A DNA stretch of 64,000 nt from Batillaria attramentaria (Eukaryota; Mollusca; Gastropoda; Batillariidae): NCBI GenBank assembly GCA_018292915.2, contig JACVVK020000088.1, positions 343,501-407,500 of the forward strand, given 5' to 3'. The notes below the pieces were generated by a model that saw nothing but the letters and a program-made list of their open reading frames with translations, ran no database searches and was not told where the DNA came from. Below are positions 1 through 64,000 of the stretch, one piece after another (position 1 is the stretch's first letter; the number at the start of each line of letters is the position of its first letter). The position numbers and the translations under genes were made by a program.

Positions 1-172
1 TCAGTTTCACTGCAGAGCACCTCTTTCATCGGGTCGAAAGCAAGCACTCTTTTTCTGCTTCTAATGCATTTAAGGTGGATACGTTGCATGCCTTGTTTGC
101 GCTGAAGCAACATGATCCCCTTCGATGGTCACTGGAGCAGTATATGGATCTGATGAATTTGACAGTCACTTG
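1..172 (+). CDS. Gene A, exon entering the window (unidentified host gene)
   Basis: This is an open frame from base 3 to a good donor (ACTTG then GTAAGA at 173). It encodes about 56 residues, including AEHLFHRVESKHS and LRWSLEQYMDLMNLTVT. The codons look like ordinary coding sequence, with no stop and no repeat signature, unlike the flanking DNA. It leaves a phase-2 end (two spare bases, TG). I do not recognise the family. I assign it to the same gene as the exons at 11-16 kb because strand and spacing fit, but the phase does not join directly to the exon at 11181, so at least one intervening exon or another acceptor is needed. Confidence 0.6.
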
Positions 173-268
173 GTAAGATACATAAGCATGACTCATTCAT
201 GATTTATTTTACAAAGGCAATTGTACAATTCTGTATTTAATCAAGCTTAAATGTTTGCTATGATTTTT

Positions 269-1018
269 TGCTCACGTGTATAACAAAGTGGGTGTGTGTC
301 CTCCAAAACTTTAACATTGTCATTTTCTCAGAATCTACAAAGAGCAGAGGCACCAAACTTGGTGTGCTGATAGACAGCAACAAGATCTTTTTAAGTGTAG
401 CCTATTGACTCACAGTCAAGGTTATTAAAGCTGTCTATTTGAAAATTTAACATGGGCATTTTCTTAGAACCTACAGAGACCAGAGGCATTAAACTTGGCA
501 TGATGATAGACATTGATAAGACCTTTACTGATCTGTATTAAATGGCCTGGAGTCAACAAAACTTCAAGAAAAAAAACAACAAAAGTTAACGCTGGCATTT
601 TCTCAGAAACAAACAACAGAGGCACCAAATGTGAGTTGATGATAGACAGCAACAAGACCTTTCCAGGTATACTCTCTAGAATGACCTTGACTAAAAGATC
701 AAGGCCATGAGAACTGTCTGTTGTGAATTTTTACGTTCGCATTTTTGCGAGAAGTACAAACACCAGAGGCATCAAATGTAGTACAGTGTATTATGTTAGA
801 TATTGATAGAACTTTATCACACATCTTATTTGAATGACCTTTAAGCCATACATGCTGTCCATTGGAAACTGTGATATTTCAATTTTATCAGAACCTACGA
901 TCACCAGACACCTGACTTGACATGATGGTAGACATTGATAAGACCTTTACACCCATACTCTCTTGAATGACCTTGACTAATTTCTCAAGTGAGCCAGTAG
1001 GCTTCTGCTTCTCTAGTT
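269..1018 (+). repeat. Half-site repeat family, diverged copy
   Basis: The copy starts with GCTCACGTGTATAACAAAG and ends GTGAGCC...GCTTCTCTAGTT, so it has short inverted ends. Inside are about five diverged copies of a unit of roughly 110-150 bp. Each reads approximately: caaggtcattaaa, ctgtctgttt, cattttctcagaa, a 'cagaggcaccaaacttgg' block, gatagacattgataagac, gaatgaccttgact. Many half-sites (AAGGTCA) are mutated here, so this is an old copy in the first visible intron of gene A. Confidence 0.65.
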
Positions 1019-1640
1019 ATTTTTTTTTGGGGGGGTGCAATGAAATCTGGTGGGGATCTTGTACACTGGATAGTCGGCCCCTTTACCACATGTACTTGAA
1101 CCTGTGTACATGACTGAAATTGTCATACATACATACATGAACACTGTAAGGTAAAATTCAGAGTAGTTGGATTCTAGCTATTTTGCTATGGTGCTTTTAT
1201 TTTGCCTGTCCAATATTCATTGGTTTATACATGTATTACATGTATCTTAAAGGTTATGGCAAGGACTGTGTTGAAATACATGTACTTGGCAGTTGCATGT
1301 GTCACTCTGTAGACAACTGATTTTGCTATAATGGAAGAAGACTTGCCCAAGTTAGGTGTGACATGGTCAGGGGTAGGGATTTTATGGAAGCCTTTGACCA
1401 AGGACCAAGGACCTTTAAAGCCTCAGCATCTGACAATGTACCACCGGGACACATGCACAGATGTGCGTAGGGAGAACAGGCAGTGCGTGTCTACAAACAG
1501 CACACGCACCTGGCAGTGGAATGTAAACATGCCCACATGCAAGAAACAGTGACATCAGTGAATGACATCAAACTATTATTTTGGAATTGCTACATTCTTT
1601 CTAAAGGTGTTGCATGCAATAGTTGTAAAGTTCTGCCTTT
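1019..1640. other. Gene A intron, no feature seen
   Basis: A/T-rich intronic sequence with a short T/G run near 1020. No exon or repeat signature was recognised. Confidence 0.5.
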
Positions 1641-1707
1641 TTCAATTCAATTCAATTCAATTCAATATAACTTTATTGTCTGTCGATGGCAGAAAATTTT
1701 CTTCTGG

Positions 1708-1758
<51 letters not shown>

Positions 1759-1815
1759 ACACACACACATGCACCCCTACATTAATTTATCTAGACATAT
1801 AAATCCATACATATT
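1641..1815 (-). mobile_element. Short retroposon with (AATTG)n tail and CA microsatellite
   Basis: The + strand reads (ATTCA)n, then TATAACTTTATTGTCTGTCG, ATGGCAGAAAATTTTCTTCTGG, a CA run, and TTAATTTATCTAGACATATAA. The same order recurs at 20065-20213 and 61963-62130. Read on the minus strand it ends in an (AATTG)n tail behind ACAATAAAG, so I orient it as a minus-strand SINE-like element. Family not named. Confidence 0.6.
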
Positions 1816-2370
1816 AAACACAGATCCTAAAGTTTTGGGTGTGTTTGTGTGTGTATTGTGTGTTCGTTGTATGTATTTATTACATTAACAGATTAACTTA
1901 CTCGCCTAAATGCACTTTCTCTGCCACACTGTAAAGGATTCTTTCTATGTGCCAGGTTTCAAAAAGCTAACAATCACATTCAAGGAGCACGTTTCCCATC
2001 GGTTATCTGGGATGTTCTGCCCAAGTGTGGGGCCAGCCAAGTGCACCCGCATCTGCATGGTTTCCTGGATGTAGAGAGATACCATGGTATGTAGACATGT
2101 CCAGTTTAATCCTGGTCTTGCTGAATTAATTTGTCTTGTGCTGAAAAAGGCCATTTAGGTAGTCCGGAATATTCCGCTCTCAGCAAGACTAGGATTAAAC
2201 AGTTGTCTTCTCCAGAGCTCATCCTTCTGCAGTGTATCTAGTGTCATTTGATTGACATGTTATGTGTCTTTCATACCAGTAGGTTAGCTGTCATGTAAAC
2301 CTGATAGAGTTTCAGTGATGTATCACTGGCTAGCCTGCGTTTTTCACCTTGTTTCCTGTACACTGTTTTT
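1816..2370. other. Gene A intron, no feature seen
   Basis: Unremarkable intronic sequence. No splice-bounded coding exon or repeat copy could be supported. Confidence 0.5.
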
Positions 2371-2912
2371 GGCTCACTTGCATTATAACAGAGTTAATCT
2401 GTGTAATAACCCTCCATCGTTGGTTCACTTGTTTAACAAAGTGAGTCTATGTATTAACCCTTCAAAACATGCCATTTTGAATGAAAGGTCACTAAAGTAG
2501 TCTGTTTGGAACATTAACAGTGGCATTTTCTCGGAATCTACAAATACCAGAGGCTGTAAACTGTGCATGGTGATAGACATTGATAAGAACTTTACAGACA
2601 TATAGGTCTGTATTCAATGGCATTGGGTCAAGATCAAGGCCATACAAGCTGTTTGTGGAAAACAAACAGTAGAGGCACCAAAACTGGCGTGGTAGACAGT
2701 GATACATGTATGACCTTTCAAAATTGATAAGATCTTTATGATGTCATTTAAATGACCTTGACTCAAGGTCAAGGTCATTAAAACTGTTTGGAAACTTTGT
2801 CATTTTCTCAGAATCTACAAAGAGGCATCAAACTTTGCATGATGATAGGCATTAACACCTTTACCGACATATCTGTTTTTGAATGACCTCGACCTTGAGT
2901 CAAGGCCATTCA
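2371..2912 (+). repeat. Half-site repeat, left part of a copy split by piggyBac-like element
   Basis: It begins GGCTCACTTG and carries four units. One has an intact TGACCTTGACTCAAGGTCA plus a third half-site at 2753-2777. It stops at TTCA (2909-2912) and resumes after TTAA at 10345, so about 7.4 kb was inserted inside this copy. Confidence 0.65.
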
Positions 2913-3000
2913 AAAGTAAAACATTTTCACTAATTCTAGCTATTTTTTAGTAGGGTTAGCAGTTGACTGTATTATTACTGTATTACTGTATTCACCACCA

Positions 3001-3020
3001 CGATCCCATATATGGGATCG
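3001..3020. repeat. 20-bp perfect palindrome
   Basis: CGATCCCATATATGGGATCG is self-complementary over all 20 bases. The 18-bp core recurs at 3350-3367 and 10198-10215, near both ends of the piggyBac-like element. It may be a sub-terminal transposase site. Confidence 0.8.
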
Positions 3021-3349
3021 TACATGTAAACCTCAGCTGTATCCATCTTTGCCTTCCACGCTATTGCGATTCCAAGTTATCAATTCTAGGGAGGCCACAG
3101 AAGATGCTGAAAGTCCTCTGAGACTTGTCTCTCTTAAACGATTGTTTTAGGAGACAGCCATTTGCAATACTACGCGTTTTTTGCTTCAACCATGGAAACA
3201 CCAAGAAGATAAGCAAACAACATTTTCCCTATTTACTTTTGTGATGTACTATAATAATGAAAAAGAAAGGCTATTGCATAATCTAAAATTGTCTCTCTCA
3301 GTTTTTGGATACTGTTTTTTTTTTGTTGTCTGACAGGTGCTAGAAGTTT

Positions 3350-3367
3350 GATCCCATATATGGGATC
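3350..3367. repeat. 18-bp palindrome, second copy
   Basis: GATCCCATATATGGGATC is followed by GTGGTAGTGAGAGGGTAGGG, the inverted counterpart of the sequence to the left of the copy at 10198. Confidence 0.8.
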
Positions 3368-3659
3368 GTGGTAGTGAGAGGGTAGGGGTTTTTACCACAT
3401 AATAAGTATTGATGTAAGGCATTCTGCTCCTCACTGGTTTCTTTATTATACAAATAATCATGGAAAGTTAGACATACTACGCATTATAGCAAGGCAAAGA
3501 ACTGGACAATGACACTTTCCCCCCTCTACACACATCTTATTACCGCAATTTGCCACAAAATACAGTGTATCTGAAATGCTGTTACATTTTCAGACACTTC
3601 AATGTACACGGGGTTTTGAGTATGTTGGAGGATATCACATTTGACCAAGTGAACATTTA

Positions 3660-3853
3660 TGTTGAATGACCTCCCGTCAGTGAGGAGATGGATGAGGACA
3701 GTGGTGGGGAGGACCTCGAGGGTGGAGTACCAGCTAATCTCAACAGAAACCAGCTGCTGGCTGGGGCTGCTGTGGCCGTCCTGACACAGGGCCTATGCTC
3801 AACATATGGCCAAGATGAAGCCTCTGAAGACGTAAATATTCGAGACCCCGGAT
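3660..3853 (+). pseudogene. piggyBac transposase N-terminal remnant
   Basis: The + frame reads PPVSEEMDEDSGGEDLEGG then VPANLNRNQLLAGAAVAVLT, an acidic N-terminus of the kind found in PGBD transposases. It is cut at 3854 by the LINE insertion, and most of the catalytic core is absent between this piece and the C-terminal remnant, so it cannot encode a working enzyme. The N-terminal assignment is by context with the much clearer C-terminal piece. Confidence 0.4.
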
Positions 3854-3866
3854 GATCTCCGGATGA

Positions 3867-3935
3867 CACCGGCCCCTGTGGTGTAGTGGTTAGCACTTCG
3901 GACTATGGACCGGGAGACCCGGGTTCGATCCCCTG
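3867..3935 (+). promoter_or_regulatory. tRNA-like head with Pol III A and B boxes at LINE 5' end
   Basis: TGGTGTAGTGGTTAGCAC matches a type 2 Pol III A box, and GGGTTCGATCCC matches the B box about 30 bases later. The sequence is closest by eye to tRNA-Gln/Glu (GTGGTTAGCACT...GGAC). A full cloverleaf is not kept: the acceptor strand has no clear partner, so it is not a tRNA gene. The same head is at 30967 and, alone, in the SINE at 19412-19912. Confidence 0.75.
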
Positions 3936-4066
3936 CCGCGGCAAGCGGTTTTTTTTCCTACCTAGGTCGGCTCCCACCCAGAGCGGGTGTGCTATGGGCC
4001 CAATGGGGAGGCTGTTGCCACACAGCCGAGCTTCACCCACTTCACGGGTGCGACTTGATATGAGAC

Positions 4067-4214
4067 GCCGGCACAGTGCACTTATCTTGATGCGGTGTGC
4101 TGGCTTGCGATCCCTGATGACCCCTAGAGCTATGTCAGTGGGAGCGTAGTGCTCCCGGCAGGTTCAACCAAGCTGAACAGGTCTGTGTTGGGTAGGGGAC
4201 TGACCAAAAGTGCA
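4067..4214 (+). ncRNA. Structured LINE leader module (HDV-like nested pseudoknot candidate)
   Basis: Helices seen: GCCGGCACA (4067-4075) with TGTGCTGGC (4096-4104); TGCACTT (4077-4083) with AAGTGCA (4208-4214), which crosses the first helix; TCCC (4111-4114) with GGGA (4196-4199); GACC with GGTC; and the hairpin GGGAGC-gtagt-GCTCCC (4140-4156). A CCAA stretch precedes the distal strand. The same module with different paired bases occurs in the RTE leaders at 43060-43201 and 52898-53043. Structure is seen in the sequence; catalytic activity is inference. Confidence 0.55.
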
Positions 4215-4558
4215 AACTGGGTTAGGGTAGCTGGAGCTCATTAGCTGTGGCAGGCAATCCAGCTAAGTGAAGGGAAAACACTGACAGAAAACCCGGACAG
4301 GACATAGTTGTCAGCCGTGGCAGGCAAGTGTCCTAGGAAAAGAAAAATTCCAAACAAACACCCCCTGTCTCCCAGCAGGGTCACCTGAGGGCAGGAGGGG
4401 CTCTCTACATCCAGCTGAAGGAAGCCCTCCTAGGAGAAGGAAAACTTCAAACTCAAACCAAGCCAACGAAGTCGGAGTGTCGCTGACTATGCCCAGGAGG
4501 ACATAGTGTGGCAACCCGTCAGGGAGACGAGCACACACGCAACCCAGAAAAATGGACT

Positions 4559-7464
4559 ATGCCTCAGATGGATATATCGTTATGGTGTCGTCCCCGTGGA
4601 CCAAAGCCAGGCGGGGACGGTGCCGGGCCCTCAGCCTCAAAGGGGCCCGCCTCAGCGACTGGCGGCTCTGTCGACCTGGGACCCAGGGGGAGGCAGAGTA
4701 GTGCTACTGGTTGTACCACAACCCAAACAACAGCCATAAGGGTTGCACAGTGGAACGCAGAAGGCATCCAGCAGAAGAAACCAGAGTTACAGGCCTTCCT
4801 CAGAGACAAGAAAATCAACGTCATCTGCATCCAAGAGACACACCTAAATGAAGCTCGCAGATTTTTCATCAGGGGCTATGACAGCTTTCGGCGAGACAGA
4901 CCATCTGGACACAAAGGAGGGGTGCTAACCCTTGTCAGACATGGCATCCCAGCTGCTGTGACTGGACAAACCTCAAGCGGGGAGCTTGAATACATCACCA
5001 CCAAAGTCCTGCTGCAGGGTGAGGAACTCCTCATAACCAACTGCTACAGCCCTCCCACTGCAAGCCTGGACCTCCACACCATCCAGCCCGCATCATACAA
5101 TCACCTGATTGTCGGTGACTTCAATGGCCACTCATCCAGCTGGGGATACGACAACTCAGACTACCGTGGGGAAGAAATAGAAGACTGGCTGATTGACAAC
5201 CAGCTGATCTTGATCAACCAGCCTGACGACAAACCATCATACTACTCCAGAGCCTGGAAGAAAACATCTACTCCGGACCTGGCAATGGCAACCGAAGACT
5301 TACAGAAGCAGACCACCAGAGTCGTTAGCGACCAGTTAGGTGGAAGCGACCACCTCCCCATCATCCTACACATTGCAGACAAGAAGGCCAGCACTGACCA
5401 TCACAGGAAGCATGCCAGCTGGAACTTCAAGAGAGCTGACTGGCTGAAGTACCAACACCATGCTGAAGACCTCTGTAACGTCACCTTTACAGAAGACATG
5501 AACACCAACGTGAAGAGGCTGACCGAATCCATCCTCACAGCAGCCAAAAGGTCAATTCCTCGTGGCTTCAGAAAGGACTACAAGCCGTACTGGAGCAAAC
5601 GGTTGGCCACACTCCACCAGCAGCTTTCTGAAGCACGAACCTGTATGGAGCAGAACCCATCCAGTGAGACCACGGCCAGACACAACAACCTAAAAGAGGA
5701 GTTTAACAGTTGCAAGAGGAAAGAACTCCAACAGAGATGGCACGAGAAGACAGCATCACTCAGCATGGTAAAGGACACTGGGAAACTCTGGCGACTCACA
5801 AAGTCACTCAATGAGGACACCACGACCACCAACAGAACCACTGTCCTCAAGGAAGACGACACCCTCTACACAGGCAAAAAAGCTGCAAACCTCCTTGCTG
5901 ACGTCTTTGAGATGGAGAGCACCATCAAAGTCCCACCACAGAGGAAAAAGGAGGTTGCAACCCAGCTGCATAACAGGCTCAAAGAACAAACAACTCCGAC
6001 CACCGCAATGACATCCGATCTCAGCCTGGCAGAACTAAATGATGCCATCAGAAGACTCAAGACCAAGAAAGCCCCTGGCAAAGTCGGAATCTGCAACGAG
6101 ATGATCAAGCATCTTGGGCCAGCTGCCAGGAAGAAACTGCTTGAGCTGTTCAACCAGTCATGGAAAACTGGCATCTTCCCATCAGCATAAGAGGAGGCCA
6201 CTATCATCCCCATAAGGAAAAAGGAAAAAGACCCAGCAAAGAAAACCAGCTACAGACCTATCAGCCTCCTCAGCTGCCTCGGCAAGACTCTTGAACGGAT
6301 GATAAACAAGAGGCTGATGTGGCACCTGGAATCCAACAACCTGATCACCAAAGAACAGACTGCCTTCAGGAAGAACAGGAGTACTGAAGACCAGCTCGTC
6401 TACCTGGCACAGTCCAGGAGAAGAAGAAAGTGGTCGCCACCTTCATCGATCTGTCCAAGGCGTTCGACAAGGTGTGGAAAGACGGCCTTCTCCTGAAACT
6501 ACTGACCGCTGGAATAGCTGGACACATGTTCAACTGGATCAAGAGCTTCCTGTGCCACAGAACCACAAGAGTCAAGCTGGACAGCAGCCTGAGCCACACA
6601 GTCAAGATCAGGGAAGGGGTCCCCCAGGGAGGGGTGATCTCTCCCACTCTCTTCGTTGTCTTCATCAATGACATTTCCAGTAGTCTGTCCAGGCACATCT
6701 CCAGAGCCCTGCATGCTGACGACTTCGCAATGTGAAACGCCTCAGAGTCCACCTCCTCTGCCACAGTCAGAATGCAAGAGGCCCTCAACACCACCTCCAA
6801 ATGGGCAACGGACTGGTGCGTCACCATCAACAGCCAGAAAACAGTAGCCACCTGCTTCTCTCTTTCTAACACCAAGGAGACTCTCAGACTGACCATCAAC
6901 AATCAGCAGATTACCCAGGAAGACACACCAACATACCTTGGAACCAAGCTGGACAAGAAACTGACATGGAACCCCCACATCAGAGAGATGGAGAAAAGGG
7001 CCACAAAAAGACTCTCTCTCATGAAGAAACTGGCTGGCACTAAGTGGGGAGCCAACAGCAGCATCCTGAAGAGATTGTACATAGGGAATGTACGCCCTGT
7101 GATGGAGTATGGAGCAGCAGCGTGGGCCACCGCAGCAAAGAGCAACACCAGCAGGTTGGCCAAGGTGCAGAACGCAGGCATGCGAATCATCACAGGCGGG
7201 CTGAAAACAACACCCGTACACACCCTCGAAACAACTACAGGACTCCATTCTCTTGAGCTACGAAGGGAGGAGAAAGTGCTCACCCAGAGCGAAAAACTGA
7301 AAAGACTAGCCACGCACCCCGCCCACCAGCACCTCCAAGAACACACAAAGAACCGACTGAAAAGAAGCAGCTTCAACCACCTGGTCAAACAGCTGATGAG
7401 AACACACATGGACATCCTGCCATCCACTGAAGAAGAGGGGGCAGGAGCCACTCCAAGCAGCTGA
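4559..7464 (+). pseudogene. LINE polyprotein: AP endonuclease and reverse transcriptase (broken)
   Basis: The first ATG of the long frame is at 4559. Endonuclease motifs: VAQWNAEGIQ, ICIQETHL, VGDFNGH, STPDLA, GGSDHLP. RT motifs: KKAPGKVG, SYRPISLLSCLGKTLE, FIDLSKAFDKVW (motif A), REGVPQGGVISPTLF, and HADDFAM, where Y/FADD is usual. Breaks: TGG to TAA at 6188 after FPSA, a frame change at about 6418, and TGA at 6733-6735 directly after HADDFAM. The last break is shared with copy 2. After the RT the frame runs to TGA at 7462. The copy keeps motif A, which copy 2 has lost. Confidence 0.85.
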
Positions 7465-7596
7465 GGAATGGGACACCAACCTGGAAGGGGTGCTCCTTGT
7501 TACAGATGTTCCAGGAGTGACCAGCAAGGACGACCAGCCACAAGCCACGCTTAGATCCCTCTCACTAGAAATGCTGGATCGGGACTACAACATGTC

Positions 7597-8090
7597 AGTC
7601 TGGACACACGCCTATACTGACGGGTCCGCAGACTCAGCAGTCAGGAATGGAGGAAGCGGGATTCTCATCCGCCACCCAGATGGCCGCACCACAACAAGCT
7701 CCATGCCTGCTGGACGACTATCCACAAACTAAAAGGCTGAAGTCAATGCTCTCCGAGAAGCTGCCAAGCTCATTGGTAGAGAATCCCCCTGCCCACACAC
7801 GTCGTCTTCCTAACTGACTGCAGATCCGTCATCCAAAGCCTGCAGTCACCCAGTGAGCAGCTGGAAAGAGACACACAGCACCTTCTAGCTGCCCTCTCAC
7901 AACAGATGAAGGTTGCCGTACAGTGGATCCCTGCTCACTGTGGTCTCACAGGAAACGAAGAGGCAGACAGACTGGCCAAGTCTGGCAGCAGAAAAGAGCA
8001 ACCCCAGCAGGTAGTCTCCTACACAGAAGCCAAGACTCTGGTAAAACATCAGTACAAGACAATCTGGACGGCGCAACACAATCCCCCATC
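7597..8090 (+). pseudogene. LINE RNase H domain (broken)
   Basis: Motifs of a type I RNase H are present: AYTDGSA (first Asp), a following AEVNAL block (Glu), FLTDC, and VQWIPAHCGLTGNEEADRLA (His and final Asp). TAA replaces a Phe codon at 7730 (copy 2 has TTC), and a frame change lies in the run before CACACACGTCGTC. Downstream 8090-8431 encodes a Cys/His-containing tail in shifted frames. Confidence 0.75.
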
Positions 8091-8500
8091 TAACGACCAG
8101 ATGCCACAGCTCCAGCGTTATGAACAGACCACCATCTTCAGACTACGAACTGGACACTGCAGACTGCGTGCCCACCTGTGCCGCCTGCCGGGCTGTCACA
8201 CTCATCAGACTGTCCGTGCGGAACAGCCCCTCAAACCCCGGAACACATTCTGCAGTCCTGCCCCCTCTTCAAAGAAGCAAGGACACAACACTGGCCGAAC
8301 GGAGCAACACTGGCAGAGAAACTCTGGGGCAGCAAAACAGACCTCTTGAAGACCACTGCTTATATAAAGACCACAAACCTAATCATCTGAGGCGGAGTCC
8401 AGAACAGGGAACGCAGAAGAAGAAGAAAGAAGATCTCCGGATGAGGTCAGACTCAAAAAGGATTTTGTGGTCAAGCAACAAGATGACGGGTGGAGTTGAT

Positions 8501-9484
8501 CTACTACTACTACTACTAAGGCCCACGGCTCCAAGTGGAGCATAGGCTATTGACGACCCTTCGCCATCGCACTCTGTTCTGGGTTACTCTTGCCACTCCA
8601 GTCCAGTTGATCCCCTGCTTGCATAGCTCTGCCTCAGTGTCCCACCTCCAGCTTTTACGAGGCCGGCCTCTCTTCCGTTTCCCCTGCGGGTTCCATGTCA
8701 AGGCTTGACGTGTGATGCTGGATGCTGGCTTCCCGAGGGTGTGTCCAATCCAGCCCCACTTCCTCCGCAGGATTTGCTTGGCCACTGGTTCCTGTCCCGC
8801 TGGCTCCCATAGGATCTTCTCTGGCCATTGGACGTTGAAGATGCGCCTCAGACAGGTGTTGAAAAATGTCTGGATCTTCTGCTGCATCGTCTTTGTTATC
8901 CTCCATGTTTCGCATCCGTAGAGCAGAACTGACTTCACACTGAAGTTGAAGATGCGAAGTTTGGTTCTTGTGCTTATAACTTTTGATGCCCAGATATTCT
9001 TCAGCATGACCATGGCTGCTCTTGCCTTGCCGATTCTGGCTGTGACGTCTCGGTCTGTGCCTCCCTGTCCATCAACCACACTCCCCAGGTAGACAAAACA
9101 CTCCACCTCCCTGATGGGATCTCCACCGACTGTGACTGGTGTGTTGGCAGTGGTGTTGATCTTCATCAGCTCGGTTTTCTTCCTGTTCATCTTGAGCCCT
9201 GTTCCAGCTGATGTGGCTTCCAGGCATGTAGTCTTGTCCTGCATCTGGCTGTGGCTGTGGGACAGGAGCGCCAGGTCGCCTGCAAAGTCGAGGTCATCCA
9301 GCTGCGTCCAGAGTGTCCACTGCATCCCATTTTTCCTGCCTGTTGTGGTGGTCTTCATGATCCAGTCGATGACCAGGAGGAAGAGGAACGGGGACAGCAG
9401 GCATCCCTGGCGGACTCCGGTCTTCACCTCGAAACTTTCTGACAGCTGGCCAGCATGAGCAATCCGGCAGCTCATGTCTTGATA
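8501..9484 (-). mobile_element. 5'-truncated RTE LINE inside piggyBac remnant
   Basis: Flanked by the 10-bp duplication TGGAGTTGAT (8491-8500 and 9485-9494). The minus strand encodes about 320 residues from the RT finger region (VRQGCLLSPFLFLLVIDW) through LDFAGDLALLS, where FADD has changed to FAGD, to the C-terminal KRKRGRPRKSWRWD. It ends in a (AGT)n tail. The family is that of the copies at 23657, 32794 and 40221. The lost catalytic Asp makes it dead. Confidence 0.85.
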
Positions 9485-9766
9485 TGGAGTTGATGGGATA
9501 GACCAAAATGTCAACAAATACTGCACAACCAACCTCACAAAGAAATGGTGGTGGCCGATCTTTGCCTTCTGCTTGGGTGTTTGCATCCAGCAGTTTGGCG
9601 CCTGTACCGAATGACGCAAGAGAGTATTGACAAGACAAATGACTTGCTGGCTGTCCGCTGCACCATTGCAAGAGCCTGCCTCACTCGCAGTCCACTTCAC
9701 TCAACTCCAGGACACCAGAGAGGATTTGCAACATCAAAGCACTGTGTTCTGGAGCAAATCCAGTAA
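9485..9766 (+). pseudogene. piggyBac transposase C-terminal remnant
   Basis: The frame reads GVDGIDQNVNKYCTTNLTKK then WWWPIFAFCLGVCIQQFG. This is the PGBD motif GGVDxxDQ...YR...KWWW. It then continues in another frame as WRLYRMTQESIDKTNDLLAVR. The upstream half of GGVD is on the other side of the RTE insertion (8483-8500), so the RTE landed in this codon run. Confidence 0.8.
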
Positions 9767-10197
9767 GACAGGGGTCGACCATCTCATCCAACCGTTGTCC
9801 TCACAGCTATAATGTGCTTGGTTTTGGAATGAAACACAGCGGAAATGTGGTATTTTGCGGTAATAAGACAACTTGGGGGCAGGTTTTATGTTGCAAAATA
9901 TATGCTGTCAAGTTTATTTACAAGTCCGGTACTCTTATGCTGGATTGCATGAGTTATGTACTACAGTAAACAATCTTCTTTCAATTTCTTCAGTTTTTTT
10001 CAATTTGTTTGGTATATTTTGGTAGTTAGACAGTCATTGTCGAGAAAAGTCAAGTCCAGTTCATTAGTGATGAATGTTTGTTCACCCTGTAAACCTATTT
10101 TGGTAAAATAAATGGTTCAACGTTGAAATGAGTTCCTTCAGTGGTTCATATGATCATGTAAAAAAAAAAAAAAAAAACCCTACCCTCTCGCACCCAC

Positions 10198-10215
10198 GAT
10201 CCCATATATGGGATC
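10198..10215. repeat. 18-bp palindrome, third copy
   Basis: GATCCCATATATGGGATC, preceded by CCCTACCCTCTCGCACCCAC, the inverted form of the sequence after the copy at 3350. Confidence 0.8.
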
Positions 10216-10344
10216 AGAAGATTTTCCACAAAAAGTCAACTTCTAAACAAAAACTTCCAAAATTACTGTTAGATATGTTCCTTTCAGACTAAAAGCAACC
10301 TACTCTAGGAATTTCGTTCGAAAATTTTTTTTGGGTCTAATGGG

Positions 10345-10670
10345 TTAAAGTTGTCTGTTGTGAATTTTTACATTACCATTTTTGCAGAAACTATGAACAC
10401 TAGAGCCATCAAACTTGGCATAATGATAGACAATGATAAGATCTTTACGAATAGATCTCATTTGAATGACCTTGACCCAAGGTCAAGGCCATACAAGCTG
10501 TCCTGGGAAGTCTTTAGTACATGTATTTCTCAGAATCCACGAACACCAGAGACATCGTACTTGACATGATGATATATAGTGAATAGAGCTTTACAAATAT
10601 ATACATGTGTACTCTTTTGAATGACGTTCCATCCCACAATTGAGCCAAGGAAGCTTCTGCCTCTCTAGTT
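10345..10670 (+). repeat. Half-site repeat, right part of the split copy
   Basis: It resumes at TTAA with the GTTGTCTGTTGTGAATTTT unit and runs to GAGCCAAGGAAGCTTCTGCC...TCTAGTT, the standard right end of the family. Confidence 0.65.
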
Positions 10671-10722
10671 TTTATTCATTGATAGTGTAATTAATTAATG
10701 GAATTGGTGCCGTGTTTCACAG

Positions 10723-10759
10723 CGTTCTGATGGTGACCATTCAAGAGTGTTTGAAGAGG
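10723..10759 (+). CDS. Gene A, candidate 37-nt micro-exon
   Basis: A pyrimidine-containing acceptor (GTGTTTCACAG) precedes 37 bases with a donor AGG|GTAACT. Its first base completes the phase-2 codon left by the exon ending at 172. The next 12 codons read VLMVTIQECLKR and end in phase 0, which would join to the exon at about 11192. The phase match on both sides is the only support; a transcript would settle it. Confidence 0.3.
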
Positions 10760-11180
10760 GTAACTCTGCCACATTATACCTCTATTTCCTAGTTGCGATT
10801 TATACCACTTGTATTGTTCTTATGCACTGTATTGGCAACAGTTGGTTTTTTGTTGTTTTTATTATTATTTGGTTGTAGTTGACATGAAACAACTGAAGGG
10901 AGGCATTCACTGAGTCAGAAAATATTTAGTGTGCAGCAGCTAGGTACAGAAGATCTGTATGAAATGTCATTGTAGCTGATAGTTTTTTGCAAGGTCGCAT
11001 GTTACAGTAAAGGCTTATTCTGTAGAATGAAGAAGAAGAAAAACATAAATACCAGCTTTTGACAAAGTACATCCAATGTCTTCATGAACATTTTGTTGGT
11101 ACATGTACCTGTATTGCTTATCATGGTGCATGTAACTTCATGTTTTACTTGTACTATGTATCCTTTTGTATTTTTATCAG
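10760..11180. other. Gene A intron, no feature seen
   Basis: Intronic sequence with a TTATT-rich stretch and the pyrimidine tract leading to the acceptor at 11180. Confidence 0.5.
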
Positions 11181-11320
11181 GCGTTGTAGAGGCTTGGCGG
11201 CTTGGAGCACAGGACTACTATAGTCGCACAGGGACCAACTTTTATGCTGACATGGCTGATGTTGCATTAGCTCTTGGGCTTGGTGTGTCGTACAAGTCAG
11301 CTGTCGCATTTGCCAGCATT
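11181..11320 (+). CDS. Gene A, internal exon
   Basis: The acceptor TTTTTATCAG precedes the exon and a donor GTATGT follows it. The frame reads AWRLGAQDYYSRTG, then FYADMADVALALGLGVSYKSAVAFASI, and ends in phase 0. The consensus acceptor gives a start at 11181 (two partial bases). A second AG gives a phase-0 start at 11192, which would fit the candidate micro-exon at 10723-10759. The residue pattern is that of a folded soluble protein, not a repeat; family not recognised. Confidence 0.65.
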
Positions 11321-11765
11321 GTATGTTTATCAGGTGTATATGTACCCAGTATCTATAATTCCACACCCTGGCCAGTCTGTCTCCCTTTTTTGCATGCCCC
11401 ATTTGTGCGTGTGTGTGTGTGTGTGGACAGGTCTAAATTGTTTACAAAGCATGTCAGTTCCAATCAACATGTATTATGATGTAAAACAGATTTAATAAAT
11501 TACAATACTGATAAGAACATTCCTTTTTGACATGTTTTCTCCTGAAACGTGAAGTACATGTAATATTTTCAGAAGTTTGATCTAATGATACTGTGTATTA
11601 ATTTTTCCCCCTTAATTTCCCATTTGTGAGTTTCATGTCTGTAAAGGTACACCTGCAATCAATCAAATGCATTACATAAATAGTAACATTTATTGTTTTT
11701 GTAATCTGAGTGAAATTTGCATCTGTCTTTCTGTTTACGGATAGCTCATTTTGTCTGTTAAACAG

Positions 11766-11850
11766 GTACCTCGCAAGGATCATGAAATTGTGGTCATGGC
11801 ACCAAGTGCTGGCAATGATTTTTTTCAGCTGGTCTATTTTGTTTTGAGGG
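11766..11850 (+). CDS. Gene A, internal exon
   Basis: The exon lies between TTGTCTGTTAAACAG and a donor GGG|GTAAGT. It encodes VPRKDHEIVVMAPSAGNDFF then QLVYFVLR, plus one spare base. Its start phase matches the end of the previous exon (phase 0), and its last base G joins CA of the next exon to make an Ala codon. Both junctions therefore keep the frame. Confidence 0.75.
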
Positions 11851-11866
11851 GTAAGTGTGATATTAA

Positions 11867-12040
11867 CTAGAGAGACAGAAGCCTCAATGGCTCCCTTGTG
11901 ACATGGGTCAAGGTCATTCAAAAGAGTATGTTTCTAAAACTCTTATCTCTATCTATCCTCAAGCCAAGTAAGGTGTCTCTGGTGTTCTTAGTTCCTGGCA
12001 ATATTAGTTCCCCAAAACAGTTTTTATGGCCTTGACCTTG
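11867..12040 (-). repeat. Half-site repeat, truncated inverted copy
   Basis: The + strand reads CTAGAGAGACAGAAGCCTC, then GGCTCCCTTGTGACATGGGTC and AAGGTCATTC. This is the right end of the repeat in reverse. It lies just inside the donor of the exon at 11766 and is cut by a SINE at 12041. Confidence 0.6.
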
Positions 12041-12216
12041 GGTGTGGGTAGCTGTTTATGGGTTTAACGTCCTTTTCCACCACATACGGGTGATATCATT
12101 AAAGATTGGGCGACGTTGAAAAAGCCAGCACAAATATTTGGCCCCGGCCGGGATACGAACTCACAACCCAAGCATTAGAAGTCCAACGTTCTACCATTCG
12201 GCCACCCCGGCTCCCC
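12041..12216 (-). mobile_element. tRNA-Arg-like SINE
   Basis: The reverse complement starts GGGGAGCCGGGGTGGCCGAA, with a tRNA-like head (anticodon-arm TTCTAATG as in tRNA-Arg UCU, B box GAGTTCGTATCCC). The body is AAATATTTGTGCTGGCTTTT, the block GCCC..ATCTTTAATGATATCACCC, and GGAAAAGGACGTTAAACCC. Other copies are at 16744, 47404 and 58897. Confidence 0.8.
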
Positions 12217-12603
12217 ACAACAAATCAAGTACAATGACATCAAAAAGTGAAAGGCTTTATTGACTTGATGCATCTAGTGTAGCTCAGACAAAAGTGTTGA
12301 CTCAGGCTCCTCCTTAGAACTCTTTAAAAAAAAACAAAAAAAACCAGCAGCAACAACAAATGGAACCTGTTCAGTTGCATAAAACAGTGTCATTTACCTG
12401 AAAAATGTTGCTGAGTAGCTGGTTCCTTGCTTTATGGACATTGTGTCTGATCACGAAAATGTTGCTTTTCAGATCTCCAGTTACACTTATACAGCTGCAT
12501 CTAATATTAAGCAAGGGTACAGCTAGAAAATCTTTTTCAGATACAGCGTAGAAGTAATCACAAATCTTATTGCTGCTATTTTTTTAATTTTTTTTATTTG
12601 CAG
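12217..12603. other. Gene A intron, no feature seen
   Basis: Intronic sequence with A-rich and T-rich tracts. No exon beyond the one at 12604. Confidence 0.5.
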
Positions 12604-12662
12604 CATTCATTGATGATCTTGGGAAATTTTGCTTCTCCATGGGCCTTGGATATCCATCTGTG
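12604..12662 (+). CDS. Gene A, short internal exon
   Basis: The acceptor is TTTATTTGCAG and the donor is GTG|GTAAGT. It completes the split Ala codon and encodes FIDDLGKFCFSMGLGYPSV, ending in phase 0. The 59-nt length fits exactly between the neighbouring exons. Confidence 0.75.
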
Positions 12663-12715
12663 GTAAGTAATCTTTTTTTGCAATTTGTTCTTTCTCAATT
12701 TAAATTCCTGATATT

Positions 12716-12740
12716 GTGTGTGTGTGTGTGTGTGTGTGTG
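12716..12740. repeat. GT microsatellite
   Basis: A run of GT dinucleotides. Similar runs lie at 12878-12900 and 14917-14942. Confidence 0.8.
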
Positions 12741-12817
12741 TTTATTTTTAAGTTTAGGTATTGTTTTCGGCAGGCAGGCGGGGGTACCGGTAAAAGGTTT
12801 ACTGATCGTTGATTTTT

Positions 12818-13903
12818 GGCTCCCTTGTGTAACAATGGGAGTCTATGTATTAACCCTCCGTCGTCTGTCTCTGTGTGTGTGTGTGTGTATGTGTGTGTGT
12901 CCAGAAAACTTTAACATTGTCATTTTCTCAGAATCTACAAACAGCAGAGGCACCAAACTTGGCATGCTGATAGACAACCACAAGACCTTTCAAAACATAT
13001 CATTTTGAATGACCTTGACTCAAGGTCAAGGTCACTAAAGCTCTCTGTTTGAAAATTTATCATTGACATTTTCTCGGAATCTACAAACACCAGAGGTTTT
13101 AAACTTTGCATGATGATAGATATTGATAAGAACTTTACAGATGTACATGTAGGCAGTGGCCTTGTGTCAAGGTCAAGGCCGTACAAGCTATTTTTGTGAA
13201 ACTTTAACATTGGCATTTTCTCAGAAACAACAAACAGCAGAGGCGCCAAACCTGGTGTGCTGATAGACAGTGATAAGACCTATGCACACATACCACCTTG
13301 AATGACCTTGACTCAAGGTCAAGGTCATTAAAACAGTCTGTTGGGAAAATTTACATTTGCATTTTCTCAGAATCCAGAAGAATCAGAAGCATCAAACTAT
13401 GTGCAATGATTGACATTAGTAGCACCTTTACAAACATACCTGTGTTCAGTGACTTTTAGTCAAGGTCAAGGTCATGCACGCGTTTTTTTGGAAACTTTAA
13501 CCTTGGCATTTTCTCCAAAACAACAAACAGCAGAGGCACCAAACGAGGTATGATGACAGACAGCAGTGAGACCTACCTTTCTGAATGACCTTGACTGAAG
13601 GTCAAGGTCATTAAGGCTGTCTGTTGTGAATTTTAACATTACTGTTTTCGCAGGAACTACAAATACTAGAGGCATCAAACTTGGCATAATGATAGACATT
13701 GATGAGATCTCATTTGAATGACCTTGACCAAAGGTCAAGGCCATACAAACTGTTTTAGGGGAAATTGTAATATTGCCATGAACTCAGAGCGCCATAGACA
13801 CTTGGCATGATAATGGATAGTGAGAAGAGCTTTACAAACATACTCTTGTGAATGACCTTGACCTGTGTCACAAGGGAGCCATGGAGGCTTTTGCCTCTCT
13901 AGT
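12818..13903 (+). repeat. Half-site repeat family, near-complete copy
   Basis: Ends: GGCTCCCTTGTGTAACAATG at the left and GTCACAAGGGAGCC plus GCCTCTCTAG at the right, so GGCTCCCTTGTG/CACAAGGGAGCC are inverted. About seven internal units follow. Intact palindromes TGACCTTGACTCAAGGTCA, each with a third AGGTCA, are at 13010-13034 and 13303-13327, and a one-base variant is near 13585. No coding potential is seen. It sits in a gene A intron. Best reference copy in the window together with 21770-22892. Confidence 0.8.
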
Positions 13904-14911
13904 TTTTTTTTCTTTTGTGTAATTGGGTGGAGTGGAGTGAGTTGGTGAGGAGCCAGATGATCAGGTGAGCAGAGGTGCCAACTAGTACGGATTGGCCTTA
14001 TTATTTTCCGCTTAACTCAATTAAATACAGAAATACGGTTTGGTTGCGAAAAATACGGAGGAGACAAATCTGACCGAAGCTTGTTACATTGACTATTTTT
14101 AGGGCCTTGCGGACAGTAACCTTTGAACTGGAGGTTGTGTCCAATCACAGTTGAGTTTCTAGATCATTCAGCCGATCGTAGCATGCGTCTCAAGTGTTGA
14201 CAAAATGGCGTGTAGTGGGGTGCAATCTACACAGGTTTGATCGGCTTCGATCAAGCACCTTGATTCACAAACGGCCTCCAGCAAGCAGGCTAGCAATATC
14301 AAACGCATCAAAAGGATTTCTGCAGAGCTGGATAAGATGGAAGCCTTCCCATGCATCGTAGCCAATTTGGTTTCGATCATAGCTGACATGGTTTGTCAGC
14401 GACTCAGAAAACGAAAGGAGAAGCTGTCAGTCGTTCCGATTTGTTGGTACAAACGCAGAAACAGCGGTGACACATACAGAGATGTTGATCACCTTTGGAA
14501 CACGAATGTATAACAGTGAGTGCATCAGACCCCTCCGGCTATCTGAATCGTGTCCCGTTTTCTTTCAAAAAGATCGTTAGGAAGTACAGGTGTGAAGGAA
14601 CCGCACGACCTTTCAGTTCTGACTGGAATATCGCAAGTCACAGCATGCCGTGCCAGTAAAACTTGATTATGGTCTCAGACTGTTTGCTGTTCAGTTACAA
14701 ACGGGCAATTCTGCCTGTAGTTACTAGGTTATCTGACTCAGACAGGGAAACCCCACATTTGGTCATTCAGATGTTTTCATGCTGAGTTCAATGATTGCTA
14801 TAAAATGATACAAAAAAATAATAAAGACAGGAGTCAGGTCTGGAACTTTACAGTTTCGTTGCTGTTTTTGCTGTTGCTGTTGTTGCTGTTGCACTTTTTG
14901 TGTTTATTTAC

Positions 14912-14948
<37 letters not shown>

Positions 14949-15141
14949 GCACGCACACTTGCACTTTGACTATTTTTTCTGTTAATGGTTTTAGTCTTTG
15001 TACGGCAGAATACTGACATTTGCGCAAAGTAGTACTGACAGACATTTGGGGAGGGGTTGGCACCTCTGGGTGAGCTGTCAAATTGTCAGAAACAAGCATT
15101 AGGACTGACTACAAGTTTTTGGTTCTTGGGTCTCTCAGCAG
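13904..15141. other. Gene A intron with GT microsatellite
   Basis: Holds a GT run at 14917-14942 and otherwise unassigned sequence. The stretch 13940-14800 is less A/T-rich but has no supported exon. Confidence 0.45.
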
Positions 15142-15240
15142 GTTGATGAAGAAGGAAGAATACCAGCCTATGCCCGAATCATCACTCGTGGAGCTGTCAC
15201 AGAAATTAGAGCTGACATGAGTTCTCTTGAGCTGTTTGCA
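15142..15240 (+). CDS. Gene A, internal exon
   Basis: The acceptor is TCTCTCAGCAG and the donor is GCA|GTGAGT. It has 33 whole codons reading VDEEGRIPAYARIITRG and AVTEIRADMSSLELFA. Both ends are phase 0, matching the exons on either side. A tRNA-derived SINE sits just downstream in the intron (15283-15592). Confidence 0.75.
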
Positions 15241-15282
15241 GTGAGTGTTCAGAACTGTTCTTTGTGACACAGATCACAGATT

Positions 15283-15592
15283 TGATTTTTTTTATTATTT
15301 TATTGTCCCTTTCGGGAAATTCGGGCTGCTTCCCCCAGGGGAAGTGTGTTGCCGCGGTGCAGCGCCACTCAATACCTTTCCTATATTTTTTACAATTTTG
15401 CTGGTTGAGGAAAGCCGGATAACTCGGAGAGAAACCCCCAGTGAGCAGCCCGGTAGCCAGGAAAAAAACAGTATCACATATCACAAGCTCGACCTGGGCT
15501 CGAACCCACACTTCATCACCATGACATTGGTGATGGCCGTTCAGTAGCGCAGCGGCTAAATCCAACGCGCTACCTATTAGACCACCGCTCAC
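15283..15592 (-). mobile_element. tRNA-derived SINE with widely spaced A and B boxes
   Basis: The reverse complement begins GGTGAGCGGTGGTCTAATAG, GTAGCGCGTTGGATTTAGCC (A box TGGTCTAATAGG), then about 50 extra bases, then GTGGGTTCGAGCCC (B box). A body with CCCTGGGGGAAGCAGCCCGA and a terminal AATAAAATAATAAAA tail follow. Boundaries are approximate; no clear target duplication seen. Confidence 0.6.
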
Positions 15593-16188
15593 CCTCATCA
15601 CCCTCTAGTACAGCAAAAGTGGTGGTACGCAAGCAAATTACCGTGAGAATTTCACCAGACTTGAGAATAGACCACCAATGAACATTTACCATATCATGAT
15701 AAACACTAGTGTGCTAAAGCCAGTAAAGGGTAATAATAATACTTACTGGTAAGTTTAAGAGGAGAACTGATGATCAATACATTTGACAGTGTGTCATTTA
15801 ACATGTATGATATCAGTCAAACTGTATGTCTACTGATCTGTCATACCACCAAAGTACTGAACGTTCGAAGGCAGTTTATTCCTGTTATATATGTGACATC
15901 CAGTTTGTCCACAATGGAAAAGAAAGATTAAAGAGCTGTAAGACAGTCTCTGAAGAGATAATCGATGCAGTAGTGCAGTACACATTTTGACACTTAAGAG
16001 TTGCTCACACTAAGGTAGCCTGCTTTAAATGACTGTAATGATTCCCTTAATGGGAATTCATACTGGACTCCATTGTCTTAGACTGGTCACAGTTTGCTGT
16101 CAGCAGTGTAACTGTAAAGCAGTAAGTAACTGTATACAGCACATTTCAAATTCTGTTGTGTAATTAACTATGTTTATGTGTGTTTCAG
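15593..16188. other. Gene A intron, no feature seen
   Basis: Ordinary intronic sequence up to the acceptor at 16188. Confidence 0.5.
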
Positions 16189-16263
16189 GCAACTAATGTA
16201 AATGTGGATCCTTTCAAAGTGATCCAGCTCGTGAGAGATTCTCTACACAAACGAAGTTCATAG
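16189..16263 (+). CDS. Gene A, terminal exon with stop
   Basis: The acceptor GTGTGTTTCAG is followed by 24 codons (ATNVNVDPFKVIQLVRDSLHKR and SS) and TAG at 16261-16263. With the four exons before it this gives a continuous C-terminal region of about 150 residues. No transmembrane stretch is present. The conserved-looking core (IPAYARIITRGAVTEIRADM) should identify the family in a protein search, but I cannot name it. Confidence 0.75.
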   Translation, partial: ATNVNVDPFKVIQLVRDSLHKRSS

Positions 16264-16655
16264 CGTGATCTGCCCTTGAAAATTCTGGCCATAATATGGA
16301 ATCTCTGTTCAAGTCACCTGTTTTGTTTTGTCATGTACTGCACCCCTTTCCTGTGATACAAATCCAATCTGAACATTGTCTGATCTCACACAGTGTTGCG
16401 CTTAGGGAGGGGTGCTGTACTCATAGAGCTTTTTCTTTTTTAGTCACTGGCACCATTTTCAGTTTTCTGCAGTATTCATTAATTGAAAGAGGCTATGGTG
16501 AAATTCATCGCTCCTCCATCAGGCAGAAGATATACAGAATGCTTCTTGCTGAAAAGAAAACCCTGCAGAATTCCTTCATTCCCAGTGCTGTTTTATCGCT
16601 GAACGACAATATTGTCAATAATGTACTGCTGGCTGTTGCTGTGGCTGTTGACTGA
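16264..16655 (+). pseudogene. Possible LINE C-terminal relic / gene A 3' region
   Basis: A frame at 16296-16652 contains IHRSSIRQKIYRMLLAEKKT and LQNSFIPSAVLSLNDNI, a tail pattern common downstream of LINE reverse transcriptases (KSFIPxAVxxxN). It directly follows the gene A stop, so the transcript 3' UTR may include it. Confidence 0.4.
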
Positions 16656-16743
16656 TTGAGCACTTGTGTGTATTGTTCATTGTTATGAGATAGATGGACA
16701 CATTCCCTCTAGGAACTACCCAGTAATGGCCTTAGAAGGGATA

Positions 16744-16845
16744 TTTGTGCCGGCTTTTTCATCGTTGCCCCGTCTTTGATATCACCCTATGAGGTGGCAA
16801 AGGACGTTAAATCCCCAAAACACCCACCCACCCACCCTTAGAAGG
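16744..16845 (+). mobile_element. 5'-truncated tRNA-Arg-like SINE
   Basis: Retains the body (ATATTTGTGCCGGCTTTTTC, GTTGCCCCGTCTTTGATATC, AAAGGACGTTAAATCCCC) and the (CCCA)n tail. The tRNA head is missing. Confidence 0.75.
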
Positions 16846-18583
16846 GAAGTGCAATACGACATACACAGCTTTGACTCGTCAGATTTGATCACATAACCAA
16901 GGCGAAATGGTGTGGGTTTTTTTTTTTTTAAGTTTGTGTAATGCACAATAGGAAATCATGATTTCAGTTGGTCATTTCCTTATATTACCTGTCATGCTGT
17001 GTATGTATGCGCACGTGTGCACACACTGGGAATTTTACAGTGGTTGGTGGTGATTTCAATTTGTGAAATTTTATTGTGCCTAAAGAGTACACGAGTGACG
17101 CCCTCAGTCAAGGTGACTGAAATCCGTTTTTTTGAAACCCACACTGACTGAAATTTTGTTGTTTAGCAAAACATCAGTCAGATAGTAGTATTAGTAGCGA
17201 CACAGAGATAAGTGTCACATTCGTATTTTACATTTACAGTGCTGGGAAAGCCCATCAGATGCGTTTAAACTTAAAATTGCTGAAATTTGTGTTTCGCTGG
17301 AATCCTTATGGAACCCAGTACCCCTGCACCTCGGCCTGGGTTTCAGTTTTTTTTAAATTCAAGAATGTCAGAACTGTGAGAGTATGAAATACATGTTACG
17401 TGATAGAAAGTGAATGAAGAATGCTCACCACCGTTATTTATGCATGACTGTTTTTCAGTAAATGTGTGTGTATATATTGAATAGGAACAATGGCGTCGCC
17501 TTATAAATGTTTGTGTGTGTGTGTGTGTGCGCACGCACTGGGAATTTTACAATGGTTTGTGTTACAGTATTTTCGATTTGTCTGTACATGTATTTTATTA
17601 TCTTGAGTCTAAAGGATACATGTGTGTACTCTTCAGTCTGGGTGACTGAAATATGTTGGTTTTTTTTTAATCCTACCCTGACTGAAATTTTGTTGTTTGC
17701 TCTGTGGGTGTGGACGTGGGTGTGGGTGTGATTGTGTGCTTGCGTGCATGGGCGGAAGAAACACTGTATACCACATGTCTGCGAACATTCAAGGATTTTT
17801 TTTTTATACATGTATATAGTTTATCATGAATCCACTGTCGGGTTGTTTAGCCGGTGCTAATATCTCGTTTATAAGAGTGATATAGATGTGCTAGGGCATG
17901 GGGTGGTGAGGGCAGCTGATCTATCTAGACAGTCCAGCTGAACGTCACGAAGTCCACTAAAATGACTGATGGACAGGAACATGAACAGGCTTAAGTCATG
18001 CAGCCTTAGGAAGTGGACAATATTAGAACCCGGTCCTTAGAAGGCAGTACAACTATTGCCCACGGTGTACCGCCAGCGCTTGGACTTGATGCAGCACACT
18101 GCTTGCTGCACAGGTAATGAGGGCAGTAAGCGTGCGGAGTCGCCCTCTGCCTGATTCCAGCAGGGCTTACCTGGCTATCTCAGGACAGGGTACTTTACAT
18201 GCTGATGTGTCTCTGGGTCTGATCACTGCACCACCATTCAAAGCATTTAGTGCATGTATAGAGTATCACCATGTGTAACTTTTATTTACTTATGGCTGTA
18301 TTATGAAGTGCAAATTTCAAATCATGTTGTCTTCTATAAAGTTTGTACATGTAGTGGTTTGCCACACATTCCTCAGCATCATACTCGACATTTTATGTAC
18401 ACATATTTTAAATATTTTGAGCAGGATGACATCTCCATGCTACCAGTAAGTAGATACACTGTATAACCGGAATAATGTATTAAAATTGTCAGGCCTACAG
18501 TGGCAGTTCACCAAATCATATTCTGTGTGTTGCAAGAACTTGATACAGCTAGGAGTTGCCCTTCTAAAATACCAGTGTTCCTT
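16846..18583. other. Intergenic, GT runs only
   Basis: Two related stretches (near 17010-17160 and 17510-17700) share GCGCACGCACTGGGAATTTT, ACAGTGGTT/ACAATGGTT and GACTGAAATTTTGTTGTTT. They look like a local duplication. GT runs at 17505-17530. No gene. Confidence 0.45.
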
Positions 18584-19116
18584 AAGGCGCGTCTTAACTG
18601 AGCCCGAACAAGTCCGAAGCGAAGAAAAAATGCTTCGCCCGAATCATTTTTCTTGTTCGCAAAGAGATTTTGAACACTTCGGGCTTCGCTCGACATGCAA
18701 TGCAAGGAACCCCGAACAACCGCTAATGATTTCGCCAGGTGCTATCTGATTGGCTGGTCCAGATTCGCCGGCTATCTGATTTCAAGATGACGGGGGGTCG
18801 CGCTCGCACATGGCCAGTGTCGCTTCAAAGTTACAAGCATTAATATTTTGGCAATGACGAAGTTTCTTGGTGCTGTTGGAATACATTGATTAGTAAGGAT
18901 AGTGTGCATTTGACTTACAATGCTACAGGTGAAGTAAGAATGCGAAATATCTGTAATAACGGCGGTTTTGCTTCGCATGCTAACGCCGTCTGCTCGCGTA
19001 GCGGTGTGCGCCGGCTGGGCTCGCGTTGTCACATGGCGAGTACCGAGTCAACGTTCTAGTCACTGATATTTCAGGCATAACTTTCATGGCTCACTTGCGT
19101 CACACTGATTACTGAG

Positions 19117-19200
19117 GTAATAATAATAATAATAATTTTATTTATAAAGCGCACATTCATGTAAGATTACATGCTCTAAGCGCTAACGAAAATTTAACAG
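19117..19200 (-). repeat. (AAT)n-tailed retroposon end
   Basis: (AAT)n is followed by TTTTATTTATAAAGCGCACA and TGCTCTAAGCGCT. In reverse, AAAGCGC..TTTATAAATAAAATTATT is a common retroposon 3' tail. Confidence 0.5.
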
Positions 19201-19411
19201 ACAATAAAAACAGTCAAAAAGCAATATGCAATAACGAGGAATACCCCAGAATGAAAAACTGACAAAAGATCAACAGTCAGGATAGTGAAAACTCAATGAG
19301 ATCTTGTCTGAACCTTTTTCATTACAAATATGCTTTGAATAGGTAAGTTTTTAGATGGCTTTTAAATGAACTTTCTGATTTTATTGATCTTAAAAATAAG
19401 TGTAGAATTTT

Positions 19412-19912
19412 TTTTGTTTTTTTTTTTTTTTGCTGCCACAACTCTTTGCCGGCTCCAGTGGTGTTCCTCCCTGGTAATGAGTGGAATCCACGGAGGGCTC
19501 GGAAGTTCGGGCAATTTTTATTATGCATGATGATGGAGATGAGGATGATGGTAAGGTGATGCTATGGAGGTCCGTGTGGTTTGTGACTGCGGGACAGGGC
19601 CGCATTCCATGCTTCCTGTCATAAGTATCCCGGCATTAACCAGGCCCGGGAAGTACGGCACCTGCGGTGCCGGCCGTGTAATCATCCACATCATAAGACG
19701 TGTCATACCAAGAGAAGCACCCCCAAAGTCGCACCCGTGAAGTGGGTGAAGCGCGGCTGTGTGGCAACAGCCTCCCCATTGGGCCCATAGCACACCCGCT
19801 ATGGGTAGGAGCCGACCTAAGTAGGAAAAATCCCGCTTGCCTCGGCTGGGACTCGAACCCGGGTCTCCCGGTCCATAGTCCGAAGTGCTAACCACTACAC
19901 TACGGGGGCCGG
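19412..19912 (-). mobile_element. SINE sharing its tRNA head with the I-group LINE
   Basis: Flanked by the 15-bp duplication TAAGTGTAGAATTTT (19397-19411 and 19913-19927) with a poly(A) tail at the left. The reverse complement starts CCGGCCCCCGTAGTGTAGTG, the same head and next ~170 bases (AGGTCGGCTCCTACCC, ATGGGCCCAATGGGGAGGCT, CACTTCACGGGTGCGACTT) as the LINEs at 3867 and 30967, then departs into a different 3' body. Clear Pol III A and B boxes. Confidence 0.85.
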
Positions 19913-20064
19913 TAAGTGTAGAATTTTAATTTTGTTGATAAAATTGATGCAAAACCGCGACACTGTTGTCGGTATGACGTTTTTCTTCCGCAGTGTGCTG
20001 GTGACCGTCTGCTACGCCGATCGGCTCGTAACTGTCTGTCGGTTCAGTGGTTTCGTTGGTGATT

Positions 20065-20213
20065 ATTCAATTCAATTCAATTCAATATAACTTTATTGTC
20101 TGTCGATGGCAGAAAATTTTCTTCTGGCTCACACACACACCCACACACACACACACACGCACACACATTAATTTATCTAGACATATAATCCATACATATT
20201 AACACAGATCCTA
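20065..20213 (-). mobile_element. Short retroposon with (AATTG)n tail, copy 2
   Basis: Same order as at 1641: (ATTCA)n, TATAACTTTATTGTCTGTCG, CA run, TTAATTTATCTAGACATATAA. Confidence 0.6.
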
Positions 20214-20523
20214 ATTTAATTTTTTATTTATAAGAAATAGATCCTTATTTCGTTTTTTAATGCAGTTCATGGCACAGCTGGGTCACATTGGTAAGTTCAG
20301 ATAGTGCCCTTTTGAGTGCATAAAGCCATGTTGTTGTGTCACTCCTTGATTTCCCTCAGAAGCTAAAGTTGCTAAGAGACGCACTTCACTGGTAAGCTCA
20401 CAATCAGCGCCATTGCTATTTTCCTCATGTCACGTGTCGAACGGTTCGGCGCCTAGTTAGTACGTAGAAGCAAGCCAAAGACTTTGCCCGAGGAGTTGTT
20501 CGGGCATAATTAAGACGCGCCTT

Positions 20524-20869
20524 TACCACTTTCAAAATTTTCAGTTTCAGAGGGTCATTTTGTAAAATCGGTCACGTACAGCCTAAAAATCTCAGCATGA
20601 GATTCTGAAATCACTGCATAGACATAGGAACACCGATTACTACATTATGGAATTGTGGGTTTGTGTTAGACACACAAACTTGTATACACAATACTTGTAT
20701 CAGCAGCAGATTTTCTGACATTTTTGCTGCAAGGACTATTGTGTTTCCAACCCTCATTATTTTAAGATTGTTTACCTTTTGCATAGATTTGTACAAATAT
20801 CATGTTATATGAGTGAATACAAAGAACACTGGTGGTGGTGTGTGAAAATCTTTTTTCTTTTTTTGTTTG
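20524..20869. other. Intergenic, no feature seen
   Basis: A/T-rich sequence without recognised content. Confidence 0.5.
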
Positions 20870-21260
20870 GTGGTTTTGGTATTTATGGGATGGGGCTGAT
20901 TTCCCTGCGAGCAGCAGCAAGTTTCAGTGATAAAAAACAAGACTGTGATGTTTCTCCATACAATACACTTTTTCACGTACACAGTGATGTAATGAAATCT
21001 GCATCATAGACACCTTTCATGCACACTGTGCTGCTGCGTTCAGATTAATCATGGCTATCTTAAACCACCTCGCTGAAGGTGGTTGGGGTTTGGTTGGTTT
21101 TTTTTTGCTTTGGGCTGTCATATTCTCCCGAAGTACCTTTCATGATTTTTCTCTTGATGCATTTTCAGAAGAGTTATCGCCCAATTAAAGAAATCAGTCA
21201 AGTGTCACAGAAAAAGTCGAGTTCAAATAACAATGTTTCGAGATTCTTCCATAAATCTTG
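20870..21260 (+). repeat. GAGAAACAAC repeat family, diverged fragment
   Basis: Matches the copies at 29127, 30011 and 46168 through GCAGCAGCAAGTTTCAGTGA, ACGTACACAGTGATGTAATG, CTGCTGCGTTC and TTATCGCCCAATTAAAGAAA. It lacks the palindromic start. Confidence 0.6.
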
Positions 21261-21489
21261 ATATTGTGCACTTTCTCTACGATAACGTTTGTATTGCAAA
21301 TTAATGGATTTTTTTCCCCAAATCAAAAAACAGCTCAGCGATCTTGTTTGGCAGGCATGAGTCTAGATGTAGACTATTTTAGTGACAGGTCGCTTGCAAC
21401 CAATCTGAGCGCCAGAGAACGCTAAAACCGACGTAGAGGTTGTTTTTCAGCCGCTGTAAGTGCAGGACCAATATTTTTGTGTATGGTAA

Positions 21490-21769
21490 TACTGCCTTGG
21501 AAAATGTTGGTTCATTCCGATAGTTGAGTGTAGTTTTTACCAGAAATACCAAGTTTGCTAAATGTGAAAAACGTTTACATGATCAAGTTAAAAAAGCTGT
21601 GTTTTCATTGTTACAAACAGCCAGGCGACAAGACCTACCCCTGCATGTACTTATTGACTTGTATGACAAAATGATCAAGCCTGTTCTTCTGTACAGCTGT
21701 GAAGTTTGGGGTAACGAAAATATTCCCCTTATCGAAAAACTGCAGCTTAAGCTCCTTAGATATATTTTT
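21490..21769 (+). pseudogene. LINE reverse-transcriptase C-terminal relic, left part
   Basis: The frame reads KFAKCEKRLHDQVKKAVFSL, then LYDKMIKPVLLYSCEVWG and LQLKLLRYI, the post-RT region of a LINE (xLYDxxVxPVLLYGxExWG). It is cut at 21770 by a half-site repeat and resumes at 22893. Confidence 0.7.
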
Positions 21770-21808
21770 GGCTCCCTTGTGTAACAATGGGAGTCTATGT
21801 TTTAACCC

Positions 21809-21886
<78 letters not shown>

Positions 21887-22892
21887 AGAAAACTTTAACG
21901 TTGTCATTTTCTCAGAATCTACAAACAGCAGGGACACCAAACTTGGCATGCTGATAGACAACCGCAAGACCTTTCAAAACATATCATTTTGAATGACCTT
22001 GACTCAAGGCCAAGGTCACTAAAGCTCTCTGTTTAAAAATTTTACATTGGCATTTTCTCGTAATCTACAAACACCAGAGGTTTTAGACTTTGTATGATGA
22101 TAGACATCCATAAGAACTTTACAGATATACATGTGTTCAGTGGCCTTGTGTCAAGGTCAAGGCCGTACAAGCTATTTTTGTGAAACCTTAACATTGGCAT
22201 TTTCTCAGAAACAACAAACAGCAGAGGTGCCAAACCTGGCGTGCTGATAGACAGTGATAAGACCTATGCACACATACCATCTTAAATGACCTTGACTCAA
22301 GGTCAAGGTCATTAAAACAGTCTGTTGGGAAATTTTACATTTGCATTTTCTCAGAATCTAGAAGGATCAGAAGCCTCAAACTATGTGTGATGATTGTCAT
22401 TGGCAGCACCTTTACAGACATACCTGTGTTCAGTGACTTTTAGTCAAGGTCAAGGCCATGCAAGCCTTTTTTTGGAAACTTTAACCTTGGCATTTTGTCC
22501 ATAACAACAAACAGTAGTGGCACCAAACGAGGCATGATGATAGACAGCAATGAGACCTACCTCTCTGAATGACCTTGACTGAAGGTCAAGGTCATTAAAG
22601 CTGTCTGTTATGAATTTTAACATTACTGTTTTCGGGGGAACTACAAATACTAGAGGCATCGAACTTGGCATGATAATAGACATTGATGAGATCTCATTTG
22701 AATGACCTTGACCAAAGGTCAAGGCCATACAAACTGTTTCGGGGAAAATTGTAATATTGCCAAGGTCTCAGAGCGCCAGAGACACTTTACTTGGCATGAT
22801 AATGGATAGTAATAAGAGCTTTACATACATACTCTTGTGAATGACCTTGACCTGTGTCACAAGGGAGCCGTGGAGGCTTCTGCCTTTCTAGT
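21770..22892 (+). repeat. Half-site repeat family, near-complete copy
   Basis: GGCTCCCTTGTGTAACAATG, a long GT run (21835-21883), seven units, and right end GTCACAAGGGAGCC...CTTTCTAGTT. An intact TGACCTTGACTCAAGGTCA plus third half-site lies at 22288-22312. Sequence and order are very close to 12818-13903. It interrupts a LINE relic, which shows that it transposed as a unit. Confidence 0.8.
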
Positions 22893-23560
22893 TCGTTTAA
22901 GCCGAAATACAATGTCATCACTGGTATATGGGGAAAAGGGGAAGTTCCATCTTGAAATAACCATTAAAGTCAGATACTGTATTTCATCTGCACAAACATT
23001 CCATCGTTCAAAATGAGTGGCTCACCAGAATCAAAGACGTCCTAATAGAAAGTGGTTTTTGACTGTGTTTAGGAAACACACGTTTTCTAGTGTAGATTCC
23101 CTATGTAGGAACGTGGAAAAAAGTCTACAAGATAGTTTTATTCAGAAATGGCTTGAAAGCCTCATAAATTTAAATTTTTTTTATTTTTTTTTTAACAGAA
23201 ATTACAAAACAGAGTTTGGACAAGAAAAATATATTTCCTTTTTGCCTTGCGTGTGTGTCATACCACTCCTGAAATTTAGATGTAACCACAGGTTAGCGAT
23301 AGAACAGGGAAGAAGAAACAGCATTCCTAGGTAGGATGTGAGGCTGTGTACTAAATGTGACGTGCGTCAACCTTGGTGATGAGCTGCATTTTATTTTGGA
23401 ATATCTGACGTATCACAAGGACAGAACCCTTGTTCCTGCTAATTTTCGCAGGCCAATATCCTCATTTAACTTTTGTAGACTAATGTCTTTGAAAACATCA
23501 CAGAAAAATGTACTGAACTTGGCCAAATACATCAAAATTAATAGAATACTTTAAATGTAA
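22893..23560 (+). pseudogene. LINE C-terminal relic, right part
   Basis: Continues the relic as LKPKYNVITGIWGKGE in one frame and then CNHRLAIEQGRRNSIPR followed by a Cys/His tail (TKCDV...GDELHFILE), across several frame changes and stops. The pattern NHRLxIExGRxxxIPR..C..C...GDExH is typical of LINE C-termini. Confidence 0.65.
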
Positions 23561-23656
23561 ATGTAACAAACTGTGTGTGTGTGTTTATGTAAAAGCTCGT
23601 TTTGTTGCTGCAAATGTACAGGTATCAGTTTTTGTTGTTGTTTAATGTCATTGTTG

Positions 23657-24881
23657 GCAGTCGACCCTATGCTCCGAGACTCCGAGACCAGCAGGCGGGC
23701 TTTCGCAGGAACAGGTCCTGCGCTGACCAGATCGCCAGCCTACGCATCATCGTTGAGCAGTCACTGGAGTGGAACTCCCCCCTCTACATCAACTTCATAG
23801 ACTATGAGAAGGCCTTTGACAGTGTAGACAGAGAGGCGCTGTGGAAGCTGCTAAGGCACTATGGAGTTCCCGGGAAGATCATCTCCTGATCCAGTGCACC
23901 TACAAAGACATGAGCTGCAGGATTGCCCATGCCGGCCAGTTGTCAGAAAGCTTCGAGGTGAAGACCGGAGTCCGCCAGGGATGCCTGTTGTCCCCGTTCC
24001 TCTTCCTCCTGGTCATCGACTGGATCATGAAGACCACCACAACAGGCAGGAAAAACGGGATACAGTGGACACTCTGGACGCAGCTGGATGACCTCGACTT
24101 TGCGGACGACCTGGCGCTCCTGTCTCACAGCCACAGCCAGATGCAGGACAAGACTACATGCCTGGAAGTCACATCAGCCGGAACAGGGCTCAAGATCAAC
24201 AGGAGGAAAACCGAGCTGATGAAGATCAACACCACTGCCAACACACCAGTCACAGTCGGTGGAGAGCCCATCAGGGAGGTAGAGTCCTTTGTCTACCTGG
24301 GGAGTGTGGTTGATGGACAGGGAGGCACAGACCGAGACGTCACAGCCAGAATCGGCAAGGCAAGAGCAGCAATGGTCATGCTGAAGAAGATCTGGGCATC
24401 CAAAGTTGTCAGCATAAGAACCAAACTTCGCATCTTCAACTCCAACGTGAAGTCAGTTCTGCTCTACGGATGCGAAACATGGAGGACAACGAAGACGATG
24501 CAGCAGAAGATCCAGACATTTCTCAACACCTGTCTGAGGCGCATCTTCAACATCCGATGGCCAGAGAAGATCCGGAACGAAGAGCTGTGGGAGCGAGCAG
24601 GGCAGGAACCAGCGGCCAAGCAGAGGAAGTGGGTCTGGATTGGACACACCCTCAGGAAGCCAGCATCCAGCACCACACGCCAAGCCCTGACATGGAACCC
24701 ACTGGGGGAAAGGAAGAGAGGCCGGCCTCGCAACAGCTGGAGGCGGGACACTGAGGCAGAGTTATATAAGCAGGGGACCAACTGGACTGGAGTGGCAAGA
24801 ATAGCCCAGAACAGAGTGCGATGGCGAAGGGTTGTCGATGGCCTATGCTCCACGTGGAGCCAGGGGCCTAAGTAAGTAAGT
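23657..24881 (+). mobile_element. 5'-truncated RTE LINE
   Basis: Flanked by the 12-bp duplication ATGTCATTGTTG (23645-23656 and 24882-24893) and ends in (AAGT)n. It encodes the RT from the DQQAGFRRNRSCADQIAS region through FIDYEKAFDSVDRE, VRQGCLLSPFLFLL, LDFADDLALLS, SVLLYGCETWRTTK to GRPRNSWRRDTEAE. A one-base deletion near 23886 (ISxIQ) splits the frame, and a few codons are missing around KQRKWVWIGHT. Confidence 0.9.
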
Positions 24882-24893
24882 ATGTCATTGTTG

Positions 24894-25202
24894 TCCCTTT
24901 TACTTTGTCAATTCCCAATAGGGGAGAAAGGAATAAAATCTGTTGACTTCGGAAGACAAACTGGAGTCTCATTTGATCATGCCACCAGTGACACAGAATA
25001 CAGTCACGGAGAGTTGGATGACGAGGCAGATGACGTCAAATATGTTGACATAGAACACAGCGTCATTTCAGTGGTCAGGGCCCAGATAGCATTATGACCT
25101 ACGTCAGAGATAAGCTGTCCTGAACTACATGTAAGACTAAACAATTAGTATGGCTCAGTTGGTATAGTTCATCTGTTAGGGTGGGTGGGGGAGGGGGGCA
25201 AA
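24894..25202. other. Intergenic, no feature seen
   Basis: Nothing recognised except G-rich runs before the element at 25203. Confidence 0.4.
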
Positions 25203-25391
25203 TGTATACCGGTCAATTCCGTCGATATTTCGGCATAAACAGTCGTCCATTAACAGGGGTGACTGTATCCCCGCAACGCAGGAGGGGTTGCAATGCACCC
25301 CGGGGTCTGGCGAGGTGAAGTCGTGCGGCCGCTGACTTCGTTCTACGAATTTACTTTATGCGAAACATCGACGGAATTGACTGGTATACAT
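25203..25391. mobile_element. ~190-bp MITE with long inverted ends
   Basis: Left TGTATACCGGTCAATTCCGT, CGATATTTCGGCATAAA. The right end in reverse is TGTATACCAGTCAATTCCGT, CGATGTTTCGCATAAA. The arms match over about 37 bases with few differences. No coding sequence. Confidence 0.7.
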
Positions 25392-25880
25392 GTGCCCCCC
25401 CCCCCCCCAAACGGGGGAACTGTGCCAACTAAGCTTTGGTATGAGATATAGACTACAGCTATACACAGACCAAAACGTCATTGATTGGACATAAGAAATT
25501 TTGCATATTCAGACACCCCCGGACACAAAGATATGCACTGACAGACACAGCCGGACACCCACTGACAGACACACTGACAGGCTCAGAAGACACTATTTGT
25601 GTGGATTCCAAATTTTGAGTGGTGTGGAGTATCAGCAACAGAATCAAAGTTGGCAGCAAACTTTGCTTTTATCTTGCCAGCTTGAGTCGAAACACATACA
25701 TGTATGAACAATGTCATGCAAATGATATGCATTTTCATCCACCCGGTGTTTATTTATTCTTATATCAAAGTATGGTTTAGCAGAACTGGTTACAGAATTA
25801 TCTCCAATTGTGTGTCTTGCGTGTCTGCCTGCCCATGCATGTCTTGCATGTCTGCCACTGCATGTCTTTGTGTCTGCCTG
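25392..25880. other. Intergenic; tandem GACAGACAC-like and TGTCTGCC-like stretches
   Basis: Short imperfect repeats CAGACAC/GACACAC at 25508-25580 and TGTCTGCCTG/TGCATGTCTT at 25816-25880. No gene. Confidence 0.45.
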
Positions 25881-26371
25881 TGTAACGCTTGTGTCTGCAG
25901 AGGGAAAGAGCGCACAGGTAACCAACAACCAGCTTTGTTTGGATTCACACACACGACTCTTTATTCCATAAAATCCACCAATCGATAAAACTGACAAATG
26001 AATTCTATCATCACTAAAACCGTTACTTCTATTATTTCCAGCCTTCAATCGGTAAAATACTTACTCCAAACAAAGTTATAAAAGAGTATAACTGCTGCCA
26101 ATATTGAGGTGCCTATCACAGTCAACAACATGCACATGTACATTTTCTTGAAACATATCTAGATCTATCAAGTAAATTTGACTCACCTGCAGAGGGAAAG
26201 AGCGCACAGGTAACAAACAACCAGCTTTGTTTGGATTCACATGCACGACTGCCGGTCCACCAGCCAAACGCTCGCAATCTGACTATTGATGAGTATTGCC
26301 CACTATCGGCATAGGTCGCACATGCTTCAGTTTGTGCCTCCCCGTCCCACTACTACCCAAAACGGCGCGCG

Positions 26372-26403
<32 letters not shown>

Positions 26404-26415
26404 AACCGTGTTACA
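25881..26415 (-). repeat. 3' LTR of a Ty3/gypsy-like retrotransposon
   Basis: Read on the minus strand it starts TGTAACACGG right after a polypurine tract AAGAAGGGGAGGG (26416-26428) and ends GCGTTACA, giving TG...CA-type ends over 535 bp. It carries a ~60-bp direct repeat (GCAGAGGGAAAGAGCGCACA, GGTAACAAACAACCAGCTTT) at 25897 and 26192. An AATAAA reading on the minus strand is near 25965. Confidence 0.65.
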
Positions 26416-26553
26416 CCCTCCCCTTCTTAAAACAGGCCCCGGTAAAAATACAATGGCCAATATGCTAACCATGGTCCAAAGAGAAATGGGTAGAACGGCA
26501 TCACACTGCACCATGGGTAGAACGACATCACGATGCGAGCTGCTGCTAGTCTC

Positions 26554-28579
26554 TCACCAATAAGTCACTTCTCTTGCAGGAACAGTCTCTGCGTCACACC
26601 CAACCGTCCATGCCGTATCCAGAACGTTCACGCTTGGTTGGCCGAACACGTCGTAACACAGTCTCGTCGGAGGCTGCCTCGCTCTGTCCGGACGTCTGAG
26701 TCGAATGACCGGAGATCCACCATCATCACTCACCTCTGAGTGTCCGTCTGAGGAATCAAGTTCATCGTTGGCCCTGACATCTGACTGTCTGTGTGAGGCG
26801 TCGTGCTCACTACCAGCGTTCACGTCTGACCAGTCGTCCACTGGTGGGCCCGGAGACATTGGAAAGTCCTCCACAGAGTCAGGTTGTTGTGGATCCCGGG
26901 CTGGAACAGTATGGTCGACTGATAGGGTAGGGTCGGAGTCGGGATCAAGACTGGGATCGATTTCCAAAGTTGGGTCTGCCGAAACCGGGGACTTAGACGG
27001 GGACCTGGGAGCCCCAATTGTTCCAGCTGCATTCCCAGTCCAATCAGCAGGGATGACTGGCGGAGCAGTCGGATCCAGAGTATACCCCGACATGCCTGGT
27101 TTATCCTCTGCTCGTACCAGGCTAGGTTTTCCGACTTCTCTAGGCTCTGTTTGTCTGAAGCGGTCTCTGTCTTGCTGTCTGTCTGTGCCCTGATGAGGCT
27201 GTGGAGGCAGAGAGTCGATCTGTCGAAGCATATTCCTGTGCAGGACCCTCGTCTTGCGACTTTTGTTGTTCTCCTGTCGTACCTTGTACAACGGGGAGTC
27301 GTTGCCGACACGCCTGAGAACCACGTGGACGGCATCTTCCCAGTACAACCGTAGTTTACCGGGCCCGCCTCTCTCCGACATGTTCCTAAACCAGAACCCT
27401 GTCTACCAGCCTAATGCTCACGGCTCTCGCCGTCTTGTTGAACTGCTCTGTGTGATGACCCGCTTCTCTTTCTGCCGACGTCGCTGCCTTTCTGTACGCC
27501 TCCTGCAGACTTTTCCTGAACTCTTGCGCGTACTTGGAAGTTGACTTAGGGGGCAGGCTGTCGGCGGTTGCCAGACCGAATAGGATATCCACCGGTAGAC
27601 GAGGAGAACGACCAAAGAGCAAATAGAAAGGCGAGTAGCCTGTGGCGTCGTTCCGTGTGCAATTATAAGCGTGCACCATTTGTGGAAGGCTTAAGTGCCA
27701 CCTGCTCTTCTTGTCTCCAGGAAATGTCCTCAGCATGTTCAACAGTGTCCTGTTAAAACGTTCCACTTGACCGTTGCCTTCTGGTCTGTAGGGCATGGTC
27801 CGTGACGACGCAACTCCACACAACCTCTGCATCTCCTGCATCAGTCTGTTTTCGAACTCTCCCCCTTGATCATGATGGATTCTGAAATCCAAAGCGCAGC
27901 ACGAAGTCATTGAAGATCTTGTCTGCTACCGTTTTGGCAGTCTCAAGTTATTCTTCGTCGCGAACGCCTGGGCATATCGTGTAAAATGGTCCATCAAAAC
28001 CAGGACATATTCGTGGCCGCCACTACTTTTCTCCAGGTGCAGGAAGTCGATGGACAGCAACTCAAACGGCGCATTCGTGGTGATGCTCTTCAGTGGTGCT
28101 CGATCATGCTGAGCTGGTGGCTTGTCCTTGACGCAAGAGCAACGCTGTGTGATGTATTGAGAGAGCTCTCGTGCCATGAACGGCCAGAAAAAGCGCTCCC
28201 GTGCCATAGCCAGTGTTCTGTCCACGCCAAAATGACCCATGTCGTTGTGCAGACGACGGAGGGCTTCTTCTGTGCACATCTCTGGTAGAACGAGCTGTTC
28301 TCGCTGGCTGGTGTCTGTGTTCCGTATCTTCCTGACCAGTAGACCATTGGAATTGACCTCCAATCTGTCCCACTCTCGAAGCAAAACTCGGGCTTCTGCA
28401 CTTGTATGTCCCGCCGCTGTTGGCTTCTGTTTGCCCTCCACCCTCGCTTTCAGTGCTGGACCTATGTCTGAGTCTCTCTGCTGCGCTCTCCGCAGTTCCT
28501 GCACCGGGATGGGTTTTGTTGTAGAGATCGCGAAAAGCCACTGCATTTCGATGGAAATTTCTAGACCATCCCAGAACAT
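26554..28579 (-). pseudogene. Ty3/gypsy integrase region, 5'-truncated
   Basis: Minus-strand frames in order. Zinc-binding domain: HNDMGH...RCSC (H-H-C-C). Catalytic core: [11 protein letters not shown] (first Asp), HHDQGGEFEN (second Asp), EGNGQVERFNRTL (Glu). C-terminal chromo-like region: [19 protein letters not shown], then a low-complexity Pro/Asp/Ser tail. The frame is broken near 27910-27926 and near 27386. Gag, protease and RT are absent; homology stops around 28580. The 3' LTR follows at 25881-26415. All three catalytic acidic residues survive, but the element is incomplete. Confidence 0.85.
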
Positions 28580-28790
28580 GCTGGTGCAGTAACGTCAGTA
28601 GATTACGTAACCTTGGAAAGATTCCGTACTTGCCAGTAAGTTGAGGAATTTTCTAGATCTGACCTGTTTAGTATATAAGCATCCCTGCACAGCGTTCTGG
28701 GTTCTTCTTCTTTTTCTTTCATGAGTTTGTTCTCCACGCATCTTCTTTAAATAAAGTATTGGAGTTATATCCTGTTGTATTCGGGCCGAT
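28580..28790 (+). promoter_or_regulatory. Promoter-like segment: TATA box and poly(A) signal
   Basis: GTATATAAGC at 28671-28680 is followed about 75 bases later by AATAAA (28750-28755) in a T-rich context, as in a compact LTR on the + strand. It abuts the truncated end of the gypsy element. No second copy is in the window, so LTR identity is unproven. Confidence 0.35.
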
Positions 28791-29075
28791 CGTCGGGGGT
28801 TCTCTCCGGGTACTCCGGCTTCCTCCCCCTCTGCTTTCAGTGGAAATGTTCAGCCCACCAAATTTGAAAAATAAATGCAATTCTAAATCCCGAAATTTAA
28901 ATAGCTGAGCTGACCCTTCGCACCACGTGATTGTAATGTGTTTATGTCAAGTGTGTGAGAGAATGCGTATAATTCACGTGAGCGTGCGTGTTGGGTTCAG
29001 TTCGCGGCGCTTTGAGCCGATTCGTGAAATTGGGTAAAGCGCCTATACAATACTCATTATTATTATTATTGTATC
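28790..29075 (+). mobile_element. SINE/retroposon-like fragment with (TTA)n tail
   Basis: GTTCTCTCCGGGTACTCCGG then CTTCCTCCCC is a block common in invertebrate SINEs. The end GGTAAAGCGCCTATACAATA then CTC(ATT)n is a typical tail. No tRNA head is seen. Confidence 0.5.
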
Positions 29076-29126
29076 CCGTGTCTTCTCTGCGAGTGCACCG
29101 AGAGAGCGACATATAGGAGAAAAACA

Positions 29127-29500
29127 GAGAAACAACTTTATGGGACGGGGCAGATTTTGCTACGCACAGCAGCAAGTTTCAGTGATACAAAACAAGGCTG
29201 TGACGTTTCTCCACACAATACACACTTTCACGCACAGTGACGTAACGAAATCTGCGTCATAGACATCTTACGTGCACACTATACTGCTGCGTTCTTTTTG
29301 GCGGGAGTTGTGAGACGTGTGTCTGTGTCTGTGTGTGTGTGGACGGATGTAATGATGGCTATCTCCTAAACCACCTCGTTGGAGGGCTTTTTACTTTGAG
29401 ATAAAATGGGCAGTCATATTCTCCAGAACTACCTTTCACGATTTTTATCCTGCCGCATTCTGTTTGGAACATTTATCGCCCACTCAATAGCATAATAGAG
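29127..29500 (+). repeat. GAGAAACAAC repeat family, partial copy
   Basis: Starts GAGAAACAACTTTATGGGAC and runs through GGCAGATTTTGCTACGCACA, GCAGCAAGTTTCAGTGATAC, CTGCTGCGTTCTTTTTGGCG to TTTATCGCCCACTC. The same segment returns 0.9 kb downstream, a local duplication. Confidence 0.75.
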
Positions 29501-30010
29501 TGAGAGATGTCTCAATGGAGCACATGCACAAACACGGCTCGCGCGAGTCTGTGTGTGTGTGTGTGCGTGCGTGCGTGCATGTGTGTGTGTGCGTGCGCGC
29601 GCTCGCGGCGTGTGTATGTCTGACATAACACATAGTGAGAAAACGTTCGCCGCGCAGACTTGTCTGTTACACATATTGAGCCGGTCGATCTTTACATTGC
29701 GCGCGCAGCAGTAACACTTCATTTTTCATGGGCCTGCTTTCATTCCAAGAACTGTATCAAAGTTATTACGTCAAATGTGTTATGCGTCACCCCGGTGAGG
29801 AAAAACGTCATAGATTTCAAAGAAAACAACTTGACGTCTCTCTTCCAAAAACAAGATTGGTGTGACAAGTCCGGTCAGTTGTTTCCATTCACAGAGAGAG
29901 AGAGAGAGAGTGTGTGTGTGTGTGTCCTCCCGGATACATGGCATTACAAAAGAACGACCGTGACGACAGCAGGTGAATAAATGGAAACAACATATTGGGC
30001 TGGTGGCCAT
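29501..30010. other. Intergenic with GT and GA runs
   Basis: GT/GC-rich alternating runs at 29545-29610 and (GA)n(GT)n at 29892-29926. No gene. Confidence 0.5.
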
Positions 30011-30966
30011 CTTGTTTCTCTATAGAGAAACAACTTTATGGGACGGGGCAGATTTTGCTACGCGCAGCAGCAAGTTTCAGTGATACAAAATAAGACTGTG
30101 ACGTTTCTCCACACAATACATACTTTCACGCACACAGTGACGTAACGAAATCTGCGTCATAGACACTTGACGTGCACACTATGCTGCTGCGTTCTTTTTG
30201 GCGGGAGTTGTGAGACGTATGTGTGGACGGATATAATGATGGCTATCTCCTAAACCACCTCGTTGGAGGGCTTTTTACTTTGAGATAAAATGGGCAGTCA
30301 CATTCTCCAGAACTACCTTTCACGATTTTAATCCTGCCGCATTTTTGGAACAGTTATCGCCCATTCAAAAAAATCGGTCATGTTACGTATTTTTACGAAA
30401 AAAATATTCAAATGGCTCCTTTTTCTGAAAATGGTAAGATCATCCAATTATACTGACTGTATTCGTCGCACAGCTCCGTAGCTCTGACAGGTTTTGTATA
30501 AAAAAAAATATTTCCGAGGTAGGGGTGGTTTGCATATAAGGTCAAATATCTATGAAAAGACTCCTTCAAATTACTCATCATTCCGGTATTTTGTCACTTG
30601 TGACAACTGCACATATGACATGAACTACTGCACTATTATAGCTTTAGTATTAAGAATAACAGAGCTTTTAGATAAACACATGTTTTCCAGTTTCTGCTAG
30701 AAGCGCCGGTCAAAAAAGTTCCAATTTTGCAATTTCCTAAGTACAATCCAAGGCACTTAAGTCCACGTTTCATCAGCTCTCTAGATCTTCCAGATTTTAT
30801 GTCAAACTTAATTCAGTCACGGAGGTCACAAAAGCAACAAGGAAATCACAAGATATGAAGAAGTATCATCTGTCAGACGAGCAGCGTGAGGCTGACGTCA
30901 AATGTTTGGTTCACAGACAAAATCTGCAAGTATCGTCACTGCTTCCGACATTTCACCAGCTCTGGA
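30011..30966 (+). repeat. GAGAAACAAC repeat family, long copy, left part
   Basis: Begins with a near-perfect 24-bp palindrome (arms TTGTTTCTCTA) and then follows the family to TCGTCACTGCTTCCGACATT. It stops at the LINE insertion and resumes at 37370, in step with the uninterrupted copy at 46168-47285. Confidence 0.75.
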
Positions 30967-31036
30967 CCGGCCCCCGTGGTGTAGTGGTTAGCACTTCGGA
31001 CTATGGACCGGGAGACCCGGGTTCGATCCCCAGCCG
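30967..31036 (+). promoter_or_regulatory. tRNA-like head with Pol III boxes, copy 2
   Basis: CCGGCCCCCGTGGTGTAGTG, GTTAGCACTTCGG and GGGTTCGATCCC are present, as at 3867. Confidence 0.75.
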
Positions 31037-31655
31037 AGGCAAGCGGGATTTTTTTCCTACCTAGGTCGGCTCCTACCCAGAGCGGGTGTGCTATGGGCCC
31101 AATGGGGAGGTTGTTGCCACACAGCCGAGCTTCACCCACTTCACGGGTGCGACTTGGTATGACACGCCGGCACAGTGCACTTATCTTGACGCGGTGTGCT
31201 GGCTTGCGATCCCTGATGACCCCTAGAGCTATGTCAGTGGGAGCGTAGTGCTCCCGGCAGGTTCAACCAAGCTGAACAGGTCTGTGTTGGGTAGGGGACT
31301 GACCAAAAGTGCAAACTGGGTTAGGGTAGCTGGAGCTCATTAGCTGTGGCAGGCAATCCAGCTAAGTGAAGGGAAAGCACCGACAGAAAACCCGGACAGG
31401 ACATAGTCGTCAGCCGTGGCAGGCAAGTGTCCTAGGAAAAGAAAAATTCCTAACAAACACCCCCTGTCTCCCAGCAGGGTCACCTGAGGGCAGGAGGGGC
31501 TCTCTACATCCAGGCGAAGGAAGCTCTCCTAGGAGAAGGAAAACTCCAAACTCAAACCAAGCCAACGAAGTCGGAGTGTCGCTGACTATGCCCAGGAGGA
31601 CATAGTGTGGCAACCCGTCAGGGAGACGAGCACACACGCAACCCAGAAAAATGGA

Positions 31656-32793
31656 CTATGCCTCAGATGGATATATCGTTATGGTGTCGTCCCCGTGGAC
31701 CAAAGCCAGGCGGGGACGGTGCCGGGCCCTCAGCCTCAAAAGGGCCCGCCTCAGCGACTGGCGGCTCTGTCTACCTGGGACCCAGGGGGAGGCAGAGTAG
31801 TGCTACTGGTCGTACCACAACCCAAACAACAGCCATAAGGGTTGCACAGTGGAACGCAGAAGGCATCCAGCAGAAGAAACCAGAGTTACAGGCCTTCCTC
31901 AGAGACAAGAAAATCGACGTCATCTGCATCCAAGAGACACACCTAAATGAAGCTCGCAGATTTTTCATCAGGGGCTATGACAGTTTTCGGCGAGACAGAC
32001 CATCTGGACACAAAGGAGGGGTGCTAACCCTTGTCAGACATGGCATCCCAGCTGCTGTGACTGGACAAACCTCAAGCGGGGAGCTTGAATACATCACCAC
32101 CAAAGTCCTGCTGCAGGGTGAGGAACTCCTCATATCCAACTGCTACAGCCCTCCCACTGCAAGCCTGGACCTCCACACCATCCAGCCCGCATCATACAAT
32201 CACCTGATTGTCGGTGACTTCAATGGCCACTCACCCAGCTGGGGATACGACAACTCAGACTACCGTGGGGAAGAAATAGAAGACTGGCTGATTGACAACC
32301 AGCTGATCTTGATCAACCAGCCCGACGACAAACCAGCATACTACTCCAGAGCCTGGAAGAAAACATCCACTCCGGACCTGGCAATGGCAACCGAAGACTT
32401 ACAGAAGCAGACCACCAGAGTCGTTAGCGACCAGCTAGGTGGAAGCGACCACCTCCCCATCATCCTACACATTGCAGACAAGAAGGCCAGCACTGACCAT
32501 CACAGGAAGCATGCCAGCTGGGACTTCAAGAGAGCTGACTGGCTGAAGTACCAACACCATGCTGAAGACCTCTGTAACGTCACCTTTACAGAAGACATGA
32601 ACACCAACGTGAAGAGGCTGACCGAATCCATCCTCACAGCAGCCAAAAGGTCAATTCCTCGTGGCTTCAGAAAGGACTACAAGCCGTACTGGAGCAAACG
32701 GTTGGCCACACTCCACCAGCAGCTTTCTGAAGCACGAACCTGTATGGAGCAGAACCCATCCAGTGAGACCACGGCCAGACACAACAACCTAAA
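31656..32793 (+). pseudogene. LINE copy 2: AP endonuclease part
   Basis: Continuous frame from an ATG near 31658 with QWNAEGIQ, CIQETHL, VGDFNGHSPSWGYD, TPDLAMA and GGSDHLP. It runs into the RTE insertion at 32794, which ends the frame. Before that point no stop is present, so this domain was intact when the RTE arrived. Confidence 0.85.
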
Positions 32794-34726
32794 CTTACTT
32801 ACTTACTTACTTAGGCCCTTGGCTCCACGTGGAGCATAGGCCATCGACAACCCTTCGCCATCGCACTCTGTTCTGGGCTAGTCTTGCCACTCCAGTCCAG
32901 TTGGTCCCCTGCTTACATAGCTCTGCCTCAGTGTCCCGCCTCCAGCTGTTGCGAGGCCGGCCTCTCTTCCTTTTCCCCTGCGGGTTCCATGTCAGGGCTT
33001 GGCGTGTGGTGCTGGATGCTGGTTTCCTGAGGGTGTGTCCAATCCAGCCCCACTTCCTCCGCAGGATCTGCTTGGCCACTGGTTCCTGCCCCGCTCGCTC
33101 CCACAGCTCTTCATTCCGGATCTTCTCTGGCCATCGGATGTTGAAGATGCGCCTCAGACAGGTGTTGAGAAATGTCTGGATCTTCTGCTGCATCGTCTTC
33201 GTTGTCCTCCATGTTTCGCATCCGTAGAGCAGAACTGACTTCACGTTGGAGTTGAAGATGCGAAGTTTGGTTCTTATGCTGACAACTTTGGATGCCCAGA
33301 CGTTCTTCAGCATGACCATTGCTGCCCTTGCCTTGCCGATTCTGGCTGTGACGTCTCGGTCTGTGCCTCCCTGTCCATCAACCACACTCCCCAGGTAGAC
33401 AAAAGACTCCACCTCCCTGATGGGCTCTCCACCGACTGTGACTGGTGTGTTGGCAGTGGTGTTGATCTTCATCAGCTCGGTTTTCTTCCTGTTGATCTTG
33501 AGCCCTGTTCCGACTGATGTGGCTTCCAGGCACGTAGTCTTGTCCTGCATCTGGCTGTGGCTGTGAGACAGGAGCGCCAGGTCGTCCGCAAAGTCGAGGT
33601 CATCCAGCTGCGTCCAGAGTGTCCACTGTATCCCGTTTTTCCTGCCTGCTGTAGTGGTCTTCATGATCCAGTCGATGACCAGGAGGAAGAGAAACGGGGA
33701 CAACAGGCATCCCTGGCGGACTCCGGTCTTCACCTCGAAGCTTTCTGACAACTGGCCGGCATGGGCAATCCTGCAGCTCGTGTCTTGGTAGGTGCACTGG
33801 ATCAGGGAGATGATCTTCCCGGGAACTCCATAGTGCCTTAGCAGCTTCCACAGCGCCTCTCTGTCTACACTGTCGAAGGCCTTCTCATAGTCTATGAAGT
33901 TGATGTAGAGGGGGGAGTTCCACTCCAGTGACTGCTCCACAATGATGCGTAGGCTGGCAATCTGGTCAGCGCAGGACCTGTTCCTGCGAAAGCCTGCCTG
34001 CTGGTCTCGGAGCATGGGGTCGACTGCCTCTCTCATCCTCTCCAGTAGAATTCTGTTGAGAACCTTGCCTGGCACTGACAGGAGCATGATCCCTCGGTAG
34101 TTGCTGCAGTCCCTGAGGTCCCCTTTCTTTGGCAGCTTGATGACGATCCCTTCTTTCCACTGGGCTGGCACCTCTTCCTTCTCCCAGATCTTGCTGAACA
34201 GGCTGTGCAGCATGTTGACGGCTGTCTCTGTGTCTGCTTTAATGGCTTCTGCTGGTATCTCGTCCGGCCCTGCAGCTTTCCCATTTCTCAGTGTCATGAT
34301 GGCTTTCCTGATCTCCGCCTTAGAGGGCTTGTCACAGTTGATGGGTAGTTCTGTCTCAGCTGGTGGGATGTCTGGTGGTGTTTCAGGGATGGGGCGATTT
34401 AACAGCTCCCTGAAGTGTTCTGCCCATCGCTTCAGCTGTTCCTCAGTTGTTGTCAGTGGGTGCCCGTTCTTGTCCTTCACTGGTTTGTCTGTCTGCTGAA
34501 ATTTGCCCATGAGCTTCTTGGTCACCTGGTACAGGTCTTTTAGATTCCCTTGTCGGGCTGCTTCCTCTGCTTGACTGGCCAGGTTGTCGATGTAGTCCCT
34601 CTTGTCCTTCCTGATGCTCCTCTTCACTTCTCTGTCAGCTGCTGTGTATTCCTCTTGTGCCTTTGCCTTAGCTCTTCTTGTTCGGCTCGTGTTCAGTGCA
34701 GTTTTCTTCTCTTTCCTAACTTCCAG
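32794..34726 (-). mobile_element. RTE LINE nested in LINE copy 2
   Basis: The 14-bp duplication CACAACAACCTAAA flanks it (32780-32793 and 34727-34740). The minus strand encodes one unbroken frame of about 640 residues starting in the linker between endonuclease and RT: RRAKAKAQEEYTAADREVKR, KAAGPDEIPAEAIKAD, KLPKKGDLRDCSNYRGIMLL, FIDYEKAFDSVDRE, VRQGCLLSPF, LDFADDLALLS, and a C-terminal GRPRNSWRRDTEAE. (AAGT)n tail at the left. 5'-truncated, so no endonuclease. Confidence 0.95.
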
Positions 34727-34740
34727 CACAACAACCTAAA

Positions 34741-36425
34741 GGAGGAGTTTAACAGTTGCAAGAGGAAAGAACTCCAACAGAGATGGCACGAGAAGACAGC
34801 ATCACTCAGCATGGAAAAGGACACTGGGAAACTCTGGCGACTCACAAAGTCACTCAATGAGGACACCACGACCACCAACAGAACCACTGTCCTCAAGGAA
34901 GACGACACCCTCTACACAGGCAAAAAAGCTGCAAACCTCCTTGCTGACGTCTTTGAGATGGAGAGCACCATCAAAGTCCCACCACAGAGGAAAAAGGAGG
35001 TTGCAACCCAGCTGCATAACAGGCTCAAAGAACAAACAACTCCGACCACCGCAATGACATCCGATCTCAGCCTGGCGGAACTAAATGATGCCATCAAGAC
35101 TCAAGACCAAGAAAGCCCCTGGCAAAGACGGAATCTGCAACGAGATGATCAAGCATCTTGGGCCAGCTGCCAGGAGGAAACTGCTTGAGCTGTTCAACCA
35201 GTCATGGAAAACTGGCATCTTCCCATCAGCATGGAAGGAGGCCACTATCATCCCCATAAGGAAAAAGGAAAAAGACCCAGCAAAGAAAACCAGCTACAGA
35301 CCTATCAGCCTCCTCAGCTGCCTCGGCAAGACTCTTGAACGGATGATAAACAAGAGGCTGATGTGGCACCTGGAATCCAACAACCTGATCACCAAAGAAC
35401 AGACTGCCTTCAGGAAGAACAGGAGTACTGAAGACCAGCTCGTCTACCTGGCACAGTCAATAGAGAACGCTGGAATAGCTGGACGCATGTTCAACTGGAT
35501 CAAGAGCTTCCTGTGCCACAGAACCGCAAGAGTCAAGCTGGACAGCAGCCTGAGCCACACAGTCAAGATCAGGGAAGGGGTCCCCCAGGGAGGGGTGATC
35601 TCTCCCACTCTCTTCGTTGTCTTCATCAATGACATTTCCAGTAGTCTGTCCAGGCACATCTCCAGAGCCCTGCATGCTGACGACTTCGCAATGTGAAACG
35701 CCTCAGAGTCCACCTCCTCTGCCACAGTCAGAATGCAAGAGGCCCTCAACACCACCTCCAAATGGGCAACGGACTGGTGCGTCACCATCAACAGCCAGAA
35801 AACAGTAGCCACCTGCTTCTCTCTTTCTAACACCAAGGAGACTCTCAGACTGACCATCAACAATCAGCAGATTCCCCAGGAAGACACACCAACATACCTT
35901 GGAACCAAACTGGACAAGAAACTGACATGGAACCCCCACATCAGAGAGATGGAGAAAAGGGCCACAAAAAGACTCTCTCTCATGAAGAAACTGGCTGGCA
36001 CTAAGTGGGGAGCCAACAGCAGCATCCTGAAGAGGGTGTACATAGGGAATGTACGCCCTGTGATGGAGTATGGAGCAGCAGCGTGGGCCACCGCAGCAAA
36101 GAGCAACACCAGCAGGTTGGCCAAGGTGCAGAACGCAGGCATGCGAATCATCACAGGCGGGCTGAAAACAACACCCGTACACACCCTCGAAACAACTACA
36201 GGACTCCATTCTCTTGAGCTACGAAGGGAGGAGAAAGTGCTCACCCAGAGCGAAAAACTGAAAAGACTAGCCACCCACCCCGCCCACCAGCACCTCCAAG
36301 AACACACAAAGAACCGACTGAAAAGAAGCAGCTTCAACCACCTGGTCAAACAGCTGATGAGAACACACATGGACATCCTGCCATCCACTGAAGAAGAGGG
36401 GGCAGGAGCCACTCCAAGCAGCTGA
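34741..36425 (+). pseudogene. LINE copy 2: reverse transcriptase part (broken)
   Basis: Resumes in the same protein. It contains KKAPGKDGI (intact here), SYRPISLLSCLGKTLE, REGVPQGGVISPTLF and HADDFAM followed by TGA at 35694-35696. About 80 bases present in copy 1 are missing after LVYLAQS, which removes RT motif A (FIDLSKAFDKVW). A small deletion near 35096 shifts the frame. Confidence 0.85.
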
Positions 36426-36549
36426 GGAATGGGACACCAACCTGGAAGGGGTGCTCCTTGTTACAGATGTTCCAGGAGTGACCAGCAAGGACGACCAGCC
36501 ACAAGCCACGCTTAGATCCCTCTCACTAGAAATGCTGGATCGGGACTAC

Positions 36550-37290
36550 AACATGTCAGTCTGCACACACGCCTATACTGACGACTCAGCAGTCAGGAAT
36601 GGAGGAAGCGGGATTCTCATCCGCCACCCAGATGGCCGCACCACAACAAGCTCCATGCCTGCTGGACGACTATCCACAAACTTCAAGGCTGAAGTCAATG
36701 CTCTCCGAGAAGCTGCCAAGCTCATTGGTAGAGAATCCCCCTGCCCACACACGTCGTCTTCCTAACTGACTGCAGATCCGTCATCCAAAGCCTGCAGTCA
36801 CCCAGTGAGCAGCTGGAAAGAGACACACAGCACCTTCTAGCTGCCCTCTCACAACAGATGAAGGTTGCCGTACAGTGGATCCCTGCTCACTGTGGTCTCA
36901 CAGGAAACGAAGAGGCAGACAGACTGGCCAAGTCTGGCAGCAGAAAAGAGCAACCCCAGCAGGTAGTCTCCTACACAGAAGCCAAGACTCTGGTAAAACA
37001 TCAGTACAAGACAATCTGGACGGCGCAACACAATCCCCCATCTAACGACCAGATGCCACAGCTCCAGCGTTATGAACAGACCACCATCTTCAGACTACGA
37101 ACTGGACACTGCAGACTGCGTGCCCACCTGTGCCGCCTTGGGCTGTCACACTCACCAGACTGTCCGCCGTGCGGAACAGCCCCTCAAACCCCGGAACACA
37201 TTCTGCAGTCAAAGAAGCAAGGACACAACACTGGCCGAACGGAGCCACACTGGCAGAGAAACTCTGGGGCAGCAAAACAGACCTCTTGAA
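36550..37290 (+). pseudogene. LINE copy 2: RNase H part (broken)
   Basis: AYTDDSA (TDGSA with a small deletion), FKAEVNALREAAKLIG and VQWIPAHCGLTGNEEADRLA. The same frame change before CACACACGTCGTC as in copy 1, so that lesion predates both insertions. Confidence 0.75.
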
Positions 37291-37369
37291 GACCACTGCT
37301 TATATAAAGACCACAAACCTAATCATCTGAGGCGGAGTCCAGAACAGGGAACGCAGAAGAAGAAGAAGA

Positions 37370-37520
37370 ACCAGGTCTTCCAGGTTTCACGTGAAAAATA
37401 ATTCACTCGGGGAAGTCACAAAGCCAACAGGGAAATCACAAGACATGAACAAGCATCCTCAGACGATCTCAGTGCTAGAGGCTCACGTCAAAAGTTTGGT
37501 TCACGGAATTGACGTCATCT
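37370..37520 (+). repeat. GAGAAACAAC repeat family, right part after the LINE
   Basis: Continues GTGAAAAATAATTCACTCGG, GGAAGTCACAAAGCCAACAG, GACATGAACAAGCATCCTCA exactly as the uninterrupted copy near 47155-47285. Confidence 0.75.
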
Positions 37521-38591
37521 CTGGCGCTGGCTGTAAGCAGTCACATTTTCGCGGCACGCCCCGCCGAAAAGGGACTGCACTCCGAAGTCTACTATTGCAC
37601 TCTCTGGGGCACAGAGTCTTTCAGTGGAAAGTACCTCTGTGCACAGTGGGGAAATGGCGCTCACTGCGCTACCGTGACGGGCCTAAATTGTCTTGGTGCT
37701 CTCAAACACAAGGTCGCGCACTATGTCATCCTTGACCAGCTTTGAACCCAGAGGGATCCTCAATGGCGCAAGTGACGGTAGGCTGTCTTCAGGGTGAAAG
37801 TAGGCGTGTTTCTGAATCAGAGACATACATAACATGTCTCTGTCTGAATGGACAGATCTATTATTACATTCAGTCCTAGAGCACGGGTGTGTATGCTTTT
37901 GTAATCGTCTCTTATTCCACCACAAGGCAGGTACGTGATCGTCTGCACTGTGCAATAATACTTGCCTGTAGAGTGCAACACCCTTGCCTGTCAGAGTGCA
38001 ACCCCCTTGCCGTTTACTCACATCCTGTTGGATCCGAGTGTACCACGTAAACAGTGCCATCAAAGCGCAACAATAATTATCCGCTGGCAAAGATTTTGCC
38101 CAAACGAAAAGTGGTCGGATATTCAAGACTTCGTTTCAAATCGAATCATATGACACACAAGTCTCTGCTTTTCTAAAAAAAATTCGCCATTTTTGAAAAT
38201 GGCGCTGGGTGTAAGCAGTCACATTTTCACGCCCCGCCGAAAAGGGACTGCACTCTGGAGTCTACTACTACTATTGTGTTAATGAATAAACAATTCACCT
38301 ATAAATATGCATATTTTCCACATAACAATGTTCTACGTTATGAATGTGTTTAGAATCAGTATCATGGACAGGAATACCTTTGCATGCAATTGCAAACCGG
38401 CCGGCCGGTTCATGCAAAATTTATTTTTTGTTGTAATGCGGCCGATACTGAGCGTTCCACACCACCAAATCTTTGAAAACTGCACTCATGGGGTATATAA
38501 GGTTAGTCACAGTGGCAAACTAAGAAACTGCTTGCAGTCTGACAGCAAAGACAGTAGTTGATAAGACCTACGGTCTTTGTTGACATTAATA
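37521..38591. other. Intergenic with a dispersed 60-bp duplicate
   Basis: TGTAAGCAGTCACATTTTC with GCCCCGCCGAAAAGGGACTG occurs at about 37532 and again at about 38208. A TATA-like GGTATATAAGG is at 38491. No supported gene. Confidence 0.45.
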
Positions 38592-38792
38592 GTGAGACTT
38601 AGTAGGATTTCGTACGGAGGACTTCGTTGAGCAGCGTAACCCATTTACATGTAAATTAGGCTCACACGGCAGAGGCCGCGAGCTGCTTACGCGCTGCGAT
38701 TAGCTGATGGTACCCGTAACGTGCCTAATTTACATGCAAGTGGGTTACGCTGCTCAGCGAAGCTCTCCGTACGAAGCCCTACTAAGTCTCAC
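38592..38792. mobile_element. 201-bp fold-back MITE with TA flanks
   Basis: Arms of about 70 bases: GTGAGACTTAGTAGGATTTC, GTACGGAGGACTTCGTTGAG, CAGCGTAACCCATTTACATG on the left, with the near-exact reverse complement on the right. Flanked by TA on both sides, as in Tc1/mariner-derived MITEs. No coding sequence. Confidence 0.8.
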
Positions 38793-38895
38793 TAATGTGT
38801 CTGTTCTGCCTGTGATATAATGTCTTTGCTGTGACTGAGCATGTGTGTCTGCCAACTGATCTCAGCTAATGCGTGCCTTTGGGTCTTGCCAATAT

Positions 38896-39568
38896 TAGAG
38901 ATGCACGGTTTTATCGATACATATCGGTATCGCGATTCAAAGGAATACTGATACGATACATGTGGATATCGATACCGCGGTTTCCACATCAGTATCGATA
39001 TATCGAGTACCGGGCCAAAAGTTAACACTAGCTATGCTGACATCATTTGTGACCGTTCTCAAGAAGAGAATCACTCCATACATTTATCTTTTTTTCAGTT
39101 TGTTTGTTTATTCATGACCATTTTACCCTCTATACTATGATGTTTCATAAAAAAGAAACTCATTTTCAATGGCGGTTTAACTTTAGTTTTGTCTGAAAGT
39201 CACCGGCTGAGTTGCCGGAGCAGCTCAGTGCTGTCGAGAAAACACGATGATCGAGGGCGTTGCTTTGATTGCACCCTTTTTGAGTTTAATAACATACAGA
39301 CATACGTACAAAATAAACGTTTTTATTTCAAGGGTTAACCAAAGAGTCTGTCTTTCTGTCTGTCTGTCCGCTCTGTCCGTCTGTTCCGGCGTTCCGCTCT
39401 CTCTCTCTCTCTCTCCGGCTCTGCACTGATGGTGTGACTGTGTAGGCCGGCGCTAAAATTGATCACTTGGCGGAAGCTTTTGCATATGCCGATATATCGA
39501 TTAGAAATATCGATACAAAACAAAAATATCGCGATAATATCGATACGACTTTTCGATATGCATCTCTA
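38896..39568. mobile_element. hAT-like non-autonomous element
   Basis: Left end TAGAGATGCACGGTTTTATC; right end GATATGCATCTCTA, so TAGAGATGCA is inverted. Flanks CTTGCCAA/CTTGCCAT suggest an 8-bp duplication offset by three bases at the left. TATCGATA-type words are dense near both ends. Contains TCTGTCTG and CT repeats (39340-39415). No transposase seen. Confidence 0.65.
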
Positions 39569-40228
39569 CTTGCCATGTGTGTCATGGCTGTCTGCTAATG
39601 CGTGTCTTCAAGTTTGTGTCTAGGGGTGTCTGAAAATGCAAAATTACATGATTCCTTTTTACGAGCACGATGTCACTATTTTCAGGTTAGCCATTAGCCA
39701 ATCAGCTGCCGGAATTTCTCAAAATTTGACAATAAGCTTACTACTTCAGTGGCGTCGGAAGATGTTCAGGGCTGGGGGGGCACAACTGGCCATCGACGGC
39801 GCGGAGCGCGTAGCCGAAGGCCCCCACACTTTTTTTTTTTTTTTTTTAGCAAAATAAATAAGAAAACGTGTCATTGGGCATGATCATGTGTGTGATTTTC
39901 TCGTTTCACATGTACAGTGGAAGTGTTTTCAGTTGTGTATGATGATTCTGCCTCAAAGTAAAAACACAGAATAAACAATATAATCGTGTACCTACTTTGT
40001 ATGTGTATACAATATATCTATTGGGATTTATGACAGGGGAGTCGCACACGGGAGGGACGGGGAGGCCATGGGTTCACCAAGTTTTTTTTTCCTCCTCTAC
40101 CAAGACCAAGATGAGGTAACAGACACTTTAAACATGACTAAACTTCCTCCAACTCATTCAAGGGGCTGAACTCTGCCTTTTGGATAAGACGTGGGCCCAA
40201 TGACATGGGGGCCCAATGACTTACTTAC

Positions 40229-42925
40229 TTACTTAGGCCCTTGGCTCCACGTGGAGCATAGGCCATCGACAACCCTTCGCCATCGCACTCTGTTCTGGGC
40301 TAGTCTTGCCACTCCAGTCCAGTTGGTCCCCTGCTTACATAGCTCTGCCTCAGTGTCCCGCCTCCAGCTGTTGCGAGGCCGGCCTCTCTTCCTTTTCCCC
40401 TGCGGGTTCCATGTCAGGGCTTGGCGTGTGGTGCTGGATGCTGGCTTCCTGAGGGTGTGTCCAATCCAGCCCCACTTCCTCCGCAGGATCTGCTTGGCCA
40501 CTGGTTCCTGCCCCGCTCGCTCCCACAGCTCTTCATTCCGGATCTTCTCTGGCCATCGGATGTTGAAGATGCGCCTCAGACAGGTGTTGAGAAATGTCTG
40601 GATCTTCTGCTGCATCGTCTTCGTTGTCCTCCATGTTTCGCATCCGTAGAGCAGAACTGACTTCACGTTGGAGTTGAAGATGCGAAGTTTGGTTTTTATG
40701 CTGACAACTTTGGATGCCCAGACGTTCTTCAGCATGACCATCGCTGCCCTTGCCTTGCCGATTCTGGCTGTGACGTCTCGGTCTGTGCCTCCCTGTCCAT
40801 CAACCACACTCCCCAGGTAGACAAAAGACTCCACCTCCCTGATGGGCACTCCACCGACTGTGACTGGTGTGTTGGCAGTGGTGTTGATCTTCATCAGCTC
40901 AGTTTTCTTCCTGTTGATCTTGAGCCCTGTTCCGGCTGATGTGGCTTCCAGGCACGTAGTCTTGTCCTGCATCTGGCTGTGGCTGTGAGACAGGAGCGCC
41001 AGGTCGTCCGCGAAGTCGAGGTCATCCAGCTGCGTCCAGAGTGTCCACTGTATCCCGTTTTTCCTGCCTGCTGTAGTGGTCTTCATGATCCAGTCGATGA
41101 CCAGGAGGAAGAGAAACGGGGACAACAGGCATCCCTGGCGGACTCCGGTCTTCACCTCGAAGCTTTCTGACAACTGGCCGGCATGGGCAATCCTGCAGCT
41201 CATGTCTTGGTAGGTGCACTGGATCAGGGAGATGATCTTCCCGGGAACTCCATAGTGCCTTAGCAGCTTCCACAGCACCTCTCTGTCTACACTGTCGAAG
41301 GCCTTCTCATAGTCTATGAAGTTGATGTAGAGGGGGGAGTTCCACTCCAGTGACTGCTCCACAATGATGCGTAGGCTGGCAATCTGGTCAGCGCAGGACC
41401 TGTTCCTGCGAAAGCCTGCCTGCTGGTCTCGGAGCATGGGGTCGACTGCCTCTCTCATCCTCTCCAGTAGAATTCTGTTGAGAACCTTGCCTGGCACTGA
41501 CAGGAGCATGATCCCTCGGTAGTTGCTGCAGTCCCTGAGGTCCCCTTTCTTTGGCAGCTTGATGACGATCCCTTCTTTCCACTGGGCTGGCACCTCTTCC
41601 TTCTCCCAGATCTTGCTGAACAGGCTGTGCAGCATGTTGACGGCTGTCTCTGTGTCTGCTTTAATGGCTTCTGCTGGTATCTCGTCCGGCCCTGCAGCTT
41701 TCCCATTTCTCAGTGTCATGATGGCTTTCCTGATCTCCGCCTTAGAGGGCTTGTCGCAGTTGATGGGTAGTTCTGTCTCAGCTGGTGGGATGTCTGGTGG
41801 TGTTTCAGGGATGGGGCGATTTAACAGCTCCCTGAAGTGTTCTGCCCATCGCTTCAGCTGTTCCTCAGTTGTTGTCAGTGGGTGCCCGTTCTTGTCCTTC
41901 ACTGGTTTGTCTGTCTGCTGAAATTTGCCGGCGAGCTTCTTGGTCACCTGGTACAGGTCTTTTAGATTCCCTTGTCGGGCTGCTTCCTCTGCTTGACTGG
42001 CCAGGTTGTCGATGTAGTCCCTCTTGTCCTTCCTGGTGCTCCTCTTCACTTCTCTGTCAGCTGCTGTGTATTCCTCTTGTGCCTTTGCCTTAGCTCTTCT
42101 TGTTCGGCTCGTGTTCAGTGCAGTTTTCTTCTCTTTCCTAACTTCCAGTTTCTGGATGGCATCAGCAGAGATCCATTCCTTATGTTGGGTCTTTCTCTTG
42201 TCAAGGACCTCTTCGCATGTGTCGTGCCAGAGTTTCTTGCTGTGTTCCCACTGTGTCTCGATGTCCATTTCACTGTCTTCTATCAGGTCTTGCAGTGGCT
42301 GGAACCTGTTGGAAAGGCTGATCCGGAATGCTGCTTGTGTGTCTGTGTTCCTGAGAAGTCCAACGTTGTACCTGGTCCGTGTGCTGTTGGCGTTGGTGTG
42401 CCTCTTAAGCCGAAGTCTCAATGCTGTTGCAAGAAGGTGGTGGTCTGATGATACATCGGCACCCCTCATCACGCGCACATCCCGCCATGATCTCCTGAAC
42501 TTCCGGCTGATGCAAATGTGATCAATCTGGTTCTCCGTGACATGGTCCGGCGATCTCCATGTGGCCTTGTGGATGCGCTTGTGTGGGAAGATGCTGCCTC
42601 CTATCACTAGCTGGTTCAGGGCACAAAAGTCTGCAAAGCGCTCGCCATTTTCGTTCATCTGTCCCAGTCCATGTGTTCCCATGGTGTCCTCATACAGCAA
42701 TTGCTCTCCCGATGAAAATCTCAGCTGTCCTGTCTGTAGCCACCTTGTCTCACTCAGTCCCAGTACTCCTATCTTGTAGTTCTTCATCTCTCTTGCTACT
42801 TGTATGGTCCTTCCTACTTCATACATTGTCCTGATGTTCCATGTGGCTACTCTCGTCGTTGTCCTGGGTGTTAGAAGGGGGGTCGGCCTTGCAGCTTCCT
42901 TTCGGCTTTCACTGCAATGCGTCAT
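40229..42925 (-). CDS. RTE protein: endonuclease (deleted) plus reverse transcriptase
   Basis: 898 codons, no stop. Endonuclease start: RVATWNIRTMYEVG and LGLSETRW at residues 25-61. At residues 78-84 (LLYEDTMG) the chain jumps directly to THGLGQMNENGERFADFC. Compared with the intact RTE at 53175 about 100 residues are missing, including the GDLNAK block. It resumes at NQIDHI and SSDHH. RT: KAAGPDEIPAE, KLPKKGDLRDCSNYRGIMLL, FIDYEKAFDSVDRE, VRQGCLLSPF, LDFADDLALLS, then the post-RT SVLLYGCETWR and GRPRNSWRRD. The RT looks usable; the endonuclease does not. Confidence 0.9.
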   Translation of the reverse strand: MTHCSESRKEAARPTPLLTPRTTTRVATWNIRTMYEVGRTIQVAREMKNYKIGVLGLSETRWLQTGQLRFSSGEQLLYEDTMGTHGLGQMNENGERFADFCALNQLVIGGSIFPHKRIHKATWRSPDHVTENQIDHICISRKFRRSWRDVRVMRGADVSSDHHLLATALRLRLKRHTNANSTRTRYNVGLLRNTDTQAAFRISLSNRFQPLQDLIEDSEMDIETQWEHSKKLWHDTCEEVLDKRKTQHKEWISADAIQKLEVRKEKKTALNTSRTRRAKAKAQEEYTAADREVKRSTRKDKRDYIDNLASQAEEAARQGNLKDLYQVTKKLAGKFQQTDKPVKDKNGHPLTTTEEQLKRWAEHFRELLNRPIPETPPDIPPAETELPINCDKPSKAEIRKAIMTLRNGKAAGPDEIPAEAIKADTETAVNMLHSLFSKIWEKEEVPAQWKEGIVIKLPKKGDLRDCSNYRGIMLLSVPGKVLNRILLERMREAVDPMLRDQQAGFRRNRSCADQIASLRIIVEQSLEWNSPLYINFIDYEKAFDSVDREVLWKLLRHYGVPGKIISLIQCTYQDMSCRIAHAGQLSESFEVKTGVRQGCLLSPFLFLLVIDWIMKTTTAGRKNGIQWTLWTQLDDLDFADDLALLSHSHSQMQDKTTCLEATSAGTGLKINRKKTELMKINTTANTPVTVGGVPIREVESFVYLGSVVDGQGGTDRDVTARIGKARAAMVMLKNVWASKVVSIKTKLRIFNSNVKSVLLYGCETWRTTKTMQQKIQTFLNTCLRRIFNIRWPEKIRNEELWERAGQEPVAKQILRRKWGWIGHTLRKPASSTTRQALTWNPQGKRKRGRPRNSWRRDTEAELCKQGTNWTGVARLAQNRVRWRRVVDGLCSTWSQGPK

Positions 42926-43059
42926 AGGTCTCCGGGATGGAGACCCTTCCTCGCCCAGGTGAATGTCTCGGTTTGTTGCTGTCGATGCTTTTGTAACTTA
43001 GTGTTTTTTACAGGTAAGGCTGTTAACCCTACGCAAACCCGTTTAGCCTCTTGGAGAGG

Positions 43060-43201
43060 TGGTCCACATTCGTCTGACCTCTACCCTTCGACCTGTCCAG
43101 CTTGGGTGACCCTGCCAGGAGCATGTGCTCCTGCTGGCATAGTTCTCTGGGTCATTGAGGTACACAAGCCACTACCCCACGACAAGGGTTGGACCATGTA
43201 G
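43060..43201 (-). ncRNA. Structured leader module of the RTE (HDV-like candidate)
   Basis: Minus strand, from the 5' end: CTAC (43201-43198) with GTAG (43175-43172); TGGTCCA (43196-43190) with TGGACCA (43066-43060), crossing it; CCC-ttgtcgt-GGG hairpin; ACCTC (43161-43157) with GAGGT (43081-43077); perfect hairpin AGGAGC-acat-GCTCCT (43132-43117); and GACGAA just before the distal strand. The order of parts matches the modules at 52898 and 4067. Confidence 0.55.
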
Positions 43202-43315
43202 GGGGGCCCAATGACACAGGGGCTTAAAGACATCATCCCGGAAAAAGTCTTCGAGGTTAATTTTCCAACACCTTGCTCTGGAACTTACCTCTTTCCAAAA
43301 TGCACACACGCACGC

Positions 43316-43329
43316 ACACACACACACTG

Positions 43330-43386
<57 letters not shown>
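43316..43386. repeat. CA microsatellite
   Basis: An almost uninterrupted CA run of about 70 bases inside the hAT-like element's right arm. Confidence 0.9.
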
Positions 43387-43387
<1 letters not shown>

Positions 43388-43751
43388 CATGGGAGAGGGG
43401 GTGGGGGTGCATGGAAAGTGTCTTCGAATAATTGCTTCAGGCAGTGCCCTGATAACATTCTCTCCTTGAAAACTGGAGCACTGGGACGGGGGTTCCACAG
43501 CCGTTATACCCGCCCCCCCCCCTCCCCTTGCTGCACCCCACACTTTATTTATGACATGCGATTCACGCACATCTCTCTCTCTCTCTCTCTCTGGATGGAG
43601 TTGGAGAGACTAGAGGGGGGGGGGGCCAAACATGCTAGTGCCCCCCTCAGCTGGGCAGATTTCTAGGGGGGCCTAGAGACCCTCAGGCCCCCCCACTTTT
43701 TTCACAAGGGGGGCCTGTGCCCCCCTGGCCCCCCCTGTTCCGACGCCACTG

Positions 43752-44360
43752 TACTTATTATAGCTGCGGTCTATCTCGCAGCCGGAAATCGAGCGGTTCG
43801 GCTACGCGATACAGATGCAAATCTGGAGGAAAACGCTATATATTCCTCTTACACATAACGCTGCAGATGACACCCTAGAAATGCTTTAAAATTCACCAAA
43901 AAATTCACAAAAATCAGGCAGCCATAGACTCATGCGTAGAGGAAATTTAAACAAATTCCAATATTCCGTTTTTTGGCAATGTTGGCAGCGACCACATACC
44001 CCCTCATTCCACGGTCGTCTGCTGGCTCCTGTGCCAGCCGCGCATGAATACAAATAGTCCACAAGCCAGCCTCATTTTCCCCTAATTTTACTATTACCTG
44101 GCATGAAACTTGTTTACAAAGCCAACAAAAACCACCAGATTGCCATATTTTACTATGCACACAAATTTTAAAAGGGGCAAAGATTTTATACTATATTTAG
44201 CCGAGTTCTTACTACATGCCCCGGAAGCTAATACTATCACGTAGCCTGTTCCTTTTGGGCTTCTTTGACGGCAGACGCCTTCTGCACATGCGCGTCGCGG
44301 GAGACGCGCAAGACATTCAACATCCGGTTATACGCCAGCCCGCGAGAAGAAAGCGTCGAA
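43752..44360 (+). promoter_or_regulatory. MDM1 upstream region with NRF1-like site
   Basis: TGCACATGCGCG at 44283-44294 fits the NRF1 consensus at 11 of 12 positions, about 70 bases before the MDM1 ATG in a locally CG-rich stretch (CGCGTCGCGGGAGACGCGC). No TATA box is obvious. The transcription start is not placed. Confidence 0.35.
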
Positions 44361-44378
44361 ATGCCCGTGAAATTGAAG
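44361..44378 (+). CDS. MDM1: MDM1 exon 1 (MPVKLK)
   Basis: ATGCCCGTGAAATTGAAG then the donor GTAGGC. Joined to exon 2 it reads MPVKLKGRSEYKTHYKW, which aligns with the vertebrate MDM1 start MPVRFKGLSEYQ. Six codons only, phase 0. MDM1 is a microtubule-binding centriolar protein that restrains centriole duplication. Confidence 0.9.
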
Positions 44379-45283
44379 GTAGGCCTAAAGAAATGGTGGT
44401 TTTGATACATGCAAGCATGAGATGGGTTCAACTAAAACGAAGCCTTTTTTTTTAGTCATGTTGCCTTTGGGGAAATGCACCTGTGAATAGAATGTTTGTG
44501 ATACGTTCGAGCTCCTGTGCTTGTCGCATCAGCTCAGTCAAGTTCAGACGTGTACGCAGTTTTTGGTTTCCACTTCTCCGTGGATTGAAATTTCTTCATG
44601 GGTCTCATCGGGTTGCTAATCAGCAGTGCTGCCAGTTGAAAAAAAAATGTGTTGCCATTGTTCGACTTTTCATGGTCTATGCTACATGGTCAGATAATCT
44701 ATGCATATGGAAATCAGCATACCTAACCCCCAACAGTCAAGTTGCCAGGTGCCAGGGCTTGAAGCTGTTAAAGATCTCAAGGGTTAGAGCTTGGATTGTT
44801 TGCAGTGTTTTCCATTTGGTCTCATACAATTCTTGGAATGGAGGATTCAGGAATACTTTTTGTAGTGTCTCGTCAGTTTGGTGGGAAGTAGCATCCTAAT
44901 AGCTAGAGATTCTGTGTCCTGACGGCAGTGATGCACTTTGTTGAACAGCACTCGGAACAGTGAAAAAAATTGTTTTGACTGAGCTTAAGAATTTTTTCCC
45001 CTTTTTCTCCCCCCCCCCCTTTTTTTTTTCTTTTTTCTTTTTGCCGACAAAATTTGCCGTGCGAGACCAGAAATTGAGAAAACAGACAAACACATTTCAA
45101 ATTTAATAAATCAGATGATGGGCTCCAGGGAGATTTAGGGTGATTAAATTGATTTTGTATGATCACTGTAAAAGTTCCTAAGAAGGGCTATTGTGTATTC
45201 AGCACAATTGAAGCATCTAAATTTTCATGTGGTGCAACATTTCCTGTGCAGGTTTTGTGTCACCTTACAATTTCTCATTTCAG

Positions 45284-45410
45284 GGAAGGTCTGAATACAA
45301 GACTCATTATAAATGGCTAGAATCTTTCCGCAGCAGAAGTTTTAAACCTTCACCTGAGCAGATGGCTCCAGCTGCCGGGAAGGGTTCAATGTTTAGCAGT
45401 GCGTATTTTG
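45284..45410 (+). CDS. MDM1: MDM1 exon 2
   Basis: The acceptor TTTCTCATTTCAG and donor TTTTG|GTGTTT bound the exon. It encodes residues 7-48: GRSEYKTHYKWLESFRSRSF, KPSPEQMAPAAGKGSMFSSA, then YF and one base of the next codon. It contains the first SEYxxxFxW-like motif (SEYKTHYKW), which recurs in this family and is tied to microtubule binding. The donor at 45411 is chosen over GC|GTATTT at 45403 because only it keeps the frame into exon 3. Confidence 0.9.
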
Positions 45411-46167
45411 GTGTTTTTTTTTTTTACAGACCAGCACAGGTCTTACTAGTAGATCTGTAATTGTGTAGTGCATGTACAGATCTGGTGGTGGCTTTGTGTA
45501 TTTGTAATCACAGCAATTCTAACAACCATTTCTTCTGAAGTCGTCACTATGTATATTTATGTACCTAGTAATAAGTATTCAAACCCCATCTGTCGTCTCA
45601 CACAGCTTGCTGTCATTATCTTGACACTGGAAGCTTATGTGTAGGGAGGATTCAAAATCTTCATATATGTCACTTCAGCACATGCAACCACTACCTCCTC
45701 CAGTGTTTTCTACGTGTATTGCATCTCTTTGTGTGCAATGCTCTTTGTGCTAGTGTACATTGCTTTAACTGTCAGCTCTGCTGTAGTGCTATATTCTGGT
45801 TGCCAGCCCAGTGTGTGAAGTTTGAAGTCACATGTACAGACGTGCATCAGGATTCAAATGGAGAGAAACATAAGTGCATACAGCAGCAGTGTCAGACCCT
45901 CACTGGCAGAGAGGAGTGTGTGCCCCGCTTTCCCTTAGCCCTGCTCTTCTGGTGCCTCTAGTGGCAAACTGTTGTCCAGTTCTTTTCTTACCTTCTGCGT
46001 TCCTGTTTCCTTGTTGTGCCCGTCATGTCTCACATGTGCCATTTTGACTGAAATGGGCATAGAGGGCAAGAGTCCACGTTTGATCGCACAAACTAAAGGG
46101 TCCGTGCTGCATGTGTCAGAAGTTAGCCATTGTAATTTGAAGATACGGTTGTGTGACTACTTTTTAA
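45411..46167. other. MDM1 intron 2, first part
   Basis: T-rich start and unassigned sequence. No exon seen before the repeat at 46168. Confidence 0.5.
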
Positions 46168-47285
46168 GTTGTTTCTCTATAGAGAAACAACTTTATGAGA
46201 CGGGGCAGATTTTGCTGCGCGCAGCAGCAAGTTTCAGTGATACAAAACAAGACTGTGACGTTTCTCCACACAATACTTACTTTCACGCACACAGTGACGT
46301 AACGAAATCTGCGTCATAGACACCTTACGTGCACACTATGCTGCTGCGTTCTTTTTGGCGGGAGTTGTGAGACGTGTGTCTGTGTGTGTGTGTGTGTGTG
46401 TGGACGGATGTAATGATGGCTATCTCCTAAACCACCTTGTTGGAGGCCTTTTTACTTTGAGATAAAATGGGAATTCACCTTCTCCAGACCTACCTTTCAG
46501 GATTTTTAGCCTACTGCATTTTCAGAAGAGTTATTGCCGATTTTAAAAAATCGGTCATGTTACGAATTTTTTCGCAAAAAATGTTCAAATGGCTTCATTT
46601 TCTGAAATTGGGAAGATCATCCAATTATACTGCCTGTTTTCGTAGCACAGCTCCGTAGCTCTGACAGGTTTTGTGTAAGAAAAATATTTCCGAGGTAGGG
46701 GTGGTTTGCATATAAGGCCAAATATCTATGAAAAGACTTCTTCAAATTACTCATCATTCCGGTATTTTTGTCACTTGTGCCAACTGCACATATGACATGA
46801 ACTACTGCACTATTATAGCTTTAGTATTAAGAATAACAGAGCTTTTAGATAAACACATTTTTTCATGTTTCTGCGAGAAGCGCCGGTCAAAAAAGTTCCA
46901 ATTTTGCAATTTCCTAAGTACAATCCAAGGCACTTAAGTCCACGTTTCATCAGCACTCTAGATCTTCCAGATTTTATGTAAAAATTAATTCAGTCACGGA
47001 AGTCACAAAAGCAACAAGGAAATCACAAGATATGTAGAAGTATCATCTGTCAGACGAGCAGCGTGAGGCTGACGTCAAATGTTTGGTTCACAGACAAAAT
47101 CTGCAAGTATCGTCACTGCTTCCGACATTTCATCAGCCCTCTACATCTTCCAGATTTCATGTGAAAAATAATTCAGTCGGAGAAGTCACAAAGCCAACAG
47201 GGAAATCACAAGACATGAACAAGCATCCTCAGACGATCTCAGTGCTAGAGGCTGACGTCAAAAGTTTACTTCACGGAATTGACGT
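46168..47285 (+). repeat. GAGAAACAAC repeat family, longest uninterrupted copy
   Basis: Starts with a perfect 24-bp palindrome (46168-46191; left arm GTTGTTTCTCTA). Then GGGGCAGATTTTGCTGCGCG, GTGACGTAACGAAATCTGCG, GGCGGGAGTTGTGAGACGTG, AGGTAGGGGTGGTTTGCATA and GAGGCTGACGTCAAATGTTT. Several TGACGTCA/TGACGTAA words (CRE-like) occur. No open frame of note. A fragment of the start recurs at 47757. Confidence 0.75.
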
Positions 47286-47358
47286 CATCTCTCTCTCTCT
47301 CTCTCTGTATGACGACCTGCCCGAGGCTGACGTCAAATGTTTAGTTCACTCAACTACG

Positions 47359-47403
<45 letters not shown>
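47286..47403. repeat. CT microsatellites
   Basis: CT runs at 47289-47306 and 47360-47403, the second directly abutting the SINE. Confidence 0.85.
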
Positions 47404-47407
<4 letters not shown>

Positions 47408-47582
47408 GGAGCCAGGGTGGCTGAATGGTAGAGCGTTGGACTTTCAATGCTTGGGCCGAGAGTTCGAATCCCGGCCGCTGGGGCCAAATATTTGTGCTGG
47501 CCTTTTTCTCGTTGCCCCGTCTTTGATATCACCCTTATGTGGGGGGAAAAGGACGTTAAACTCCTAAACACCCACCCACCCA
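47404..47582 (+). mobile_element. tRNA-Arg-like SINE, full copy
   Basis: GGGGAGCCAGGGTGGCTGAA, TGGTAGAGCGTTGGACTTTC (A box region), GAGTTCGAATCCC (B box), then AAATATTTGTGCTGGCCTTT, GTTGCCCCGTCTTTGATATC, AAAAGGACGTTAAACTCC and a (CCCA)n tail. CT repeats lie on both sides, so it landed inside a CT microsatellite. Confidence 0.85.
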
Positions 47583-49819
47583 TCCTCTCTCTCTGCCTCT
47601 CTCTCTCTCTCTCTCCCTTCTTCCCCCACCCGGTCCCACCCCCAGTCACGTGGCTAATCGGTCGAGGTCGTAGAGGATCTAGTGTCATTGGTAGAACTTG
47701 GAGAGGGGAGAACCGGCAACAATAACAACAAAACAGACAAAATAAAATGAAGTTTGGAGAAACAACTTTGTAGGACGGGGCCGTTCCTCCTTGTTCTTTT
47801 TGGAGGGGGGGTGGGGGTATAACTGTTTATCGTAACACTTGGTTTGAAGTTTAGGTTGTGGAAATCACAAGGCCATTATTTTGTTCATCCTGTTCTCACA
47901 AGGTTAGCCTTCTGCAACCAAGTGTCTCTGAACTATTAATGGTCTGCCTCTCCCCTATGTCTGGTTACGGGTTTGCGTGTATCTGAGTCTGAAAGGTATA
48001 TATGCATAAACATTGATGACCAAACCATACCATGCTGTGGGAGATACATGTGCTGGTACTGTGTTGATTAGTGGCCTTTCACTATTTCCCTGGTAAGCCA
48101 AGGCTCAGCTTAGACTTTGAAGATATATACATTACATACATATATACATGTATGCACATGTATGCAGTAAGGACGTAGTAGATGTATACCATGAAAACTG
48201 CTCAGAACGATGTGTGGGCATGAAAATGGTGGTATTAGCCCCTTTAACTTTTGCAGGTCAGCTGCACCAACAGTTATGTAAAACTGAAATTGTGTTTCAA
48301 AATTATATATTATGATCTCTGTAATCCAGGCAAGGTTCTTCAATTGAAGGAGGAGACTACTCTGTTATTGGGACAGCAAAGTAGGATGATTTATTGCAGC
48401 TGGGCATGCCAGTTACACATGAGGGTGCACGCACACACACATGCACCAGTACATGTATACATTGCCTATAAACCAGTGGTGCATCAGATTGGACAGTGTT
48501 CAGATGTGCATTACAGAGTGTGGAGCAGCCCCCCTCAGCCAACAAATATGGACATCAGACTACACCCTGGGCTGGTATCCAATCAAGTAACTTAGGTATG
48601 CTAGAAACTGATAACACTAACAGACTTTCTTGTTTCTTTCTCGTTTTGTTATTAATCCAAATAAAATCAGTTTCATCATAACACCAGAAACTATTGGCGA
48701 AAACTGAAGCTTAGTAATCCCCTTGAATGCTGATGACAGTATCACTTGTCCAAGATGTCATTAAAGTATGACACTATTGCCAGAGAAACACTCTAAGCAC
48801 AGGCATATTGACAACATATTCTTCTGTAACTATAGATTGCAGCAGCAGCTCACAAAGAGTTAAAGTGTTATTTTGAGGCTGATCTCAAGGAATGCTAATA
48901 TTAAGGGTCTGACGAAGTGAAACTGTGCTTAACTGCCCCTGTGTATAAGGGGTGGGGGGCGGGGGGTAGAACCATTAAGCACATTGTGCACAAACAGTAG
49001 TGGATGTGCTTTAAATTGAGTTCAGCAGTCTGTTTGTTGGCATCTCCATGATTTAAAAAAAGTATATATAGGGGGGGGGGGGGGGATGCATGATGAACAG
49101 TTGTAACTTTTCAAGGACGTGCAGCCCTAAGGGCCACCCTCCATGTATGAGCAGTTTAGTATTTGAACCTTGCCATGGGCACCAGGATGCATCTGTATCA
49201 CCTGCTTGGTATCCCCCTTGAATTTGTTCGTTGCCTTGAGCTGTCCATTGCAATTGTCGTAATTATATTTACAGCTTTAAAATGAAAACATGGAGGCTGG
49301 CCCATAAGAATTTTATGCAATCGTGTGTGTGTTTGTATATATATATCTCTCTTTATCTGTGTGTTCACCTTTGGTGTTGTTTCTTTAATGAAACAACTGT
49401 GTAATGCATCAGTTACGTTTCTACTTATAAATTTTTTGTTTGTTTTGTTCTTGTTATTGCACAATGGAAATAGCATGCAAGTCTGATTTAGTTAAACACA
49501 AGTCTGAAGTAGTAAATTGCATGGTGCCACAATTAATATGACATGTTTGTTTTTCATTGGCAGTAGCAGTTACCAGTACATAATCCACATGCACAGGTTC
49601 TTTTCACATACAGTGTGGCAAATCTTCTGTTTCTGTTTTACCATTGTGTTCATTCATCTTCTCGTAGCGTATGCTTTTAATACAAAACATTAAATTTAAG
49701 ACTTAGCTCTGCAGGTCCATCATATTCATAAAGAGAACATCTGTTCATCTGGTGTATGTACATTTGGTGAATTGTTTGCAGGTATGTTTGAAATGTACAT
49801 GTACTACCTATCTCCACAG

Positions 49820-49875
<56 letters not shown>

Positions 49876-49959
49876 GAGCAATAATAAGCACCTCAAGATA
49901 GATAGATATGTATAATGTATGTCTTGAGGTGATTGTTATTGTGCTCAACTTTCTTCTAG
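47583..49959. other. MDM1 intron 2, remainder
   Basis: CT runs at 47584-47620 and 49826-49858, a TA run at 49860-49875 and a G run at 49072-49084. No exon or mobile element could be supported. Confidence 0.5.
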
Positions 49960-50228
49960 GTCTAAGCTATGAACCACCTCTCCAACATAAGAGGAGGGTG
50001 AATGGTCCATCTACCTCCTGGTCATTCAATTACAATGACCCTGGACCTGCTTCTGATGACTACGCTATACTTGGACAGCAAGAAAAGTTTGCACCTAATG
50101 TCCGCTACAAGCCGAAGGCTGTCATGAAAGGCAAACCTGCAAAATGGGAGAATGACATTGCTGCCAGCAAAATTGCTGCTGCTAAGGACATTTCTCCCGC
50201 TAAACAGAGAAGGGTGGATGAGAAACAA
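49960..50228 (+). CDS. MDM1: MDM1 exon 3
   Basis: The acceptor CAACTTTCTTCTAG and donor CAA|GTGAGA bound the exon. Residues 49-138: LSYEPPLQHKRRVNGPSTSW, then DPGPASDDYAILGQQEKFAP, PKAVMKGKPAKWENDIAASK and ISPAKQRRVDEKQ. The start aligns with the vertebrate segment around KEPSFISKRRV. Basic and rich in Lys/Pro/Ala, as in other MDM1 proteins; no fold is expected. Confidence 0.9.
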
Positions 50229-50669
50229 GTGAGAACGTTTTGTAAGGTGCATTTGGTAAATTTTGTTTTAATATACTCATGGCTGCGATACCCGCAGTTG
50301 CTGAAGTGTTTTTTTAGTGTAGGATGGGGGTGAGATGGGGTAAGAAAACACATCTACGGAACTGCTAAATATGATAGATTACAGCTTTGTGAGAGAAATG
50401 GTGAAAGGGAAACTGAAATGTTCCTGATTGTAAACAAGGTTTGTAGAACATTTGACTTCTGTTATATTGGTTTACTTAGGGGGAAAAAAACTGTGTGGCG
50501 GGTACATTCATTGTAATTTTTGTATAGCAAGTTGAATGTCATGCTGTTGATGCAGTCCCCCAGTGGAGAAATCTTGTGTGCAATGTGGGATAAAGCATGC
50601 ACACAGACTAAACAAGAAATGTCATGATTGGCAAACATAGCACTACATGACCTCACTCTTTGCTTACAG
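50229..50669. other. MDM1 intron 3
   Basis: No feature seen. Confidence 0.6.
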
Positions 50670-50936
50670 GAGGGAAAAAATGAATTTTCTAAAGCATTGA
50701 GAGAGAAGACTCCAACTACTCCTCCTCCTGCGCCGCGCACTGTGAAGGATGCTTCTGAAGCTGGTTTGAAGGAGGGGCTCCGTGATAAGAATCTGAGTGA
50801 TGTACTGCGGAAAGGTGGCAGCACAGTCAAGTTACAGCCAGCAAAAGCAAGTGAAAGCAAACAGAGGGCAAACATGAATGAATTTGTGCAGACTGACATG
50901 GAAAAAGGGTTGGCTTTGTCAGGCCAGGAGGCCTCG
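50670..50936 (+). CDS. MDM1: MDM1 exon 4
   Basis: The acceptor TTTGCTTACAG and donor TCG|GTGAGT bound the exon. Residues 139-227: EGKNEFSKALREKTPTTPPP, KDASEAGLKEGLRDKNLSDV, KASESKQRANMNEFVQTDME and KGLALSGQEAS. Phase 0 at both ends. A Pro/Thr linker is followed by charged segments; no catalytic motif. Confidence 0.85.
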
Positions 50937-51402
50937 GTGAGTTTCCCAGTAATATTTTCAGTTACTATATATTGTGCAGTGAGGTTCTGTTTATTGTTGT
51001 GATAATATCACTCAGCCATTTTCAGTTACCTCTTTTAATACTTGAGAAATATCAAATACCAGTTCCTATAGGCTACGCCTGATAGTGTAATACAAATCAA
51101 ATTACAGTATACTAGTACTAGCACAGTACAGTATGCTTGCATTAATTTAGTTTGTTGTGCTACCCTTCAGATCATGAAGAAAATATAGTTTGTAGATGTT
51201 TGCATTGTTAAGGAAGAGGGAGCTGCCTTTAAATCAGTCAGCAGCACTTACACCTGTACTACTGTTGGTCACTTCAGTAGAAATTCTGAATAGAATAAAG
51301 CACTTAAACTTAAGGAAAATTTTTCATTTTGCTTCACTCGAACATTGCAAATTACAGCCTAACAAACAAACGAACAAATGTGCCTGTGCATTTTACAATT
51401 AG
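50937..51402. other. MDM1 intron 4
   Basis: No feature seen. Confidence 0.6.
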
Positions 51403-51531
51403 GCTGACTACTCACTCAAGTACAAAGCAGGAGTTGCTCCCGCCAGACTGAACAAGAAAGCTTCAGAATATCAGAAACAGTTTGACTGGAAGAAAGGCAT
51501 CCCTGCCTCTCCTCTCCTGACAGCTGAACAG
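51403..51531 (+). CDS. MDM1: MDM1 exon 5
   Basis: Bounded by CAATTAG and CAG|GTTGAG. Exactly 43 codons, residues 228-270: ADYSLKYKAGVAPARLNKKA, SEYQKQFDWKKGIPASPLLT and AEQ. SEYQKQFDWKK is a textbook copy of the recurrent SEYxxxFxW motif and matches the vertebrate NSEYQRQFVWK block. Confidence 0.9.
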
Positions 51532-51877
51532 GTTGAGCACTTGTTTTTGATAATACTGTTATTAGTTCTTGGATCAGCCATTTTAGTCTTTCAGTGTGTA
51601 GTTGTTACGCAGATAAATTTCATGGTCATTTTTCATATTTTCTCAGATATGGCTGCGAAAGGTAGGTTTTAGGTAGAGCTGTGTTTTGGTTATACCACCA
51701 GAAAGCTTTTGATTACTTGCAGTTGTAAGGTATGGTGAGTTATTTAATTTGGTGTGTGATGGATACTTGCAGTTTAATGGTACCACAAAGCAGCTTAGCT
51801 GAACAAGAAGAGTGTCTAAAAATTTTCCATTGTATCAGATTACATACCACTGACGTTCTGTTTGTGATATTTTTCAG
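51532..51877. other. MDM1 intron 5
   Basis: No feature seen. Confidence 0.6.
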
Positions 51878-52024
51878 ATGATTTACAACAGCAACCCACA
51901 GGTGTCTCCATTGAAAAAGTTGCCATTACCAAATCGATCTGAATACAGAGCCCAGTTTCAGGCATGGCCAGCATTCCAGCTTGATTACGAACAGTCAGGA
52001 CAGCTAGGACATGACAAACATCAG
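51878..52024 (+). CDS. MDM1: MDM1 exon 6
   Basis: Bounded by TGATATTTTTCAG and CAG|GTTATT. 49 codons, residues 271-319: MIYNSNPQVSPLKKLPLPNR, SEYRAQFQAWPAFQLDYEQS and GQLGHDKHQ. A third SEYxxxFxxW motif (SEYRAQFQAW). Phase 0 at both ends. Confidence 0.9.
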
Positions 52025-52897
52025 GTTATTGATGAGGATGTTTATGTTGATGTTGTTTTGTTGTTGTTTTTGTTTTTCAGCTTGTTACCTGCATCATTTG
52101 TTAGAACACAAGCAGTGTTGTTGCGAGGCCCAGGTCTCAGGTCTCTGACCGATTCATCCCCGATTTGACCCATTGATCAGACCCCTGTCCAGTCAAATGT
52201 CCTATTGTTTTTGCGTGGAGGCAGTCAACTGACCGAAAGAAATTTGTACAAAGCGAACGAAGTCTGCAACAGCCTTTAACTTTAGGCATGAAGTGCCAGT
52301 GGCAGTAAGTGATTCTGACTCTCAGTCTCAGTTTACCGACAGTGCATTGCCCCCGAACAGTGCCACGGGTTCTGATGCAAATTCTTCTCTGGCCGAGCCG
52401 AAGCCCACGTACACCCGCCACGTCTCTGGTGACTTTTTTAAATTGTATCCGTGGCTGGTGCTGCGCAACGATTCGGAAGCTGTTCCAAAACTGAGGGGGG
52501 GGGGGGAACCTACTTTCCAAACTAGTACTGAACACTCTGCTGAAGTCAGTTTGCACCGTGGGTTTGGACCTATTGTTTTTTTCCAGCCAGGACAATATTG
52601 GACCTATTGTTTTCTTCAAGCCAGGTCCAACTGACCTATTGCCTTCTTTGGCTGGCAACAACACTGTACAAGGTTGTTGTTTTTTTTCTCTTGTTTTTTT
52701 GTTAACAATTCAAAGTAGACTGAAAAACGGTGTTCATGGGTGTAAGTGTGTTAATTATTAAAAATATGTCGTAAGACCTGCCAACTTCTGCGTATAGTTG
52801 GTATTTGTATTTTTGTAAATTTGTGGTTCTTTTTTGACTATTTGAACAAATTTGTTTGCTAGTACATGATGTGTTTAAGGCAGTTCCTTCAAATCAA
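52025..52897. other. MDM1 intron 6, left part
   Basis: Includes a tandem of about 38 bases around GGACCTATTGTTTT..CCAGCCAGG at 52565-52640. No exon supported. Confidence 0.45.
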
Positions 52898-53043
52898 CCC
52901 CATCGATGAGTGCATCCTTGCCGTTGGAGATGGGGCTTGCGTGTCTCCATGACCCCGAGAGCTATGCTGGCGGGAGATTCGTCTCCTGGTAGGGCCACCC
53001 ATGCTGGACAGGTCGAAGGGTAGAGGCCAGACGAAGCGCACTC
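52898..53043 (+). ncRNA. Structured leader at the exact 5' end of the RTE (HDV-like candidate)
   Basis: Starts at the first base after the target duplication. CCCCATC (52898-52904) pairs with GATGGGG (52929-52935). GAGTGC (52908-52913) pairs with GCACTC (53038-53043), crossing the first helix. TCC-ttgccgtt-GGA hairpin lies between. GTCTC (52943-52947) pairs with GAGGC (53023-53027). GACC/GGTC and the hairpin GGAG-attcgt-CTCC lie inside. GACGAA comes just before the distal strand. Confidence 0.6.
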
Positions 53044-53174
53044 ACTGGTCCTCCAGGTTGGGGGTTTGAGTAGGGCTAACAACCCAACTCTTTAAAAAAA
53101 AAACTGTTACAGAAACTACAACCACAGATCTGCAACGCAACTTGGTCCAGGAAGAGTCCTCTCTAGTAGAGCCC

Positions 53175-56165
53175 ATGACGCGAGCTGGTGAAAGCCCTCG
53201 GGAAGCCAGTGCGCCGACTACTCTTCTGACGGCCAAGACCAAAGCCAGGATAGGGACCTGGAACATCCGAACCCTATACGAAACAGGAAAGACAGCACAA
53301 GTGAGTCAAGAAATGCATAGATACGATCTGAAGCTGCTCGGCCTATGTGAGACAAGATGGACAGGAACAGGACGCACACGACTCACCTCCGGAGACACCA
53401 TCCTCTACTCCGGACACGAAGACGGCCAGCCACACATGCATGGAGTAGCGTTGCTGATGACACCTGAAGCAACACAAGCACTATTGTCCTGGGAACCAGT
53501 GTCACCAAGGATCCTGAGCGCCAGATTCAATTCCAAGGGCAGGAAAGTCACCATCCTCCAGTGCTACGCCCCCACCAACGTGGCGGACGAGGAAGAAAAG
53601 GAGAACTTCTGTGAGCAGCTCCAAGCCATCCTGGACAAAGCACCGAGAAGAGACCTGAAGATCCTCATGGGAGACCTCAACGCCAAAGTGGGCACCGACA
53701 ACACAGACAGAGAACTCATCATGGGCAAACATGGAACAGGGACACAGAACGAGAACGGAGAGCTCTTCACAGAATTCTGCACCACCAACGACCTGGTCAT
53801 CGGAGGCACCATCTTCCCGCACAAGAACATCCACAAAACCACCTGGACATCACCGGACGGAAGAACTGTAAACCAGATCGACCACATCACCATCGGCAGA
53901 AAGTGGCGAAGAAGCTTGCTGGACGTCCGAGCAAAGCGGGGAGCTGATGCAGCCTCAGACCATCACCTCGTCATTGCAGCGATCAAGATCAAGCTGAAGG
54001 CCTACAGAGACCAGGCGGACAGACCATCTCACAAGTACAACGTGCACAGTCTGAAGGAGAGCGTCAAGACCAACGCCTTCAGGTGTGAGCTGAGGAACAG
54101 ATTCAGCGCTCTTGACACACTACCTGAAGAGACAATCGAGGAGCACTGGCATTACCTGCGAGAAACCTGGACAGCAACATGCAAGAAAGTGCTGGGAAAG
54201 AAGACGAGACAACACAAAGAGTGGCTTACATCTGACACCTGGGACCTCATCACAGAGAGAAAACGCCTGAAAGACCTGATCAACCACACTGACGACCAAG
54301 ACGACAAGTGCGACCTGCAGGCTCAATACTGGGACGTCAACCGGCAGGTCAAGAGGAGCGCAAGGAACGACAAGAGGAACTTCATCAACGACCTCACAGA
54401 AGAAGCAGAAACAGCAGCAGGACAACGGAACATGAAACGGCTCTACGAAATAACAAGGACACTCTCTGGGAAAAATAACAACCCCACCAGACCAGTCAAA
54501 GACAAGAACGGACAAATCATCACCAAAGAGGAAGACCAAAGGACAAGGTGGGCTGAACACTTCAAGGAAACGCTCAACAGGCCTCCACCACCAGTCCCAC
54601 CAGACATACCACCGGCAGCCCAGCTACTCGACATCAGCACCAACCCCCCTACCAAGACCGAGATCATCAAAGCCATCAAGTCCCTCAAGTCTGGCAAAGC
54701 AGCAGGCCCCGACGGCATACCACCAGAAGCCCTCAAGGCCGACATCCAGACCTCCACCGACATGCTGCACCCGCTCCTGAGGAAGATCTGGGAGAACGAG
54801 AGCGTGCCACAAGACTGGAAGAAGGGACACCTGGTAAAGCTGCCAAAGAAAGGGGACCTCTCATCCTGTAGCAACTGGCGAGGCATCATGCTCCTGTCCA
54901 TACCAGGGAAGGTTCTCACCAGGATCATCCTGGAGAGGCTGAAGACCGCGCTGGACAAGACACTCCGGGAGGAACAGGCAGGATTCCGCAACGACCGATC
55001 CTGCACTGATCACATAGCCACGATGAGGATCATCATCGAGCAGTCCCTGGAGTGGCAGACCCCTCTGTACAGCACCTTCGTTGACTTCCAGAAGGCGTTC
55101 GACAGTGTTGACAGGGAGGTCATCTGGAAGCTGATGTCTCACTACGGTTTTCCACCAAAGTTTGTCAACATCATCCGACAGCTGTACGAAGATGCCACCT
55201 GCCAGGTAATCCACGATGGGAAACTGACAGAGCCATTCACAGTACGGACCGGTGTTCGTCAAGGCTGCATCCTCTCACCCACAATCTTCCTGATGGTGGT
55301 CGACTGGGTCATGAGGCAAGCCACCGACGGCAAGAGGACAGGGATCCAGTGGACCTTCAGCAAACAGCTCGAGGACCTGGATTTCGCGGATGACATCGCC
55401 CTCCTCTCCCGCAAACAACAAGATGCGCAGGAGAAGCTGAACAGAGTCGCCGAAGAAGCTGAGAAGACCGGCCTCAAGATCAACATCAGCAAGACCGAAG
55501 TCATGAGAGTCAACCACAAACTGCACGACCCCATCCAGCTGCACCAGGAAGACATCAAAGAGGTGGACAAGTTCGTCTACCTCGGCAGCGTTGTCAGCAA
55601 GGATGGAGGAACGGACGAGGACATCAAGAGCCGCACCAACAAAGCCAGACATGCCTTTCGCACTCTACGCCCCATCTGGAGATCCACAGCCCTATCCCTG
55701 CGAAACAAGATCCGGATCTTCAACTCAAATGTGAAGTCGGTCCTACTCTATGGCTCGGAGACATGGCGCACCACCAAGACAAGCTCCCACAAGCTGCAAA
55801 CCTTCATCAACAGATGCCTCCTCAACATTCTCAACATCAGATACCCACTGGTGATCACCAACCAAGACCTCTGGGAGGGAACAAGACAGGTCCCCATCGA
55901 GCAGGAGATCAAGAAAAGGAAATGGGAATGGATCGGACACACTCTGCGAAAATCAACATCAAATGTCACCAGGCAGTCCCTTGACTGGAACCCCCAGGGA
56001 AAGCGCAAAGTGGGCCGACCGAAGCAGACCTGGCGGAGGAGTACGGACGCTGAAGCCAAGGTCGCCGGAACGACGTGGGCCAAACTAAAGAGGGCATCCC
56101 AGAACCGAGTGCGCTGGCGGAGTGTGGTTGCAGCCCTATGTTCCCCAGGGAATAAAGAGGATTAA
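53175..56165 (+). CDS. RTE protein: AP endonuclease and reverse transcriptase, intact
   Basis: The first ATG in frame is at 53175 (MTRAGESPREAS), giving about 996 residues to TAA. Endonuclease near residues 25-250: RIGTWNIRTLYETG, LGLCETRWTG, ILMGDLNAKVGTD, NQIDHITIG, AASDHHLVI. RT near 470-770: KAAGPDGIPPEALKAD, KLPKKGDLSSCSNWRGIMLL, FVDFQKAFDSVDRE, VRTGVRQGCILSPTIFLM, LDFADDIALLS. Post-RT: SVLLYGSETWRTTK, RKWEWIGHTLRKST, GKRKVGRPKQTWRRS. All expected catalytic residues are present and there is no stop or shift. Likely a recent, possibly active copy. Confidence 0.95.
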   Translation: MTRAGESPREASAPTTLLTAKTKARIGTWNIRTLYETGKTAQVSQEMHRYDLKLLGLCETRWTGTGRTRLTSGDTILYSGHEDGQPHMHGVALLMTPEATQALLSWEPVSPRILSARFNSKGRKVTILQCYAPTNVADEEEKENFCEQLQAILDKAPRRDLKILMGDLNAKVGTDNTDRELIMGKHGTGTQNENGELFTEFCTTNDLVIGGTIFPHKNIHKTTWTSPDGRTVNQIDHITIGRKWRRSLLDVRAKRGADAASDHHLVIAAIKIKLKAYRDQADRPSHKYNVHSLKESVKTNAFRCELRNRFSALDTLPEETIEEHWHYLRETWTATCKKVLGKKTRQHKEWLTSDTWDLITERKRLKDLINHTDDQDDKCDLQAQYWDVNRQVKRSARNDKRNFINDLTEEAETAAGQRNMKRLYEITRTLSGKNNNPTRPVKDKNGQIITKEEDQRTRWAEHFKETLNRPPPPVPPDIPPAAQLLDISTNPPTKTEIIKAIKSLKSGKAAGPDGIPPEALKADIQTSTDMLHPLLRKIWENESVPQDWKKGHLVKLPKKGDLSSCSNWRGIMLLSIPGKVLTRIILERLKTALDKTLREEQAGFRNDRSCTDHIATMRIIIEQSLEWQTPLYSTFVDFQKAFDSVDREVIWKLMSHYGFPPKFVNIIRQLYEDATCQVIHDGKLTEPFTVRTGVRQGCILSPTIFLMVVDWVMRQATDGKRTGIQWTFSKQLEDLDFADDIALLSRKQQDAQEKLNRVAEEAEKTGLKINISKTEVMRVNHKLHDPIQLHQEDIKEVDKFVYLGSVVSKDGGTDEDIKSRTNKARHAFRTLRPIWRSTALSLRNKIRIFNSNVKSVLLYGSETWRTTKTSSHKLQTFINRCLLNILNIRYPLVITNQDLWEGTRQVPIEQEIKKRKWEWIGHTLRKSTSNVTRQSLDWNPQGKRKVGRPKQTWRRSTDAEAKVAGTTWAKLKRASQNRVRWRSVVAALCSPGNKED

Positions 56166-56260
56166 ACTAACTTCAAATCAAACTCCGCAATAACCTGTTT
56201 TTCAAATATTACAGCATTGTCATCTTGGCCAAAGTATAATTTTTCTAATTTGTCTTTCAG

Positions 56261-56285
56261 GTGAAGAGAAGCAAAAGTGTTGGAG
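56261..56285 (+). CDS. MDM1: MDM1 exon 7, 25-nt micro-exon
   Basis: The acceptor TTTGTCTTTCAG is followed by GTGAAGAGAAGCAAAAGTGT TGGAG and the donor GTAAGC. It encodes VKRSKSVG plus one base. It keeps the frame from exon 6 (phase 0) into exon 8, where the split codon becomes Ala. The strong acceptor and exact phase fit support it. Confidence 0.75.
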
Positions 56286-56741
56286 GTAAGCATTGCCTTC
56301 TGTGAGACATGGATTATTTGCAGATTGCTCAAGACAAACATTTTGCGTATATTTACTCATCCTGGGGTTACTGGATCACAGTTCTTTTAACATGTACTTT
56401 ACAAATTTGTGTACAGATGCAGGGGTTATAAAAAGTCATGAATTCAATTTCAGGTAAACAGTTGGGGGACCAAATTTGCATAGTTAGTAGCCTGAAACAA
56501 ACTTCAGTAACCCAGCAATGGAAAATAAATGAGTTGTCATATTGGTAGGAAAATAATCTTCTTCGCTTCACATTTTGAGGTGGCCCATCAGTCAACCACT
56601 TAGGATGTTTCAACTCGCACCAAGCTTTTCTTGAGTAGCCATTGGCTGCAGGCAGCCCTTTTCATATATATATGTTTTATAACACCCCAATGTCTACCTA
56701 GTTGTTTGGTGGAATTAATGTTTGCATATAATTTCTGTTAG
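56286..56741. other. MDM1 intron 7
   Basis: No feature seen. Confidence 0.6.
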
Positions 56742-56874
56742 CCTCTAGATCACCTGATCGCTTGGCACCAGCAGGGTCACAGCCTGTCACTCGTCCTGAG
56801 GACCCTCGACTACTGCAGGAGTCGAAGGAAAAGATTGCAAAGCCTGTCCCACCTGTGGAATATGGAAAGCTGAA
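56742..56874 (+). CDS. MDM1: MDM1 exon 8
   Basis: Bounded by AATTTCTGTTAG and AA|GTGAGC. It encodes SRSPDRLAPAGSQPVTRPED, PRLLQESKEKIAKPVPPVEY and GKLK (residues 328-372, last codon split). Basic, proline-rich linker before the conserved tail-side motif in exon 9. Confidence 0.85.
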
Positions 56875-57055
56875 GTGAGCTTGAATAATTTCCCCACTTT
56901 TTTGTATTCAGAATACAAGAGCAAGATTATCTTTTTGCCCTAATGCAGAACTGCTGGTAAATATTTTGTAGGGTTGTACTGGTACAGGGATGTTTCAGCT
57001 GTATGCATTTTGTCAGTTTATCAGGTATTTTGTCTCCTGGAGCAACATGCAGATG
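56875..57055. other. MDM1 intron 8, first part
   Basis: Ordinary sequence up to the repeat at 57056. Confidence 0.5.
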
Positions 57056-57209
57056 TGTAACAATGGGAGTCTATGTATTAACCCTCCGCCGTCTGTGTGT
57101 GTGTGTGTCCAGAAAACTTTAACGTTGTCATTTTCTAAGAATCTACAAACCGCAGAGGCACCAAACTTGGCATGCTGATAGACAACCACAAGACCTTTCA
57201 AAACATATA
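57056..57209 (+). repeat. Half-site repeat, left part of a copy split by DIRS element
   Basis: TGTAACAATGGGAGTCTATG to CCTTTCAAAACATAT. It continues at 60898 after the DIRS-like element. The first few bases of the family are missing. Confidence 0.75.
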
Positions 57210-57425
57210 TTTTTTCTCCGAGTTAGCAGTTTACTGTATGCCATTTACCTACTCTTGTTGCCGTAAGTACCGATAGCAGGGGGAGAACGACCCCTGAGCC
57301 AGCGGGGACCGCGTGGGCCAAAGGTCGTTTCCTCGAGCTTAGAGCATTAACTCCCCTTCCTCTGTGCATACATAAGCGTGAGCACGCGGTCTCAGCTTCA
57401 GTTTTACTTCCTGCTCAACTAGTGC
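57210..57425 (+). repeat. DIRS left inverted terminal repeat
   Basis: TTTTTCTCCGAGTTAGCAGT, TTACTGTATGCCATTTACCT, CTCTTGTTGCCGTAAGTA and so on to CTCAGCTTCAGTTTTACTTC. Matches the right repeat in reverse with scattered changes. Confidence 0.85.
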
Positions 57426-57791
57426 ACTAGTCTCCCCTACTGCGCCTTGCCGTGTTTAGAAGTTCTGCTTTCTCCCAACGATTTCTCAAGATATTCAGAG
57501 AATATTTCTGGTTGCGTTCTCCGGTTTTCCGCCGTGGTTGCGCTACTGCTCCCTGTGCTTCTACCTGCGTCTTCTGTTTTCTACGGACTTTACTGTACCG
57601 CACGTGTGTTTCCATACCAGCGTGGCCGGTCGGCGGCCATCTTAGGTAGAGCGTTGGCGGCGGGGGCTCGAGTCCCGGGCGGGAACCGAGACTGGTCCAC
57701 TGGCGGGGACGGTGCTCGGAAGTGTGACAGCAAAGGGAAGATTAGGCACCAACGGAGGCTGGTTGGGGTCCTGTGTCACTAGGAAAACTGG

Positions 57792-60097
57792 TTGGGAAGC
57801 GTCCAAATTATTCACAGAATTCTCAGAAGTCTGTTGGTCCATGCTTGTAGCCCAGTAGCGCACAGAGAAAATAAACCGCAGAGGAATCTCTCTTCTCCCT
57901 CAGAATGCGGACATTTCTCTGTGCACGGATGCATCCCTAACAGGTGGGGGGCTCACCTCCTTCCATCGTTCGAGACAGTGTCAGGCCATTGGACTGCTCA
58001 GGAACGTCTCCTTCACATCAACCTGCTGGAGTTAAAGGCAGCCTCCTACCCGCTCTCCTTCTGGCGCCAACGTCTTCAGGATCGGACGGTGATGCTCCTC
58101 TCCGACAACACCACCGTGATAGCCTACATACGCAATCAGGGTGGGACTCATTCACGCCCGCTGTGCATAGCAGTGATCGACCTCCTTCAGTGGTGCGCTG
58201 CGGCGGGCATTGTGCTCCTGGTTCGTCACATCCCCGGGCGGCTGAATGTACTCACTACTGGCAGACGGCCTCTCCAGACATCAGGCTCTCCCCACGGAGT
58301 GGGAACTACACCCACAAGTCTTTCACCGGGTTCTGGAGCACTATCCCTCCATGACGATAGACCTCTTCGCCACTCGCTTCAACGCCAAGCTAGCATGCTT
58401 CGTGTCTCCCATCCCAGACCCCCAGGCCCTTGCCCTCGACGCCCTAGTGTTCGACTGGACCGCTCAGGACCTCTATGCCTTCCCTCTCGTCGCGAAGGTA
58501 CTGAACCGGCTCAGGTCCCTCCTGTGCGAAATGACTCTCATCGTCCCCATCAGGTGGAACAGAGCTTGGATCTCCTCCCTCCTCGAGCTCCTCGTGGAAA
58601 CTCCCCTCAGGCTCCCCACCCGTCCAGACTTACTTCTTCAGTCCGAACCTCACCTCTTGCATCCCGACATCCCCAGCCTCAATCTTCACGTTTGCAGACT
58701 GAGCACGCTATCCTCAGCGCCGAGAACTTCAGCGCTGAGATCGTGGATCGAACCGCGAGAAACAGAAGGCCCTCCACTTTAACTGTGTACGATGCCAAGT
58801 GGCACATGTTTGAGGACTACTGCTCGGCCAGACAGCTAGACCCGCTCTCCCTGTCCATTCCCCAGCTGGCGGATTTCTTCCTGTACTTATTCACGGGTGG
58901 GTGGGTGGGTGGGTGTTTGGGGGTTTAACGTCCTTTTCCACCACATAGGGTGATATCAAAGACGGGGCAACGATGAAAAAGCCAGCACAAATATTTGGCC
59001 CCAGCCGGGATCGAACTCACGACCCGAGCATTAGAAGTCCAACGCTCTACCATTCGACCACCCCTGCTCCCCACTTATTCACGGAGAGACATCTGCGTCC
59101 GGTAACTATCAAGGGCTATCGTTCCTGCATCGCTAGGATCTATCGCCTAAAGGGCCGCCCGGAACCGGGCTCCAACCCGCGCCTGTCTAGTCTTCTGAAC
59201 AATTTTGATATCGAGCGCCCTCGCGTCTCCTCCCTCCTGCCCAAGTGGTCCCTACCCCTTGTGCTCAAGTTCCTGGACTCTTCAGAGTATGAGCCCCTGG
59301 AGGAGGCCTCCCTGGATTGTCTGCTAGAGAAGACCATCTTTCTCGTCACCCTGGCTACCTGCGCTAGGATAAGCGAGATCCACGCTCTCTCTGCACGTCC
59401 AGACTGTCTGAGATGGAACGATGACGGTTCCCTGTCGCTCCTCACCTGTCCTGGCTTCATCTCCAAGAACAGGCTCCCGGACTGGGGCAACCAGGCCTTC
59501 ATCCTCGTTCCCCTTCCTGATGATAAATCTTGCCGCGTCTACCTGGCCCGCACCTGTGACTGCCGGAAGGAGTTGGACCCTCTCTTCCTCCCTCTGCCTG
59601 GCAAGAAGTCTTCACCGCAGCTCCTCTTGTCCTGCGTCAGGAAGCTGCTCATAAAGGTCTATTCTGCGGACTCCCAGCTTCTGCTCGCTCCGCCCCAGGA
59701 TGCCACCCCCTCCTGTGCCCCCCACTCGGCGGCCCTGGAGGGCTGTTCCCGCCACATTCGCCGCGACGATGTACGAGCTGCCCCTCGGTCACAACCGTCG
59801 CGTAGCTCCAATTCCGCACGGCGTCCTGTTCACCTCCCCACTGCCACCTTGGGCTCCACCGGGACGGGTGACGGATCTTCGTTGGCCTCCGCTCCCCCTA
59901 CGGCGCGCGGCAGTCTCAGTACTCACGAGATCTGGGCGATGGCAGCCTCTAAGATGTTTTACAGAGGGCAGACCTGACAAAAGGCCGTGGGCTGGTCCCA
60001 GCAGACGACATTCGGCCGCTTCTATCTGCACCTGCCGGACCGCCCGATGCCTGAGGATCAGCATGCTGCTCCGGCTGCGCAAGTATCCTCAATCTAG
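57792..60097 (+). pseudogene. DIRS RNase H and tyrosine recombinase (broken)
   Basis: RNase H part: WGAHLLPSFETVSGHWTAQE, LLHINLLELKAA, VMLLSDNTTVIAYIRNQGGT, then VRHIPGRLNVLADGLSR, across frame changes near 57930 and 58250. Recombinase part: TLTVYDAKWHMFEDYCSARQ, FFLYLF (interrupted by the SINE), LRPVTIKGYRSCIARIYRL, LATCARISEIHALS (first catalytic Arg), THEIWAMAASKMF (the HxxR Arg is Trp), TGA at 59975, then GWSQQTTFGRFYLH with the Tyr. It ends at TAG 60095-60097. The lost Arg and the stop make it inactive. Confidence 0.8.
58897..59072 (-). mobile_element. tRNA-Arg-like SINE inside the DIRS recombinase
   Basis: The 12-bp duplication ACTTATTCACGG (58885-58896 and 59073-59084) shows where it entered. 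Minus-strand head GGGGAGCAGGGGTGGTCGAA, TTGGACTTCTAATGC, GAGTTCGATCCC; body AAATATTTGTGCTGGC; (CCCA)n tail at the left end. Removing it joins FFLYLFT to ERHLRPV in frame. Confidence 0.95.
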
Positions 60098-60542
60098 AGC
60101 ACAGTGTCCTTGAGCCTTTGTGCTACTTTGCTGTCTCTCTTTGGTAATTTGTTTTTCGTTTAAAGGGCCTACCCATCTGTTGCTTAGGCATTAACTATAA
60201 CCCTTCTGTATTACTTAGCTTGGCTCGTAGCGGACACTGGTTTAACTCCTTCCCTCCTCCTTTTTTTTATTTTTTATTTATCTTTTTTTTGTGGACAATT
60301 ATACATATATATATGAACAAAAGCGTACGAGAATACATTTACATACATGCATACAAAGACATAAAATCCATAAACAAAACAACATACATGTACCGAATAA
60401 GCCAATGGCAACTAAATCAATCAAAAAAGAAAAACAGAAAAATGAACAAACAAAAGAAGAAGAAGAAGAAAAAAAAAAAAAAAAAACCCAACAAAAACAC
60501 AAACCTAACTAACCAACAAAGCCCTCCTCCTATTCGGGATTC
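60098..60542. other. DIRS 3' non-coding part with A-rich run
   Basis: T-rich then A-rich sequence (60460-60485 poly(A)-like). No coding potential. Confidence 0.5.
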
Positions 60543-60633
60543 GGCATACAGTAAACTGCTAACTCGAAGAAAAAATAGCAAAAAAATTTGAAAGTAATTT
60601 TAGTATTTTTTAGTAGGGTTAGCAGTTTACTGT
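60543..60633 (-). repeat. DIRS internal complementary region
   Basis: GGCATACAGTAAACTGCTAA then CTCGAAGAAAAAAT is the complement of the left end (57210-57240). It is followed directly by TTTGAAAGTAATTTTAGTAT and TTTTTAGTAGGGTTAGCAGT, the complement of the right end (60845-60897). Confidence 0.8.
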
Positions 60634-60639
60634 CAGAGT

Positions 60640-60897
60640 TCCCTCCCGCCATCCCCGCTCGGAGTTTCGAGCAGTAAGCAAACTGAAGCTGAGACCGCGT
60701 GCTCACGCTTATGTATGCACGGAGGAAGGGGAGTTAATGCTCTAAGCTCGGGGAAACAACCTTTGGCCCACGCGGTCCCCGCTGGCTCAGGGGTCATTCT
60801 CCCCCTGCTACTTACGGCAACAAGAGTAGGTAAATGGCATACAGTAAACTGCTAACCCTACTAAAAAATACTAAAATTACTTTCAAAATTTTTTGCT
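60640..60897 (-). repeat. DIRS right inverted terminal repeat
   Basis: Reads in reverse as GCAGTTTACTGTATGCCATT to CTCAGCTTCAGTTTGCTTAC, pairing with 57222-57425, and extends outward as CCCTACTAAAAAATACTAAA to the end at about 60897. Confidence 0.8.
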
Positions 60898-61488
60898 TTT
60901 GAATGACCTTGACTCAAGGTCAAGGTCACTAAAGCTCTCTGAAAATTTTACATTGGCATTTTCTCATAATCTACAAACACCAGAGGTTTTAAACTTTGCA
61001 CGATGATAGACATTGATAAGAACTTTACAGATACACATGTAGTCAGTGGCCTTGTGTCAAGCTCAAGGCCGTACAAGCTATTTTTGTGAAACCTTTACAT
61101 TGGCATTTTCTCAGAAACAACAAACAGCAGAGGTGCCGAACTTGGCGTGCTGATAGACAGTGATAAGACCATGCACACACCATCTTAAAACACATACCAT
61201 ATTAAAACAGTCTGTTGGGAAAATTTACATTTGCATTTCCTCAGAATCTAGAAGGATCAGAAGCCTCAAACTATGTGTGATGATTGACATTGGCAGCACC
61301 TTTACAGACATACCTGTGTTCAGTGACTTTTAGTCAAGGTCAAGACCATGCAAACGTTTTTTTGTTTTTTTTTGAAACTATAACCTTGGCATTTTCTCCA
61401 AAACAACAAACAGTAGAGGCACCAAACGAGGCATGATGATTGACAGCAATGAGACCTACCTTTCTGAATGACCTTGACTGGAGGTCAA
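60898..61488 (+). repeat. Half-site repeat, middle part
   Basis: Resumes TTTGAATGACC, with an intact TGACCTTGACTCAAGGTCA plus third half-site at 60904-60928. Five units, then cut at GGTCAA by the fold-back element. Confidence 0.75.
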
Positions 61489-62033
61489 GGGGCCGTGGTC
61501 ACGACGCGAACGCAAATTTCTTTGCGCAAATAGGTTGCGGATCGTAAGTTCGTACGTGGCTACGTGAAAACTATCTCTTCCGCTAGTTGGCCGGTCACGA
61601 CGCGCACTTACTGGAAACGGTGTCACGTACGGGTTATTTTTAGATAGGTGTGGGACCCCCGGGATTCCCACGGAAAACACCATCACGTGACCTGCACAAA
61701 TTCTCCTTCCAGCGTGAAGAGTGAAAGAGTAGAGGGGGTGTGTTCGCTACGCGTTCACTACAGAGTTTTTGATCGAGTCATGTTTATCTGCCGTAGCATC
61801 AGGTTAAATGCGTGGCATGTATGTGGAGAGTGTGATCAGGAGTGCATGCAAGTCGCATATAGGCCGCTCCCTAGCAGTCTCAATCTCAACATTGGACGAA
61901 CTACAACCAGTAGAAGCATTTACTGCACGTACAAACCGTATGTAGCAGGCTCACTGGCAAGAAATTCAATTCAATTCAATTCAATTCAATATAACTTTAT
62001 TGTCTGTCGATGGCAGAAAATTTTCTTCTGGCT

Positions 62034-62086
<53 letters not shown>

Positions 62087-62912
62087 CTACTGACATTAAT
62101 TTATCTAGACATATAAATCCATACATACCAAACCAACGGAATGAACCTCAATCAAAGAACAACGAAAAACGCCGGAAAGAGGAGAGGATAACAACATCAA
62201 CAAAACTCTCCACATACATGCCACGCATTTAACCTGACTTGCTACGGCAGAGAAACATGACTCGACCAAAACTCTGAATTCGGAACCCGCACATTTTGGG
62301 TCAGTCCACAACACAATGAATGAGACCTGCATTGACAGGCATACGATCAAAACGGTGGTGGCTGATCAGTGAGGACTGACCGAGTGCGTTCAGCACTGAA
62401 CTAGTCCGAAACACACACAACAAATGTTAACCCACAAAAAGGAAACATATCAACCCACGATGTGTGTACGGCCGGCCATACAGGCCTTTGCGTTGCAGGG
62501 TGCGTAGTGAACTGAATGCGCCCCCTCTACACGGGTACCTCAAGTCGTCCTACAGCAGATCGCACAATTCCTGCAGGTCTCTCCTCCTAAATCTAAACCT
62601 TTGAAGCATGTCCACATCGTTGTACAAGTCAAAAGGGTTAGTACGATCGCGAAACACCCTTTCCCGTCGCAATGCTCTTCTCATTTGCAGTTGGTAAATC
62701 AAGCGGGCCGCCATTTTTCAGATTTACGCAAAGGCTACGGCACCTTTCCGACACCCTCCTAGGTGGTGTACAATATGCAAGGGTTTACGAGCAGCCGTAA
62801 TTCTGCGCAAACGTCATGACCACCCAATTTTATCACAAGTCGTAAGTTACGGACCCTCGCGTGCGTAAATCGGTGGCGGAAAAGTTACGAACGCGTCGTG
62901 ACCACGGCCCCT
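61489..62912. mobile_element. Fold-back DNA element with GGGGCCGTGGTCACGACGCG ends
   Basis: The 20-bp end GGGGCCGTGGTCACGACGCG is exactly inverted at 62893-62912. Complementarity continues inside, for example CATGTTTATCTGCCGTAGCA / GGTTAAATGCGTGGCATGTA (61779-61825) against 62213-62262. A short (AATTG)n retroposon lies near the loop. No transposase seen. Confidence 0.8.
61963..62130 (-). mobile_element. Short retroposon with (AATTG)n tail, copy 3
   Basis: (ATTCA)n, TATAACTTTATTGTCTGTCG, CA run 62039-62083, TTAATTTATCTAGACATATAA, as at 1641 and 20065. Confidence 0.6.
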
Positions 62913-63200
62913 GGTCATTAAAGCTGTCTGTTATGAATTTTAACATTACCGTTTTCGGAGGAACTACAAATACCAGAGGCATCGAACTTGGCATGATGAT
63001 AGACATTGATGAGATCTCATTTGAATGACCTTGACCAAAGGTCAAGGCCATACAAACTGTTTCGGGGAAAATTGTAATATTGCCAGAGACACTTTACTTG
63101 GCATGATAATGGATAGTGATAAGAGCTTTACAAACGTACTCTTGTGAATGACCTTGACTTGTGTCACAAGGGAGCCATGGAGGCTTCTGCCTCTCTAGTT
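62913..63200 (+). repeat. Half-site repeat, right part
   Basis: TGGTCATTAAAGCTGTCTGT to GTCACAAGGGAGCCATGGAG and CTCTCTAGTT. Completes the copy that starts at 57056. Confidence 0.8.
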
Positions 63201-63395
63201 TAAATTGAACCTTCAGCCATGTGGGGCAAGGTTGGAATGTATTATTAGAGTTGCAAGTTGACTTCAAAGGATCTAGTGTCAAAGCATCCCATCCCAGTTG
63301 TTCTAAACATATGGTTTTACTGGTAGTTGTAGTTTCCTTCATTCTGTTGCGTTTCAGCAACTAAAATTTATTTGGGTTTCTTCCTTTTGTTCTAG
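63201..63395. other. MDM1 intron 8, last part
   Basis: Ordinary intron ending in TTCCTTTTGTTCTAG. Confidence 0.6.
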
Positions 63396-63501
63396 ACGAT
63401 CTGTGACTGAGTACAGAGCCAACTTTGCATCACCTACTCGCTACAGCTATGATGAGGGAGCGTGGAAAGGTGCTTACCCTCCACAATTGTTGCACAGCCA
63501 G
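63396..63501 (+). CDS. MDM1: MDM1 exon 9
   Basis: The acceptor CTTTTGTTCTAG and donor CAG|GTTTGA bound the exon. Its first base completes a Lys codon; then RSVTEYRANFASPTRYSYDE and GAWKGAYPPQLLHSQ (to residue 407). This aligns with the vertebrate block SEYRAKFLSPAQYLYKAGAW, the best conserved part of the protein. Confidence 0.95.
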
Positions 63502-63846
63502 GTTTGAGCAGTTTCTTTTTGTACACAATCTCAGCTATCTCTTAGTCCAAAGTGTCTTGTGTGCATTTGATGAGAAATAGTATTGTTGTTACAATGCAGT
63601 TCACCAGTTGTCCATTTTATTTTGATATTTCGTATATTCATTTATGTGTGCTACTGTCAATGTTGCAGTTATTGAAGTTCGGCCTTTACAGGACCCATGT
63701 CCTTTTGCATGGAATGAGCTGTTACCTGATTGTTAAGTGCATAGACACCAAACAGGATCCCCTTCTCCCCCCCCCCCCCCTCCCCCAGCCCATTACTTTT
63801 CATGTCAAATAATAACTCAAGAGTGGGATTGCTCTTGCACTGGCAG

Positions 63847-63972
63847 AAAGACAACATACCTAAATCTACATCACCACAAGCAGAAGCAGAAGAGGCAGTA
63901 CCTCTGTCCAACTGGTTTGCTGAGGTTTTGGAGTTGCGACGCCGTGCCAATGAGTATAAACGCCGAGCTCAG
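63847..63972 (+). CDS. MDM1: MDM1 exon 10
   Basis: Bounded by TGCACTGGCAG and CAG|GTACAG. 42 codons, residues 408-449: KDNIPKSTSPQAEAEEAVPL, SNWFAEVLELRRRANEYKRR and AQ. VLELRRRANEYKRRAQ matches the vertebrate VKELREKAEFYRKRVQ and looks like a short coiled coil. The gene continues past 64000. Confidence 0.9.
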
Positions 63973-64000
63973 GTACAGCTTTTTTCATGGCATGCTGTGT

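Follow-up and report, generated by a model that had tools for sequence, protein, structure and literature searches.

A structured module at the start of RTE-type LINEs and inside an I-type LINE of Batillaria attramentaria is very probably an HDV-like self-cleaving ribozyme, whose P4 domain is enlarged and conserved in sequence. The module was located in a window of 64,000 nt (assembly GCA_018292915.2, contig JACVVK020000088.1, positions 343,501 to 407,500, forward strand) and followed through the genome. From the fold, its covariation, the exact 5′ ends of one element (RTE1) and the target-site duplications, all of them read in sequence, we infer cleavage and the order of events proposed below. 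Features of the window are given in Table 1.

Table 1. Positions of the LINEs, their ribozyme modules and associated features in the 64,000-nt window.
Feature	Position	Strand	Basis or remark
RTE1 ribozyme module	52898..53043	+	direct reading, covariation, 5′ ends
RTE1 module P1	52898-52904/52929-52935	+	
RTE1 module P2	52908-52913/53038-53043	+	
RTE1 module P3	52915-52917/52926-52928	+	
RTE1 module L3	52918-52925	+	UUGCCGUU
RTE1 module P4a	52943-52947/53023-53027	+	
RTE1 putative catalytic C	53032	+	within GACGAA
RTE1 5′ target-site duplication	52887..52897	+	CTTCAAATCAA; adjoins first ribozyme base
RTE1 3′ target-site duplication	56171..56181	+	CTTCAAATCAA
RTE1 whole element	52898-56170	+	bounded by CTTCAAATCAA duplications
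RTE1 open frame, stop to stop	53070..56165	+	PF03372 endonuclease, PF00078 reverse transcriptase, DUF6451
RTE2 ribozyme module	43060..43203	-	first base 43203; direct reading, covariance model
RTE2 module P1	43203-43198/43175-43169	-	bulged U 43171
RTE2 module P2	43196-43190/43066-43060	-	
RTE2 putative catalytic C	43072	-	
RTE2 3′ duplication	40209..40219	-	TCATTGGGCCC; 5′ copy 43204-43214; exact limit ambiguous through C run
RTE2 open frame, stop to stop	40229..42997	-	PF00078 reverse transcriptase, DUF6451
I-type LINE ribozyme module, copy 1	4068..4214	+	direct reading, covariance model
I-type copy 1 P1	4068-4074/4097-4103	+	
I-type copy 1 P2	4077-4083/4208-4214	+	
I-type copy 1 putative catalytic C	4204	+	within GACCAA
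I-type LINE ribozyme module, copy 2	31167..31313	+	putative catalytic C 31303; direct reading, covariance model
tRNA-like head, I-type copy 1	3872..3943	+	Rfam tRNA 32.8 bits
tRNA-like head, I-type copy 2	30970-31041		
I-type LINE copy 1, inserted unit	3867..8431	+	perfect 13-nt duplications GATCTCCGGATGA 3854-3866 / 8432-8444
SINE with same tRNA-like head and next ~105 nt	19726..19913	-	

The clade name RTE is that of the first-pass annotation, and the placement of RTE1 and RTE2 in it is provisional; domain content and tails were compared with those of the clade. Members of the RTE clade encode an endonuclease and a reverse transcriptase in a single frame, without RNase H, and end in a short-repeat tail. 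The RTE1 frame matched PF03372 and PF00078 without RNase H in a domain search, the same search at E 0.001 gave no endonuclease match in the RTE2 frame, and copies of both ended in TAAAC/TAAG-type repeats. Their proteins were 54% identical over 814 residues. I-group LINEs encode an endonuclease, a reverse transcriptase and RNase H, and all three domains were matched in the I-type LINE, for which the broken-frame pieces of two copies were searched apart. The best match of its protein was a Batillaria attramentaria protein (98% identity over 74% of the query). The module was also present, with different P1 and P2 sequences, in further RTE-type subfamilies, for which the names RTE3, RTE4 and RTE4b were coined in this analysis; the family count is a lower bound. 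Early in the frames of RTE1 (window 53165-53227) and an RTE3 copy (L010, 910-972), weak SECIS_1 matches were seen (19.5 and 23.7 bits, cut-off 35), which are probably due to chance. Dispersed repeats of approximately 147 nt, partly tandem (families D1-D6), occur at many places between 283 and 63200 of the window.

The leaders had been annotated at first pass as sharing a set of ordered parts. Direct reading found these at or within 1-3 nt of the places given, and a covariance model searched against the window at E 10 returned just the four places named. The annotated starts were moved in two cases. The RTE2 element begins at 43203 and not at 43201; the I-type module, previously started at 4067, has its first base at 4068 (CCGGCAC) in the register set by the end of P1′, GG-CUUGYG (dash at the end of the helix). 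This motif was present in 42 of 51 distinct module sequences, and its register makes the first ribozyme base a C.

The covariance model was built from an alignment of six representatives (RTE1, RTE2, RTE3, RTE4, RTE4b and I), and 21 genome copies, hand-picked among those fetched, were aligned to it. Because the model shaped this alignment, and because members of one subfamily are related by descent, comparison between families weighs more. Standard pairs filled 93.9% of 667 cells in P1, P3 and P4; when the partners were displaced by 1-3 columns, the share was 31.9-52.8%. The covariation score for these helices was 0.341 (shuffles 0.165 ± 0.012; reached by 0 of 500). Two-sided changes occurred at 14 pairs (9.7 in shuffles; 2 of 500 reached this), and further pair types were not above shuffles (32 against 31.7; 276 of 500). 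P1, a helix of about 6-8 bp closed after the P3 hairpin, was paired in 78.8% of cells, a figure for which three of the four RTE1 rows sit one column out of register. The P4 helices (3-7), between P1′ and J4/2, were paired in 96-100%.

P2 crosses P1, with its 3′ strand after J4/2, and was left out of the covariance model; it provides the cleanest test. Pairs formed in 84.9% of 126 cells (22.2-51.6% slid), and the covariation score of 0.719 was reached by none of 500 shuffles, which gave 0.271. Two-sided changes were seen at each of the 6 pairs, with a shuffle mean of 4.9 and 121 of 500 shuffles also reaching 6; further pair types again did not rise above shuffles (9 against 11.1; 496 of 500). 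P2 failed in rows that include the I-type copies, where it is shifted by one column, and L048, where this region carries a short duplication. An excess of compensatory changes had been predicted for a larger set of copies: covariation scores above all 500 shuffles bear this out, and the further pair types do not. In a hand alignment of the six representatives, with helices chosen by the analyst, two-sided changes were found at 6/7 pairs of P1, 7/7 of P2, 1/3 of P3, 3/5 of P4a and 3/5 of P4c. Partner strands were also permuted between families, the strands being chosen by the analyst and hence biased towards pairing. For P1, a single permutation in 720 equalled the pairing energy of the own partners, and for P2 two in 120 did so; the result was weaker for P4a (12 of 120) and P4c (20 of 720).

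The P4 domain (approximately 90 nt) was conserved in sequence, its unpaired parts included, and words such as TGACCC.AGAGCTATG were nearly fixed though partly unpaired. Were the module chiefly an internal promoter acting at the DNA level, such words would be promoter elements. A precedent is Pr77 of trypanosome L1Tc, described as promoter and ribozyme (PMC4035085, PMC4748587), and the two roles are mutually compatible. A promoter as the chief function is nevertheless very unlikely, given the two-sided pairing changes in P1, P2 and P4, which call for a reason at the RNA level.

In HDV-like ribozymes, L3 is described as retaining a U and a G, and J4/2 as retaining a C (PMC3774820). In the snail, L3 read UUGNCG in 48 of the 51 module sequences; one exception, UUGAUG, keeps the U and G, and the other two, UUGUCC and UUGACA, lose the G. 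The loop TTGNCG had been assigned to all leaders, which holds for the others but not for the first I-type copy, which reads UUGAUG. J4/2 was internally deleted in 3 of the 51 sequences and retained its C in 46 of the remaining 48 (GACGAA 33, GACCAA 9, GACAAA 3, AACGAA 1); the other two read GATGAA. The first P1 pair was C-G in 16 of 20 rows, where G1-U is usual in HDV. This departure had earlier been listed as a doubt; the pair is as described, but experimentally active L1Tc/ingi ribozymes likewise have C1 as first base (PMC4035085), which weakens the objection; a G1-U pair is not a defining feature.

Rfam HDV families gave no match in the window at gathering score and none at E 10 in the RTE1 leader (52800-53250) or in six genome loci (L010, L018, L048, L019, L180 and L001), so that comparison with existing HDV-like models, as proposed at first pass, returned nothing in any of the three. 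By eye, P1.1 had one possible G-C pair (the L3 G with the C of GG-CUUG), which is nearly invariant and thus uninformative. The missing Rfam match and this weak P1.1, a single pair or none, would suit a leader that is a related but different structured RNA with a coincidental likeness to HDV. We consider that extremely improbable, since helix order, the crossing P2, the L3 and J4/2 signatures and the position of the 5′ end all agree. The HDV-like interpretation of the first-pass annotation is supported by the topology (P1, P2, P3, P1′, P4, J4/2, P2′), the covariation, U and G in L3, the C-NAA of J4/2 and the 5′ ends of RTE1 copies at C1, and we retain it as a prediction from sequence.

The word TGACCCNNAGAGCTATG had 509 exact matches in the 715-Mb genome (863 contigs), and its reversed control had 0. 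In the window, five matches with up to three mismatches were found, a number reached by 1 of 100 shuffles; GGCTTGYG alone was not significant there (7 found, 4.3 expected). The word TGACCCNNAGAGCTATG was found at 39 loci in viral contigs, but only four weak covariance-model matches were obtained (E 0.27-0.36) and these were taken as chance. Relatives of the RTE1 protein were not found in the viral contigs.

From the 509 word matches, a sample of 40 RTE1-type copies was read, all picked for exact TGACCCCGAGAGCTATG. The switch from flank to element fell exactly at C1 in 39, which confirms that the module begins at the first base of this element. The fortieth copy, L031, carries a 7-nt duplication just downstream of C1. 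Among 29 flanks compared in one set no two were alike, and the flank of copy L200 resembles that of L031 by eye. A recognisable 3′ end was present in 18 of the 21 loci fetched long enough, and in 14 of these 18 a duplication of 11-14 nt ended exactly before C1. The non-conforming copies had a duplication of only 6 nt (L099), a match running two bases further (L100), one extra base before C1 (L091) or four extra bases (L090). Base -1 in the 39 copies was C17 G9 A8 T5, a mixture that gives no sign of a cap-templated extra G. The usual capped transcription start differs from a C first base with a mixed base -1. A fixed transcription start could also produce so sharp an end; with no extra G and C as the first base, an uncapped, cut end appears to fit better than a capped start.

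In RTE2, P1 is CCCUAC with GUAG(U)GG, giving six pairs and one bulged U, and the same bulge can be drawn in RTE4 and RTE4b. The mismatch previously noted in this helix can be drawn as a bulge rather than a broken helix, and the doubt attached to it is weakened. J1/2 of RTE2 is one nucleotide long. The mosquito ribozyme drz-Agam-2 lies in an RTE. Constructs of drz-Agam-2-1 with a one-nucleotide spacer are reported to have little activity (PMC4908430), and for this reason the J1/2 of RTE2 is counted against a ribozyme. Seven RTE2 copies were viewed by eye, and the 3′ end is readable in five. Agreement is to within 0-2 bases in four of them; the fifth, L121, carries 14 additional bases ahead of the module. 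Four of the five (L121, L122, L124 and L126) are short and internally deleted, with ribozyme module and 3′ tail retained; they resemble the NARTc/RIME elements of trypanosomes (PMC4035085).

The module had also been described as the leader of the I-type LINE. It lies approximately 200 nt inside: copy 1 spans 3867-8431 between 13-nt duplications, and copies L108, L115 and L119 have duplications at the head too (by eye). Because duplications flank the head, the tRNA-like head is part of the element. SINE-LINE composites with tRNA heads are a known kind, and as in these, the head and the next ~105 nt match a SINE in the same window; here, unlike in those composites, its partner is a protein-coding LINE of 4.4 kb, and the two are joined at the ribozyme start. 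The likeness between SINE and LINE, within which a 16-nt stretch is missing from the LINE, stops at GGTATGACACG, the last base before the copy 2 ribozyme; the next LINE base is C1. The LINE part of the chimera thus starts at the predicted cleavage base, give or take a base or so by chance match. Copy 2, which starts near 30970, has an apparent 5′-truncated RTE2 copy inside it on the opposite strand (32797-34735).

The 5′ word of the I-type module was found, with up to two mismatches, in 64 genome copies. As C1 is the first base of this word, the set leaves out copies truncated beyond it. The head region lay upstream in 60, the last 27 nt of it after another sequence in two, and neither in two, the reading of some copies spanning only about 90 nt. 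That the module sets the 5′ end is therefore an overstatement for this LINE, 62 of 64 copies carrying head sequence upstream. These 62 were copied past the site, which indicates that the I-type ribozyme is slow, blocked or bypassed. Two sequence features could account for such tameness: a G at -1, for which the base following P1′ offers a partner, and the U-G pair of P3. L153 (G000 C360) and L159 (G000 C589) have a different upstream sequence in common, with its junction 27 nt ahead of the ribozyme, and are a second kind of 5′ chimera. In G000 C30:1010934-1073787, eight I-type 3′ words follow one another in a single orientation, spaced about 8.6-9.8 kb apart (seven intervals); the LINE tail is probably part of a tandem repeat unit there.

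Both headless copies (C132 and C103) start exactly at C1, in unrelated flanks. C1 of the I-type LINE had been set at 4068 from the P1′ register before these copies were read. C132 is an internally deleted element of approximately 519 nt with a (GAA)n tail, and an 11-nt duplication, CTGGGAAGCTT, lies directly before C1 and after the tail. A 13-nt flank search did not show this duplication. A search with tail context gave 17 places (14 in the reversed control), of which the one lying 0.5 kb from the module was taken as that of C132 and confirmed by direct reading. In C103 no duplication was detected in the 726 bases read. P3 read ACC in seven of the 64 copies, ATC in 56 and ATG in one; two of the seven ACC copies were headless and 0 of the 57 others (Fisher p 0.010), an association noticed after the fact and used as a lead only.

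A conserved fold that does not cleave could explain part of these data. It would instead shield the 5′ end of the RNA, attract ribosomes or be bound by the LINE protein, and the 5′ end would be set by the transcription start. The head is kept in most I-type copies, where the fold would persist without cleavage, and the P4 domain is conserved even where unpaired. An HDV-like fold used as an RNA 5′ module is reported to improve R2-based insertion, which its authors credit to protection from 5′ degradation (PMC11331408). This explanation is unlikely in view of the J4/2 C kept in 46 of 48 undeleted modules, the C first base with a mixed base -1, unlike the usual capped start, and headless I-type copies beginning at the same structural position.

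As a self-cleaving ribozyme, the module would act as follows. An RTE element would be transcribed within a longer RNA, from outside; the nested pseudoknot would fold, and the J4/2 cytosine would cut directly before C1, leaving an RNA that starts exactly at the C1 of the element. Reverse transcription of this RNA into a new site would yield a copy that again begins at C1, with the duplication abutting it, and that brings the ribozyme along. In the I-type LINE, the homologous module probably marks an older 5′ end of the element, and the SINE-like head would have been added where cleavage occurs. The simplest route is a template switch, in which the reverse transcriptase reached the cut end of the LINE RNA and jumped to a SINE RNA.

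The reverse transcriptases of RTE1 and RTE2 were 26-28% identical to that of the I-type LINE. In DNA comparisons (blastn, E 0.001), RTE and I-type elements matched nowhere but in the module itself (RTE2-I 73.8% over 107 nt; RTE1-I 72.5% over 91 nt), on which the homology of the modules is based. Exchange of the ribozyme between LINE types appears likelier than a P4 held tightly since their common ancestor. One version, which we regard as possible but rather doubtful, is that the cassette passed between RTE and I-group LINEs in one animal lineage, that a reverse transcriptase jump then gave the tRNA head, and that the headed lineage survived through a weakened ribozyme. The weakening might, equally tentatively, have come from a P3 change of ACC/GGU to AUC/GGU together with a G at -1 pairing past the site, so that the head was no longer cut off.

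HDV-like ribozymes are established at the 5′ ends of LINEs (R2, R4, Dong, L1Tc and RTE), as had been stated at first pass (PMC3774820, PMC4035085, PMC7761336, PMC8256844), and in R4, Dong, L1Tc and RTE cleavage is placed at the first base of the element (PMC3774820). Among the closest known systems is L1TcRz/Pr77-hallmark of trypanosome L1Tc/ingi and SIDERs, also an HDV-like ribozyme at the LINE 5′ end with C1 and G-C pairs in P1, which short derivatives with internal deletions carry as well (PMC4035085). Pr77 has a length of 77 nt; the snail module reaches approximately 146 nt through its large P4 and is found in a single animal in two types of LINE. The R2, R4, Dong, Baggins and RTE ribozymes, including mosquito drz-Agam-2, are likewise nested double pseudoknots that cleave at the element 5′ end or close to it, with the catalytic J4/2 C and the conserved L3 G; the enlargement lies in J1/2 in drz-Agam-2 and several R2 ribozymes and in P4 here (PMC3774820, PMC4908430). 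The abalone Haliotis discus has a different HDV-like ribozyme (PMC3774820). Literature searches covered HDV-like ribozymes of LINEs, of SINEs and of molluscs, and none of the papers listed had a title on RTE ribozymes of molluscs. Four features are new in this data set: the large, sequence-conserved P4, its occurrence in one genome in LINEs of two types, the absence of an Rfam match and the SINE head at the cleavage base.

LINE-borne HDV-like ribozymes are thereby extended to the mud snail and to a large-P4 form invisible to Rfam, and because this form is missed such ribozymes may be undercounted. Insertion ends that fall on the predicted cleavage base, in RTE1 and two I-type copies, provide a natural, genome-only test of ribozyme function. 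With the head fused at the predicted cleavage base, two questions become directly testable: by what steps a LINE sheds or restrains its own ribozyme, and in what way 5′ ends pass between LINEs.
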